46,627 bases of DNA, taken from positions 1 through 46,627 of the forward strand of contig JAATGR010000146.1 in the NCBI GenBank assembly GCA_015654575.1, read 5' to 3'. Under the pieces are notes generated by a model that worked only from the letters and a program-made list of their open reading frames with translations, was not told the DNA's origin and searched no databases. This DNA is from Actinomycetales bacterium (GTDB lineage Bacteria > Actinomycetota > Actinomycetes > Actinomycetales > Microbacteriaceae). Position 1 is the stretch's first letter. Each line of letters opens with the position of its first letter. The position numbers and the translations under genes are program-made. This document shows positions 1 through 46,627 of the stretch, one piece after another.

Positions 1-416
1 CGACGCGGACGGTCATCGAACGACCGGGCCGGACGATCACTGCGGGCAGGACGGTCGTCGAAGGAGCGGGCGGGACGACCCGAACCGGTCGGACGGTCAC
101 CGCGGGCCGGGCGCTCGTCGAACGAACGACGCGGACGATCGTCCGACGTACGCTCGCCGCCAGCGCGCGACTGCGACCGGATCGTGCGGGCGTCCTCACG
201 GCCGGCCTTCTCCTGCGCCGTCCAACGCCGCTTCGCCGAAGCGTCCTGCGCCTCGTCGGCGCGGTGTCCACGATGGTTGGGGCTCTTCGAGCTGGGGGTG
301 CCGGCGGATGACTCGCCGGGGCGCCGCGTCCTGTCATGGAACGAGGTCTTCGCCCCACGACGCGGCTCGAAGTTCTTGGCGGGTCGACCGCCTGCGGGTT
401 TCTTGTTCTTAGGCAT
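1..416 (-). CDS. N-terminal part of DEAD/DEAH-box RNA helicase-like protein (truncated by window edge)
   Basis: Reverse strand from ATG at 416 reads MPKNKKPAGGRPAKNFEPRRGAKTSFHDRTRRPGESSAG... then R/D/P-rich RSFDDRPARSDRPGR repeats; resembles the disordered N-terminal extension of actinobacterial DEAD-box helicases. Helicase core lies outside the window. Confidence 0.6.
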   Translation of the reverse strand, partial: MPKNKKPAGGRPAKNFEPRRGAKTSFHDRTRRPGESSAGTPSSKSPNHRGHRADEAQDASAKRRWTAQEKAGREDARTIRSQSRAGGERTSDDRPRRSFDERPARGDRPTGSGRPARSFDDRPARSDRPARSFDDRPR

Positions 417-662
417 CGGATGTCCTTCTGGGTGCGTACGCATGAGAACAGCGCCCGCGCCGAAGAACGCTCTGCGAACTCGGTGACACGCGGACATACC
501 CGGGCAACCGTCGGCCGGGGGCCATTTTCGATGATGGTCATGCGCGCCGATCGGCGCCCATCATCGGCCCCTTGGACTCACACACCCACCCGCGCGAATC
601 GCACGGTGTCCCTGAGCCGACGTTCCACTCTAGCGCGAACCGCTGAGAACTACCCTGGTGAC

Positions 663-1568
663 ATGACCTCCGACCCCACCGGCCGCCGCCACATCCTGCG
701 ACGCGGCGACGCGAGCGCCGAGATCGCCGAGGTCGGCGCCGCCCTGCGCGCGCTGCGGATCGGCCGCGTCGACCTCGTGCCGAGATACCCCGATGGACTG
801 CCCACTCCTGCCGCCTCCGGGGTCGTTCTCGTGCCGTGGCCCAACCGCGTCCGCGACGGACAGTGGCGCCACGCCGGCATCGAGCGGCAACTGGCGATCA
901 CTGAACCCGCGCTGGGGAACGCCTCCCACGGACTCCTGCGATTCGTCGCCTACCGCGTGACCGACTCCCGGGCCGATGCCGTCACCCTCGCCGCCGAGGT
1001 CTTCCCGCAGACGGGCTACCCCTTCCACCTTTCGACGCGCGTCACCTATCGGCTCGTCGAGGCGGGACTCCACGTCGAGCATTCCATCACCAACGTCGGC
1101 GCCGACGCGGCGCCGGCCGCCGTCGGCGCCCATCCCTACCTCTGCCTGTCGGACGTCGACACCGCGGCGCTGACGATCGAGGTCGACGCCGAGACCTGGT
1201 TCCGGGTCGACGAGCGTAGCCTGCCCGTCGCCGAAGAGCCGCTGGATGCCGCGCACGACCTCCGGATCCCCCGCCCGCTCGGGGAGCTCCACCTCGACAC
1301 GGCGTATGCCCGGCTAGCGCGCGACGGGGACGGCCGCGTCCGCGGTGTCCTGCGCGCGCCGGACGGACGCCGCCTCACGCTGTGGGGCGGCGAGGAGATC
1401 CGTTACCTGCAGGTGTTCACAACCGATCGCTATCCGGGGCAGTCGCTGGCAGTCGCGATCGAACCGATGACGGCACCGGCCGACGCGTTCAATTCCGGTC
1501 GCGATCTGCGGGTGCTCGACCCGGGCGAGACGTGGGAGATCGACTGGGGTATATCCCTGGAGGGGTGA
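663..1568 (+). CDS. aldose 1-epimerase family protein
   Basis: ORF from ATG 663 (MTSDPTGRRHILRRGDASAEIAEVGAALRAL...VLVPWPNRVRDGQW...NASHGLLR...GAHPYL); galactose mutarotase-like motifs. Confidence 0.85.
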   Translation: MTSDPTGRRHILRRGDASAEIAEVGAALRALRIGRVDLVPRYPDGLPTPAASGVVLVPWPNRVRDGQWRHAGIERQLAITEPALGNASHGLLRFVAYRVTDSRADAVTLAAEVFPQTGYPFHLSTRVTYRLVEAGLHVEHSITNVGADAAPAAVGAHPYLCLSDVDTAALTIEVDAETWFRVDERSLPVAEEPLDAAHDLRIPRPLGELHLDTAYARLARDGDGRVRGVLRAPDGRRLTLWGGEEIRYLQVFTTDRYPGQSLAVAIEPMTAPADAFNSGRDLRVLDPGETWEIDWGISLEG

Positions 1569-1788
1569 CCGCGACGGGCGGACACGCCCAGCAGAAGATC
1601 TTCCCAGGCGGAGCCGTCTCACCCGGTAACATTCTCTGCCCGTGATCGACATATGTGCCCGCTAGAATGGCGCGCAGCGGCGCTGCCGTCGCGTCGGAAT
1701 CAGGGTCCGGCGCTCACCAACCGGTGGGAGTCGGGGCTACTTCTCCAGCCGGTGTTCTGGTGTCCCAACTGGGTGGAGGGTACCCGTC

Positions 1789-2805
1789 ATGCGCATCGAT
1801 CTTGCGTCCGTTTCCGCGGTTCGAACGGGCTTTGCCGATTCCCGGCAGACCCCGCCGGAGAACACTCGTTCGCAGCGATCCATGCTGTCGGCGCTGCTGA
1901 CGGCATCGCCACTGACGCTGGCCGTCCTCGCCTTGAGCGTGCTGCTCGGCGGGATCGGCGTCGCCATCGTCTCCACCAGCGATCCGGTGTGGTGGCACGA
2001 GCACTTCAGCCGTCTCGGCTCGTTCGGCGATGCGTCTAGCGCGACCTTCAACGGGACCCTGCTGATCGGCGGATGCGTGGTTCTGCTGTTTGCCCGCGCC
2101 GTCGAGCGCGAGCTCCGGCGGCTGACGCGCATCCACGTCCGCCGTGGCACGGCCCGCACCGCGCGCATCCTGTTCTCCGCGGTGGGGGCGAGTCTCGCAC
2201 TGACCGGGTGCGTCCCGCTCAACGTGAACACCTTCGTGCACGAGCACATCACCATGGTGATGGTGCTGGGCTTCGCCGGACTGTTGCTGACGAGTCCCTT
2301 CCTGATGCACCGGATGCCCCGGCGCCTGCTCGCGAGCACGATCGTCGCATTCCTCTACTTGATCGCGGGGGCGTGGCTGTTCTTCGGCGCCGGTGCGATC
2401 AACCTCGCCCTGTTTGAGGTGATCTCCTTCTCGGCGATGTTCGGCTGGTCGGCCGTGTTCGTCGTCTGCCTGCTGCGCTGCTGCGCATCCCTCGCCGTCG
2501 CGACGGAAACCCCAGCCGCAGCAGCCTCCGTCTCGGTCACGCCGATGGTCACCGAGTCAATCATCGAGCGGGCGGATGCCGCCTCGTCCGTCGCCGACGC
2601 CGCGACCGGGTCGGCCGCGCTCAGTGCGCCCGCCGCAGCGCCCGCCTGCTCGACGGCGCGGGCGCGTCGCCGGTTCCGCCGTCCGATGGGTCGCCGTCCG
2701 GTGCGGTCGGCAATGTCGACGCGACCCTCTTCCGGACGCGGCGCTCGTGTGCACCTTCCACGAGGTCGTAAAGCGTCGGCAGCACGAGCAGCGTCAGAAC
2801 GGTAG
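1789..2805 (+). CDS. DUF998-like multi-pass membrane protein
   Basis: Multiple hydrophobic helices (LTLAVLALSVLLGGIGVAIVST; FAGLLLTSPFLM; LASTIVAFLYLIAGAWLFF). TAGAAT -10-like element at about 1673. C-terminal tail (about 2621-2805) overlaps the convergent RND gene; start could also be 1882. Confidence 0.6.
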   Translation: MRIDLASVSAVRTGFADSRQTPPENTRSQRSMLSALLTASPLTLAVLALSVLLGGIGVAIVSTSDPVWWHEHFSRLGSFGDASSATFNGTLLIGGCVVLLFARAVERELRRLTRIHVRRGTARTARILFSAVGASLALTGCVPLNVNTFVHEHITMVMVLGFAGLLLTSPFLMHRMPRRLLASTIVAFLYLIAGAWLFFGAGAINLALFEVISFSAMFGWSAVFVVCLLRCCASLAVATETPAAAASVSVTPMVTESIIERADAASSVADAATGSAALSAPAAAPACSTARARRRFRRPMGRRPVRSAMSTRPSSGRGARVHLPRGRKASAARAASER

Positions 2806-5800
2806 AGGACACCAGTCCTCCGATCACCACGATCGCCAACGGCTGGGAGATGAATCCGCCGTGGCCGGTTATCCCCAGCGCCATCGGCGTCAGGGCGAGG
2901 ATCGTCGCCAACGCCGTCATGAGGATCGGACGCAGCCGGCGTGACCCTCCGGCGATCGTCGCGTCGCGCACGCTGAGCTCCTTCGCGCGGTATCGGTTCA
3001 CCAGATCCACGAGGACGATCGCGTTCGTGACGACGATGCCGATGAGCATGAGGACGCCGATCAGGGAGGCGACGCCGAGCGGCACTCCCGTCGCGAGCTG
3101 GAGCAGGATCGCGCCGGTCGCCGCGAACGGGATCGACACGAGCAGCAGCAGCGGCTGACGCAGCGAGCGGAACGTCGCGACCATGATGACGTAGACGATG
3201 AGGATGGCTGCCAGCATCGCCAGTCCCAGCTGCGAGAAGGCATCCGATTGCTGGGTGGCGACCCCGCCGATCGCCGCGCTCGCGCCCGTCGGCAGGTCCA
3301 GGCCACTCAGGGCGGCGTCTACCGAGGCGGTGGCGGCGGTCAGGTCGTCTCCGGAGGGCGTGACGGTGATGGTCGCCGCGCGCTGGCCGCGCTCGGTGGT
3401 GATCGAAGTCGGCCCCTGAGTCTGGGCCACGGTGGCGATCTGATCGAGCCGCACCGCGCCGGCTGCCGTCGGGATCGACAGCGCGCGCAGGTCGTCGAGC
3501 GTCACCGGCGTCTGGGATGCGGCGAGGTAGACCGTCAGGGTGGTGTCGTCGATCTCGACCGAACCGATCGAGGTCGGCTGCATCGTGCTTGACACGATCG
3601 CTCCCACCGCGACCTCCGACAGGCCGAGCGATGCGGCGGTGTCGCGGTCGACCGTCACCGCGATGTAGGGCAGCGAGGCCGAGAGGTTGCTGGTGACCTG
3701 GCCGATGTCGGCGCGCCCGTCGAGCGCGGTGACGACGGCATCGGACGCCTGCTGCAGACTTTCCTGGTCGGGTGCGGTGACGTCGACCGCGAGATCGCTG
3801 GAACCGAAGCTGCTGGACGAGCTGGCGATGGTGACCTGGCCGACGTCGTCCAGGACCGCCACCGCCTGCTGCACACGTTCGCGCAACGCGACCTGATCGG
3901 CGTTCGCATCGGTGGTGATGGAGTAGGTGATCCCCCCGCTGCCGCCGGAGAACGCGTCGGCGATCGCCGAACCGCTGGAGCCGATCGAGGTCTGCACCGT
4001 CTCGACGCCGTCGACGCTCTCAAGCGCGTGCTCGACGGCGGCGGCGGCGGTGCTCTCGGCCTCCAGACTGGCAGCCTCGCCCACCGTCTGCGTGACGGTC
4101 AGCGTGTTCTGCCCGGAGTCGCCGAGGAAGTTGGTCGCCATCAGCGGGGAGAGAGCCGCCGTTCCGACGAGCACCGCCGCCGCGAGCGCGAGCGTCGTCC
4201 ACGAATGACGCAACGTCCAGCGCAGCACGGGCACGTAGATCCGTTGCAGCGGGGACGCCGGCGCCGCCGGGTCATCTGTTCCCGCCTGGTCCGTGTCGAC
4301 CCCTTCTTCCTCACCCTCCGGCCGTTCGGCGACGGCGCTCTCGGACCGCTTCCGGTCGGGGCGGAGGAACCAGGAGGCCAGCACCGGCACGATCGTGAGG
4401 GAGACCAGCAGCGAGGCGACCATCGCGATCGTGACGGTCAGCGCGAACGGCCGGAACAGTTCACCGGTGACGTCGCCGACGAAGGCGATCGGCAGGAAGA
4501 CGGCGACCGTCGTCAGCGTGGACGCGGTGACCGCCGACGCGACCTCCCGCACGCCCCGCAGCACCGCATCGCGTCGGTCGGCGCCCACCACATAGTGGCG
4601 TTTGATGTTCTCGATGACGACGATGGAATCGTCGACGACGCGTCCGATGGCGATCGTGAGGGCCCCGAGCGTGAGGATGTTGAGCGAGTATCCGAACGCC
4701 TGGATGCCGAGGAAGGTGATCAGCACACTCGTCGGGATCGAGATCGCGGTGACGAGCGTCGACCGCACCGACATCAGGAACAGCAGGATCACGAGCACCG
4801 CGAAGACGAGTCCGAGAAGCCCCTCCTGCGCGAGCGACTCGATCGACTGCTGGATGTACGGGGCCTGGTCGAACACGACCGTGAACTGCGCGGCGCCGCC
4901 GAGGTCGTCGCTCAGCTGCGGCAGCGCGTCGTTCACCGCCTGTGAGACGTCGACCGTGTTGGCGGCGGGGAGCTTGGTGACCGCGATCGTCAGCGCCGGC
5001 TCGCCGTTGACCCGGGAGATCGAGGTGACCGGATCCGTGTCCGACACCACCGTGGCGATGTCGCCGATGGTCACGGTGCCGGCGGCGAGTTGGGCCGCGT
5101 CGGTCGGTACGAGCGGGAGCGCTGCGAGCTCGTCGACGGAGGTGATCTTCGTCCCGGTCTGCACCGTGAGGCTCTCGTCGCCCTGCGTGATGTCACCGCC
5201 GGGGAACAGCACGCCGTTGTCGTCGAGCGCATCGCTGATCGCCTGCTGCGTGTAGCCGGCGGCGGCCAGCGCCGCGGCATCCGGGGTGATGGTCACCCGC
5301 TGGCCGACGCCGCCCACGATCGACGCCGCGTTCACGCCATCGATACGCTCCAGGTCGGGGACGACCGAGTTCTCGAGCTGCGCTTGGATGGCCTGCGCGT
5401 CGTCGTACCCGGTGACCGCGAGCTGGATGACCGGCAGGTCGTCGATCGACACCGAGACGACGTTCGGCTCGACGCCGGAGGGCAGCTGGTCCTTGATGCG
5501 GTTGATCGCGAGCGTGATCTTCTGCTCGGCGGTCGACAGATCGGTCCCGTACGTGAACGACGCCTGCACGATGGAGGCGTTCGTCGTGCTGGTTGCCGTC
5601 GTCGACTCCAGTCCCGCCACGCCCTGGATCGCGCTCTCGATCGGCGTCGAGACATCGTTCGCGACGACCTCGGGCGAGGCGCCCGGGTAGGTCGAGAGCA
5701 CCGACAGCGTGGGGAACTCGATCGAGGGGATCAGCTCCTGCTTGAGGTTCACGAGCGCGATGCTGCCGAACAGTGCGACGACGACGGTGACGAGGGCGAT

Positions 5801-5842
5801 GAGTGCACGGTTGCGCAGGCTGAGCGCGGCCAGTCGGGACAC
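2621..5842 (-). CDS. efflux RND transporter permease subunit (AcrB/MMPL-like)
   Basis: 1073 aa; MSRLAALSLRNRALIALVTVVVALFGSIALVNLKQELIPSIEFPTLSVLSTYPGASPEVV..., repeated RND halves, GxxxDDSIVVIENI motif. Confidence 0.93.
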   Translation of the reverse strand: MSRLAALSLRNRALIALVTVVVALFGSIALVNLKQELIPSIEFPTLSVLSTYPGASPEVVANDVSTPIESAIQGVAGLESTTATSTTNASIVQASFTYGTDLSTAEQKITLAINRIKDQLPSGVEPNVVSVSIDDLPVIQLAVTGYDDAQAIQAQLENSVVPDLERIDGVNAASIVGGVGQRVTITPDAAALAAAGYTQQAISDALDDNGVLFPGGDITQGDESLTVQTGTKITSVDELAALPLVPTDAAQLAAGTVTIGDIATVVSDTDPVTSISRVNGEPALTIAVTKLPAANTVDVSQAVNDALPQLSDDLGGAAQFTVVFDQAPYIQQSIESLAQEGLLGLVFAVLVILLFLMSVRSTLVTAISIPTSVLITFLGIQAFGYSLNILTLGALTIAIGRVVDDSIVVIENIKRHYVVGADRRDAVLRGVREVASAVTASTLTTVAVFLPIAFVGDVTGELFRPFALTVTIAMVASLLVSLTIVPVLASWFLRPDRKRSESAVAERPEGEEEGVDTDQAGTDDPAAPASPLQRIYVPVLRWTLRHSWTTLALAAAVLVGTAALSPLMATNFLGDSGQNTLTVTQTVGEAASLEAESTAAAAVEHALESVDGVETVQTSIGSSGSAIADAFSGGSGGITYSITTDANADQVALRERVQQAVAVLDDVGQVTIASSSSSFGSSDLAVDVTAPDQESLQQASDAVVTALDGRADIGQVTSNLSASLPYIAVTVDRDTAASLGLSEVAVGAIVSSTMQPTSIGSVEIDDTTLTVYLAASQTPVTLDDLRALSIPTAAGAVRLDQIATVAQTQGPTSITTERGQRAATITVTPSGDDLTAATASVDAALSGLDLPTGASAAIGGVATQQSDAFSQLGLAMLAAILIVYVIMVATFRSLRQPLLLLVSIPFAATGAILLQLATGVPLGVASLIGVLMLIGIVVTNAIVLVDLVNRYRAKELSVRDATIAGGSRRLRPILMTALATILALTPMALGITGHGGFISQPLAIVVIGGLVSSTVLTLLVLPTLYDLVEGAHERRVRKRVASTLPTAPDGDPSDGGTGDAPAPSSRRALRRAH

Positions 5843-5867
5843 GGCGTCAGTATGCCACGCAGCAGCG

Positions 5868-6242
5868 TCACGCCTCGCCCAGAAGACCCCCCAGGGCGAT
5901 GCCGGCGGCGGCCGCCGCCATCGTCAGGGCCAGCGTGCCGAACGTGTTCGTCACCGCTGCGAGAGTGCGTCGCTCCGCGGCCATCACGGCGCTGCTCGCG
6001 GCCACCGAGCTGAACGTGGTGTACCCGCCGATCAGGCCGGTACCGATCAACAGCAGGGCCTCGGTGCCGGCGGCGGCACCGGTGAGCAGGCCGAGTGCGA
6101 ACGATCCGGTGATGTTGATCAGCAGCGTCGCCCACGGGAATCGCGCCCCGACGATGCGCGTCACCGCCAGGTCGCCCACGTACCGCAGCCCCGCGCCGGC
6201 ACCGCCGCACAGCGCGACGAAGACGAACAGCACCGGAGTCAC
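5868..6242 (-). CDS. crcB: fluoride efflux transporter CrcB/Fluc, subunit 1
   Basis: 124 aa from GTG 6242: GGAGAGLRYVGDLAV...GARFPWATLLINITGSFALGLLTG...GTGLIGGYTTFSSV. Start overlaps stop of upstream crcB by GTGA. Confidence 0.9.
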   Translation of the reverse strand: MTPVLFVFVALCGGAGAGLRYVGDLAVTRIVGARFPWATLLINITGSFALGLLTGAAAGTEALLLIGTGLIGGYTTFSSVAASSAVMAAERRTLAAVTNTFGTLALTMAAAAAGIALGGLLGEA

Positions 6243-6667
6243 GCGTCGCCCCCTGTCTCGGGCCGGTCGTCGTCGCCCGCACCGGCAGGTGCCGCGGGCT
6301 CGCGCACGGCCACGAGGCCGATCCAGGCCGCCGCCACGCCGACGACCACGGTCGCAAGCGTCAACCAGAGTTCCGCGCCGTGCACGGCCTGCACGGCGAA
6401 GGTGCTGTAGGTCGTGAAGCCGCCGAGCACACCGGTGCCGAAGAACTGCCGTGCAGCCCGCGTGCGCCGGCCGTCGCCGTGACGTGCGACGAGCCCGGTG
6501 AGCAGTCCGAGCAGGAAGCCGCCGACGACGTTGATGACCGGCACCGAGACCTGCTGCCAGCCCGGCGCATCGATCAGCAGCAGCCCGGCGCGTGCCGCGG
6601 TTCCGAGGACTCCGCCGCCGATCACCAGCCCGAGATGAGACCAGGAGAACGACGGACCGGATGCCAC
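6239..6667 (-). CDS. crcB: fluoride efflux transporter CrcB/Fluc, subunit 2
   Basis: 142 aa: GGVLGTAARAGLLLID...VSVPVINVVGGFLLGLLTG...FFGTGVLGGFTTYSTFAVQ. Confidence 0.9.
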   Translation of the reverse strand: MASGPSFSWSHLGLVIGGGVLGTAARAGLLLIDAPGWQQVSVPVINVVGGFLLGLLTGLVARHGDGRRTRAARQFFGTGVLGGFTTYSTFAVQAVHGAELWLTLATVVVGVAAAWIGLVAVREPAAPAGAGDDDRPETGGDA

Positions 6668-6694
6668 GGCCCCACGCTACTCGGCGGTATCGCG

Positions 6695-6749
6695 TTGACA
6701 CCTCCATTAACGCGATATATCGTGTTATTCATAACGCGATATATCGCAA
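6695..6749. promoter_or_regulatory. divergent promoter/operator region with two TAACGCGATATATCG palindromic sites
   Basis: TAACGCGATATATCG at 6708-6722 and 6732-6746 (24 bp start to start). Core GCGATATATCGC is a perfect palindrome. TTGACA -35-like at 6695-6700. Confidence 0.7.
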
Positions 6750-6762
6750 GATTGGAGTACTC

Positions 6763-7599
6763 ATGGCGTCCGAGAAGTGGATCGTCCACCCCGGCGAGAC
6801 CCGCATCATCGATATCGATGACATCCGCTCGCTCAAGGCGAGCCTGATCGGCGGACAGATCGACGTCGTCGCCCATGACGAGCCGGGCGCGCGCATCGAG
6901 GTTCACTCCGTGACGGTCAAAGACCTCCGCATCGAGGCTTCCGGCGGATCCGTGGAGATCGACCATCCGCAGCTGCGGTGGGACAACTTCCTCGAGGTCT
7001 TCCGTAACTTCGGCTCCGGTGGTCCCAAGGCCGAGATCAGCGTGGCCGTCCCCCGCGAGACCGCGCTGACTCTCGGCGTCGTGAACGCGAGCGCCCTGGT
7101 CGCCGATCTCGCGGCCGATGCCCGCCTGAACACCGTGTCCGGCGACATCGTCGTGGACTCCCTCGCCGGCGACCTCACCGCCAACGCGGTCTCCGGAGAT
7201 CTCCACGCGCGCGGCCTCGCCGGTTCGCTCACCGCCAACAGCGTCTCCGGGGACGTGATCGTCACCGGAGCTCTCGACCGGGTGACGGCCGACACCGTGT
7301 CGGGCGGAATGCTCATCGACGCGGACGGCGGTGTTCACCGCATCGCGCTGAACACCGTCTCCGGCGACACCACGGTCCGCCTCGATGCGGGATACGCCGC
7401 CAACTACGTCGTGCGCTCCGTCAGCGGCCGGGTCCAGCTCGACGGAACCGTCCGCTCAGGCCGGGGATCCGGCCCGACGACGAACTACTCGGGCTCCGTG
7501 GGCGAGCTCAACGGCACCTTCGTCGACGTGCGCGCCAACTCCGTCTCCGGCGACATCACCGTGGTGCGCCGCGACGGCGCAACCGAGGCGGCGGCGTGA
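6763..7599 (+). CDS. DUF4097 family beta-strand repeat protein
   Basis: ATG 6763 MASEKWIVHPGETRIIDIDD...; seven (N/D/R)xVSG(D/G/R) repeats, a putative adhesin/beta-solenoid. Confidence 0.88.
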   Translation: MASEKWIVHPGETRIIDIDDIRSLKASLIGGQIDVVAHDEPGARIEVHSVTVKDLRIEASGGSVEIDHPQLRWDNFLEVFRNFGSGGPKAEISVAVPRETALTLGVVNASALVADLAADARLNTVSGDIVVDSLAGDLTANAVSGDLHARGLAGSLTANSVSGDVIVTGALDRVTADTVSGGMLIDADGGVHRIALNTVSGDTTVRLDAGYAANYVVRSVSGRVQLDGTVRSGRGSGPTTNYSGSVGELNGTFVDVRANSVSGDITVVRRDGATEAAA

Positions 7600-8234
7600 T
7601 GTCCCCCGTCTTCTCCCACGGCGATCTGCGCCTGTACCTGCTGAGCCTGCTCGACGAGTCACCGCACCACGGTTACGACCTCATGACCGCGCTCACCGAA
7701 CGCACCGGCGGCACCTACACGCCCAGCGCCGGCACGATCTACCCGCGGCTATCGAAGCTCGAGGAAGAGGGCCTGGTCACCAAGACCGTCGACGGGCGGA
7801 AGACGGTATACCAGATCACCAACGCCGGGCGCGCTGAGCTCACCGCGCGCAGGAGCGACCTCGAGGGCATCGAAGCGGACCTCGCCGACTCGGTGCGACT
7901 GATCGCCGATGAAGTACGGGGAAGCGTTCGCGCAGCGATGAAGAGCCTGCGGGCCGACTTGGCCGCAGCGGCATCCGCCGAGCGAGCGGCCGACGACCCG
8001 GTGGACGAGCGGACGGACGAACGGGCCGCCAGCCGCGCGCAGATCCGTCGCACCGACACGGTGCTGGCGGAGTTCCGCGCTCGAGTGCGCACAGACCTCC
8101 GATCGCACGTCGCGCGGGGTGGCGATGTCACCGCGTCCCTCGTCGACGACCTCGCGAACGCCCTCGACTCAGCGGGGCGAGAGGTGACCCGCACCCTCGC
8201 GGCCGACTCAGGGCCACGCACCGGGGTCCGCTGA
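7599..8234 (+). CDS. PadR family transcriptional regulator
   Basis: MSPVFSHGDLRLYLLSLLDESPHHGYDLMTALTERTGGTYTPSAGTIYPRLSKLEEEGLV...: PadR wHTH; TGATG overlap with the upstream DUF4097 gene. Confidence 0.9.
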   Translation: MSPVFSHGDLRLYLLSLLDESPHHGYDLMTALTERTGGTYTPSAGTIYPRLSKLEEEGLVTKTVDGRKTVYQITNAGRAELTARRSDLEGIEADLADSVRLIADEVRGSVRAAMKSLRADLAAAASAERAADDPVDERTDERAASRAQIRRTDTVLAEFRARVRTDLRSHVARGGDVTASLVDDLANALDSAGREVTRTLAADSGPRTGVR

Positions 8235-8266
8235 GCGCTCGCCTCTCCGCATCCGTCGGCTGCCCC

Positions 8267-8779
8267 TCAGGCCGTCGACGGCCAATCCTCGTCGCCCGGA
8301 ACGGGATCATGCAGGGGGACGACCAGCACCGGCCGGCGTTGGCGGTGGGTCAGGCGTGCGGCGACGGAACCGACGAAGAACTCGCGGATCGTCTCACCCA
8401 CCCCGCGCCGACGAGTGCCGACGACGATGACCGGGGAATCGAGCTGGTCGGCGAGATCCTTCAGGGCCGTCGCGGGATCGCCGACGAGGGAGCGGATCGT
8501 CCACCGGATGCCGCGCTGGTCGAGGCGCGCGGCGGCCTGCAACCGCACCTTCTCGACCGCGTCGGCCGCGTTCGCGATGTTGATGTCGATCGGCGCGGAA
8601 TGCGGTGTGCCGTCAGGGTCCTCGTAGGTCACGAACCGAGTCGCATCCACGGAGGCGATCACCAGTCTCGTGCCGAAGAGGGCGGCATAGCGCGCGGCTT
8701 CGTCGAGCAGCCGGTCGGGCAGCCCCGGGACGACCCCGACGACCACCGCTCCGGTCCATTCCGATGCATCCGACACCAT
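8267..8779 (-). CDS. universal stress protein (UspA family)
   Basis: 170 aa, VVVGVVPGLPDRLLDEAARYA...DSPVIVVGTRRRGVGE...GSVAARLTHRQRRPVLVVP. Confidence 0.88.
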   Translation of the reverse strand: MVSDASEWTGAVVVGVVPGLPDRLLDEAARYAALFGTRLVIASVDATRFVTYEDPDGTPHSAPIDINIANAADAVEKVRLQAAARLDQRGIRWTIRSLVGDPATALKDLADQLDSPVIVVGTRRRGVGETIREFFVGSVAARLTHRQRRPVLVVPLHDPVPGDEDWPSTA

Positions 8780-8914
8780 GCGATCCTCCCCGTCAACGCG
8801 GCGTCGCCGGCGGGCGCCGTGATATTGTGAATGCTACTCTTAGCGGCCTTGCAGCCGGACGAATGCGACGGGCTCCGGCACTGCCCGCGACATCAGAACG
8901 TGAGGGGGTCTCGC

Positions 8915-9109
8915 ATGGGGCGTGGCCGTCAAAAGGCGAAGCACACCAAGATCGCCCGTGAGCTCAAGTACGACACCTACTCGGTGAACCTGGGAGCCCT
9001 GGAGCGCGAGCTCGGGCATCCGGCGACCGGTGAAACCGAGTACGTCGACAAGTGGGCGGACGAATACAGCGACGAAGACGAGGGCGAAGAGCGAGTCGAC
9101 GCGCACTGA
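8915..9109 (+). CDS. DUF3073 domain-containing protein
   Basis: MGRGRQKAKHTKIARELKYDTYSVNLGALERELG... is the characteristic DUF3073 N-terminus; GAGGGGG RBS upstream. Confidence 0.92.
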   Translation: MGRGRQKAKHTKIARELKYDTYSVNLGALERELGHPATGETEYVDKWADEYSDEDEGEERVDAH

Positions 9110-9144
9110 GAGGTGTGGATCCGGTTCTCGGGACGGGAGCCGTC

Positions 9145-10605
9145 TCAGGACACCTGCGACCCTTCCACCCAGTCGAGATACTCCTCGGTGACGGTCCCCG
9201 TCACGTAGCGACCGTCGAAGCAGCTCATGTCGAGATCGTCGAGGTCGGATCCTTCGAGGATGGCCGCCTTCAGGTCCTCGACCTCCTGGTAGACCATGTA
9301 GTCGGCGCCGAGTTCGCTCGCGATCTCGGGGATCGTCCGCCCGTGCGCGACGAGCTCGTGCCGGGACGGCATGTTGATGCCGTACACGTGCGGATAGCGC
9401 ACCGGGGGCGCGGCGCTCGCGAAGGTGACGCTCTTGGCCCCGGCATCGCGGGCCATCTGAATGATCTCCTTGCTCGTCGTCCCCCGGACGATCGAGTCGT
9501 CGATGAGCAGCACGTTCTTGCCCTTGAACTCGCTCGGCATGGCGTTGAGTTTCTGACGGACGCTCTTCTTGCGCACCGCCTGTCCCGGCATGATGAAGGT
9601 GCGACCGACATAGCGGTTCTTGTAGAAGCCCTCACGGTATTCGAGGCGGAGCTTGCGGGCGACCTGCATCGCTGCGGGACGCGCGGAGTCGGGGATCGGC
9701 ATCACGACGTCTATGGCGCCGATCGGGGTGTGCTTGGCGATGGTGTCCGCCAGGCGCTCCCCCATGCGCAGCCGCGCGTCGTACACCGAGATGCCGTTCA
9801 TCACCGAGTCCGGACGGGCCAGGTACACGTACTCGAACGAGCAGGGCACGAGTCGGGGGCTCACGGCGCACTGACGCGTGTGGAGCGTTCCGTCCAGGCC
9901 GATGTAGACCGCCTCGCCGGGGAGCACGTCGCGCACGACGTCGAAGCCCGCGTTGTCGAGCACGAGCGACTCCGACGCCACGATCCACTCGTCGGCACCG
10001 TTCGCAGCCTTACGCGTGCCGAGGATGAGCGGACGGATGCCGAACGGGTCGCGGAAGGCGAGCAGCCCGTACCCGGCCAGCAGCGCGATGGCGGCATAGG
10101 ATCCCTCGACGCGCTCGTGCACGCGGGCGACGGCCTGGAACACCTGCTCGGGGTCAAGTTCCAGTCCGCCGATCGCCGCCTGCAGCTCGTTGGCGAGCAC
10201 GTTCACCAGCAGCTCGGTGTCCGAGCTGGTGTTCAGATGCCGGCGGTCCTTGTGGAACAGCTCGTCGGTGAGCTCGCGCGTGTTGGTGAGGTTCCCGTTG
10301 TGCACGAGGACGATGCCATACGGGGCGTTCACGTAGAACGGCTGAGCCTCCTCCTCGCTAGACGCGGTGCCCTTCGTCGCATACCGGCAATGCCCCAGGC
10401 CGATCGTCCCCAGCAGCGATCGCATGTCACGGGTGCGGAAGGCTTCCCGCACCTGACCACGGGCCTTGTGCATGTGGAAGACGCCGCTCGGCTCCGCCGT
10501 GGAGATCCCGGTCGAGTCCTGTCCACGGTGCTGCAGCAGCAGCAGGCCGTCATAGATGTCCTGGTTGACCGAGCCCTGCCCGACCACGCCGACGATGCCG
10601 CACAT
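9145..10605 (-). CDS. purF: amidophosphoribosyltransferase
   Basis: MCGIVGVVGQGSVNQDIYDGLLLLQHRGQDSTGI...; catalytic Cys2, PRPP motif VLLIDDSIVRGTT. ATG at 10605. Confidence 0.97.
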   Translation of the reverse strand: MCGIVGVVGQGSVNQDIYDGLLLLQHRGQDSTGISTAEPSGVFHMHKARGQVREAFRTRDMRSLLGTIGLGHCRYATKGTASSEEEAQPFYVNAPYGIVLVHNGNLTNTRELTDELFHKDRRHLNTSSDTELLVNVLANELQAAIGGLELDPEQVFQAVARVHERVEGSYAAIALLAGYGLLAFRDPFGIRPLILGTRKAANGADEWIVASESLVLDNAGFDVVRDVLPGEAVYIGLDGTLHTRQCAVSPRLVPCSFEYVYLARPDSVMNGISVYDARLRMGERLADTIAKHTPIGAIDVVMPIPDSARPAAMQVARKLRLEYREGFYKNRYVGRTFIMPGQAVRKKSVRQKLNAMPSEFKGKNVLLIDDSIVRGTTSKEIIQMARDAGAKSVTFASAAPPVRYPHVYGINMPSRHELVAHGRTIPEIASELGADYMVYQEVEDLKAAILEGSDLDDLDMSCFDGRYVTGTVTEEYLDWVEGSQVS

Positions 10606-10610
10606 ATGGG

Positions 10611-11738
10611 TTAATTCGCTCCGTCTCGCGGGATGTCGGCATAGCCGCCGACCAGGCGTACCGCTCCACCGTCGACGCCTTTGGCGCCCTGAATCCACTC
10701 GCCCGCAGGCGCGGCCGTGGCCCGGACGGACCCGAGCGCCCAGGCGGGGATGCCGTCACGTTCGAGAGCATCGATGGCTTCGTCCACCGCGTCCTCGGCG
10801 ACGACGGCGAGGAAACCGACACCCAGGTTCCAGGTGCCTTCCGTCGATGCCAACTGCAGCCCGCCGGCCTCCGCCAGCACCCGGAACACCGCAGGCGGGG
10901 ACCAGGTGGAACGGTCCAGCTCGGACCAGGTGCCCGCCGGCAGCACGCGCGCAAGATTCGCCCCGATGCCGCCGCCCGTGACGTGGCTGAGGGCATGGAG
11001 CCGGTCACCGAGTCCGGCGGCGAGCCGCAGCAACGGCGCCGTGTACAGGCGTGTCGGTTCGAGCAGCGCCTCGCCCCACGTCGCTCCAAGATCTGCCGAG
11101 CGGTCGCCGTACTGGATGCCGGCGCCGGCGACAATGTGACGCACGAGCGAGAACCCGTTGGCGTGCAGGCCGCTCGACGCGAGAGCGATCACTGTGTCGC
11201 CGGGCCCGATCCGGTCGGCGCCGAGCACCCGATCGGCTTCGACGACACCCGTCGCCGCTCCCGCCACGTCGTAGTCGCTCGGCCCGAGAAGGCCCGGATG
11301 CTCCGCGGTCTCGCCGCCGACCAGCGCGGTCCCGGTGGCGGCGCATCCGTCGGCGATACCCCGGACGATGTCCGCGATGCGTTCGGGGACGACCTTCCCG
11401 CAGGCGATGTAGTCGGTCATGAACAGCGGCTTGGCGCCGACCACGACGATGTCGTCCACGACCATGCCGACCAGATCCTGGCCGATGGTGTCGTGCTTGT
11501 CGATCGCCTGCGCGATAGCGACCTTGGTTCCGACACCGTCGGTGCTGGTCGCAAGCAGGGGCCGGGTATACCCGCGCAGAGCGGACACATCGAACAGGCC
11601 AGCGAAACCGCCCACACCGCCGACGACCTCCGCGCCCTGTGTCCGGCGAACGGCGGACTTCATCAGCTCCACCGCGAGATCTCCTGCTGCGGTATCGACA
11701 CCTGCCTCAGAGTATGGATTGCGGGGTGCGGCGGCCAC
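10611..11738 (-). CDS. purM: phosphoribosylformylglycinamidine cyclo-ligase
   Basis: NPYSEAGVDTAAGDLAVELMK...LLATSTDGVGTKVAIA...GGETAEHPG...HVTGGGIGANLARVLP. Confidence 0.97.
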   Translation of the reverse strand: MAAAPRNPYSEAGVDTAAGDLAVELMKSAVRRTQGAEVVGGVGGFAGLFDVSALRGYTRPLLATSTDGVGTKVAIAQAIDKHDTIGQDLVGMVVDDIVVVGAKPLFMTDYIACGKVVPERIADIVRGIADGCAATGTALVGGETAEHPGLLGPSDYDVAGAATGVVEADRVLGADRIGPGDTVIALASSGLHANGFSLVRHIVAGAGIQYGDRSADLGATWGEALLEPTRLYTAPLLRLAAGLGDRLHALSHVTGGGIGANLARVLPAGTWSELDRSTWSPPAVFRVLAEAGGLQLASTEGTWNLGVGFLAVVAEDAVDEAIDALERDGIPAWALGSVRATAAPAGEWIQGAKGVDGGAVRLVGGYADIPRDGAN

Positions 11739-11788
11739 CGTCTAAGCCTAGCGGCCGTGGGGCTCCCCGGTCGCCCTACAATTGCCGC

Positions 11789-12403
11789 ATGCACAGCCCC
11801 GGGCGCCCGGAGTGGCTCATCCGAGAAGACGCCGGTCGTCCCGTGCTGCTCGCCCTGTTCCTCCGGCAGCGGCTCGGGCTGCGCAGCCCCGCGGAGCTGC
11901 CCGCGCTGCGCGACGTGCCGGTCGCGGCATCCGATCGTCCGGACGCCCAGCAGGCGGTTCTCGAGCACCAATGGCGCGAGTACTGGGCAATGACCGTCGA
12001 GCCTCAAGCGCATCCCGCGGCCGGTCCGCTGGAGCTGGTCGAAGGCTTCGCAACAATGGTGGCGTTGCCGCTCGGCGGCGCTGACCAACTGCGCGCCGAG
12101 ATCGCACCGCACGCGGCCGACGCCGTCGCCTATGCCACCGAAGCGCATCACGCATACGCGGCCCGCACTTCCGACGTCCCCGCCGACGCCGGCTACCGAG
12201 CGTACGCCAGCGCCATCGCCGAGCATGAGCGTCAGGTCGGGCGCCCGGCGCACTCGTTCGAACTGAACGTGCAAGTGCTGCCGCTGACCCAACGCGGACT
12301 GTGGTGGATCGGCTCCCTGACGATCGCGGTGACCGATGGTCTCCGGCGGGACGTCGCCGCGTTCGACACGGCGATCCACCCGGTCATCGCCGATCTCGCC
12401 TAG
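11789..12403 (+). CDS. conserved hypothetical protein
   Basis: 204 aa ORF from ATG 11789 with actinobacterial codon pattern; no family recognised. Confidence 0.65.
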   Translation: MHSPGRPEWLIREDAGRPVLLALFLRQRLGLRSPAELPALRDVPVAASDRPDAQQAVLEHQWREYWAMTVEPQAHPAAGPLELVEGFATMVALPLGGADQLRAEIAPHAADAVAYATEAHHAYAARTSDVPADAGYRAYASAIAEHERQVGRPAHSFELNVQVLPLTQRGLWWIGSLTIAVTDGLRRDVAAFDTAIHPVIADLA

Positions 12404-12745
12404 TCATTCCTCGACGCGTACGCGCTCGCGATCCACGCGGACCTCTCGCGAACGTCGTCCCACGGTGCGGTCGAGCAACAGGGCGACGAGACCGCCCACG
12501 ATGAGGCCGACGACGATGCCCGCCAGCGCGAGGAAGCCGAAGACTTGCATCTTCGAATACTCGTAGCCCTCCTCACTGGTCTGATCCGTTCCGTTGAAGA
12601 CGAACGTCAGGACGAGCGCTGCGATCACGCCGAGCAGCGCGCCCAGGACGAGGAAGAGGATGTGACGGGGTGCACGACGGACGCGCACCGTCTCGAGGTG
12701 TTCCTCGACGGTGACGCGGGGTTCGGGGTTCGGCTCTTCGGCCAT
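12404..12745 (-). CDS. small membrane protein (two TM helices, charged termini)
   Basis: 113 aa MAEEPNPEPRVTVEEHLETVRVRRAPRHILFLVLGALLGVIAALVLTFVF...FLALAGIVVGLIVGGLVALLLDR. Confidence 0.75.
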   Translation of the reverse strand: MAEEPNPEPRVTVEEHLETVRVRRAPRHILFLVLGALLGVIAALVLTFVFNGTDQTSEEGYEYSKMQVFGFLALAGIVVGLIVGGLVALLLDRTVGRRSREVRVDRERVRVEE

Positions 12746-12798
12746 CGCCCTATTCTCTCATTCGGCGCGCTGTGGATACGCCCACCGCCGGCGCGTGT

Positions 12799-12838
12799 AG
12801 AAGGGGCGCCCCGTGACGGATCACGGAGCGCCCCTTCT
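12799..12838 (-). terminator. intrinsic-terminator-like hairpin downstream of the large HtaA gene
   Basis: AGAAGGGGCGC-C-CCGTGA-CGGA-TCACGG-A-GCGCCCCTTCT: 17 pairs with one mismatch and a 4-nt loop. No clear T-tract. Confidence 0.7.
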
Positions 12839-12851
12839 CAAGCAGACGCCG

Positions 12852-15800
12852 TTAGGCGCTGGCCACCCGGCGACGACGCAGCGCCACCGCACCGACACCC
12901 ACGACCAGCATCGTCAGGCCGATCCACAACGCACCGTTCGCATCCGACCCACCCGTCACGGCCAGCGTGCCGTCCGTAGTCGAGTCACAGGTGACCTCGG
13001 CTCCCAGCGGGAAGCTGAACGACACGGAGTCGAGAGTCGTGCCCGCCGGGTAGAACACGCTGCCGTTGTAGCTGAACAGCTGCGCACCGGACGACGTGAT
13101 GGTCGCAGACGCGTTGCTCCAAGAGATGCTGCTGCTCGTGGAGGATGCCGTCGGGAGGGTGAGGTTAGCCAGCGCGATCTCACCCGTGGACGCCGTGGTC
13201 ACATAGAGCACGGCGGACGTCGCGCCGGTCACCTGGATGCGCAGGTTCGACAGCGTGATGTCGAGGATGCCGGAGTGACCGTAGTAGTGCACCGAGCCGT
13301 TGTAGGTCACCGAGCCGCTGTGGGTGTCGACACTGTATGCGCCGCTACCGGTGCCCCACGCGCCCGAGATCGAGCCGCTGGCGATCGGGCCGTTGATGTA
13401 GTCGACGAACGACTGCTTGAAGCCCCAGTCGATGGTCGCGCCCGACACCGAATTCGCCACGCAGACTTCCGCCGCCGCAGCAGTCGTCTCACTCGTGTTC
13501 GTACCGCTCGTGACTTCGCCGGACGTGTCCGCCGCGGCCACGGTGAAGTACGCCGCTGTGATCTCCGTGCCGTCCGCGCGGGTCAGCACGATCGAGTGGC
13601 TGCCGGCCTCGAAGTCGGCCGGCACGACCCAGGTGAACACCACGGTGCCATCCGCGTAGGCGGTCTGGGCGGGAAGGCTGACCGGATCGGAGTGGACCGT
13701 CGCGGCGATCAACTCACCCGCATCGAATCCCGTTCCCGTGATGGTCAACGCCTGCCCCGGCGTCACCTGGGTGCTGCTCAGGCTCACCACCGGAGTAAGA
13801 CCCGCGTCTTCGAGCGGGATCGTGAACGTCGCCGGGTCGAGAGCCTGGCCGGCGGCGTAGAAGCCCATGAAGGCCGCCGCTCCCTCGCTGGTCAGTGTCG
13901 CGGCTGCGTCCGTCCAGGTAATCGACGCACCATCGCCCGAGACCACACCATTCGGCAGGGTCAGCGTCGCCACCGGGACATCCGTCGCATCGACTGCAGG
14001 GCTGCTGCCGTATCCGGCCGAGCTGACGTCCGCATACAGCGTCGCGGTCGTCGGGCTCGTGATCACGATGCTCGGGTTGTCGATCGTCAGGTCGAGCGCG
14101 CCCTCATGGCCGCTGAAGTTGACGGAACCCGCCCAGTCGATCGATCCGGTACCCGAATCCTGATCGTAGGAGCCGACCCCGTTCGACCACAGGAACGCGC
14201 CGTCCGACTGCGTTCCGACGCCGTCCGTCGTGATCGCGCCTTCGGCGAAGCCGACGATGTAGTTGCGGAAGCTTTCCTTCACGCCCCAGTCGAGGGTCGC
14301 GCCGGTGACGTCGATCGACCCCGTCTCAGCCGTGACGGTGTAGGTGACGGCATCCGAGGTGGAGCCGCTGTATGCCGTCACGTCGTCGGGCGTGAAGGTC
14401 GCCGTCAAGCTGTGATCGCCCTCAGCCAGCGCTGCCGTGGTCAGGGATGCTGTTCCGGACTCGACGTCGGCCGTGCCCAAGGAGGTCGTCCCGTCGAAGA
14501 ACTCGACCGCGCCGACCGCTGCCGGCGAGATCGCCGCCGTGAGCGTCACGTCCGAGCCTGCCGTGGTCGTTGAGGCAGGAGACACCGACAGTGTCGTCGT
14601 CGTATCCGCCACATCGGTCTCCGCGAAGCTGATCGGGGTGGAGACCTCGTTCACAGCCTGCGTCACACCACCCGCGCCGATCGTGAACACCGACAACGTC
14701 CCCGTCGAACTGTTCGCCAACGCCTCCAACGTCGCCTGATCAACCGTCACCGTCCAGGTGAAATCAGCCGTCCCGTCATCATTCAACGTCCACAACACAT
14801 ACGGAGACGCACTACTCGAACCCTGCACCCACGCCGCATACGCGTTCGTCCGAGTCGACGACGCCGCACCAGCCGACGGCTGCCACACATCCGACAGATA
14901 ACCGATCTCCACATAGAAACCAGCCGCAGAACCCGCCGAGGGACCATAAATGCCCGTCGCCGACGTATCGAAGATCTCACCCGTCACCGTGATCGTCGCA
15001 CCATCCGCATCCAGACCCGTCGACGGCGTCACCGTCAACGACGGAGTCGGCGTCACCACCGGCGGCGTCTCGACTGCTGTCACGGTGTAGGGCACCGCTG
15101 CCGATGTCGAGCCGGCGTACGCCGCAACGTCCGACGGCGTGAACTCCGCGGTGAGGCTGTGGTTACCAGTGACGAGCGTCGACGTTGATATCGACGCGGC
15201 CCCGGCGGCAACGTCCACCGTGTCGAGCGTGGTGGTGCCGTCAAAGAACGTCACGGATCCGTCCGCCGCGGGTGACACCGTCGCGGTCAACGTGACCTCG
15301 GATCCCTCCGTCGCCGTGCCAGCCGGGGTGGCGGCCAAGGTCGTGGTCGTGGTCGCGGGCGCGACGGCCTCGGCCTCGGCCTCAACGGTCGTGGTCAGAG
15401 TCAGATCAGCGCCGAACGCGTTATTGTTCACACCGCCCGGACCGTACATAAAGCCCGCCGTCACACCTGCGGCAGTTCCGTAGATGGAAGAACCCGGCAC
15501 GCTGATCGTGGCACTGCCGTCAGCAACCGTGATGCTGGCCGAGTCGCTCGTGGCGAACAGCACGCCGTCCGTCTCACCGGTCGCCGGGCTATCGGTCGAG
15601 GCGACGATGCCGTTGAAGGAAGCGGTGAACACGTAGGAGATGTCCGCGTAGATGTCGGCGTGCGTGCCATCGACGACCACCCGGAAGTTCTGCAGGGTCT
15701 CGTCGATGCCATGCGCGCTGAGGACCCAGTGCGTACCACCGGTGGTGGACACATCTGCCACAGTCGACGAGGTCACGCTGCCAGTCGCGCCCGGATACTT

Positions 15801-16037
15801 GTACAAGGTCGTCGACGGGGCCACCGGATCGATCGCCTGGGTGCCACCCCAGACCGGATTCAGGATGTAGGTGTTCCAGCTGGAGTTCACATTCCAGGCG
15901 AGTGAGCCACTGGTGACATCACCGGCGGCAGCCTGCGCAGGAAGCGCGGTCCCGACCACGGCAGCGGATGAGAACAGGGCGCCGGTGACGATTCCCGCCA
16001 TCACGCGCCAAAGCGATGCTTTCCTGGTTGACTGCAC
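12852..16037 (-). CDS. cell-surface HtaA-domain heme-binding-like protein with bacterial Ig-like domains and LAxTG-type C-terminal anchor
   Basis: GTG 16037 preceded by AGGAG. Signal peptide VMAGIVTGALFSSAAVVGTALPAQA; three HtaA-like repeats (GSLAWNVNSSWNTYI, GATLDWGVKESFRNYIVG, GATIDWGFKQSFVDYING); two Ig-like repeats (TLTATVSPAADGSVTFFDG...); C-terminus LAVTGGSDANGALWIGLTMLVVGVGAVALRRRR. Confidence 0.88.
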   Translation of the reverse strand: MQSTRKASLWRVMAGIVTGALFSSAAVVGTALPAQAAAGDVTSGSLAWNVNSSWNTYILNPVWGGTQAIDPVAPSTTLYKYPGATGSVTSSTVADVSTTGGTHWVLSAHGIDETLQNFRVVVDGTHADIYADISYVFTASFNGIVASTDSPATGETDGVLFATSDSASITVADGSATISVPGSSIYGTAAGVTAGFMYGPGGVNNNAFGADLTLTTTVEAEAEAVAPATTTTTLAATPAGTATEGSEVTLTATVSPAADGSVTFFDGTTTLDTVDVAAGAASISTSTLVTGNHSLTAEFTPSDVAAYAGSTSAAVPYTVTAVETPPVVTPTPSLTVTPSTGLDADGATITVTGEIFDTSATGIYGPSAGSAAGFYVEIGYLSDVWQPSAGAASSTRTNAYAAWVQGSSSASPYVLWTLNDDGTADFTWTVTVDQATLEALANSSTGTLSVFTIGAGGVTQAVNEVSTPISFAETDVADTTTTLSVSPASTTTAGSDVTLTAAISPAAVGAVEFFDGTTSLGTADVESGTASLTTAALAEGDHSLTATFTPDDVTAYSGSTSDAVTYTVTAETGSIDVTGATLDWGVKESFRNYIVGFAEGAITTDGVGTQSDGAFLWSNGVGSYDQDSGTGSIDWAGSVNFSGHEGALDLTIDNPSIVITSPTTATLYADVSSAGYGSSPAVDATDVPVATLTLPNGVVSGDGASITWTDAAATLTSEGAAAFMGFYAAGQALDPATFTIPLEDAGLTPVVSLSSTQVTPGQALTITGTGFDAGELIAATVHSDPVSLPAQTAYADGTVVFTWVVPADFEAGSHSIVLTRADGTEITAAYFTVAAADTSGEVTSGTNTSETTAAAAEVCVANSVSGATIDWGFKQSFVDYINGPIASGSISGAWGTGSGAYSVDTHSGSVTYNGSVHYYGHSGILDITLSNLRIQVTGATSAVLYVTTASTGEIALANLTLPTASSTSSSISWSNASATITSSGAQLFSYNGSVFYPAGTTLDSVSFSFPLGAEVTCDSTTDGTLAVTGGSDANGALWIGLTMLVVGVGAVALRRRRVASA

Positions 16038-16111
16038 AGTCTTCTCCTGGATCTCTTCGGGTAGCCGCCACCCCATCGGGGGCAAAGATAGGGGAGGCTT
16101 ATTTAAGCCAT

Positions 16112-16130
16112 GACGCTTAGCCTAACCTCA
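16112..16130 (-). promoter_or_regulatory. DtxR/IdeR-like iron box upstream of the large HtaA gene
   Basis: Minus strand TGAGGTTAGGCTAAGCGTC matches 14/19 of the 19-bp TTAGGTTAGGCTAACCTAA consensus by eye. Confidence 0.7.
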
Positions 16131-16165
16131 CCAAGCAGAATGGCAAGAATTCGCGAGACGAATCG

Positions 16166-16960
16166 TTATCGGGACGAAGCCGCGAGACCGCGACGCGGCA
16201 GGATGATCGGGCGTCCGGTGTCCGGATCGGGAAGCACCCGCACCGGTGTGTCGTAGACCTGCTCGACCAGCCCCTCCGTCAGCACCCGTGCGGGAGCACC
16301 GTATGCGGCGAGTCTCCCCTCGTGGATGATCGCGACATCGTCGGCGTACGCGGCAGCCAGGGACAGATCGTGGAGGACCACGATGATCGCCCGGCCTGCC
16401 GCGGCGAGTTCCCGCGCGATGCGTAACACCTCTTCCTGGTGTTTCAGGTCGAGCGCGGCGGTCGGCTCGTCGAGCATCACGATCGGGGTGTCCTGGGCGA
16501 GCACCCGCGCCAGCGACGCCCGCGCCCGCTCTCCTCCCGAGAGGGAGGAGAAAGGCCGAGACCCGAGGTGGGTGACGTCGGTGCGCACCATCGCGTCCAC
16601 GATGACGACCTCGTCGTCGCCGGCGCCGCTGCCGATCCAGGGAGCGCGACCCATCTCGACCACCTCGTAGGTGGTGAACGAGAAGCTGACCTGGTTGAAC
16701 TGCAACAGCACGGCACGCCGGCGCGCGAGCTCTTTCGCGCCGTGCTCAGCAACAGCTCGACCGTCCAACAACACAGCGCCCGAGGTGGCACTCAGATCGC
16801 CGGTCAGCACACTCAGCAACGTCGACTTACCGGCGCCGTTCGGTCCCACCAGTGCGAGCACTCGGCCGTAACGCACGTCGAGGTCGATGCCGTCCAGGAT
16901 CGTGATCCCGTCGATGCGGTAACCGACACCGCGGAGTTCGTAGGCGATCTCCGCCGTCAT
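16166..16960 (-). CDS. hmuV: heme ABC transporter ATP-binding protein
   Basis: MTAEIAYELRGVGYRIDGITILDGIDLDVRYGRVLALVGPNGAGKSTLLSVLTGD...SSLSGGERARASLARVLAQDTPIVMLDEPTAALD. Confidence 0.92.
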   Translation of the reverse strand: MTAEIAYELRGVGYRIDGITILDGIDLDVRYGRVLALVGPNGAGKSTLLSVLTGDLSATSGAVLLDGRAVAEHGAKELARRRAVLLQFNQVSFSFTTYEVVEMGRAPWIGSGAGDDEVVIVDAMVRTDVTHLGSRPFSSLSGGERARASLARVLAQDTPIVMLDEPTAALDLKHQEEVLRIARELAAAGRAIIVVLHDLSLAAAYADDVAIIHEGRLAAYGAPARVLTEGLVEQVYDTPVRVLPDPDTGRPIILPRRGLAASSR

Positions 16961-18039
16961 GCCCAGCCACCCGCCCTGCGACGGCTGCGACGGATGAGCC
17001 AGTAGAAGAACGGCCCTCCGATGAGAGAGGTGAGGATGCCGATCGGCAGATCCGCCGACGGGATGACGGTCCGTGCCAGCAGATCCGCATAGACGAGCAG
17101 CGTGGCGCCGCCCAGGAAGGAGGCGATGATCAGCGGTCGGTTGGAGGGGCCGAGCAGCATTCGCACCAGATGCGGAACGACCAGCCCGACGAAGGAGATG
17201 ATCCCCACGAACGCGACCGCCACACCGGTCAGCAGAGCGACGAGGACGATCGACGCGACCCGGAGCGCCTCGACCCTGACCCCCAGATGAGATGCTGTGC
17301 GCTCCCCGAGGGAGAGCAGGTCGTATTGCCTCCCGAAGCCGATCGACACGGAGGTCGCGATGGCGCCCACCAGCACGACGATCAAAACCTCCTGCCAGCG
17401 GGAGCCGTTCATCGAACCGAGCTGCCAGAAAACGATCTGTTCGCGAGACGACGTGTCGCCGAGGAACATGAACAGGGCCAGGCCCGCCCCAGCGAACGCA
17501 TTGACGGCGATGCCGGTGAGGATCAGGGTCACCGCCTCGGTACGGCCCTGCGCCCTGGCCGTTGTGTACACGAGCAGCGTCGCGATCAGGCCGCCCGCGA
17601 AGGCGAGCACCGCCGGAGTCCAAGAACCGAACATCGTGAGCCCGAACACGATCGACGCGGCCGCTCCGACGGCCGCCCCGGAGGAGACCCCGACGACCCC
17701 CGGCTCTGCGAGCGGGTTGCCGAAGATCGCCTGCATGACCGCACCGGCCACCGCCAGCAGCGCCCCCACGAACAGCGACATCACGACACGGGGGAAGCGG
17801 ATCTGCCACAGCGTCTGCTCGATGATGGAGTCGGTCGGGGCCCAGCCGTTCTGGATGCCGACCGATCGAAGTAACGAGCCCACGACCTCCGTCGGACTGA
17901 TCGGCAGCTGGCCGAGCCCGGCCGAGAGCAGGACACCGACCACCAAAAGCACGGAGACCGAGATGTAGACGATCGCACGCCGGGAGCCGGTGATGCGGCC
18001 CTTCATCGTCGACGCGGCACGGTTGGCCTCGACGTTCAC
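16957..18039 (-). CDS. hmuU: FecCD family heme/iron ABC transporter permease
   Basis: 360 aa; RFPRVVMSLFVGALLAVAGAVMQAIFGNPLAEPGVVGVSSGAAVGA...; C-terminal GGPFFYWLIRRSRR. Confidence 0.92.
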   Translation of the reverse strand: MNVEANRAASTMKGRITGSRRAIVYISVSVLLVVGVLLSAGLGQLPISPTEVVGSLLRSVGIQNGWAPTDSIIEQTLWQIRFPRVVMSLFVGALLAVAGAVMQAIFGNPLAEPGVVGVSSGAAVGAAASIVFGLTMFGSWTPAVLAFAGGLIATLLVYTTARAQGRTEAVTLILTGIAVNAFAGAGLALFMFLGDTSSREQIVFWQLGSMNGSRWQEVLIVVLVGAIATSVSIGFGRQYDLLSLGERTASHLGVRVEALRVASIVLVALLTGVAVAFVGIISFVGLVVPHLVRMLLGPSNRPLIIASFLGGATLLVYADLLARTVIPSADLPIGILTSLIGGPFFYWLIRRSRRRAGGWA

Positions 18040-19142
18040 GAGCCAGATCCGTCCGGCGCGTAGATCGCGCGGGCGAGGGCGTCGAGCACACCGGCGGAGC
18101 GCGGACCGAAGGACAGGATCTCGCCGTCGGCCATGTCAACGAACCGGCGGTTCTGCCCAGCCGTGGTGATCGCGATGGCCGGCTTGTCCTGCAGGAGACC
18201 ATCGATTCCGCCGACGGAGGACAGGCCGTCGGTCATGACGAGGATCAGGTCCGGATCGGCGGCGACCATGGCCTCGTCCGTCATGGGTTTCATGCCGTCC
18301 CAGCCGAGTTCGGCTGCGACATCGATCCCACCCAGCGCATCGATCAGCTGGTCTGCGCCCGACCCCTCACCGAACAGGTAGTAGATGCCGGCAGAGCCAC
18401 GCAGGTAGAGGAAGATGATGCGGAGCTTGTCCTCTTCTGCCGTCGGGACGATCTCCGAGATCATGGCGGTCTCGGCATCCACCTGCGAGGTGATCTGTTC
18501 CGCCAGCGCCTCCCCCGCTGCGGGGGCGCCGAAGACCGCGGCGACGTCACGGGCCAGCTGCGCCGCCCCGTCGAAGGAAGCATCGTTGTCGACCGTGACG
18601 ACGGCGATTCCAACATCACGCAACTGCTCGATCACGTCGCGCGGGCCGACGGTGCCGTCGGTGATCACGAGCGTGGGCTTTAACGCGATGATTGCTTCGG
18701 CGTTGACGTCGATCGAGCCATTGGTGACCACCGGCAGATCGGCGGCACCGTCGAAAGTGGTCGCGATGTCGCGCCCGACCAGGGTGTCACCGAAGCCGAG
18801 GCCCCAGACCGTGCCGGCGATCGAACCGGCGATGTCGATGGCGATCACCCGCGAGTCGTCGGTGACCGTCACCTCGGTATCGCCACCCTGGTCGTGGGAG
18901 GTGACCGTCGCCGGAAGCGTCTGCGTTCGATCGGCATCGACGACCTCCACCGCCGCATCCGACATAACTGCCGTGGATGGCCCCTGGTACGACTGAGGGT
19001 CGCTGAGGACGTCGAGCTGGTCTAGCGGTGTGGTGTCGACGACCGCGCTGGTCTCGGTTGTCTGCGACGTCGACCCCGCGCAGCCGACCAGCGTGACGGC
19101 GAGCGCTGCGGCAGCGATCAGTGCGCCGAGCCGACGCCTCAC
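18036..19142 (-). CDS. hmuT: heme/hemin ABC transporter substrate-binding lipoprotein
   Basis: Lipobox LAVTLVGCAG; periplasmic-binding fold (DTLVGRDIATTFDGAADLPVVTNG..NAEAIIALKPTLVITDG); next to hmuU/hmuV. Confidence 0.9.
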   Translation of the reverse strand: MRRRLGALIAAAALAVTLVGCAGSTSQTTETSAVVDTTPLDQLDVLSDPQSYQGPSTAVMSDAAVEVVDADRTQTLPATVTSHDQGGDTEVTVTDDSRVIAIDIAGSIAGTVWGLGFGDTLVGRDIATTFDGAADLPVVTNGSIDVNAEAIIALKPTLVITDGTVGPRDVIEQLRDVGIAVVTVDNDASFDGAAQLARDVAAVFGAPAAGEALAEQITSQVDAETAMISEIVPTAEEDKLRIIFLYLRGSAGIYYLFGEGSGADQLIDALGGIDVAAELGWDGMKPMTDEAMVAADPDLILVMTDGLSSVGGIDGLLQDKPAIAITTAGQNRRFVDMADGEILSFGPRSAGVLDALARAIYAPDGSGS

Positions 19143-19978
19143 AGACCGTCGCCGCCCCCGCGCCGGCCTTTGCTTCGCCGGCGGCGGACGCTGACGATTC
19201 CGAGCACGACGACTCCGATCACGAGCACGCCGATCACCACGACGCCCGCGAGCCAGGGCGCCACCGACGTGTCATCGACCGCGGGCGCAGCATCGGAGGC
19301 GTCGGCACTCGGTTCGGCCGTCGTCGCGTCGTCAACGGCGCAGGACAGATCGGCGGTGAACGTCAGCGCATCGAAAGCGGTGCCCGCCTCGTAGTTGCCG
19401 AACGCCGTGAAACCCTCGGCGGTGATCGCCGTGGGCACGGCCGTACCCGAGATGCTGTCATCGGTGATGGTCAGCGGCGCGGACGTGACGTCGAGCGAGA
19501 CGAAAGGTGTCTGCGCGTAGGACTGCACGTTGTCGGTATTACCCGCCAGGGCGTCGTCCATTGTGAGCCCCTCGACGTCGAGCAGGAGCTGCGCGGTGCC
19601 GTCGGCGGCGAGCACGAGGGTCGGGTTGGCGATGGTCGTGTCGAGCAAGCCATCATGGCCGGTGAACTCGACGCCGCCGGCGAAGTTGATCTCACCGACA
19701 CCGGTTGACGGGTCGTAGCTTCCCGTCGCCGCCGGCCACGAGAACTCCGGCGTCGCGTACGTCGCAGGAGCGATCTCAGTCCAGGTGCCATTGGCTATCG
19801 TGCCCGAGATGTACGCGCGGAACGACTGTTTGAAACCCCAGGTGAGTGCGCCGTCGAGGACGATGCACTCACTGGCCGCAGTCGTGGATTCGGCCGCAGA
19901 CGCGGGCGCAGCGACCAACACGGGGAACGCGAGGGACGCGGCAAGAGCAGCGGCGAGAAACGTGGATGTCCGGCGCAT
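19139..19978 (-). CDS. HtaA-domain protein, single domain with C-terminal TM anchor
   Basis: Signal peptide; LDGALTWGFKQSFRAYISGTIANGTW...; C-terminal TM WLAGVVVIGVLVIGVVVLGIVSVRRRR; ATGA overlap with hmuT. Confidence 0.9.
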   Translation of the reverse strand: MRRTSTFLAAALAASLAFPVLVAAPASAAESTTAASECIVLDGALTWGFKQSFRAYISGTIANGTWTEIAPATYATPEFSWPAATGSYDPSTGVGEINFAGGVEFTGHDGLLDTTIANPTLVLAADGTAQLLLDVEGLTMDDALAGNTDNVQSYAQTPFVSLDVTSAPLTITDDSISGTAVPTAITAEGFTAFGNYEAGTAFDALTFTADLSCAVDDATTAEPSADASDAAPAVDDTSVAPWLAGVVVIGVLVIGVVVLGIVSVRRRRSKGRRGGGDGL

Positions 19979-20018
19979 GGAAGACTGCCGATCTTTCGGG
20001 AAGGTGTCGGGAGGAAGA

Positions 20019-20037
20019 TTAGGAATGCCTAACCGAT
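20019..20037. promoter_or_regulatory. DtxR/IdeR-like iron box upstream of the htaA-hmuTUV operon
   Basis: TTAGGAATGCCTAACCGAT: dyad TTAGG-N4-CCTAA, 13/19 to DtxR consensus by eye, about 40 bp upstream of the start codon. Confidence 0.7.
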
Positions 20038-20083
20038 CTTCTCAGAATACCCGGCGCCCTGTCATGCCTGACCCTCGCCGGGA

Positions 20084-20452
20084 TCACGGTCGCAGCGGCA
20101 GCAGCGCGGAGAGGTCCGCCCGTGTTCCCGAGGCCGTGATGAGACCGGCGCCGGCGGCATCCGACCAGGAGCGGGATCCGGTCGCCAGCGCGATCCACGT
20201 CTCCGGATCGGTCTCGACCACGTTCGGTGGTGTGCCGCGGGTGTGGCGCGGCCCGTCGACCACCTGGACGGCGCCGAACGGCGGCACCCGCACCTCAACC
20301 GTGTGACCGGGCGCCTTCTCTTCCAGCAGCTGCAACAGGTAGCGCACCGCGGTCGCACGGTCGGCGCGCGACACCGCCTCACCGGCATCCGTCGCGGCAG
20401 CGAGCACCGCCAGCGCCGCGCGCCCGTCGCCGGTGGGGATCTGCCGTGCCAT
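20084..20452 (-). CDS. sterol carrier (SCP-like) family protein
   Basis: 122 aa MARQIPTGDGRAALAVLAAATDAGEAVSRADRATAVRYLLQLLEEKAPGHTVEVRVPPFGAVQVVDGPRHTRGTPPNVVETDPETWIALA...; family seen near pur genes in Actinobacteria. Confidence 0.75.
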   Translation of the reverse strand: MARQIPTGDGRAALAVLAAATDAGEAVSRADRATAVRYLLQLLEEKAPGHTVEVRVPPFGAVQVVDGPRHTRGTPPNVVETDPETWIALATGSRSWSDAAGAGLITASGTRADLSALLPLRP

Positions 20453-20470
20453 GCCTCCACGCTACGCGTT

Positions 20471-20540
20471 CATCACTCAGGCAGATCCGCGGCTGAGCCG
20501 CCTGCGACCGCCTCGGAGGGGCGGATCTGCCTGAGTGATG
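20471..20540. repeat. 20-bp perfect inverted repeat (30-nt spacer)
   Basis: CATCACTCAGGCAGATCCGC (20471-20490) and GCGGATCTGCCTGAGTGATG (20521-20540). Confidence 0.95.
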
Positions 20541-20603
20541 CGCAGGGCGGCGCGGCGCTCGCCGGGGACTCGGTGCGGCGCAAGCCCCGGATAGGCTGAC
20601 CCG

Positions 20604-21872
20604 GTGAGAATCCTCGTCCTCGGCTCCGGTGCGCGCGAGCACGCCATCGTCCTCGCTCTCCGCGCCGAGCAGGCCCCGCACGAGATCTTCGCCGCACCGG
20701 GGAACGCCGGAATCGCCGGCGATGCCACGGTCATCACCCTCGACGCGAACGACCCGGTAGCGGTCGCCGACCACGCGAACACCCACTCGATCGATCTGGT
20801 CGTCATCGGACCAGAGGCGCCGCTCGTCGCGGGCGTCGCCGACGCGCTGCGCGAGCGTGGGATCCCGGTCTTCGGCCCGGGCAAGGCGGCCGCCCAGCTG
20901 GAGGGATCGAAGACGTTCGCGAAGCGCGTGATGGAGGCCGCGGGCGTGCCCACCGGCCGCGCGATCCGTGCCCGGACCCTCGCTGAGGTCGAGGTCGCTC
21001 TCGACACGCTCGGCGCCCCCCACGTCGTTAAGGCTGATGGCTTGGCCGCCGGCAAGGGCGTGCTCGTTACCCCCGACCGCGCCGCAGCCCTCGCCCACGC
21101 CGAGGAGTACCTTCCCGGCGGCCCGGTGCTGATCGAGGAGTTCCTTTCGGGTCCAGAGGTCTCGCTCTTCTTCCTCAGCGACGGCGACACCGTTCGGCCG
21201 CTCAGCCCCGCACAGGACTACAAACGGCTCCGCGACGACGACGAGGGCCCGAACACCGGCGGCATGGGCGCATACTCCCCGTTGCCCTGGCTCGACGACC
21301 GGTTCGGCAGCGAAAAGGCCTTCGTCGACCTCGTCACGAGGACCGTCGCAGAGCCCGTTATCCGACAGTTGGACGCCGAGGGAACCCCCTTCATCGGCCT
21401 GCTCTACGCCGGGCTGATCCTCACGGACGACGGGGTGAAGGTCATCGAGTTCAACGCGCGGTTCGGCGACCCGGAGACGCAGGTCGTGCTCCCCCGTCTC
21501 CTCGATCCGCTGTCCGAGCTGTTGCGCGCTGCCGCGGTCGGCACCCTCGAAGACGTGACCCGCCCGGCCTTCGCGGACACCGCAGCCGTCACCGTCGTGG
21601 TCGCCAGCGAGGGCTACCCGCAGGCACCGGTCGCCGGGCGCGCGCTGTCGGGGTTGGACGCCGCATCCGCGATCGAGGGCGTGCATCTCGCGCACGCCGC
21701 CACCGCGGAGCGCGACGGCGGACTCGTCGCCACCGGCGGCCGGGTACTGAACGTCATCGCCGTCGGCACGACGTTCGACCAGGCCCGACAACGCGCCTAC
21801 CAGGCGATCGACGAGATCACTCTGCCCGGCGCGCAGTACCGGCGCGACATCGCTGCGCGCGTCAGCGACTGA
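20604..21872 (+). CDS. purD: phosphoribosylamine--glycine ligase
   Basis: MRILVLGSGAREHAIVLAL...GPEAPLVAGVADALRERGIPVFGPGKAAAQLEGSK...NTGGMGAYSP. Confidence 0.97.
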   Translation: MRILVLGSGAREHAIVLALRAEQAPHEIFAAPGNAGIAGDATVITLDANDPVAVADHANTHSIDLVVIGPEAPLVAGVADALRERGIPVFGPGKAAAQLEGSKTFAKRVMEAAGVPTGRAIRARTLAEVEVALDTLGAPHVVKADGLAAGKGVLVTPDRAAALAHAEEYLPGGPVLIEEFLSGPEVSLFFLSDGDTVRPLSPAQDYKRLRDDDEGPNTGGMGAYSPLPWLDDRFGSEKAFVDLVTRTVAEPVIRQLDAEGTPFIGLLYAGLILTDDGVKVIEFNARFGDPETQVVLPRLLDPLSELLRAAAVGTLEDVTRPAFADTAAVTVVVASEGYPQAPVAGRALSGLDAASAIEGVHLAHAATAERDGGLVATGGRVLNVIAVGTTFDQARQRAYQAIDEITLPGAQYRRDIAARVSD

Positions 21873-21986
21873 GGGACCCGACGCGCGGCAGGGAAGGCGC
21901 TGCGCCCACGACAGGGACGCGCTCTCGCGGGATCGCCAGGACTCCGCGCACCGAAGGCCGATCCGGTCTCTGAATTTCGACGTATG

Positions 21987-22013
21987 GTAGAAGATGTTCT
22001 ACGCTCCGTAGAA
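21987..22013. promoter_or_regulatory. dyad array GTAGAA-N4-TTCTAC-N5-GTAGAA upstream of cydA
   Basis: GTAGAA 21987-21992, TTCTAC 21997-22002, GTAGAA 22008-22013; 21 bp between same-orientation half-sites. Confidence 0.75.
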
Positions 22014-22039
22014 ACTTTGACACCGACCTCGAGGATCCC

Positions 22040-23647
22040 GTGGAGCTCGACCCCCTGCTGATCGCCCGCTGGCAATTCGGCATCACCACCGTCTACCACT
22101 ACTGGATGGTCCCGCTGACCATCGGGCTGGGACCGATCCTGGTCGGGATGCAGGCGCGGTGGGTACGCACCGGCCGCGAGATCTACCTGCGCATGACGAA
22201 GTTCTGGGGAAAGATCTTCCTGATCAACTTCATCATGGGCGTGGCCACCGGCATCGTGCAGGAGTTCCAGTTCGGACTCGCCTGGAGCGAGTACTCGCGC
22301 TTTGTCGGCGACGTCTTCGGCGCTCCGCTGGCGATGGAGGGGATGCTCGCGTTCTTCTTCGAGTCGATCTTCCTGGGGCTGTGGATCTTCGGCTGGGATC
22401 GCCTCCCCAGACGTCTCCACCTGTTCATGCTGTGCGGCGCCGTGCTGGCCAGCGTCCTGTCGGCGTACTTCATCATCGTGGCCAACTCGTGGATGCAGCA
22501 TCCGGTGGGCGCCGAGTTGATCGACGGCCGCGCCGTGCTCACCGACATCGTCGCCGTTCTCACCAACAACACTGCGCTCGCCGCCTTCGCCCACGCGATC
22601 TGCGGTGCGGCCGCCGTCGGTGCCGGCGTCGTCGTGGGCGTGTCCTGGTACCACCTGTGGCGGCGCCGCCACGACGGCATCGACACCGTCGACGCCACCG
22701 GTCGCGTCGTGGTGGGCCAGGCCCCGGAGATCGCCGGGCGCGACCGGCTCGACCACTCCATGTGGCTGCGCTCGCTACGGATCGGGGCCGTCGTCGGCAT
22801 CCTCGCGTTCGGCAGCGTAGCGCTGACCGGCGACGAACTGGGCAAACTCATGTACGAGCAGCAGCCGCTGAAGATGGCCAGCGCGGAGGGCGCGTGCCAC
22901 ACCGGTACGTCGTTCTCGGTACTGACCATCGGCAACCTCGGCTCGGAGAGCTGCGACGACATCACCACCGTCATCGAGATCCCGGGGATTCTGTCCTTCC
23001 TCGCCAAGGGCGACTTCACGACCGACGTGCCCGGGATCAACGACCTGCTGCCGGTCTACCAGGCGCTTTACGGCGAGACCTATCCCGACGATGCGGCCTA
23101 CGGCGACTATGCCGGCCAGGAGATCGACTACCTCCCGGTCCTCGAGGTGACCTACTGGGGCTTCCGGTTCATGATCGGCTTCGGCGCGGCCGCGGCCGGT
23201 GTGTGCGTGCTGACGCTCTGGCTCACCCGCAAGGGGACGGTCCCGGCATCGCGGTGGATGATGCGACTCGCCGTACTCTCGATCGGCGCATCCTTCGCGG
23301 CCAACACCGCCGGGTGGGTCTTCACGGAGATGGGCAGGCAGCCGTTCGTCGTGGTGCCGAACCAAGAGTCCAACAACGCCATCTTCATGTTCACGGCCGC
23401 CGCCGTCTCCCCCGGCGTTTCCGGCGGCGAACTGCTGTTCAGCGTCTGCGCGTTCACCGTGCTCTACGCGACGATGCTCGTCGTGGAGCTGTTCCTCATG
23501 GTGCGCTACGTGCGCGGCGGCGCGGCTTCGGGCATGCCCTCGCTGGAGCATCCGCTCGACGACGACCATCACGCGCCGCCGGGTGCTGCCGGGACATCGA
23601 CGGCGTCGAAGGAGGGAGAGGACTATGTGCTCGAATCGGCGTTCTGA
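22040..23647 (+). CDS. cydA: cytochrome bd ubiquinol oxidase subunit I
   Basis: GTG 22040; MELDPLLIARWQFGITTVYHYWMVPLTIGLGPILV...EFQFGLAWSEYSRFVGDVFGAPLAMEGMLAFFFES... Confidence 0.96.
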   Translation: MELDPLLIARWQFGITTVYHYWMVPLTIGLGPILVGMQARWVRTGREIYLRMTKFWGKIFLINFIMGVATGIVQEFQFGLAWSEYSRFVGDVFGAPLAMEGMLAFFFESIFLGLWIFGWDRLPRRLHLFMLCGAVLASVLSAYFIIVANSWMQHPVGAELIDGRAVLTDIVAVLTNNTALAAFAHAICGAAAVGAGVVVGVSWYHLWRRRHDGIDTVDATGRVVVGQAPEIAGRDRLDHSMWLRSLRIGAVVGILAFGSVALTGDELGKLMYEQQPLKMASAEGACHTGTSFSVLTIGNLGSESCDDITTVIEIPGILSFLAKGDFTTDVPGINDLLPVYQALYGETYPDDAAYGDYAGQEIDYLPVLEVTYWGFRFMIGFGAAAAGVCVLTLWLTRKGTVPASRWMMRLAVLSIGASFAANTAGWVFTEMGRQPFVVVPNQESNNAIFMFTAAAVSPGVSGGELLFSVCAFTVLYATMLVVELFLMVRYVRGGAASGMPSLEHPLDDDHHAPPGAAGTSTASKEGEDYVLESAF

Positions 23648-23680
23648 CCTACGGTCCGCCCCGGCCGCGGGGCCCCGGCG

Positions 23681-24745
23681 ATGATCGATCTGCCCACCCT
23701 GTGGTTCGTGGTCGTAGCCGTGCTTTGGTTCGGATACCTCATGCTGGAGTGCTTCGACATGGGCGTCGGCATGCATCTCTTCCTCATCGCGCGCTCGCCG
23801 CTGCAGCGCCGGGTGCTGCTGAACACGATCGGGCCGTTCTGGGACGGCAACGAGGTGTGGCTGATCACGGCCGGAGCCGCGACCTTCGCGGCATTCCCGT
23901 CCTGGTACGCGTCGCTATTCTCTGGCCTTTACATCCCCCTGGTGATCGTTCTGCTGGCGCTCATCGTTCGCGCGATCGCCATCGAATACCGCAGCAAGCA
24001 CCACACCGAACGGTGGACTCGCACCTGGGACGTGGGCATCGCCGCAGGGTCGCTGATCGCGTCGTTCGGGGTCGGGGCCATGCTCGCCGTGACCACGACC
24101 GGGCTGCCGATCGACGCGGCGGGCAACCGGGTGGGCGGGGCCTGGGCCTGGCTGAGCGCACCGGCGGTGATCGGCGGACTGGCGCTCGTCGGCTTCAGCC
24201 TCGTCCACGGCGCCACGTTCCTGACCCTCCGCTCGCGCGGCCCGGTGCGTGCGCGCGCTCGCGCCTTCGTACTGCGGTGGACGCCGCTGGCGATCGTGCC
24301 CCTGATCGTCTGGGTGCTGTGGGTGCAGCTCCAGTCGGGCTGGTGGCTCACCTGGGCGGCAACGGCCGCGGCGACGCTGCTGCTCGCGGGGTCCTGGGTG
24401 CTGCAACGACGCGGCAGGGAAGGATTCGCCTTCGCTCTGATGGCGGGGTTCCTGGCGCTCGGCGTGGGCGGCATGTTCGCGGCGGTGTACCCGGTCGTCC
24501 TGCCGTCGACGCTGGACGCGGCCTTCGACCTCGATGTCTGGAACGCCGCCAGCGGCGACTACACCCTGCGAGTGATGTCGATCGTCGCGTTGTTCGGCGT
24601 TCCCGCGGTGATCGCAACGCAGGCCTGGAGCTACTGGGTGTTCCGGCGACGACTGTCCGAACGGAACATCCCGCCGCTGCACGAGATCCGCCCGGCCGTG
24701 CGACGTGCGCAGCCGACGCCGGCACAGCCCTTCGACAAGCTGTAG
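23681..24745 (+). CDS. cydB: cytochrome bd ubiquinol oxidase subunit II
   Basis: MIDLPTLWFVVVAVLWFGYLMLECFDMGVGMHLF...GPFWDGNEVWLITAGAATFAAFPSWYASLFSG. Confidence 0.96.
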   Translation: MIDLPTLWFVVVAVLWFGYLMLECFDMGVGMHLFLIARSPLQRRVLLNTIGPFWDGNEVWLITAGAATFAAFPSWYASLFSGLYIPLVIVLLALIVRAIAIEYRSKHHTERWTRTWDVGIAAGSLIASFGVGAMLAVTTTGLPIDAAGNRVGGAWAWLSAPAVIGGLALVGFSLVHGATFLTLRSRGPVRARARAFVLRWTPLAIVPLIVWVLWVQLQSGWWLTWAATAAATLLLAGSWVLQRRGREGFAFALMAGFLALGVGGMFAAVYPVVLPSTLDAAFDLDVWNAASGDYTLRVMSIVALFGVPAVIATQAWSYWVFRRRLSERNIPPLHEIRPAVRRAQPTPAQPFDKL

Positions 24746-24791
24746 AATTTATTGCAGAGCATCCGACGCCGACGTGAAGGGGGATCCGACC

Positions 24792-25166
24792 ATGGCCTCG
24801 CTGGGAGACTTGGAGCGCGCAGTGATGGACGTCCTCTGGGATGCCGGCGATGTCGACCTGACCGCCTACGACGTGCAAGACCGGCTGAACGGCGTCCACC
24901 CCCGGAGCCTCGCGGTCACGACGCTGCTGACCGTCCTCTCCCGGCTGGCGAAGAAGGGTCTCGTGAGCTGCGACCGTTCGGTCAGGCCCCATCATTACCG
25001 GGCCACGGCATCGCGCTCGACCCACGTCGCCACGCTCATGAACGAGGTCCTCGGCGAGGCGGTCGACCACCGGGCCGTGCTGGAGAGATTCGTGGGGCAG
25101 GTGTCGGCGGAGGACGCCGCCGTGCTGCGCCGCCTGCTCTCCTCCGACGGTTCCGCCGCCGTATGA
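24792..25166 (+). CDS. BlaI/MecI/CopY family transcriptional repressor
   Basis: MASLGDLERAVMDVLWDAGDVDLTAYDVQDRLNGVHPRSLAVTTLLTVLSRLAKKGLVSCDRSVRPHHYRATASR. Confidence 0.9.
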   Translation: MASLGDLERAVMDVLWDAGDVDLTAYDVQDRLNGVHPRSLAVTTLLTVLSRLAKKGLVSCDRSVRPHHYRATASRSTHVATLMNEVLGEAVDHRAVLERFVGQVSAEDAAVLRRLLSSDGSAAV

Positions 25167-25170
25167 CGGC

Positions 25171-25950
25171 ATGACGTCGACGCAGCTGGTGGCTCTGGCC
25201 TCGGCGCTCTTCCTGGCCGCCGCCGCCGCGGTGCTCGCCTGGCCGGTTCCCATCGCGCTGTCACGGGCGGGGTGGCCGGCGCGAACCCCCGCCCGTGGGC
25301 TGCTGATCTGGCAGGCGATCGGTGTCGTGGGCGGGCTGTCGATGATCGGCGCGCTGCTGTGTGCCGGGCTCGCGGCCCTGCCGCAACATCCACTCCTGTC
25401 CGCCCTCCCGGCGGCCGCCCTGGCCGTCTACCTACTCACCCACCTGGCCGTCACCGTGGCGCAGGTGCTGCGGCAACGGCGGCGGCACCACGCGCTGCTC
25501 GCGATGCTGACGGCGCCGCATCCCACCCGCGCCCGCACGCGGGTGATCGACGACGCCGTGCCGGTGGCCTACTGTCTGCCGCGGGGGGTGGGATCGGTGA
25601 CCGTGCTGTCGCGGGGACTTCTGGAGACCCTGGCGCCGGAAGAGCTTGCTGCGGTCATCGCACACGAGCGCGCCCATGTGGAGCAGCGGCACGACCTCCT
25701 GCTGCTGGCCTTCCGCGCCTGGCGGGCCGCACTGCCCTGGTTTCCCATCGCCGCGCGCGCGGAGGAAGAGGTGGCCGCCCTGGTGGAGATGCTCGCCGAC
25801 GACGTCGCACGCCGCTCGGTGTCCACCGATGCGTTGGCGCGGGCGATCCTCGCGGTCGGCGGCAGCGGCAGCGCCGGGGGCGTCACCGCCACGACCGGCG
25901 GCGAGGGTTCGCCGCGGATGCGCGATCGCTTCCGGCGGCTCGTTCCCTGA
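25171..25950 (+). CDS. M56 (BlaR1-like) membrane metallopeptidase without an obvious sensor domain
   Basis: N-terminal TM helices, EELAAVIAHERAHVEQRHD (HExxH); 259 aa, ends soon after the protease region. Confidence 0.85.
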   Translation: MTSTQLVALASALFLAAAAAVLAWPVPIALSRAGWPARTPARGLLIWQAIGVVGGLSMIGALLCAGLAALPQHPLLSALPAAALAVYLLTHLAVTVAQVLRQRRRHHALLAMLTAPHPTRARTRVIDDAVPVAYCLPRGVGSVTVLSRGLLETLAPEELAAVIAHERAHVEQRHDLLLLAFRAWRAALPWFPIAARAEEEVAALVEMLADDVARRSVSTDALARAILAVGGSGSAGGVTATTGGEGSPRMRDRFRRLVP

Positions 25951-25977
25951 CCGAGGCAGGCATCGCTCGTCTGCGGT

Positions 25978-26044
25978 GTCGCAGAATTGCGCTTATGTCG
26001 CAGGATTCCGGCGAAAATCTGCGGCATAGGCGCGATCTTGCGAC
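25978..26044. repeat. imperfect intergenic inverted repeat (REP-like / bidirectional terminator)
   Basis: Arms 25978-26003 and 26019-26044, 26 nt each, 21/26 identical as inverted repeat; contains four GTCGCARRATT-like units. Confidence 0.8.
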
Positions 26045-26058
26045 GAACCCCGAGCACC

Positions 26059-27375
26059 TCAGGGGCGCGCCAGGCCAAGGTGCTCGCGCAGCGTCGTACC
26101 GGCGTACTCCCGGCGGAACAGGCCGCGCCGCTGCAGGATCGGGACGACCTGCTCGGCGAACTCCCTCAGCTGCCCGGGGATCGTGTGCGGCATCACGTTG
26201 AACCCGTCGGCGGCGCCGGATTCGAACCACGACTGCAGTTCGTCGGCGATGCGTTCGGCCGAGCCGACCACCTGATGGTGGCCACGCTGGGCGGCGACCC
26301 GTCGGGCGAAGTCACGCAGCGTGAGCTTCTCGGTCTCGGCGATGCGCTTGTAGACCGCGAGGCGCGACTGATGGCCCTGCACGGTTTCGGGGTCGGGCAG
26401 GGTGGGAACCGGGCCGTCCAGCGGATAATCCCGTAGATCGAGCTGCACCACATCCCGGATGCTGCCGAGGATGTGCTCGGGCTGCACCGTCTCGATGAGC
26501 TCCGCGTTGATCCGATGGGCCTCCTCATCGGTGGAACCCACCACATACGAGAAACCGGGCATGATCACCACGTCGGTCTCGGCGCGGCCGGCGGCGCGCA
26601 CCCGCCCCCTGATCTCGTCGGCGAACGCGACGCCGGATTCGAGAGTGGTCTGGGCGGTGAAGATCATCTCGGCGTGCGCTGCAGCGAAGGCCATCCCGCG
26701 ACCGGAGGACCCCGCCTGCACCCGCACCGGTTCCCCCTGCACAGAGCGACGGAACTCGCCCGGGCCTGCGACCTGGAAATACCGGCCGTGATGGTCTATC
26801 GGGCGCACCGAGCCGGGCCGGGTGTAGACGCCGGCCTCACGATCCCAGGTGACCGCATCCTCGTCCCAGCTGCGCCACAGCGCCCGCACGATCTGCAACG
26901 CCTCCTCGGCGATCTCGTAGCGCTCGTCGTGCGGAAGGTGATCGTCGAGGCCGAAGTTGCGCACCGTGTCGGCGGAATAGCTGGTGACGATGTTCCACCC
27001 GGCACGCCCCCGCGACAGGTGGTCGAGCGCGAGCACCTGTCGCGCGATGAGATAGGGATGCTGGAACGTCGTGGACGCGGTGGCGACGATGCCGAGTCGC
27101 TCGGTCACCGCGGCGAGCGCGCCGCCCAGGGAGAACGGCTCGAAGGCGTCGACCGGGGGTCCGTACTGCCAGCTGCCGTCGGCGCCGGCCGTGAGCTTGT
27201 CGGCGATGAAGAACGCGTCGAACCTGGCCTGCTCGATGATGCGGGCTGCCTCGTGGTATTCGCGGAAGTCGTTCGTGCTGTCGGCGGGGATCTCGGGCAG
27301 TCGCCACGCCGAGGCGAGCTGCCCATGGGGCAACGCGAACAGGGCGAGATGCAACTGGCGGTGGGTACGGGTCAC
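26059..27375 (-). CDS. LLM class flavin-dependent monooxygenase (NtaA/SnaA/DszA subgroup)
   Basis: HLALFALPHGQLASAWRLPE...FREYHEAARIIEQARFDAFFIADKL...VATASTTFQHPYLIARQVLALDHLSRGRAGWNIVTSYSADTVRNFGLD. Confidence 0.9.
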   Translation of the reverse strand: MTRTHRQLHLALFALPHGQLASAWRLPEIPADSTNDFREYHEAARIIEQARFDAFFIADKLTAGADGSWQYGPPVDAFEPFSLGGALAAVTERLGIVATASTTFQHPYLIARQVLALDHLSRGRAGWNIVTSYSADTVRNFGLDDHLPHDERYEIAEEALQIVRALWRSWDEDAVTWDREAGVYTRPGSVRPIDHHGRYFQVAGPGEFRRSVQGEPVRVQAGSSGRGMAFAAAHAEMIFTAQTTLESGVAFADEIRGRVRAAGRAETDVVIMPGFSYVVGSTDEEAHRINAELIETVQPEHILGSIRDVVQLDLRDYPLDGPVPTLPDPETVQGHQSRLAVYKRIAETEKLTLRDFARRVAAQRGHHQVVGSAERIADELQSWFESGAADGFNVMPHTIPGQLREFAEQVVPILQRRGLFRREYAGTTLREHLGLARP

Positions 27376-27386
27376 AGGAGCTCCAG

Positions 27387-27405
27387 TTAGGTAAGGTTTA
27401 CCTTA
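27387..27405. promoter_or_regulatory. DtxR/IdeR-like palindromic box between LLM monooxygenase and CitE-like genes
   Basis: TTAGGTAAGGTTTACCTTA; 15/19 to TTAGGTTAGGCTAACCTAA by eye. Contains perfect dyad TAAGGT-TT-ACCTTA. Confidence 0.75.
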
Positions 27406-27436
27406 TCAACATATCCCGCCACCCCGAGGGCACACC

Positions 27437-28258
27437 ATGACCGCGACGCGTCCGATCGATCCCGCGCTGGCCCGCACCTGGTTGATGCTCTCGGGTCGCC
27501 CCGGCCGCGATTACGCCTCCGCCGTCGCGGGCTCCGCCGCCGATGCCGCGGTGATCGACCTCGAGGACGCCGTTCCTCCGTCGGAGAAGGAGGCCGCCCG
27601 CGCCCGCCTGGTTGCCTGGCTGTCCTCCGGCGGCCGGGCCTGGGTGCGGATCGACGCGAGGGGGACGGAGCACTGGGCGGCATCCGTGAACCTGCTCCGG
27701 CGCACCGCCGGCCTCGCCGGTGTCGTGCTGGCCAAGACGGAGGCACCCGGCGAGGTCGCGGATACCGCGATCGCCCTTCCGGGAGTGCCGATCGTGCCGC
27801 TGATCGAGTCCGCCCGGGGCCTGACCCGGGTCGAGCAGATCGCGGCCACGCCGGGGGTGCTGCGGCTCGGATTCGGCACCGGCGACTTCCGCCGGGACAC
27901 CGGTCTGCCCGATACCGCGACGGCGCTGGCGTACGCCCACGGCCGGATCACCGTCGCCGGGGCTGCGGCGGGCCTGACCGGGGCGATCGACGGCGGAGCG
28001 GTCGGCGAGGACGCGACGGCGCTGCGGGAGCAGGCCGCGGTGGCTGCGACACACGGCTTCACCGCCAAATTCGCGCTGCGCGAGTCCCAGATCGCCCCGC
28101 TGAACCTCGCGTTCACGCCCTCCGCCGACGAGGTGGAGGAGGCCGCCGCCGCCGTGGCGGCCTCGGAAGCCGCGGCCGGTCCCGGAGGCGGCGATGATCT
28201 GCCCCGGCTGCTGATCGCCCGACGGCTGCTCGCCCGCGCCCACGCCTACGGGCACTGA
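27437..28258 (+). CDS. HpcH/HpaI aldolase / citrate lyase beta-like (CoA ester lyase)
   Basis: MTATRPIDPALARTWLMLSGRPGRDYASAVAGSAADAAVIDLEDAVPPSEKEAAR...VPLIESARGL... Confidence 0.85.
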   Translation: MTATRPIDPALARTWLMLSGRPGRDYASAVAGSAADAAVIDLEDAVPPSEKEAARARLVAWLSSGGRAWVRIDARGTEHWAASVNLLRRTAGLAGVVLAKTEAPGEVADTAIALPGVPIVPLIESARGLTRVEQIAATPGVLRLGFGTGDFRRDTGLPDTATALAYAHGRITVAGAAAGLTGAIDGGAVGEDATALREQAAVAATHGFTAKFALRESQIAPLNLAFTPSADEVEEAAAAVAASEAAAGPGGGDDLPRLLIARRLLARAHAYGH

Positions 28259-28275
28259 CAACGAAGGAGACACAC

Positions 28276-29082
28276 ATGTCGCACAGCTCGGAACCGGGCG
28301 CCGCATCCCCCACCGCCGCCCCGGTTGTCCGCTGGAACGGCGGCCTGCAGCAGGAAGCAATCGACCTCCTCATTTCCGGCGGGCGCATCGTCGTCAGCCC
28401 GACCAAGGTCGGCTACATCATCCTCGCGACAGACCGGCGCGGGCTGGAGCGCAAGTTCGAGGTCAAGAACCGCCCCCGCCGCAAACCCGGCGTGGTGCTG
28501 TGCAGCTCGCTCGACCAGCTGACGACGCTGGCCGAGCTCACCGGCGAGGCCGAGGCGTTCTACCGCGACCACTGGGAGCAGGACGTGCTGATGGGCTGCA
28601 TCCTGCCGTGGCGCCAGGATGCACGAAGCCTCCTGCCCGAAGGAGCAGCGGAGTTCGCAACCGACGGGCGCGGCACGAGCTGCTTCGTGGTGCGCTTCGG
28701 CACGCCCGGCGAGCGGATCGCGCAGGAACTCTGGGAGCGCGACCGCACGCTGTTGTTCGCGAGCTCGGCGAATCCGTCGGGGCAGGGCAACCGCGGGGTC
28801 GTCGCGGGCATCGGCGACCGCATCGCGCAGGGTGTCGACCTGGTGATCGAGGCGGACGACTACGTGCGGTCCATCCAGCCAGAGGCCGATCGCCGGTACG
28901 AGCAGGGCGTGATGGTCTCATTCGTGGACGCCGACGGCCGACTCGTGCCCGAACAGCACGGCGAGCGGGGGGTGAGCCCGGTTCCGACGCTGATCCGAGC
29001 GGGACTGTCGCAGGATCGCATCCTGTCGAACCTCGCCGCGCGGTTCCCCAGCTGGGACTACCGCCACGGTCAGTACTACTGA
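28276..29082 (+). CDS. Sua5/YciO/YrdC family protein
   Basis: QEAIDLLISGGRIVVSPTKVGYIILATDRRGLERKFEVKNRPRRKPGVVLCSSLDQL...LLFASSANPSGQGN; distinct C-terminal tail PSWDYRHGQYY. Confidence 0.82.
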   Translation: MSHSSEPGAASPTAAPVVRWNGGLQQEAIDLLISGGRIVVSPTKVGYIILATDRRGLERKFEVKNRPRRKPGVVLCSSLDQLTTLAELTGEAEAFYRDHWEQDVLMGCILPWRQDARSLLPEGAAEFATDGRGTSCFVVRFGTPGERIAQELWERDRTLLFASSANPSGQGNRGVVAGIGDRIAQGVDLVIEADDYVRSIQPEADRRYEQGVMVSFVDADGRLVPEQHGERGVSPVPTLIRAGLSQDRILSNLAARFPSWDYRHGQYY

Positions 29083-29148
29083 CCGGTCGCGCGCCCCGCC
29101 ACGCCGGCGCTGACGAGAGGCTCCCGACCTCCTGGCAGAATCGGGACG

Positions 29149-30444
29149 GTGAGCGGTTCCGGACTCGATGCCGACACCCGAGGGATGCTGTGGCGCTTCG
29201 CGCCCATGATCTACGGGCCGACGTTCCTGTTCGGTCTCGGCGAAGGCGCCCTGATCCCGCTGCTGCCCTCGATCGCCCAAAGCATCGGCGCCAACCTCAC
29301 GCAGGCGGCATTGATCGCCTCGGTCATCGTGATAGCGCGCGTCATCGGCAACATCCCCGCCGGGTGGGCCGTCTCCCGCATCGGTGAGAGATGGACGATG
29401 GGTGCGGCCGGGGCGATCGCCCTGGTCGGCGTGCTGGGATTGATCTTCTCCCCCAGCCTGCCGCTGCTGGCGATCTCGGTGTTCGGGATCGGGCTGTGCG
29501 CCGCAGCCTTCGGTCTGGCACGGCACGCGTTCATGACCACCCGGGTCCCTCTGCAGTACCGGGCGCGGGCGCTGTCGGTGCTGGGCGGATCATTCCGGCT
29601 CGGCATGTTCATCGGGCCGTTCGTGGCGGCGGGTCTCGTGAGCTGGCTCGGCGACGACCTCTCGACCGCCTGGTTCTTCGTCGGATGCCTGATCACGCTG
29701 ATCCTCCTGGTGCTGCTGGGGCACGACCCCGAGAACGACCTGGCGTCGGAGGGTGTTCTGCCCACTTCGCCGTTGCCGCGCGTCGAGGACGACATCGCCG
29801 ACGACACCGGCGAGTCAACGACCGGGTCCATTCCGGCAGCCGAGCGTCAGGGGATGTTCCGCGTGATGTGGCGGCACCGGGCAGTGCTGTCGCGGCTGGG
29901 GCTGTCGGCGGCGTCGCTGTCGGGGATCCGCCAAGCCCGGATCTACCTGCTGCCGCTGTGGGGTCTCTCACTCGGACTCGACTCCGAGGTCGTCTCGCTC
30001 GTGGTCGGCCTGACCGGCGCGCTCGAATTCCTGCTGTTCTATTCGAGCGGTCAGATCATGGACCGGTGGGGACGGCTCTGGGCCTCCCTGCCGTCGATGG
30101 TGCTCATGAGCGGCGCGTTCTTCGCGCTCGCGTTCACCCACGACATCGACGGACACGTCGGCTGGTTCATCGCCGCCGCGATCGTGATCGGCATCGGCAA
30201 CGGCCTGTCCAGCGGCATCCTCATGACCCTGGGCGCCGATCTCGCACCCACACCCGACCCGGCGCCCTTCCTGGGCGCGTGGCGGACGCTGACGGATGCC
30301 GGCGGTGCCGCGGCGCCGGTCATCGTCGCCGTACTCACCGCGGTGTCGACGCTCTCGATCGCGACCGGCGTGGTCGGGCTGCTGGGCCTGATCGGCGCGC
30401 TCGGTTTCTGGCGCTACGTGCCGCGGTACGCACCGCACGGCTGA
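29149..30444 (+). CDS. MFS transporter
   Basis: 12-TM-like ORF; GLGEGALIPLLPSIAQSIGANLTQAALIASVIVIARVIGNIPAGWAVSRIGERW; GTG start 29149. Confidence 0.9.
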   Translation: MSGSGLDADTRGMLWRFAPMIYGPTFLFGLGEGALIPLLPSIAQSIGANLTQAALIASVIVIARVIGNIPAGWAVSRIGERWTMGAAGAIALVGVLGLIFSPSLPLLAISVFGIGLCAAAFGLARHAFMTTRVPLQYRARALSVLGGSFRLGMFIGPFVAAGLVSWLGDDLSTAWFFVGCLITLILLVLLGHDPENDLASEGVLPTSPLPRVEDDIADDTGESTTGSIPAAERQGMFRVMWRHRAVLSRLGLSAASLSGIRQARIYLLPLWGLSLGLDSEVVSLVVGLTGALEFLLFYSSGQIMDRWGRLWASLPSMVLMSGAFFALAFTHDIDGHVGWFIAAAIVIGIGNGLSSGILMTLGADLAPTPDPAPFLGAWRTLTDAGGAAAPVIVAVLTAVSTLSIATGVVGLLGLIGALGFWRYVPRYAPHG

Positions 30445-30460
30445 TCCGGCACCACTGCTG

Positions 30461-30895
30461 CTAGCCCAGTAGCGCCCGCAGCCCGGCCATCAGACCGTCG
30501 AGCTCGGCGTCCGCCACGCCCGCGGCCAGACGGGTCTGCAGCTGCGCGACCATCGGTCGCAGGCGCGCCCGCTCCGCCCGCCCGAACTCGGTCAGCGAGA
30601 CCGTGTTCCGCCGCGCGTCCGCCGCATCCCGCTGTCGCCCGATGAGTCCGCGCCGCTGCATCCGCGAGACCAGGTCGGCGATGGTAGAGCGGTCGAGGTC
30701 GACCGCGTCGCACAGCTCGCGCTGACTCGCGTCGCCACGATCGAGCACCGCAAGCACGGAGTATTGCACGCTCGTGATCTCCGTCGAGACCATCTCGGCC
30801 CACAGGGCGACATGGCGCTGCTGCGCGCGTCGGATGAGATAGCCGAGGTGGACCTCGGGCTCGGACGCGTCGACCGAGGTGACGGGACTCCGCAT
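30461..30895 (-). CDS. MarR family transcriptional regulator
   Basis: HLGYLIRRAQQRHVALWAEMVSTEITSVQYSVLAVLDRGDASQRELCDAVDLDRSTIADLVSRMQRRGLIGRQRDAADARRNTVSLTEFG. Confidence 0.92.
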   Translation of the reverse strand: MRSPVTSVDASEPEVHLGYLIRRAQQRHVALWAEMVSTEITSVQYSVLAVLDRGDASQRELCDAVDLDRSTIADLVSRMQRRGLIGRQRDAADARRNTVSLTEFGRAERARLRPMVAQLQTRLAAGVADAELDGLMAGLRALLG

Positions 30896-30902
30896 CCGCC
30901 CA

Positions 30903-32801
30903 TCATCGCAGGACGACGGCGGGCTCCCGCAAGAAGCCGGCGAAGAAGTCGGTCACCTCGGCGCGAGCCGCCAACGGGAGGACCTGCGCGACGTACTGAT
31001 CCGGGCGGACGATCACGATCGCCCCGGCGGGGTCTATCCCGCGCTCGACGAAGATGTCAGTCTCGGCGTCGCGCGCCCAGGCCTTCTCCCAGTCCTGCAG
31101 GCCGAGCGGCCCGGTGCACGGCAGCAGCACCGCGGGCAAGCCGGTCGCGTCGATCTCGTGGTGACCGGCGCGGAACACCCCGTGAAACTCGATCGTCGCG
31201 TCGATGTCGTCGCCGCCACGCGCGAACCGTTGCAGCGGCGAGTCGGCCGCCTCGCCCAGCCAGGTCGCGAAGCCGCGCAGCCCTGAGCCGTCGGCGTCGC
31301 CGAAGGCGTAGAGGCGCCAGCGGCCGTCGGCCCGGTGGGCGTGGCCCAGCTGCATCCGTCTCGCATCCGCCAGTCGGACGACGGGCGCGGAGTGGAACCG
31401 GGTGCCGATCACGAAACCGCGCGCGAGCGCCTGGTGCTCGTCCGTTCCGGTCAGCGCCGACGGCCTGCACTGCGTGGCGAGGCCCGCGGTGTAGCGCCCC
31501 TGACGCGTGAACTCCGCCTGCATCGCCTCGGCGGTCACGCCGCCCTGTTCCGGGTGCTCCGGATCGAGAACCGGTTGGGCGACGAACGCCGACCAGAACC
31601 GGTCGAAGTCGATGAGATCCTTCGCCACCCGCCGACGTTCCGCGGAGTAGGAGTGCAGCAGCGCCGCATCCGACCGTCCCTCCAGCACCGCGGCGAGCTT
31701 CCAGCCGAGATTGAACGCGTCCTGCATAGACACGTTCATGCCCTGTCCGGCCTTCGCCGAGTGTGTGTGACAGGCATCGCCGGCGATGAACACGCGCGGC
31801 AGACGCCCGGTCGCGTCGTCGGCGGGGACGTCGTCGAACCTATCCGCCAGCCGCTGTCCCACCTCGTAGACAGACGACCAGGCGACCGATCGCACGTCGA
31901 TCGAATAGGGGTGCAGGATGGCGTTCGCCACCTCCGTGAGCTGCTCGACCGTCGTGTGGCGGATCGCCGTATCACCCGCCTGCACCTCGCCGAGATCCAC
32001 GTAGCAACGCACCATGCTCCCGCCCTCGCGCGGGATCATCATCAGCGTGCCCTTACCGGCCGACTGGATCACGTTCTTCGTGCGCCAGTCGGGGAAATCG
32101 GTGACCGCCAGCACGTCCATGACTCCCCAGGCGTGGTTCGCGGCGTCTCCCTCGAGGTGACGACCGATCGCGCAACGCACGTTGCTGCGGGAACCGTCGC
32201 AGCCGACGACGTAGCGCGCCCGCACCGTGAACTCCTGACCGCTCCCGCTGCGGCGCAGCGTCGCCTCGACCGGATGCTCCCCCTCCCCGACGGTGAGCGT
32301 CACGAACTCGACACCGTAGTCCGGCCGAAGCCTGCTCGAGGATTTCGCCGCGTTCTCGAGCAGGTAGTGCTGCATCCGCGCCTGGTTGACGATGACGTGC
32401 GGGAACTCGCTGAGCCCCGCGGGAGTGTCCTCCACCCATCCGCTGCGAACGATGCGTGAACGGTCCGTGTCGGAGGGACTCCAGAACCGCACCTCGCCTA
32501 CCCAGTACGCCTCGCGCAGCAGCGCATCGGCCAGCCCGAACGCCTCGAACATCTCGACCGTGCGGCAGGCGACACCGTCGGCGTGCCCGAGCTGCAGCGG
32601 GGTCTCCCGGCGTTCGACGATCCGCGTCTGGATGCCGGGGAACGCGGCCAGCTGCGCAGCCAGCACGGAACCCGCGGGGCCGGTGCCGACGATCAGCACG
32701 TCGACCTCTCCGGGGAGGTCCTCGCTCCGGCGCTGCGCCTGTGCGGATGCGGGGTGGATGTCCGGGTCGCCCGGGCGGTAACCGTCTCGATAGAACTGCA
32801 C
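30903..32801 (-). CDS. FAD-dependent aromatic hydroxylase, 3-hydroxybenzoate 4-monooxygenase (MobA)-like
   Basis: GTG 32801 with GAAGGAG RBS: VQFYRDGYRPGDPDIHPAS...EVDVLIVGTGPAGSVLAAQLAAFPGIQTRIVERRETPLQLGHADGVACRTVEMFEAFGLAD...RVFIAGDACHTHSAKAGQGMNVSMQDAFNLGWKLA...VVRPDQYVAQVLPL; FAD motifs and C-terminal thioredoxin-like domain, close to remembered MobA sequence. Confidence 0.85.
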   Translation of the reverse strand: MQFYRDGYRPGDPDIHPASAQAQRRSEDLPGEVDVLIVGTGPAGSVLAAQLAAFPGIQTRIVERRETPLQLGHADGVACRTVEMFEAFGLADALLREAYWVGEVRFWSPSDTDRSRIVRSGWVEDTPAGLSEFPHVIVNQARMQHYLLENAAKSSSRLRPDYGVEFVTLTVGEGEHPVEATLRRSGSGQEFTVRARYVVGCDGSRSNVRCAIGRHLEGDAANHAWGVMDVLAVTDFPDWRTKNVIQSAGKGTLMMIPREGGSMVRCYVDLGEVQAGDTAIRHTTVEQLTEVANAILHPYSIDVRSVAWSSVYEVGQRLADRFDDVPADDATGRLPRVFIAGDACHTHSAKAGQGMNVSMQDAFNLGWKLAAVLEGRSDAALLHSYSAERRRVAKDLIDFDRFWSAFVAQPVLDPEHPEQGGVTAEAMQAEFTRQGRYTAGLATQCRPSALTGTDEHQALARGFVIGTRFHSAPVVRLADARRMQLGHAHRADGRWRLYAFGDADGSGLRGFATWLGEAADSPLQRFARGGDDIDATIEFHGVFRAGHHEIDATGLPAVLLPCTGPLGLQDWEKAWARDAETDIFVERGIDPAGAIVIVRPDQYVAQVLPLAARAEVTDFFAGFLREPAVVLR

Positions 32802-32891
32802 GTCGTTCTCCTTCGAACCTGCGTCGGCGTGGCGCGTCGCCCAATATACTCCGCACCCCAACCATTTGTCCCATCGGCTTTTGGTGGCAGG

Positions 32892-32903
32892 ATTGGCGAC
32901 AAT
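32892..32903. promoter_or_regulatory. candidate operator copy A (ATTGGCGACAAT) between the hydroxylase and ligJ-like genes
   Basis: Exact reverse complement of the 12-mer at 33988-33999. Confidence 0.6.
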
Positions 32904-32939
32904 CACCTGCCGGCCTCCACGGCCGAGAATGGAGCCCTC

Positions 32940-33947
32940 GTGATCATCGACATCCACGGTCACTACACGACCGCACCGGCCCCGCTGCAGGCCTGGCGGG
33001 ACGCGCAGGTCGCCGCGTTCGATGCGGGGACCGCGGCGCCGGCATCCGACCCGGTGATCACGGACGACGAGATCCGCGAGAGCATCGAGCCGAACCAGCT
33101 GCGCCTGATGGACGAGCGCGGGATCGATGTGACCGTGTTCTCCCCCCGCGCCTCATTCATGGCGCACCACATCGGGGACTTCGAGGTATCGGCACGGTGG
33201 GCCCGCATCTGCAACGACCTGTGCGCACGCGTCGCCCGCCTCTACCCGGGCCGCTTCGCACCCGCCGCGATGCTGCCCCAGTCGCCGGGCGTCGATCCCG
33301 CGACCTGCGTGCCCGAGCTCGAGCGGGTCGTCGACGAGCTCGGCGCCGTCGCGATCAACCTGAACCCCGATCCCTCCGGGGGCCTCTGGACCTCGCCGCC
33401 GCTGACCGACCCCTCGTGGTTCCCGATCTACGAGAAGATGATCGAGCACGACATCCCCGCGATGGTGCACGTCTCGACCAGCGTCAACCCGGCGTTCCAC
33501 ACCACCGGCGCGCACTACCTGAACGCCGACACGACGGCGGTCATGCAGCTCATCCAGGGCGACCTCTTCACCCGCTTCCCCGGGCTGCGGCTGGTCATCC
33601 CCCACGGCGGCGGGGCCGCACCGTACCACTGGGGGCGGTTCCGCGGGCTGGCGATGGCCCTGGGCAAGCCGGACCTCAGCGAGCACATCCTCGGCAACGT
33701 GTTCTTCGACACCTGCGTCTACCACCAGCCCGGGATCGACCTGCTGCTGGAGGTCATCCCGACCGAGAACATCCTGTTCGCCTCCGAGATGATCGGCGCC
33801 GTCCGCGACATCGACCCGAGCACCGGGCACTACTTCGACGACACCCGCCGTTACGTCGAATCGGCCGACATCCCGGCCGACCGGCTGCCGCTGATCGAGG
33901 AGCACAACGCGCGGCGCGTGTACCCCCGGCTGGCCGCCTGGGTCTGA
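32940..33947 (+). CDS. ligJ: amidohydrolase-family 4-oxalomesaconate hydratase (LigJ-like)
   Basis: GTG 32940: MIIDIHGHYTTAPAPLQAWRDAQ...LRLMDERGIDVTVFSPRASFMAHHIGD...LVIPHGGGAAPYHWGRFRG...ENILFASEMIGAV; followed by LigK- and GalD-like genes. Confidence 0.85.
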   Translation: MIIDIHGHYTTAPAPLQAWRDAQVAAFDAGTAAPASDPVITDDEIRESIEPNQLRLMDERGIDVTVFSPRASFMAHHIGDFEVSARWARICNDLCARVARLYPGRFAPAAMLPQSPGVDPATCVPELERVVDELGAVAINLNPDPSGGLWTSPPLTDPSWFPIYEKMIEHDIPAMVHVSTSVNPAFHTTGAHYLNADTTAVMQLIQGDLFTRFPGLRLVIPHGGGAAPYHWGRFRGLAMALGKPDLSEHILGNVFFDTCVYHQPGIDLLLEVIPTENILFASEMIGAVRDIDPSTGHYFDDTRRYVESADIPADRLPLIEEHNARRVYPRLAAWV

Positions 33948-33987
33948 CGACTCCCAGACGGCGGGACCGATGACCAGACCCCCACGA

Positions 33988-33999
33988 ATTGTCGCCAAT
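33988..33999. promoter_or_regulatory. candidate operator copy B (ATTGTCGCCAAT) upstream of the ligK-like gene
   Basis: 12-mer identical to copy A on the opposite strand; overlaps the dyad CGCCA-ATAA-TGGCG. Confidence 0.6.
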
Positions 34000-34069
34000 A
34001 ATGGCGGATATAGTAGCGGGGGCGCACGTCGACGACGACCGCCCACACACCTCAGAAGGAGTGCCCAGG

Positions 34070-34774
34070 ATGACCGGGATCGTGGTGACCGACATCGCTC
34101 GTGCCGACAGCGAGATCATCGACAGGCTGGCCCGGCTCGGGTCGGCGACCGTGCACGAGGCGCAGGGTCGCACCGGCTATGTCGGCGTCGGCGTCCATCC
34201 GATCCAGCATGGCGCGGCGATCGCCGGCAGCGCGATCACCGTGCTCACCGCTCCCGGCGACAACCTCATGGTCCACGTCGCGATCGAGCAGTCGCGCTCC
34301 GGCGACGTTATCGTCGTGGTCCCCCGCGGGGAATCGCCGTACGGGCACATCGGCGAGCTCATGGCGACGCAGATGCAGGTGCGCGGCGTGCGCGGCTACG
34401 TCACCTCCGCCGGGGTCCGCGACACGACGGAGCTACGCTCGATGGGGTTCCCCGCGTGGACGACACACATCGCCTCCGAGGGGTGTGTCAAGGACACCCC
34501 CGGCTCCGTCAACGTGCCCGTCGTGCTCGGCGCCGCGCTGGTTAACCCCGGAGACATCGTGGTCGCCGACGACGATGGCGTGACGATCGTGCCGCGCGAG
34601 AACGCCGCCGAGGTGCTCGCCGCCGCCGAGGCTCGCGCCGCCAAGGAGGCCGCGAACCGGAAGCGTTACGAGGCGGGCGAGATCTCGATGGACATCAATG
34701 CGCTGCGGCCCGTGCTCGACGAGCTCGGCGTGCGCACCGTCACCCAGGCGGAGTACGACGGTGGCCGGCACTGA
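34070..34774 (+). CDS. ligK: 4-carboxy-4-hydroxy-2-oxoadipate aldolase (LigK/GalC, RraA-like fold)
   Basis: MTGIVVTDIARADSEIIDRLARLGSATVHEAQGRTGYVGVGVHPIQHGAAIAGSAITVLTAPGDNLMVHVAIEQ...GVRGYVTSAGVRDTTELRSMGFPAW. Confidence 0.88.
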   Translation: MTGIVVTDIARADSEIIDRLARLGSATVHEAQGRTGYVGVGVHPIQHGAAIAGSAITVLTAPGDNLMVHVAIEQSRSGDVIVVVPRGESPYGHIGELMATQMQVRGVRGYVTSAGVRDTTELRSMGFPAWTTHIASEGCVKDTPGSVNVPVVLGAALVNPGDIVVADDDGVTIVPRENAAEVLAAAEARAAKEAANRKRYEAGEISMDINALRPVLDELGVRTVTQAEYDGGRH

Positions 34775-35843
34775 CGAGGTGCGCGACGGCATCCCCTGCA
34801 TGCTCCTGCGGGGAGGCACCTCAAAGGGTGCGTACTTCCTCGCCGACGACGTCCCCTCAGACCCGGACGAGCGCGATGCACTGATGCTGCGGATCATGGG
34901 CAGCCCCGACCCGACCCAGATCGACGGTCTCGGGGGCGCCCATCCGCTCACCAGCAAGGTCGCGATCGTCTCCCGGTCCGAGGAGCCCGACGTCGACATC
35001 GACTACCTGTTCCTGCAGGTCGTGGTCGATGAGCCCGTCGTCGCGACCGCCCAGACCTGCGGGAACCTGCTCGCCGGTGTCGGACCCTTCGCCATCGAAC
35101 GGGGCCTCGTCCCCGCCGGGGAGCCGACCACGACCGTGCGGATCCGACTCGTGAACACCGGAGACATCGCCACCGCCGTCTTCGCGACCCCGGACGGCCG
35201 GGTCGACTACGACGGCCCCGCAGCCATCGACGGCGTGCCCGGCTCCGCCTGCCCGATCGACCTGGAGCTGACGGCGCCTCCGGGCAAGCCCCTGCTGCCC
35301 ACCGGCAACCCCGCCGACGAGATCGACGGCCACCGCGTCACCCTGGTGGACAACGGGATGCCGGTCGTGCTGCTGAACGCGGCGGAGTTCGGCGTCGCCG
35401 GCACCGAGTCGCCGGCAGAGCTGGAGTCCCGCCCCGAGCTGGCGGCGCGGCTGGAGCGGGTGCGGCGGGCGGGCGGCACGCTCATGGGCCTCGGCGACGT
35501 CGCGAACCAGACGGTGCCGAAGATGTTCCTCCTCTCCGCCCCGACCGCGGGCGGGGCGATCTCGACGCGCGCGTTCATCCCGCATCGGGTGCACACCTCG
35601 GTCGGCGTGCTGATGGCCGCGTCCGTCGCGGCCGGCATCCGCGTTCCCGGGGCCGTCGGCTCCGACCTGGCGGAGCTTCCGGCCGACGGCGATCCGATCG
35701 GCGTCGAGCATCCGAGCGGCGTCTTCCCCGCGGAGGTCACCGTGCAGCAGGACGCCGACGGTGCGTGGCACGCCACATCGCTGTCGCGGCGCACCGCCCG
35801 CAAGATCTTCGACGGCCGCGTCTTCCCCCGGCCCCGGCTCTAG
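34761..35843 (+). CDS. galD: PrpF-family protein, 4-oxalomesaconate tautomerase (GalD-like)
   Basis: GTG 34761: IPCMLLRGGTSKGAYFLADDVPSDPDERDALMLRIMGSPDPTQIDGLGGAHPLTSKVAIVSRS...QTCGNLLAGVGPFAIERGL; overlaps ligK by 14 nt. Confidence 0.88.
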   Translation: MAGTDEVRDGIPCMLLRGGTSKGAYFLADDVPSDPDERDALMLRIMGSPDPTQIDGLGGAHPLTSKVAIVSRSEEPDVDIDYLFLQVVVDEPVVATAQTCGNLLAGVGPFAIERGLVPAGEPTTTVRIRLVNTGDIATAVFATPDGRVDYDGPAAIDGVPGSACPIDLELTAPPGKPLLPTGNPADEIDGHRVTLVDNGMPVVLLNAAEFGVAGTESPAELESRPELAARLERVRRAGGTLMGLGDVANQTVPKMFLLSAPTAGGAISTRAFIPHRVHTSVGVLMAASVAAGIRVPGAVGSDLAELPADGDPIGVEHPSGVFPAEVTVQQDADGAWHATSLSRRTARKIFDGRVFPRPRL

Positions 35844-35878
35844 CTCACCGCTTTCCCCCACGTCAGAGAGGACCCACC

Positions 35879-36907
35879 ATGGCACATCCAGAGAGCTTCG
35901 ATCTCGCCCACCTCGGCGGCATCGAACTGTTCACCCCAAAATTCGACGAGAGCCTGCATTTCTTCCGTGACCTGCTCGCGATGCGCGAGGTCGCGCGCGT
36001 GGGCAACTCGGCGTATCTGCGCACCTGGGACGAGTACCAGCTGTACTCGCTCAAGCTCACCGCCTCCGACACGAACGGCGTCGGGCGGACCCTGTTCCGC
36101 ACGACCAGCCAGGAGGCCCTCGACCGCCGGGTCGCCGCAATCGAGGCGACCGGTCTCGGCCACGGCTGGCGCGATCCCGAGGTGGGCGTGGGCCGCTCGT
36201 ACGAGTTCGAGGACCCGGACGGGCACCTCATGGGCATCTACTACGAGACCGAGCTCTACGTGCCCGACGACGAGGACCGCCCGGCGCTGAAGAACCAGGC
36301 GTCGCGGTTCCCCGGCCGGGGCATCAACGTGCGCCGCCTCGACCACATCAACTACCTTGCGAGCGACGTGAACGCGGCCGGCGAGTTCTGGCGCGACGTG
36401 ATGAAGGCGCGCGAGTCGGAGCGCGTGAAGCTGGATGCCGGCGGCTACGGCGCCTGGTGGTTCCGCTTCCACCAGAAGTCGTATGACGTCGTGTACTCCG
36501 ACGACTGGTCGCGCGAGCGCGGCCGGTTCCACCACTTCGCGTTCGCACCCGACAACCGGGAGGACATCCTCAAGGCGGCGGACATCTGCCTCGAGAACGG
36601 CATCTACATCGAGTACGGCCCGTACAAGCACGCCATCAACCAGACCTTCTTCCTCTACGTCTGGGAGCCCGGCGGCAACCGCATCGAGTTCGCGACCGCG
36701 CAGGCGCGGCTCATCCTCGACCCGGACTGGCCGGTCGTGGAGTGGACCCAGGCCGAGCGGGCGAAGGGCCAGGCCTGGGGCATGAAGACCGTGGCGACGT
36801 TCCACACGCACGGCACCCCGTACGTGCACGACCAGGAGGCGATCGACGCCGCCGCCCTGGCGGGCGTCCCCTACGAGCCGACCGACGCGAACGAGCTGAG
36901 CGAGTAG
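35879..36907 (+). CDS. two-domain type I (VOC superfamily) extradiol ring-cleavage dioxygenase
   Basis: MAHPESFDLAHLGGIELFTPKFDESLHFFRDLLAMREVAR...RLDHINYLASDV...FHHFAFAPDN...GPYKHAINQTFFLYVWEPGGNRIEF; candidate metal ligands H, H, E and an extradiol-type H-x7-LY-x2-EPGG-x3-E signature. Confidence 0.87.
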   Translation: MAHPESFDLAHLGGIELFTPKFDESLHFFRDLLAMREVARVGNSAYLRTWDEYQLYSLKLTASDTNGVGRTLFRTTSQEALDRRVAAIEATGLGHGWRDPEVGVGRSYEFEDPDGHLMGIYYETELYVPDDEDRPALKNQASRFPGRGINVRRLDHINYLASDVNAAGEFWRDVMKARESERVKLDAGGYGAWWFRFHQKSYDVVYSDDWSRERGRFHHFAFAPDNREDILKAADICLENGIYIEYGPYKHAINQTFFLYVWEPGGNRIEFATAQARLILDPDWPVVEWTQAERAKGQAWGMKTVATFHTHGTPYVHDQEAIDAAALAGVPYEPTDANELSE

Positions 36908-36916
36908 TCGCGACAG

Positions 36917-36971
36917 CGCCGCATCCGTCTGGGGCTCCCGCCGGTGGGGTCAGCCCCAGACGGATGCGGCG
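36917..36971. terminator. bidirectional terminator-like perfect inverted repeat (20-bp arms, 15-nt loop)
   Basis: CGCCGCATCCGTCTGGGGCT (36917-36936) / AGCCCCAGACGGATGCGGCG (36952-36971), between convergent genes. Confidence 0.85.
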
Positions 36972-38062
36972 GTGTCGACGACCAGCCGGATCTTCGCCCA
37001 CTGCTCATCCTCGGTGAGCGCGTTGCCCTCCTCTGTGGAGGCGAAACCGCACTGCGGACTCAACGCGAGCTGCTCCAGCGGGGCGAAGGCCTGCGCCTCG
37101 TCGATCCGTCGGCGCACGGCATCCGCGTGCTCGAGTCCGCCCGTCTTGGTCGTGATCAGCCCGAGCACCGCGATCTTGTCGCCCTCGGGCAGGAAGCGCA
37201 ACGGCTCGAAGCCACCCGCGCGCTCGGAGTCGTACTCGAGGAAATAGCCGTCGTAGCCGGTGTTGCCCAAAAGCTGCTCGGCGACCGGCTCGTAACCGCC
37301 GGAGGAGATCCACGTGGAACGGAAGTTGCCACGGCACACGTGCGTGGTCACGACGAGGTCATCGGGCTTGCCGTCGAGGACGCGGTTCAGCAGCGTCGCG
37401 TAGCGCTCGGCGATGCCGTCCGTCCGGATGCCGCGCTCCCGCGCCTTCCCGAGCTCGACCTCCGAGCACAGGTACGCCCAGGCGGTGTCGTCGAACTGCA
37501 GGTAACGTGCGCCCGCGTCGTAGAAGGCGGCGAGCGCATCGCGGTAGGCCCGCACCAGGTCGTCGACGATGGCATCCCGACCGTCGTAGAACGCCGGGTC
37601 GACGGCATCGGGCTCAAGCCGGAAATCGAGCACGGTCGGCGCCGGGATCGTGAACTTCGGCACCGTTCCGACCGACGCCGCATCCTTCTGCAGCGCCCGG
37701 AAGTGGGCGAGGAACTGGTGGGCGTCGGAGAATCCGATGGGGCCGGAGACGCGGATGCCGCGGTGCCCCGTCTGCACGCCCTGGAACTGGATGCCGTGGT
37801 CGAGGTCGACGATGTCGACGCCGTCGAGACCGCCGAAGAAGTCGAAGTGCCACCAGGAGCGGCGGAACTCGCCGTCGGACGCGACCTGCAGGCCCGCGGC
37901 CGACTCCTTCGCGACAAGGTCGGCGACGGCGGCGTCCTCAACGGCGCGGAGGCCCTCCTCGGCGAGCTCGCCCTGCGCCCGGCGATGACGGGCATCGGCG
38001 AGCGGGGCGGGACGGAGGAAGCTGCCGACGATATCGGCGCGGAACGGCGGGCGAGCGGTCAT
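36950..38062 (-). CDS. cobalamin-independent methionine synthase C-terminal domain-like protein (MetE/YxjG family)
   Basis: MTARPPFRADIVGSFLRPAPLADARHRRAQGEL...DGEFRRSWWHFDFFGG...YLQFDDTAWAYLC...VCRGNFRSTW...LSPQCGFASTEEGN. Confidence 0.88.
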   Translation of the reverse strand: MTARPPFRADIVGSFLRPAPLADARHRRAQGELAEEGLRAVEDAAVADLVAKESAAGLQVASDGEFRRSWWHFDFFGGLDGVDIVDLDHGIQFQGVQTGHRGIRVSGPIGFSDAHQFLAHFRALQKDAASVGTVPKFTIPAPTVLDFRLEPDAVDPAFYDGRDAIVDDLVRAYRDALAAFYDAGARYLQFDDTAWAYLCSEVELGKARERGIRTDGIAERYATLLNRVLDGKPDDLVVTTHVCRGNFRSTWISSGGYEPVAEQLLGNTGYDGYFLEYDSERAGGFEPLRFLPEGDKIAVLGLITTKTGGLEHADAVRRRIDEAQAFAPLEQLALSPQCGFASTEEGNALTEDEQWAKIRLVVDTAASVWG

Positions 38063-38120
38063 CCGTCGATCGTATCGAGGCGACGGGGCAGGCGTGTGCC
38101 GAACGGCATCCGGCGTCATC

Positions 38121-39059
38121 TCAGGGCGACGGCCGGGCGCCCGCGCCCTCGACCTCGACCGGCACGAGCGCGGCCGCCCCGACCAACGGCCCCTCACCGC
38201 CCAGCGCAGCCGGGACCACGCGCGTGCGGCGCGCATAGCCGAGCACGGCTGCCTCCGCCAGCGCCCTCGCCACACGCGGGACGTAGTCGTCGGAGACCTG
38301 GGAGAACCCGCCGCCGATGACCACGACGTCGAGATCGACCAGCGTCGCCGCATCCGCGAGCGCACCGCCCACCGCCACCGCCGACCGCTCGATGGCCGCG
38401 CGGGCGATCTCGTCGCCCGCCGCCGCCGATATCCCCAGCGCCGGACCGTCTTCGCCGCGCCAGCCCTGCGCGCGCGCCCATGCCACCGTCGCCGGACCGG
38501 ACGCGACCTGCTCGAGCGTGGCGCCGTGCCCCCGCGCGAGGGTCTGACCGATGTGTCCGGCGTTTCCCGAGGCACCGTGGAGCGGGCGCCCGTCGATCAC
38601 GAAGCCGCCGCCGATCCCGGTGGACACCACGATCGACAGGCTCGCCCGGGCATCGCGTGCCGCCCCCCACCGCGCTTCGGCGAGCGCGAGGCATTCGCCG
38701 TCGTGGCCGAGGTGCACGGGCACCGCGCCGAGCCCGCTCGCACCCAGCGCCGAGGTCACGGCATCGCACAGCGCGAAACCCCGCGCGGCGGGCATGTTCA
38801 CCGGGAAGATCGTGCCGTCCTGCCGGCGCAACGGTCCGGCGCTGCCGATACCGGCCCCCACCAGGGATGCACCGGCGGGGAGCGCGGCGAGGGCGCCGGC
38901 GACCACGGTCCGCACCGCCGCCGTCAATCGCTCGGGCGTGGACTCCGGACCGGTCGGCACCCGGTTCCTGGTACCGGCGAAGATGTCGCCCTCCGTGTCC
39001 ACCAGGGCGGCTTCCAGCTTGGTGCCCCCCAGGTCGACGGCGAGGACGACTCCGCTCAC
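38121..39059 (-). CDS. ROK family sugar kinase
   Basis: GTG 39059: MSGVVLAVDLGGTKLEAALVDTEGDIFAGTRNRVPTG...STGIGGGFVIDGRPLHGASGNAGHIGQ; Cys-rich ROK loop absent. Confidence 0.85.
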   Translation of the reverse strand: MSGVVLAVDLGGTKLEAALVDTEGDIFAGTRNRVPTGPESTPERLTAAVRTVVAGALAALPAGASLVGAGIGSAGPLRRQDGTIFPVNMPAARGFALCDAVTSALGASGLGAVPVHLGHDGECLALAEARWGAARDARASLSIVVSTGIGGGFVIDGRPLHGASGNAGHIGQTLARGHGATLEQVASGPATVAWARAQGWRGEDGPALGISAAAGDEIARAAIERSAVAVGGALADAATLVDLDVVVIGGGFSQVSDDYVPRVARALAEAAVLGYARRTRVVPAALGGEGPLVGAAALVPVEVEGAGARPSP

Positions 39060-39991
39060 GACTTGACCGAACCACTCATGAGCCCGCCCACGAAGTACTT
39101 GCCCAGCAGGATGTAGACCACCAGAGTCGGGACGGAGGCAATCAGCGCTCCCGCCATGGCCGCCCCGTAGTTGGCCAGCTGCGCCCCCTGCGACAGGTTG
39201 ACCAACGACAGCGAGACAGGCCCGCCCTGCACATTGGACAGGAACAGCGCGAACAGATAGTCGTTCCACGCCGAGGTGAACTGCCAGATGATCGTCACGA
39301 CGAACCCCGGCAGGGACAGCGGAAGCACGATGCGCCAGTAGGTGCCCAGCATCCCGCTGCCGTCGACGCGGGCGGCCTCCATGAGCTCATGCGGGATCCC
39401 GACGTAGTAGTTCCGGAAGATCAGCGTGCAGATCGGCAGGCCGTAGATGACATGGACGATCAGCAGCGTAGTGATGTTACTCGGCAGCCCCAGGCTCGTC
39501 TTCATCTGCACCAGCGGCGTCATGATCGCCTGGTACGGGATGAACATGCCGAAGAGGATGAAGGTGAACACCAGATCGGCGCGGGGGAACCGCCACCGCG
39601 ACAGCACGAAGCCGTTCATCGACCCGAGCACTGCCGAGATCAGCGCCGCCGGGATCGCCAGCAGGAAGGTGCGGCCGAGCGGCGCGGCCAGCGCCTCCCA
39701 GGCGGTGACCCAGTTGTCGAAGCCGGTGGCGCCGCCGGGCTTGGCGGCTTCCCACGGCCAGCGGACCGGGAGCCCCCAGGAGGTGGCCGGGTTCACGTCG
39801 GACGGCGGCTTGAGGCTGGTCACGATCAGCACGTAAACCGGCATCAGCACGACGATCACGAACAGGATCAGCAGCACGTACTTGGCCGTGCGGCTCAGGC
39901 GGCGCCCGCCGCGTCCGGGCACGCGGTCGCGCGAGCGGCGGATGCGGGTGACCGTGGTGGTCGTCGCCTCGGAGGCGGTCGTGGCGGTCAT
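39056..39991 (-). CDS. carbohydrate ABC transporter permease (second)
   Basis: YVLLILFVIVVLMPVYVLIVTSLKP...EAARVDGSGMLGTYWRIVLPLSLPGFVVTIIWQFTSAWNDYLFAL: EAA motif. Confidence 0.92.
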   Translation of the reverse strand: MTATTASEATTTTVTRIRRSRDRVPGRGGRRLSRTAKYVLLILFVIVVLMPVYVLIVTSLKPPSDVNPATSWGLPVRWPWEAAKPGGATGFDNWVTAWEALAAPLGRTFLLAIPAALISAVLGSMNGFVLSRWRFPRADLVFTFILFGMFIPYQAIMTPLVQMKTSLGLPSNITTLLIVHVIYGLPICTLIFRNYYVGIPHELMEAARVDGSGMLGTYWRIVLPLSLPGFVVTIIWQFTSAWNDYLFALFLSNVQGGPVSLSLVNLSQGAQLANYGAAMAGALIASVPTLVVYILLGKYFVGGLMSGSVKS

Positions 39992-40878
39992 CGTGACCTC
40001 TTTCCGGCACGGGCGATCGAGATCAGGTACGGCACGATGAACACGCAGACCAGCACCAGCAGGATCGTCGCGATCGTCGCGGCGGTGGCGTAGTCGTTGT
40101 AGGTGAGGGCGACCCACATGTAGGTCGCCGGGACCTCGGTCTGGTAGATGGATCCGGTGATGGAGACGATCAGGTCGAACACCTTCAGCGACATGTGGGC
40201 GACGATCACCAGGGCCGACAGCGCGACCGGGCTGAGCTGCGGGAAGATCACGTATCGGTAAAGCTTCCACTCGCTCGCCCCGTCCATGCGGGCCGCCTCC
40301 CGCAGCTCCTCGGGGATGCCGCGGAAGCCGGAGAGGAACAGCGCCATCACATAGCCCGACAGCTGCCAGACGGCGGGCATCGCGATCGCCGCCATGCCCC
40401 AGACCGGGGTGTTCCACCAGTCGTTCTGGAGGAAGCCCAGGCCCATCGATTCCAGCAGCCGGTTCAGCCCGGAGGCCCGGTCGCCGGTGGCCGAGTTGAG
40501 CAGCCAGCGCCACACGACGCCGGACGCGACGAACGAGACGGCCATCGGGAACAGGTAGATGCTCCGGAAGCCGCCCTCTGCGGTGACGCCCTTGTCGAGC
40601 ATCCAGGCCCAGAGGAAGCCGAACACCATCGTGCCGGCCATGAACACGACCGTGAACACCGCGAGGTTCAGCAGGGAATGCAGGAAGCGATCCTGCGTGA
40701 GCAGGGTCACGAAGTTCTGGAGGCCGACGAACGATGAGTCGTCCGCCAGCGAATGCCGGTCGGTCATGGCGACCGACAGGTTCACGCCGATGAGGCCGTA
40801 GACGAAGATGCCCAGGATGATGATCGTCGGCGAGATGAGCAGCAGGGGCGGTCCCCAGTTGCGGATGCCTTTGTGCAC
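39988..40878 (-). CDS. carbohydrate ABC transporter permease (first)
   Basis: GTG 40878 with GGAGGA RBS; EELREAARMDGASEWKLYRYVIFPQLSPVALSALVIVAHMSLKVFDLI. Confidence 0.92.
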   Translation of the reverse strand: MHKGIRNWGPPLLLISPTIIILGIFVYGLIGVNLSVAMTDRHSLADDSSFVGLQNFVTLLTQDRFLHSLLNLAVFTVVFMAGTMVFGFLWAWMLDKGVTAEGGFRSIYLFPMAVSFVASGVVWRWLLNSATGDRASGLNRLLESMGLGFLQNDWWNTPVWGMAAIAMPAVWQLSGYVMALFLSGFRGIPEELREAARMDGASEWKLYRYVIFPQLSPVALSALVIVAHMSLKVFDLIVSITGSIYQTEVPATYMWVALTYNDYATAATIATILLVLVCVFIVPYLISIARAGKRSR

Positions 40879-40897
40879 GGATTCCTCCGAAGGACGA

Positions 40898-40931
40898 GCC
40901 GGGGGCAGCACCGTGAAGCGCCGCCCCCGGC
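40898..40931 (-). other. intercistronic stem-loop between substrate-binding-protein and permease genes
   Basis: GCCGGGGGCAGC (40898-40909) / GCCGCCCCCGGC (40920-40931): 12-bp stem with one mismatch, 10-nt loop. Confidence 0.75.
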
Positions 40932-40936
40932 CGGGA

Positions 40937-42211
40937 TCAGGACTGGGCCTTCTGCGCCGCGTCGGACAGGGCCGTCTGCAGCGAGGAGGTGTCGCGGTCG
41001 GAACCGAACTTGCCGATGGCGGAGGAGATGTCCGTCAGCCACGAGACCTCGGCGGCGGCACCGTGCTCGAGCGAGCTGACGATCGTGTCGTCTGCGAAGC
41101 TCTCCAGCGCGGTCTGCTGGTATTCGCCGTAGTCGGCGGCATCCGCGTCGGTGCGGGCCGGGATGGATCCCTTGGCCTGGTTGAACGCCTTCTGCCCGTC
41201 GGCCGAGCTGATCGTGGTCAGCCAGTCCTTCGCGGCCTCCTCGTGGGGCGCGCCGACCGGCAGCGTGAACGAGTCGGCGAGGAAGTCGAACACGCCGTCC
41301 GTGCCGGCCGAGGCCCACGTGGTGTACTCGTCGCCGTAGGTCCAGCCGGCCTGCTCGAAGGCGGCCTCCGCCCAGTCGCCCATGACGTTGTAACCGGCCG
41401 ACCCGTCGATGAGGATCTGCGTGGCGGCATCCCAGTCGAGCCCGGTGTAGTCGCTGTTGACGTAGTTCAGCAGCTGGTCGTAGTGGTCGATCGCAGTGGC
41501 GACGCCCGCGTCATCCCAGGAGGTCGTCCCGTCCCACAGGCCGGAGTAGCCGTCAGCGCCGAGGTCCGCGATCAGCACGGTCTCGAACAGCTGAACCTGG
41601 GTCCACTCGGTGCCGAGCGCCAGCGGGCTCTCCACGCCGGAGTCCTTCAGCTTCTGCAGGTCGTCGATCCAGGCGTCGATGTCGGCCGGGGCCACGGTCG
41701 GGTCGATTCCCGCGCTCTCGAGCACGTCGGTGTTGACCCAGGTGACGTTCGCGCGGTGGATGTTGCTCGGCACCGAGTAGATCTTGCCGTCGACGGTGAG
41801 CCGACTGATGAGCGAGGCGGGGAAGACGTCGGTCAGTCCGTTCTCGTCGTAGAACGAGGTGAGGTCCTGGACCTGGCCCGCAGCGATGTAGTCGCTCAGC
41901 TCGGCACCGGCGTGCGCCTGGAACGAGTCCGGCGGGTCGTTCGCCTCGAGTCGCGAGGCGAGCGCGGCCTTCGCGTTCGAGCCCGCACCACCGGCGACCG
42001 AGGCGTTGACGAATTCGATGTCGGGGTACTGCTCGTTGAACACGCTGACGAGCGCGTCGAGCCCGGCCTTCTCCGACCCGGAGGCCCACCAGGTGAAGAC
42101 CTCGACCTGATCATCGGAACCCGACGCCTCCGATCCCGACCCACCCGAGCATCCGGCGAGCGCGAGGCCGGCGACCGCCAGGCCTCCGATCGCGATGAGT
42201 GACTTTCGCAT
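40937..42211 (-). CDS. carbohydrate ABC transporter substrate-binding lipoprotein
   Basis: MRKSLIAIGGLAVAGLALAGCSGGSGSEASGSDDQVEVFTWWASGSEKAGLDALVSVFNEQYPDIEFVNASVAGGAGSNAKAALASRLEANDPPDSFQAHAGAEL. Confidence 0.93.
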   Translation of the reverse strand: MRKSLIAIGGLAVAGLALAGCSGGSGSEASGSDDQVEVFTWWASGSEKAGLDALVSVFNEQYPDIEFVNASVAGGAGSNAKAALASRLEANDPPDSFQAHAGAELSDYIAAGQVQDLTSFYDENGLTDVFPASLISRLTVDGKIYSVPSNIHRANVTWVNTDVLESAGIDPTVAPADIDAWIDDLQKLKDSGVESPLALGTEWTQVQLFETVLIADLGADGYSGLWDGTTSWDDAGVATAIDHYDQLLNYVNSDYTGLDWDAATQILIDGSAGYNVMGDWAEAAFEQAGWTYGDEYTTWASAGTDGVFDFLADSFTLPVGAPHEEAAKDWLTTISSADGQKAFNQAKGSIPARTDADAADYGEYQQTALESFADDTIVSSLEHGAAAEVSWLTDISSAIGKFGSDRDTSSLQTALSDAAQKAQS

Positions 42212-42271
42212 TTCTCCTCCATTGGATTTGCGAGACCCCGCGGTGCTGCGGGTTGGAGCCTATGAAAACTG

Positions 42272-42282
42272 AAAACGTTGCC
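42272..42282. promoter_or_regulatory. LacI-family operator-like site upstream of the sugar ABC operon
   Basis: AAAACGTTGCC with AACGTT palindromic core; same motif at 43430-43440. Confidence 0.7.
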
Positions 42283-42368
42283 AATATCAAGCGGGGCCTT
42301 CATCAGGCCGACGATGTGACCGAATCGTGACCTCGTCCGGGCGGCGCGAACCGCGCTGGACGTGCACG

Positions 42369-43400
42369 CTACGCGGGGACATTCCCGTCGCGCGGGATCA
42401 GCGTCGTGCGCAGCTCCAGCGTGCGTGCGGGCCGGGTGCCGCCGCCGATCCGATCGAACAGCAGCGCCGCCGCGGCGCGCCCCATCGCCCGAGGATCCTG
42501 CGCGACGGTGGTCACCGGGGGCGAGACCAAGGACGCGAACGAGAAATCGTCGAACCCCGCGAAGACGGGATGGAACCCGGTCTTCGCCATCGCGGCGAGC
42601 AGCGCGCGGCTCACCCGGCTGTTCGTCGTCACCAGCGCGGTCGGCGGCTCGGTCCTGGCGGCGAGCGTCTGCAGTGCCGCGACGACGGATGTCACGTCGT
42701 CGTCGCCCACGATGAGCACATCGCGCTCCTCGACTTCCAGGCCGGCGGCCCGCATCCCCTCGCGGAATCCGCGCTGGCGCTCCTGGGAGGTGTACACGCC
42801 CGCGGTGTGGGCCAGGCAGGCGATGCGTCGATGCCCCTGGCCCGCCACGTGCCGCACCGCCGCGGCCATCCCCGCCGCGTTGTCGACGAGAACCGTGTCG
42901 GCCCCGACCTCGGGGGCAGGGCTGTCGACGAGGACGATCGGGGTTCCGGACAGATACTCCCGCCGGAGGAAGGAGAGATCCGCGCCGTCGGGAGGGGTGA
43001 CGATCAACCCGTCGAGACGCCGACGGATCAGGCGATGCAGCACGCGGACCGCCTCGCTCGGGTCGTCGGTGCCGTTCGCGACCAGCACCAGTTGGTCGCG
43101 CGACTGCGCCTCCGCCTCGACGGCGCTGATCAGGCTGGAGTAGAAGGGGTCGGAGATGACGCGCACGACGACGCCGATCGTCCGGGTCGTGCCGGTGCGG
43201 AGGGTGTGGGCGAAGTCGTTCCGGCTGAACCCGAGTTCGGCGATGGCCTGCTCGACGAGGCGCACCTTGGTGCGACTGACGCCGTTGCCGCCGCTGACCA
43301 CGCGGGAGACGGTGGAGAGTCCGACGCCGGCGTGGGCGGCGACATCCTTCATCGTGGGACGCCGCCCGACGGGCGCAGCCCCGCCGCTTTCGTCCACCAT
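42369..43400 (-). CDS. LacI family transcriptional regulator
   Basis: RRPTMKDVAAHAGVGLSTVSRVVSGGNGVSRTKVRLVEQAIAELGFSRNDFAHTLRTGTTRTIGVVVRVISDPFYSSL. Confidence 0.95.
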   Translation of the reverse strand: MVDESGGAAPVGRRPTMKDVAAHAGVGLSTVSRVVSGGNGVSRTKVRLVEQAIAELGFSRNDFAHTLRTGTTRTIGVVVRVISDPFYSSLISAVEAEAQSRDQLVLVANGTDDPSEAVRVLHRLIRRRLDGLIVTPPDGADLSFLRREYLSGTPIVLVDSPAPEVGADTVLVDNAAGMAAAVRHVAGQGHRRIACLAHTAGVYTSQERQRGFREGMRAAGLEVEERDVLIVGDDDVTSVVAALQTLAARTEPPTALVTTNSRVSRALLAAMAKTGFHPVFAGFDDFSFASLVSPPVTTVAQDPRAMGRAAAALLFDRIGGGTRPARTLELRTTLIPRDGNVPA

Positions 43401-43429
43401 GGCGCCCCGTCGGATCAGCTACTGACGAT

Positions 43430-43440
43430 AAAACGTTACC
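43430..43440. promoter_or_regulatory. LacI-family operator-like site upstream of lacI-type regulator (autoregulation candidate)
   Basis: AAAACGTTACC, matches 42272-42282 at 10/11 positions. Confidence 0.65.
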
Positions 43441-43494
43441 CGGAAGGGCGCGCACGACCGCGCAGCACCGGGCCGGTGTTCGCCGACGGTGCGG

Positions 43495-44415
43495 TCAGAA
43501 GACGAACTCCATGAGGTCGACACCGAGCGTGCGGAAGGCCTCGTGGACGCGCAGCCGATGAGCGATCGATAGATCGTCGAAACAGACGAACAGGGCGTAC
43601 GCCGCGCCCGCGCGAGGTCCCGCGAGAACCCCCGCCTCCGCCCGCACACCGACGGCGCGCCCCGTCTTGTTCACGAACAGCAGCCCGTGCTCGTCGTCAT
43701 CGTGCCCGAAGGGGTCGAGGCCTGTCGCCGAGGCCACGAGCGAGAGATCGTTCCCGAAGCTCAGCCACTCCGACACCTGCGCGCTGACGGCGGGGCTGAC
43801 GACATCGGCGTTCACCAGGGAGGCGAACAGCCGCGCATACTCGCGGGCCGAGCCGACCGCGACATGCGGCGCATCATCCGGCCCCCGGCGATCGCGGAAG
43901 CTGTCCATGAGGGCGGATCGCGTCAGCCCCAGATCGTCGATCCGCGCCCGAACCGCGGGAAGCCCCACCCTGGCCAGCAACGCGTTGGCGGCAAGCGGGT
44001 CTCCGGCCGATGCCGCGAGCACGGCGAGGTCGGCCAGTGGCAGCGCCGGCGCCAACAGATGCCGCCACAGCCCGGAGGCGCCCACCGGATCCAGCGTCTC
44101 CTTCTCGACGATCTCAAGCGGGCTCAGCTCACCCGATTCGAACCTCGCCGCCGTCTCTATCAGCAGCGGCACGATCCCCAGGCCGGCGATCGGCATGCTC
44201 GTGATGTCGTCGCCGACGAGGAGCTCCGCACCGCCGTCGAGGTCATCGACGCGTACCGAGACCTGCATGCCGCTCTCGGCGACACCTTCCAGCGCCTTCA
44301 TCGTGGAGGTGAACGAACGCCGTCCCGCGCCCGACCGGCGCGGCCTGCGGGTGCCGCCACGGTTTGCGCGGCGCGCCGCATCCGTCCCTCGGGTCGGCTC
44401 CGACGGCGTGGACAC
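43495..44415 (-). CDS. class A beta-lactamase-like / serine hydrolase fold protein (possibly non-catalytic)
   Basis: SVRVDDLDGGAELLVGDDITSMPIAGLGIVPLLIETAARFESGEL...LALANALLAR-type helices...GLLFVNKTGRAVGVRAEAGVLAGPRAGAAYALFV; KTG box present, SxxK not evident. Confidence 0.75.
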   Translation of the reverse strand: MSTPSEPTRGTDAARRANRGGTRRPRRSGAGRRSFTSTMKALEGVAESGMQVSVRVDDLDGGAELLVGDDITSMPIAGLGIVPLLIETAARFESGELSPLEIVEKETLDPVGASGLWRHLLAPALPLADLAVLAASAGDPLAANALLARVGLPAVRARIDDLGLTRSALMDSFRDRRGPDDAPHVAVGSAREYARLFASLVNADVVSPAVSAQVSEWLSFGNDLSLVASATGLDPFGHDDDEHGLLFVNKTGRAVGVRAEAGVLAGPRAGAAYALFVCFDDLSIAHRLRVHEAFRTLGVDLMEFVF

Positions 44416-44493
44416 GGTGCTTCCTTCCGATTCGATACGGACGATCTCGCGGGCGTGCGGGCGGGCGGGCGCAGCGTTAAGCGACGGACGGAC

Positions 44494-46569
44494 TCACCAG
44501 ATGGTGACGCGCTCACCCGGCGCAAGCCACAGCGCGTCAGCCTCGGTCACCCCGAACGCGTCGTAGAACGCGTCGATGTTACGCACGATCTGGTTGCACC
44601 GGAACTCATTCGGAGAGTGCGGGTCGATCGTCAGCAGACGGAGCGTCTCGGCTTCCCGTCCCTTCTGCTGCCAGACCTGCGCCCAGCTCAGCAGCAGGCG
44701 CTGGATGCCGGAGAGCCCGTCGATCGTCTTGCCGACGGGGGCGACGGCCGGTTCTGAATCAGATTCGATGTCGGTGTCCGGGGCCGCCTCCGTGTCTGCC
44801 TCCGCACCCGGCTCGATGCCCGGTCCGGTGTCGGCCTCCGCGCCGTCAGAGCGGGCGAGCGCGAGCCCGTACGCCCGGATCGCGATGCCGAGGCCCCCCA
44901 GATCGCCGATGTTCTCGCCGATCGTCAACGCGCCGTTGACGTGGTGCTCCGGCGAGAGTCCCTCGGGCACGAGCGCGTCGTATTGCTCGATGAGACTTCT
45001 GGTGCGCGCCTCGAAGGCGGTGCGATCGGCATCCGTCCACCAGTCGCGCAGCGAGCCGTCGCCGTCGAAGCGGCTTCCCTGATCGTCGAAGCCGTGCCCG
45101 ATCTCGTGTCCGATCACGGCGCCGATGCCGCCGTAGTTGGCCGCCGCATCCCGGTCGGCGTCGAAGAACGGATACTGCAGGATCGCGGCAGGGAACACGA
45201 TCTCGTTCATGAGCGGGTTGTAGTAGGCGTTCACCGTCTGCGGCGTCATCAGCCACTCGTCACGGTCGATGGGCCGGCCGACTTTTCCGAGCTGCCGGTC
45301 GTGCTCGTGCACGTGGGTGCGACGCACGTTGCCGACGAGATCGGCCGCGTCGATCTCGAGGCCTTCGTAGTCGCGCCACGACACCGGGTAGCCGATCTTG
45401 GGGGTGAAGGCGTCGAGCTTGGCGCGCGCGCGCTCGCGGGTCTCGGGGCTCATCCACTCGAGCCGAGCGATCGACTCCCGGTAGGCCGCGATGAGGTCGC
45501 CGACGAGTTCATCCATCGCCTCCTTCGCCGCCGGCGGGAAGTGCCGCTCGACGTAGACCTTGCCGATGGCCTCGCCGAGGGCCGCCTCGACGAGGCCCAC
45601 CCCGCGCTTCCACCGGTCGCGGTTGACGGGCACACCGGTCAGCTGCGTGCCATAGAACGTGAAGTTCTCGGCGACGAAATCGTCGGACAGGAACGCGGCC
45701 GCCGCATGCACGACCTTGAAACGCAGCCACGCCTTCCAGTCTTCAAGGCGCTCCTCGATCAGCAGCGTCCCGAGTCCTTCGAGGAAGCTCGGCTGCGAGA
45801 CGACCGCCTCCGCCAGCGCGTCCGAATGGGACGGGGCGACCGCCTCCCGCCAGGGGAGCAGATCGACGCCGGCGAGCGCGACGACCTCGTCCCAGCCCTT
45901 GAGGTTGTAGGTCGCGACCGCATCCCGGCTGCGCACGTTGTCCCAGTGGTGCGTGGCGAGCTCGGTCTCCAGCGCGACGACGCGATCGGCGGCGGCATCC
46001 GGGTCCGGGATGCCCGCGAGGGCCAGGATCCGCTCGATGTGGGTGCGATAGGCGACCCGCGTCTCCTGGAACGACTCGAGCCGGTAGTAGCTCTCGTCCG
46101 GCATGGTCAGCCCCGACTGCAGCAGGAACGGCACATACCGCTGAGGATTTCCCGGATCGGGCTCGACGTAGAGGTCGATGATGCCCCCGACGCCCTCGCG
46201 CTCGAGCTCGCCGACGGTGCGCAGGAGCGAGGGGATCGAGTCGACGGCTTCGACGCGCGCCAGCTGGTCGCACAGCGGCTCGGCGCCGATCTCGGTGATG
46301 CGCGACGTGTCCATGAAGCTCGTGAACAGGTCGCCGATCTTGCGCGCCTCGGTGCCGGGATCGGCCTCCTGTGACTGCTCCACGATCTCTCGCACGTGCT
46401 TCTCAGCCTGCTCGGCCAGCAGGTGGAACGACCCCCATCGGGCCTTGTCGTCGGGGATCTCGGTGCGGGCGATCCAGTTGCCGTTGACGTAGCGGAACAG
46501 GTCGTCCTGGGGCCGGATGCTGTCGCTCAGATCGTCGAGCGCCAGACCGGAACGGGGAGAGTCGGTCAT
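44494..46569 (-). CDS. M13 family (neprilysin/PepO-like) metallopeptidase
   Basis: 691 aa; VIGHEIGHGFDDQGSRFDGDGSLRDWWT, VNAYYNPLMNEIVFPAAILQ, ENIGDLGGLGIAIRAY, ERVTIW C-terminus. Confidence 0.95.
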   Translation of the reverse strand: MTDSPRSGLALDDLSDSIRPQDDLFRYVNGNWIARTEIPDDKARWGSFHLLAEQAEKHVREIVEQSQEADPGTEARKIGDLFTSFMDTSRITEIGAEPLCDQLARVEAVDSIPSLLRTVGELEREGVGGIIDLYVEPDPGNPQRYVPFLLQSGLTMPDESYYRLESFQETRVAYRTHIERILALAGIPDPDAAADRVVALETELATHHWDNVRSRDAVATYNLKGWDEVVALAGVDLLPWREAVAPSHSDALAEAVVSQPSFLEGLGTLLIEERLEDWKAWLRFKVVHAAAAFLSDDFVAENFTFYGTQLTGVPVNRDRWKRGVGLVEAALGEAIGKVYVERHFPPAAKEAMDELVGDLIAAYRESIARLEWMSPETRERARAKLDAFTPKIGYPVSWRDYEGLEIDAADLVGNVRRTHVHEHDRQLGKVGRPIDRDEWLMTPQTVNAYYNPLMNEIVFPAAILQYPFFDADRDAAANYGGIGAVIGHEIGHGFDDQGSRFDGDGSLRDWWTDADRTAFEARTRSLIEQYDALVPEGLSPEHHVNGALTIGENIGDLGGLGIAIRAYGLALARSDGAEADTGPGIEPGAEADTEAAPDTDIESDSEPAVAPVGKTIDGLSGIQRLLLSWAQVWQQKGREAETLRLLTIDPHSPNEFRCNQIVRNIDAFYDAFGVTEADALWLAPGERVTIW

Positions 46570-46627
46570 GCGATCCAGGATATGCCGCCCGGCTGCGGGA
46601 CCGCCCCGTCCGGGCGCGTCGCGTCAC

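Follow-up and report, generated by a model that had tools for sequence, protein, structure and literature searches.

A two-domain VOC extradiol dioxygenase encoded beside 4-oxalomesaconate genes is very probably a gallate dioxygenase outside the LigB superfamily

Which ring is opened by an extradiol dioxygenase whose gene lies among those for 4-oxalomesaconate (OMA) processing? This question is raised by a cluster in the 46,627-nucleotide stretch of Actinomycetales DNA analysed here (the window). Genes for a MarR-family regulator and a MobA-like hydroxylase on the minus strand are followed on the plus strand by LigJ, LigK, GalD and a two-domain VOC dioxygenase. All six are real open reading frames with strong family matches (Table 1), which bears out the gene set of an earlier note on this DNA and refines its coordinates. 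The OMA tautomerase (GalD), OMA hydratase (LigJ) and 4-carboxy-4-hydroxy-2-oxoadipate (CHA) aldolase (LigK) occur together, as in gal-type clusters. No LigB, LigC or LigI gene lies inside the cluster, as the note had also stated, and the combination of LigAB, LigC and LigI that marks protocatechuate 4,5-cleavage (lig/pcm) clusters is absent. The LigJ-type protein matches the 4-oxalomesaconate hydratase 2gwg, and the GalD-type protein matches the (4E)-oxalomesaconate isomerase 6p3j at 363 bits. An adjoining MetE-like gene, whose role we infer, is a conserved neighbour of the VOC gene in 26 of 80 loci.

Table 1. Features of the cluster and its flank, in window positions
Feature	Position	Strand	Evidence
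MarR-family regulator	30461-30895	-	Pfam MarR_2/MarR above cut-off
MobA-like FAD aromatic hydroxylase (3-hydroxybenzoate 4-hydroxylase family)	30903-32801	-	GTG start; 705 bits to 2dkh
Possible operator ATTGGCGACAAT	32892-32903	.	Divergent hydroxylase/LigJ promoter region
LigJ-type 4-oxalomesaconate hydratase	32940-33947	+	GTG start; 525 bits to 2gwg, 464 bits to 6dwv; Amidohydro_2
Possible operator, second copy, inverted: ATTGTCGCCAAT	33988-33999	.	Upstream of LigK
LigK-type 4-carboxy-4-hydroxy-2-oxoadipate aldolase	34070-34774	+	NF006731 284 bits (cut-off 179); 3noj 239 bits
GalD-type 4-oxalomesaconate tautomerase	34761-35843	+	GTG start; NF033377 452 bits (cut-off 440)
Two-domain VOC (type I) extradiol dioxygenase, proposed gallate dioxygenase	35879-36907	+	Best solved relative 9wgj, 361 bits
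MetE-like (cobalamin-independent methionine synthase catalytic domain) protein	36950-38062	-	Meth_synt_2; PRK06520 470 bits

The MarR protein presumably regulates the cluster, and its homologues adjoin the hydroxylase gene in two relatives (L006 and L008). A candidate MarR operator has only two exact copies within the window, both in intergenic regions of the cluster; it is not conserved in relatives and is therefore weak evidence. A scan for promoters and terminators added little.

The VOC dioxygenase matched only PF00903, and not the LigB family (PF02900) of DesB/GalA-type enzymes. Its two VOC modules, with a His-His-Glu metal site in the C-terminal one, identify it as a type I enzyme, and it matches C23O and HPCD structures over its full length. 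We compared it with the rest of its clade and with catechol and homoprotocatechuate 2,3-dioxygenases (51 clade members and 8 comparators, 59 sequences). The metal ligands H156, H219 and E270 are intact and present in all 59. However, where the catalytic second-shell histidine of type I enzymes stands (H200 of HPCD), the window enzyme has K200-x-Y202; the tyrosine is found in all 51 clade members and the histidine in all 8 comparators. Together with R294 and Q298, Y202 is present in 51/51 clade members and 0/8 comparators. In the extradiol phylogeny that the earlier note had called for, the Tyr-bearing sequences form a separate clade with support of 98/99.

HPCD (1q0c) and MndD (1f1r) share the two-domain VOC fold and the His-His-Glu ligands with the window enzyme, whose N158, W194, H251 and Y260 are equivalent to N157, W192, H248 and Y257 of HPCD. 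The identity to these enzymes is nevertheless about 25%, and R243 and R293 of HPCD, which bind the substrate carboxylate, are not kept; the surrounding genes serve OMA processing and not the breakdown of homoprotocatechuate. AphC and catechol 2,3-dioxygenases (7q2a, 3lm4, 1mpy) are its closest neighbours by structure and nearly the closest by sequence, but these keep the catalytic histidine, lack R294 and Q298 and fall outside the clade. The AlphaFold model had a mean pLDDT of 77.5 and was poor near residues 301-317, so we rested no substrate-pocket argument on it.

Genes of the same clade flank GalB, LigK and GalD in Alpha- and Gammaproteobacteria, Thermus oshimai and Nonomuraea. OMA-processing genes were found near the VOC gene in 12 of 14 such loci, and near none of the His-type comparators in 6 loci. 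These data bear on a rival explanation, in which chance has placed an ordinary (alkyl)catechol 2,3-dioxygenase beside OMA genes. The best NCBIfam match is indeed the catechol 2,3-dioxygenase family TIGR03211, though below its curated cut-off (287 vs 320 bits), and AphC is the nearest Foldseek entry. We nonetheless consider this explanation extremely unlikely, given that the OMA linkage recurs in several phyla and is lacking in the comparators, and that tyrosine replaces the catalytic histidine throughout the clade; plain catechol cleavage was rejected on this residue signature and the genomic context. The only solved member of the Tyr clade, PDB 9wgj, carries the depositors' name 'catechol 1,2-dioxygenase', which speaks against the gallate reading. 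This structure did not appear among the top Foldseek entries (library to 8 April 2026) and is therefore probably newer than that date; since so recent an entry falls in the Tyr clade, parallel work may exist.

Among 80 related Micrococcales genomes with the VOC gene, it lies beside LigK and/or GalD in 70, with GalB or LigJ present in most. The order LigK-GalD-VOC is kept across dozens of genomes, which is not due to chance, and a chance neighbourhood was ruled out by the conservation in 70/80. A strong LigB-family match (PF02900, at least 294 bits) was found in 9 of the 10 genomes with a 'solo' VOC gene and in none of the 70 with the cassette (Fisher p=4e-11, with genomes counted as independent and kinship uncorrected). 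A tree-aware test gave three independent pairs on supported branches and 0 opposed, too few for significance. Six of the nine LigB-positive solo genomes, the six inspected, carry a full LigJ-K-I-AB-C operon; in a seventh (L065) LigK lies 2 kb from the LigB match, and the tenth solo genome (L036) has GalD-LigJ-LigK-LigI elsewhere. Any LigB-family protein is absent from 57 of the 80 genomes. For LigI, nothing above weak amidohydrolase similarity was found in 39 of 43 cassette genomes searched, while the same query finds LigI at 88-92% in six solo genomes.

The window's own genome, which is 82% complete, gave no match to the LigB family (PF02900) or to LigI, and only generic Gfo/Idh matches of about 30% for LigC. 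The earlier note had named LigABCI elsewhere in the genome as evidence against its proposal; such a set was found neither here nor in most cassette-bearing relatives. The genome does contain PcaGH-like genes, which give protocatechuate a different route. This matters for the possibility that protocatechuate is the substrate of the VOC enzyme, cleaved at the 4,5 or the 2,3 position and supplied by LigM from vanillate and by the MobA-like hydroxylase from 3-hydroxybenzoate. Both feeding enzymes can make protocatechuate, and the hydroxylase keeps the residues of its 3-hydroxybenzoate-using relative (below). However, 4,5-cleavage requires LigC and LigI; the cassette has neither, and LigI is missing from nearly every genome with the cassette. 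The products of 2,3-cleavage do not feed into OMA, and the tannase neighbours described next point to gallate. Taken with the PcaGH-like genes, these observations make a protocatechuate dioxygenase very unlikely.

Gallate is a breakdown product of plant tannin and lignin, and the neighbours of the VOC gene reflect both sources. LigM/DesA O-demethylase genes are neighbours in 67/80 loci, and the window's genome also encodes LigM/DesA/MetF/PurU. LigM also makes protocatechuate from vanillate. Tannase-family esterase genes are neighbours in 6/80, and one adjoins the cassette in Citricoccus (L014) and on pAt of A. tumefaciens (Agrobacterium). Syringate/tannin feeding is a commoner arrangement than the MobA-like hydroxylase of the window, and neither it nor the wide spread of this VOC enzyme type is visible from the window alone. 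The LigM/DesA neighbours would also suit a DesZ-like enzyme that cleaves 3-O-methylgallate to PDC or OMA methyl ester and for which gallate is a lesser or second substrate. Cleavage to PDC fits the presence of LigI, the PDC hydrolase, without LigAB in five genomes (Kocuria, Rothia, Tersicoccus, Sinomonas and Enteractinococcus) and beside the cassette in L021 and L027. We regard this reading as unlikely, given the 39 of 43 cassette genomes without LigI, the ability of LigM itself to turn 3-O-methylgallate into gallate, and the tannase and MobA-like neighbours, which supply no 3-O-methylgallate.

The linkage to OMA genes, the LigAB/solo pattern, the LigM/DesA and tannase neighbours and the clade-specific site residues instead support that the VOC enzyme is very probably a non-homologous gallate dioxygenase forming OMA. 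The earlier note's proposal that it cleaves a trihydroxybenzoate directly to OMA, replacing a LigB-type enzyme, is thereby strongly supported. Its second proposal, that the MobA-like hydroxylase converts 3,5-dihydroxybenzoate to gallate, is less well supported. This protein aligns over its full length with Comamonas 3-hydroxybenzoate hydroxylase (2dkh; 56% identity) and keeps the residues aligned to D75, K247 and Y271, which contact the substrate. Few genomes link a close orthologue to the clade VOC gene; in L008 the two adjoin, and in L006 about 5.6 kb separates them. The product would be protocatechuate if the substrate were 3-hydroxybenzoate. Gallate formation by this enzyme is thus no more than plausible.

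We think it likely that the cluster is a gallate catabolic module in which type I (VOC) ring opening takes the place of the LigB superfamily, yields OMA directly and is fed by interchangeable routes. Gallate (3,4,5-trihydroxybenzoate) would bind the active-site metal via two neighbouring hydroxyls, and an extradiol cut next to the third hydroxyl-bearing carbon, with chemistry as for DesB/GalA, would give a carboxylate and not an aldehyde, so that OMA would form directly and the LigC dehydrogenase and LigI lactonase would be unneeded. The reactions of GalD, LigJ/GalB and LigK are established for those families; by homology, GalD would tautomerise OMA, LigJ in the window and GalB in most relatives would hydrate it, and LigK would split the product into pyruvate and oxaloacetate. 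Gallate may be supplied by LigM/DesA O-demethylation of syringate/3-O-methylgallate, by hydrolysis of esters by tannase-type enzymes or, in the window, by the MobA-like hydroxylase, for which 3,5-dihydroxybenzoate is the probable substrate; this last is the weakest step.

DesB of Sphingobium SYK-6 and GalA of Pseudomonas putida KT2440 share the proposed conversion of gallate to OMA and the downstream LigJ/GalB, LigK/GalC and GalD. DesB is a type II enzyme, and gallate dioxygenases have been assigned to the LigB superfamily (PMC3962378; PMC4250580), whereas the window enzyme is type I, with a fold unrelated to DesB. The SYK-6 syringate/gallate and Pseudomonas gal clusters lead from O-demethylation or gallate uptake through OMA to pyruvate and oxaloacetate (PMC12314914). 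The window cluster shares this logic, with the ring-opening enzyme swapped for a VOC protein. In the literature searched, which covered few subscription papers, we found neither a VOC-type gallate dioxygenase nor a demonstrated substrate for any enzyme of the clade, and the VOC ring opener, very probably acting on gallate, belongs to a different superfamily from every gallate-opening enzyme found described there. We lean towards the view that the clade, present in Actinomycetota, Proteobacteria and Deinococcota, evolved independently as a second class of gallate dioxygenase, with K-x-Y in place of the catalytic histidine as its mark; extradiol proton delivery would then follow a Tyr-based variant that suits a ring bearing three hydroxyls and a carboxylate.

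The breakdown of tannin and that of syringyl lignin converge on gallate. If our reading is correct, many genes of soil, clinical and plant-associated bacteria that are now annotated as 'catechol 2,3-dioxygenase' or 'VOC family protein' would encode gallate dioxygenases, and the syringate pathway of Micrococcales would be complete on paper. The natural His-to-Tyr exchange would open the type I extradiol mechanism to direct test, and the enzyme would offer a non-LigB means of OMA/PDC production in lignin valorisation.

Every gene that the earlier note had listed in the cluster proved to be present and intact, with strong family and structure matches. A MobA-like FAD hydroxylase and a MarR regulator on the minus strand diverge from LigJ on the plus strand at a common promoter region, and LigJ is followed by LigK, GalD, and a two-domain type I (VOC) extradiol dioxygenase, the proposed gallate dioxygenase. 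There are exactly two copies of the 12-base element ATTGGCGACAAT in the window (69% GC): one in the divergent promoter and one, in inverted orientation, upstream of LigK. This placement suggests joint control of the cluster, but the element was not kept in the relatives checked. We found no association in relatives between the cluster and the genes just upstream of it, which encode an NtaA/DmoA-type FMN monooxygenase, a CitE-like lyase, and a YrdC/Sua5-like protein.

The earlier note had seen no LigB-type, LigC, or LigI gene in the cluster; in the window's genome (82% complete, 273 contigs), neither the LigB family nor LigI gave a match and LigC gave only generic ones at ~30% identity. LigM/DesA-type O-demethylase, MetF, and PurU homologues lie on contigs other than the window's; seven LigM/DesA-like matches on contigs C64, C37, and C68 (loci L109, L110, and L111), with MetF and PurU on C37, make up an expanded O-demethylase set. 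The genome also holds a fragment of a second VOC dioxygenase, ~44% identical to that of A. tumefaciens, which ends at a contig edge.

Because the window's assembly is incomplete, we surveyed relatives: 80 genomes, nearly all Micrococcales, with a VOC gene at 69-91% identity in one scan. The closest relative of the window's VOC protein comes from Microbacterium fluvii. When window and reference genes were mapped onto these 80 loci, GalD was found at 70, LigK at 65, a GalB-type PIG-L hydratase at 49, and LigJ at 16, while 10 VOC genes had neither LigK nor GalD adjoining (solo genes, as opposed to cassettes). LigM or DesA was present at 67 loci, and the LigM assignments are solid (NF047885 scores of 904 and 853 bits, cut-off 580). 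A MetE-like catalytic-domain protein, adjoining the cassette in the window and at 26 of the 80 loci, may accept the methyl groups of the methyl-tetrahydrofolate produced by LigM/DesA. An NAD(P)-binding DUF1932 oxidoreductase, at 29/80 Micrococcales loci, is a recurrent neighbor of such cassettes across several phyla.

LigC was absent from the VOC cassettes, and LigI was nearly always absent from cassette genomes; the same LigI query recovered 88-92% matches in six solo genomes and thereby provided its own control. Most simply, therefore, the VOC product enters the pathway at 4-oxalomesaconate (OMA), and gallate is the one among known substrates that gives OMA directly. Separately, Tersicoccus, Sinomonas, Kocuria, Rothia, and Enteractinococcus have homologues of LigI (PDC hydrolase) alongside LigJ/LigK but lack both LigAB and LigC, perhaps reflecting PDC salvage or direct cleavage of 3-O-methylgallate.

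A LigB-family protein scoring at least 294 bits was found in 9/10 solo genomes versus 0/70 others, among which the best score was 231 bits (genome of L034); 57 of the 80 genomes had no LigB-family protein whatever. The association (Fisher p = 4e-11, ignoring kinship and with a threshold picked after the data were seen) gave p = 4e-10 at 200 bits, kinship again ignored. The solo state requires at least eight changes on the tree, with only three independent pairs on well-supported branches and no contrary pair. Of the nine LigB-bearing solo genomes, the six inspected each have the full LigJ-LigK-LigI-LigAB-LigC operon, at 84-95% identity to the Arthrobacter keyseri one, and in a seventh LigB-bearing genome (L065) a LigK match lies 2 kb from the LigB match. 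The tenth solo genome, Tersicoccus L036, has GalD-LigJ-LigK-LigI at another site. L004 and L007 have a LigB match, but their solo status is less certain because their short contigs stop close to the VOC gene. Thus, in the genomes inspected, the VOC gene is always accompanied by OMA-processing enzymes somewhere in the genome, and where a LigAB operon already provides them it has no need of its own cassette.

Upstream genes differ between loci, yet their predicted functions agree on gallate. LigM/DesA would lead to it via 3-O-methylgallate. A tannase-family gene is present at 6/80 loci; in Citricoccus L014 it is next to LigK. On A. tumefaciens pAt a gene of this esterase family is next to GalD (order GalB-VOC-LigK-GalD-tannase). 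Related VOC genes of the same clade adjoin GalB, LigK, and GalD in Roseibium, Thioclava, Rhizobium, and Agrobacterium vitis, GalB-LigK-GalD in Nonomuraea, LigK and GalD in another A. tumefaciens, GalB and LigK in Thermus oshimai (with a DUF6282 protein separating both from VOC), LigJ and LigK in Methylobacterium, and LigK in Roseomonas, and lie within 4 kb of GalB, LigK, and GalD in Pantoea piersonii. No OMA-processing genes were found near the VOC gene at the plasmid loci of Pantoea At-9b and Chimaeribacter. The comparator dioxygenases outside the clade neighbor ordinary catechol or homoprotocatechuate genes, or unrelated ones.

The window's hydroxylase shares 56% identity with Comamonas 3-hydroxybenzoate hydroxylase (2dkh), whose D75, K247, and Y271 are kept. 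It could convert 3-hydroxybenzoate to protocatechuate, or 3,5-dihydroxybenzoate to gallate. Orthologues at 76-77% identity lie immediately 3' of VOC in L008 and ~5.6 kb from the solo VOC in L006. Two adjacent intradiol dioxygenase matches (PF00775) in the window's genome resemble protocatechuate 3,4-dioxygenase PcaGH, and protocatechuate therefore has no need of the window cluster. For the hydroxylase, we regard conversion of 3,5-dihydroxybenzoate to gallate as moderately probable.

Coordinates of features in the window, in its genome (G000), and at individual loci (L-numbers)
Feature	Location	Coordinates
FMN monooxygenase, CitE-like and YrdC/Sua5-like genes	window	26059-29082
VOC dioxygenase	window	35879-36907 (+)
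MetE-like protein	window	36950-38062
Second VOC fragment	G000:C20 (L112)	3110-3634
LigI homologue	L137	9300-10220
LigI homologue	L138	10155-11051
LigI homologue	L139	5161-6051
LigI homologue	L027	
DUF1932 oxidoreductase	L092	3399-4286
DUF1932 oxidoreductase	L095	534-1409
DUF1932 oxidoreductase	L098	5163-6038
DUF1932 oxidoreductase	L132	10855-11622
DUF1932 oxidoreductase	L039	1976-2860
DUF6282 protein	L132 (Thermus oshimai)	8588-9508

Placed in an extradiol phylogeny, as the earlier note had proposed, the VOC protein falls in a clade with 98/99 support, whose rooting is uncertain owing to long comparator branches. Metal ligands are conserved. The second-shell catalytic histidine of homoprotocatechuate 2,3-dioxygenase, H200, corresponds by alignment to Tyr202 of the window protein; this residue is tyrosine in 51/51 clade members examined, including the one with a solved structure (9wgj), and histidine in 8/8 comparators. 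R294 and Q298 likewise separate the clade from the comparators without exception, and K200 is found in all clade members and two comparators. In DesB, the authors mutated His192, which they liken to BphC His194, and discussed it as a catalytic residue (PMC3962378), which makes the exchange in the present clade notable. We infer that Y202 and K200 contact gallate.

In the sources consulted, gallate dioxygenases are assigned to the LigB superfamily, and VOC substrates are listed without any trihydroxybenzoate (PMC4250580, PMC3962378, PMC12314914); a Pseudarthrobacter type II protocatechuate dioxygenase also converts gallate to OMA (PMC8431788). A search of the open-access literature revealed no VOC enzyme described as a gallate dioxygenase. 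The analysis establishes the gene content, its conservation and co-occurrence, and the residue signature; substrate, product, the direction of every reaction, and regulation are inferred. On this reading, the VOC dioxygenase would be a non-homologous enzyme within a known pathway.
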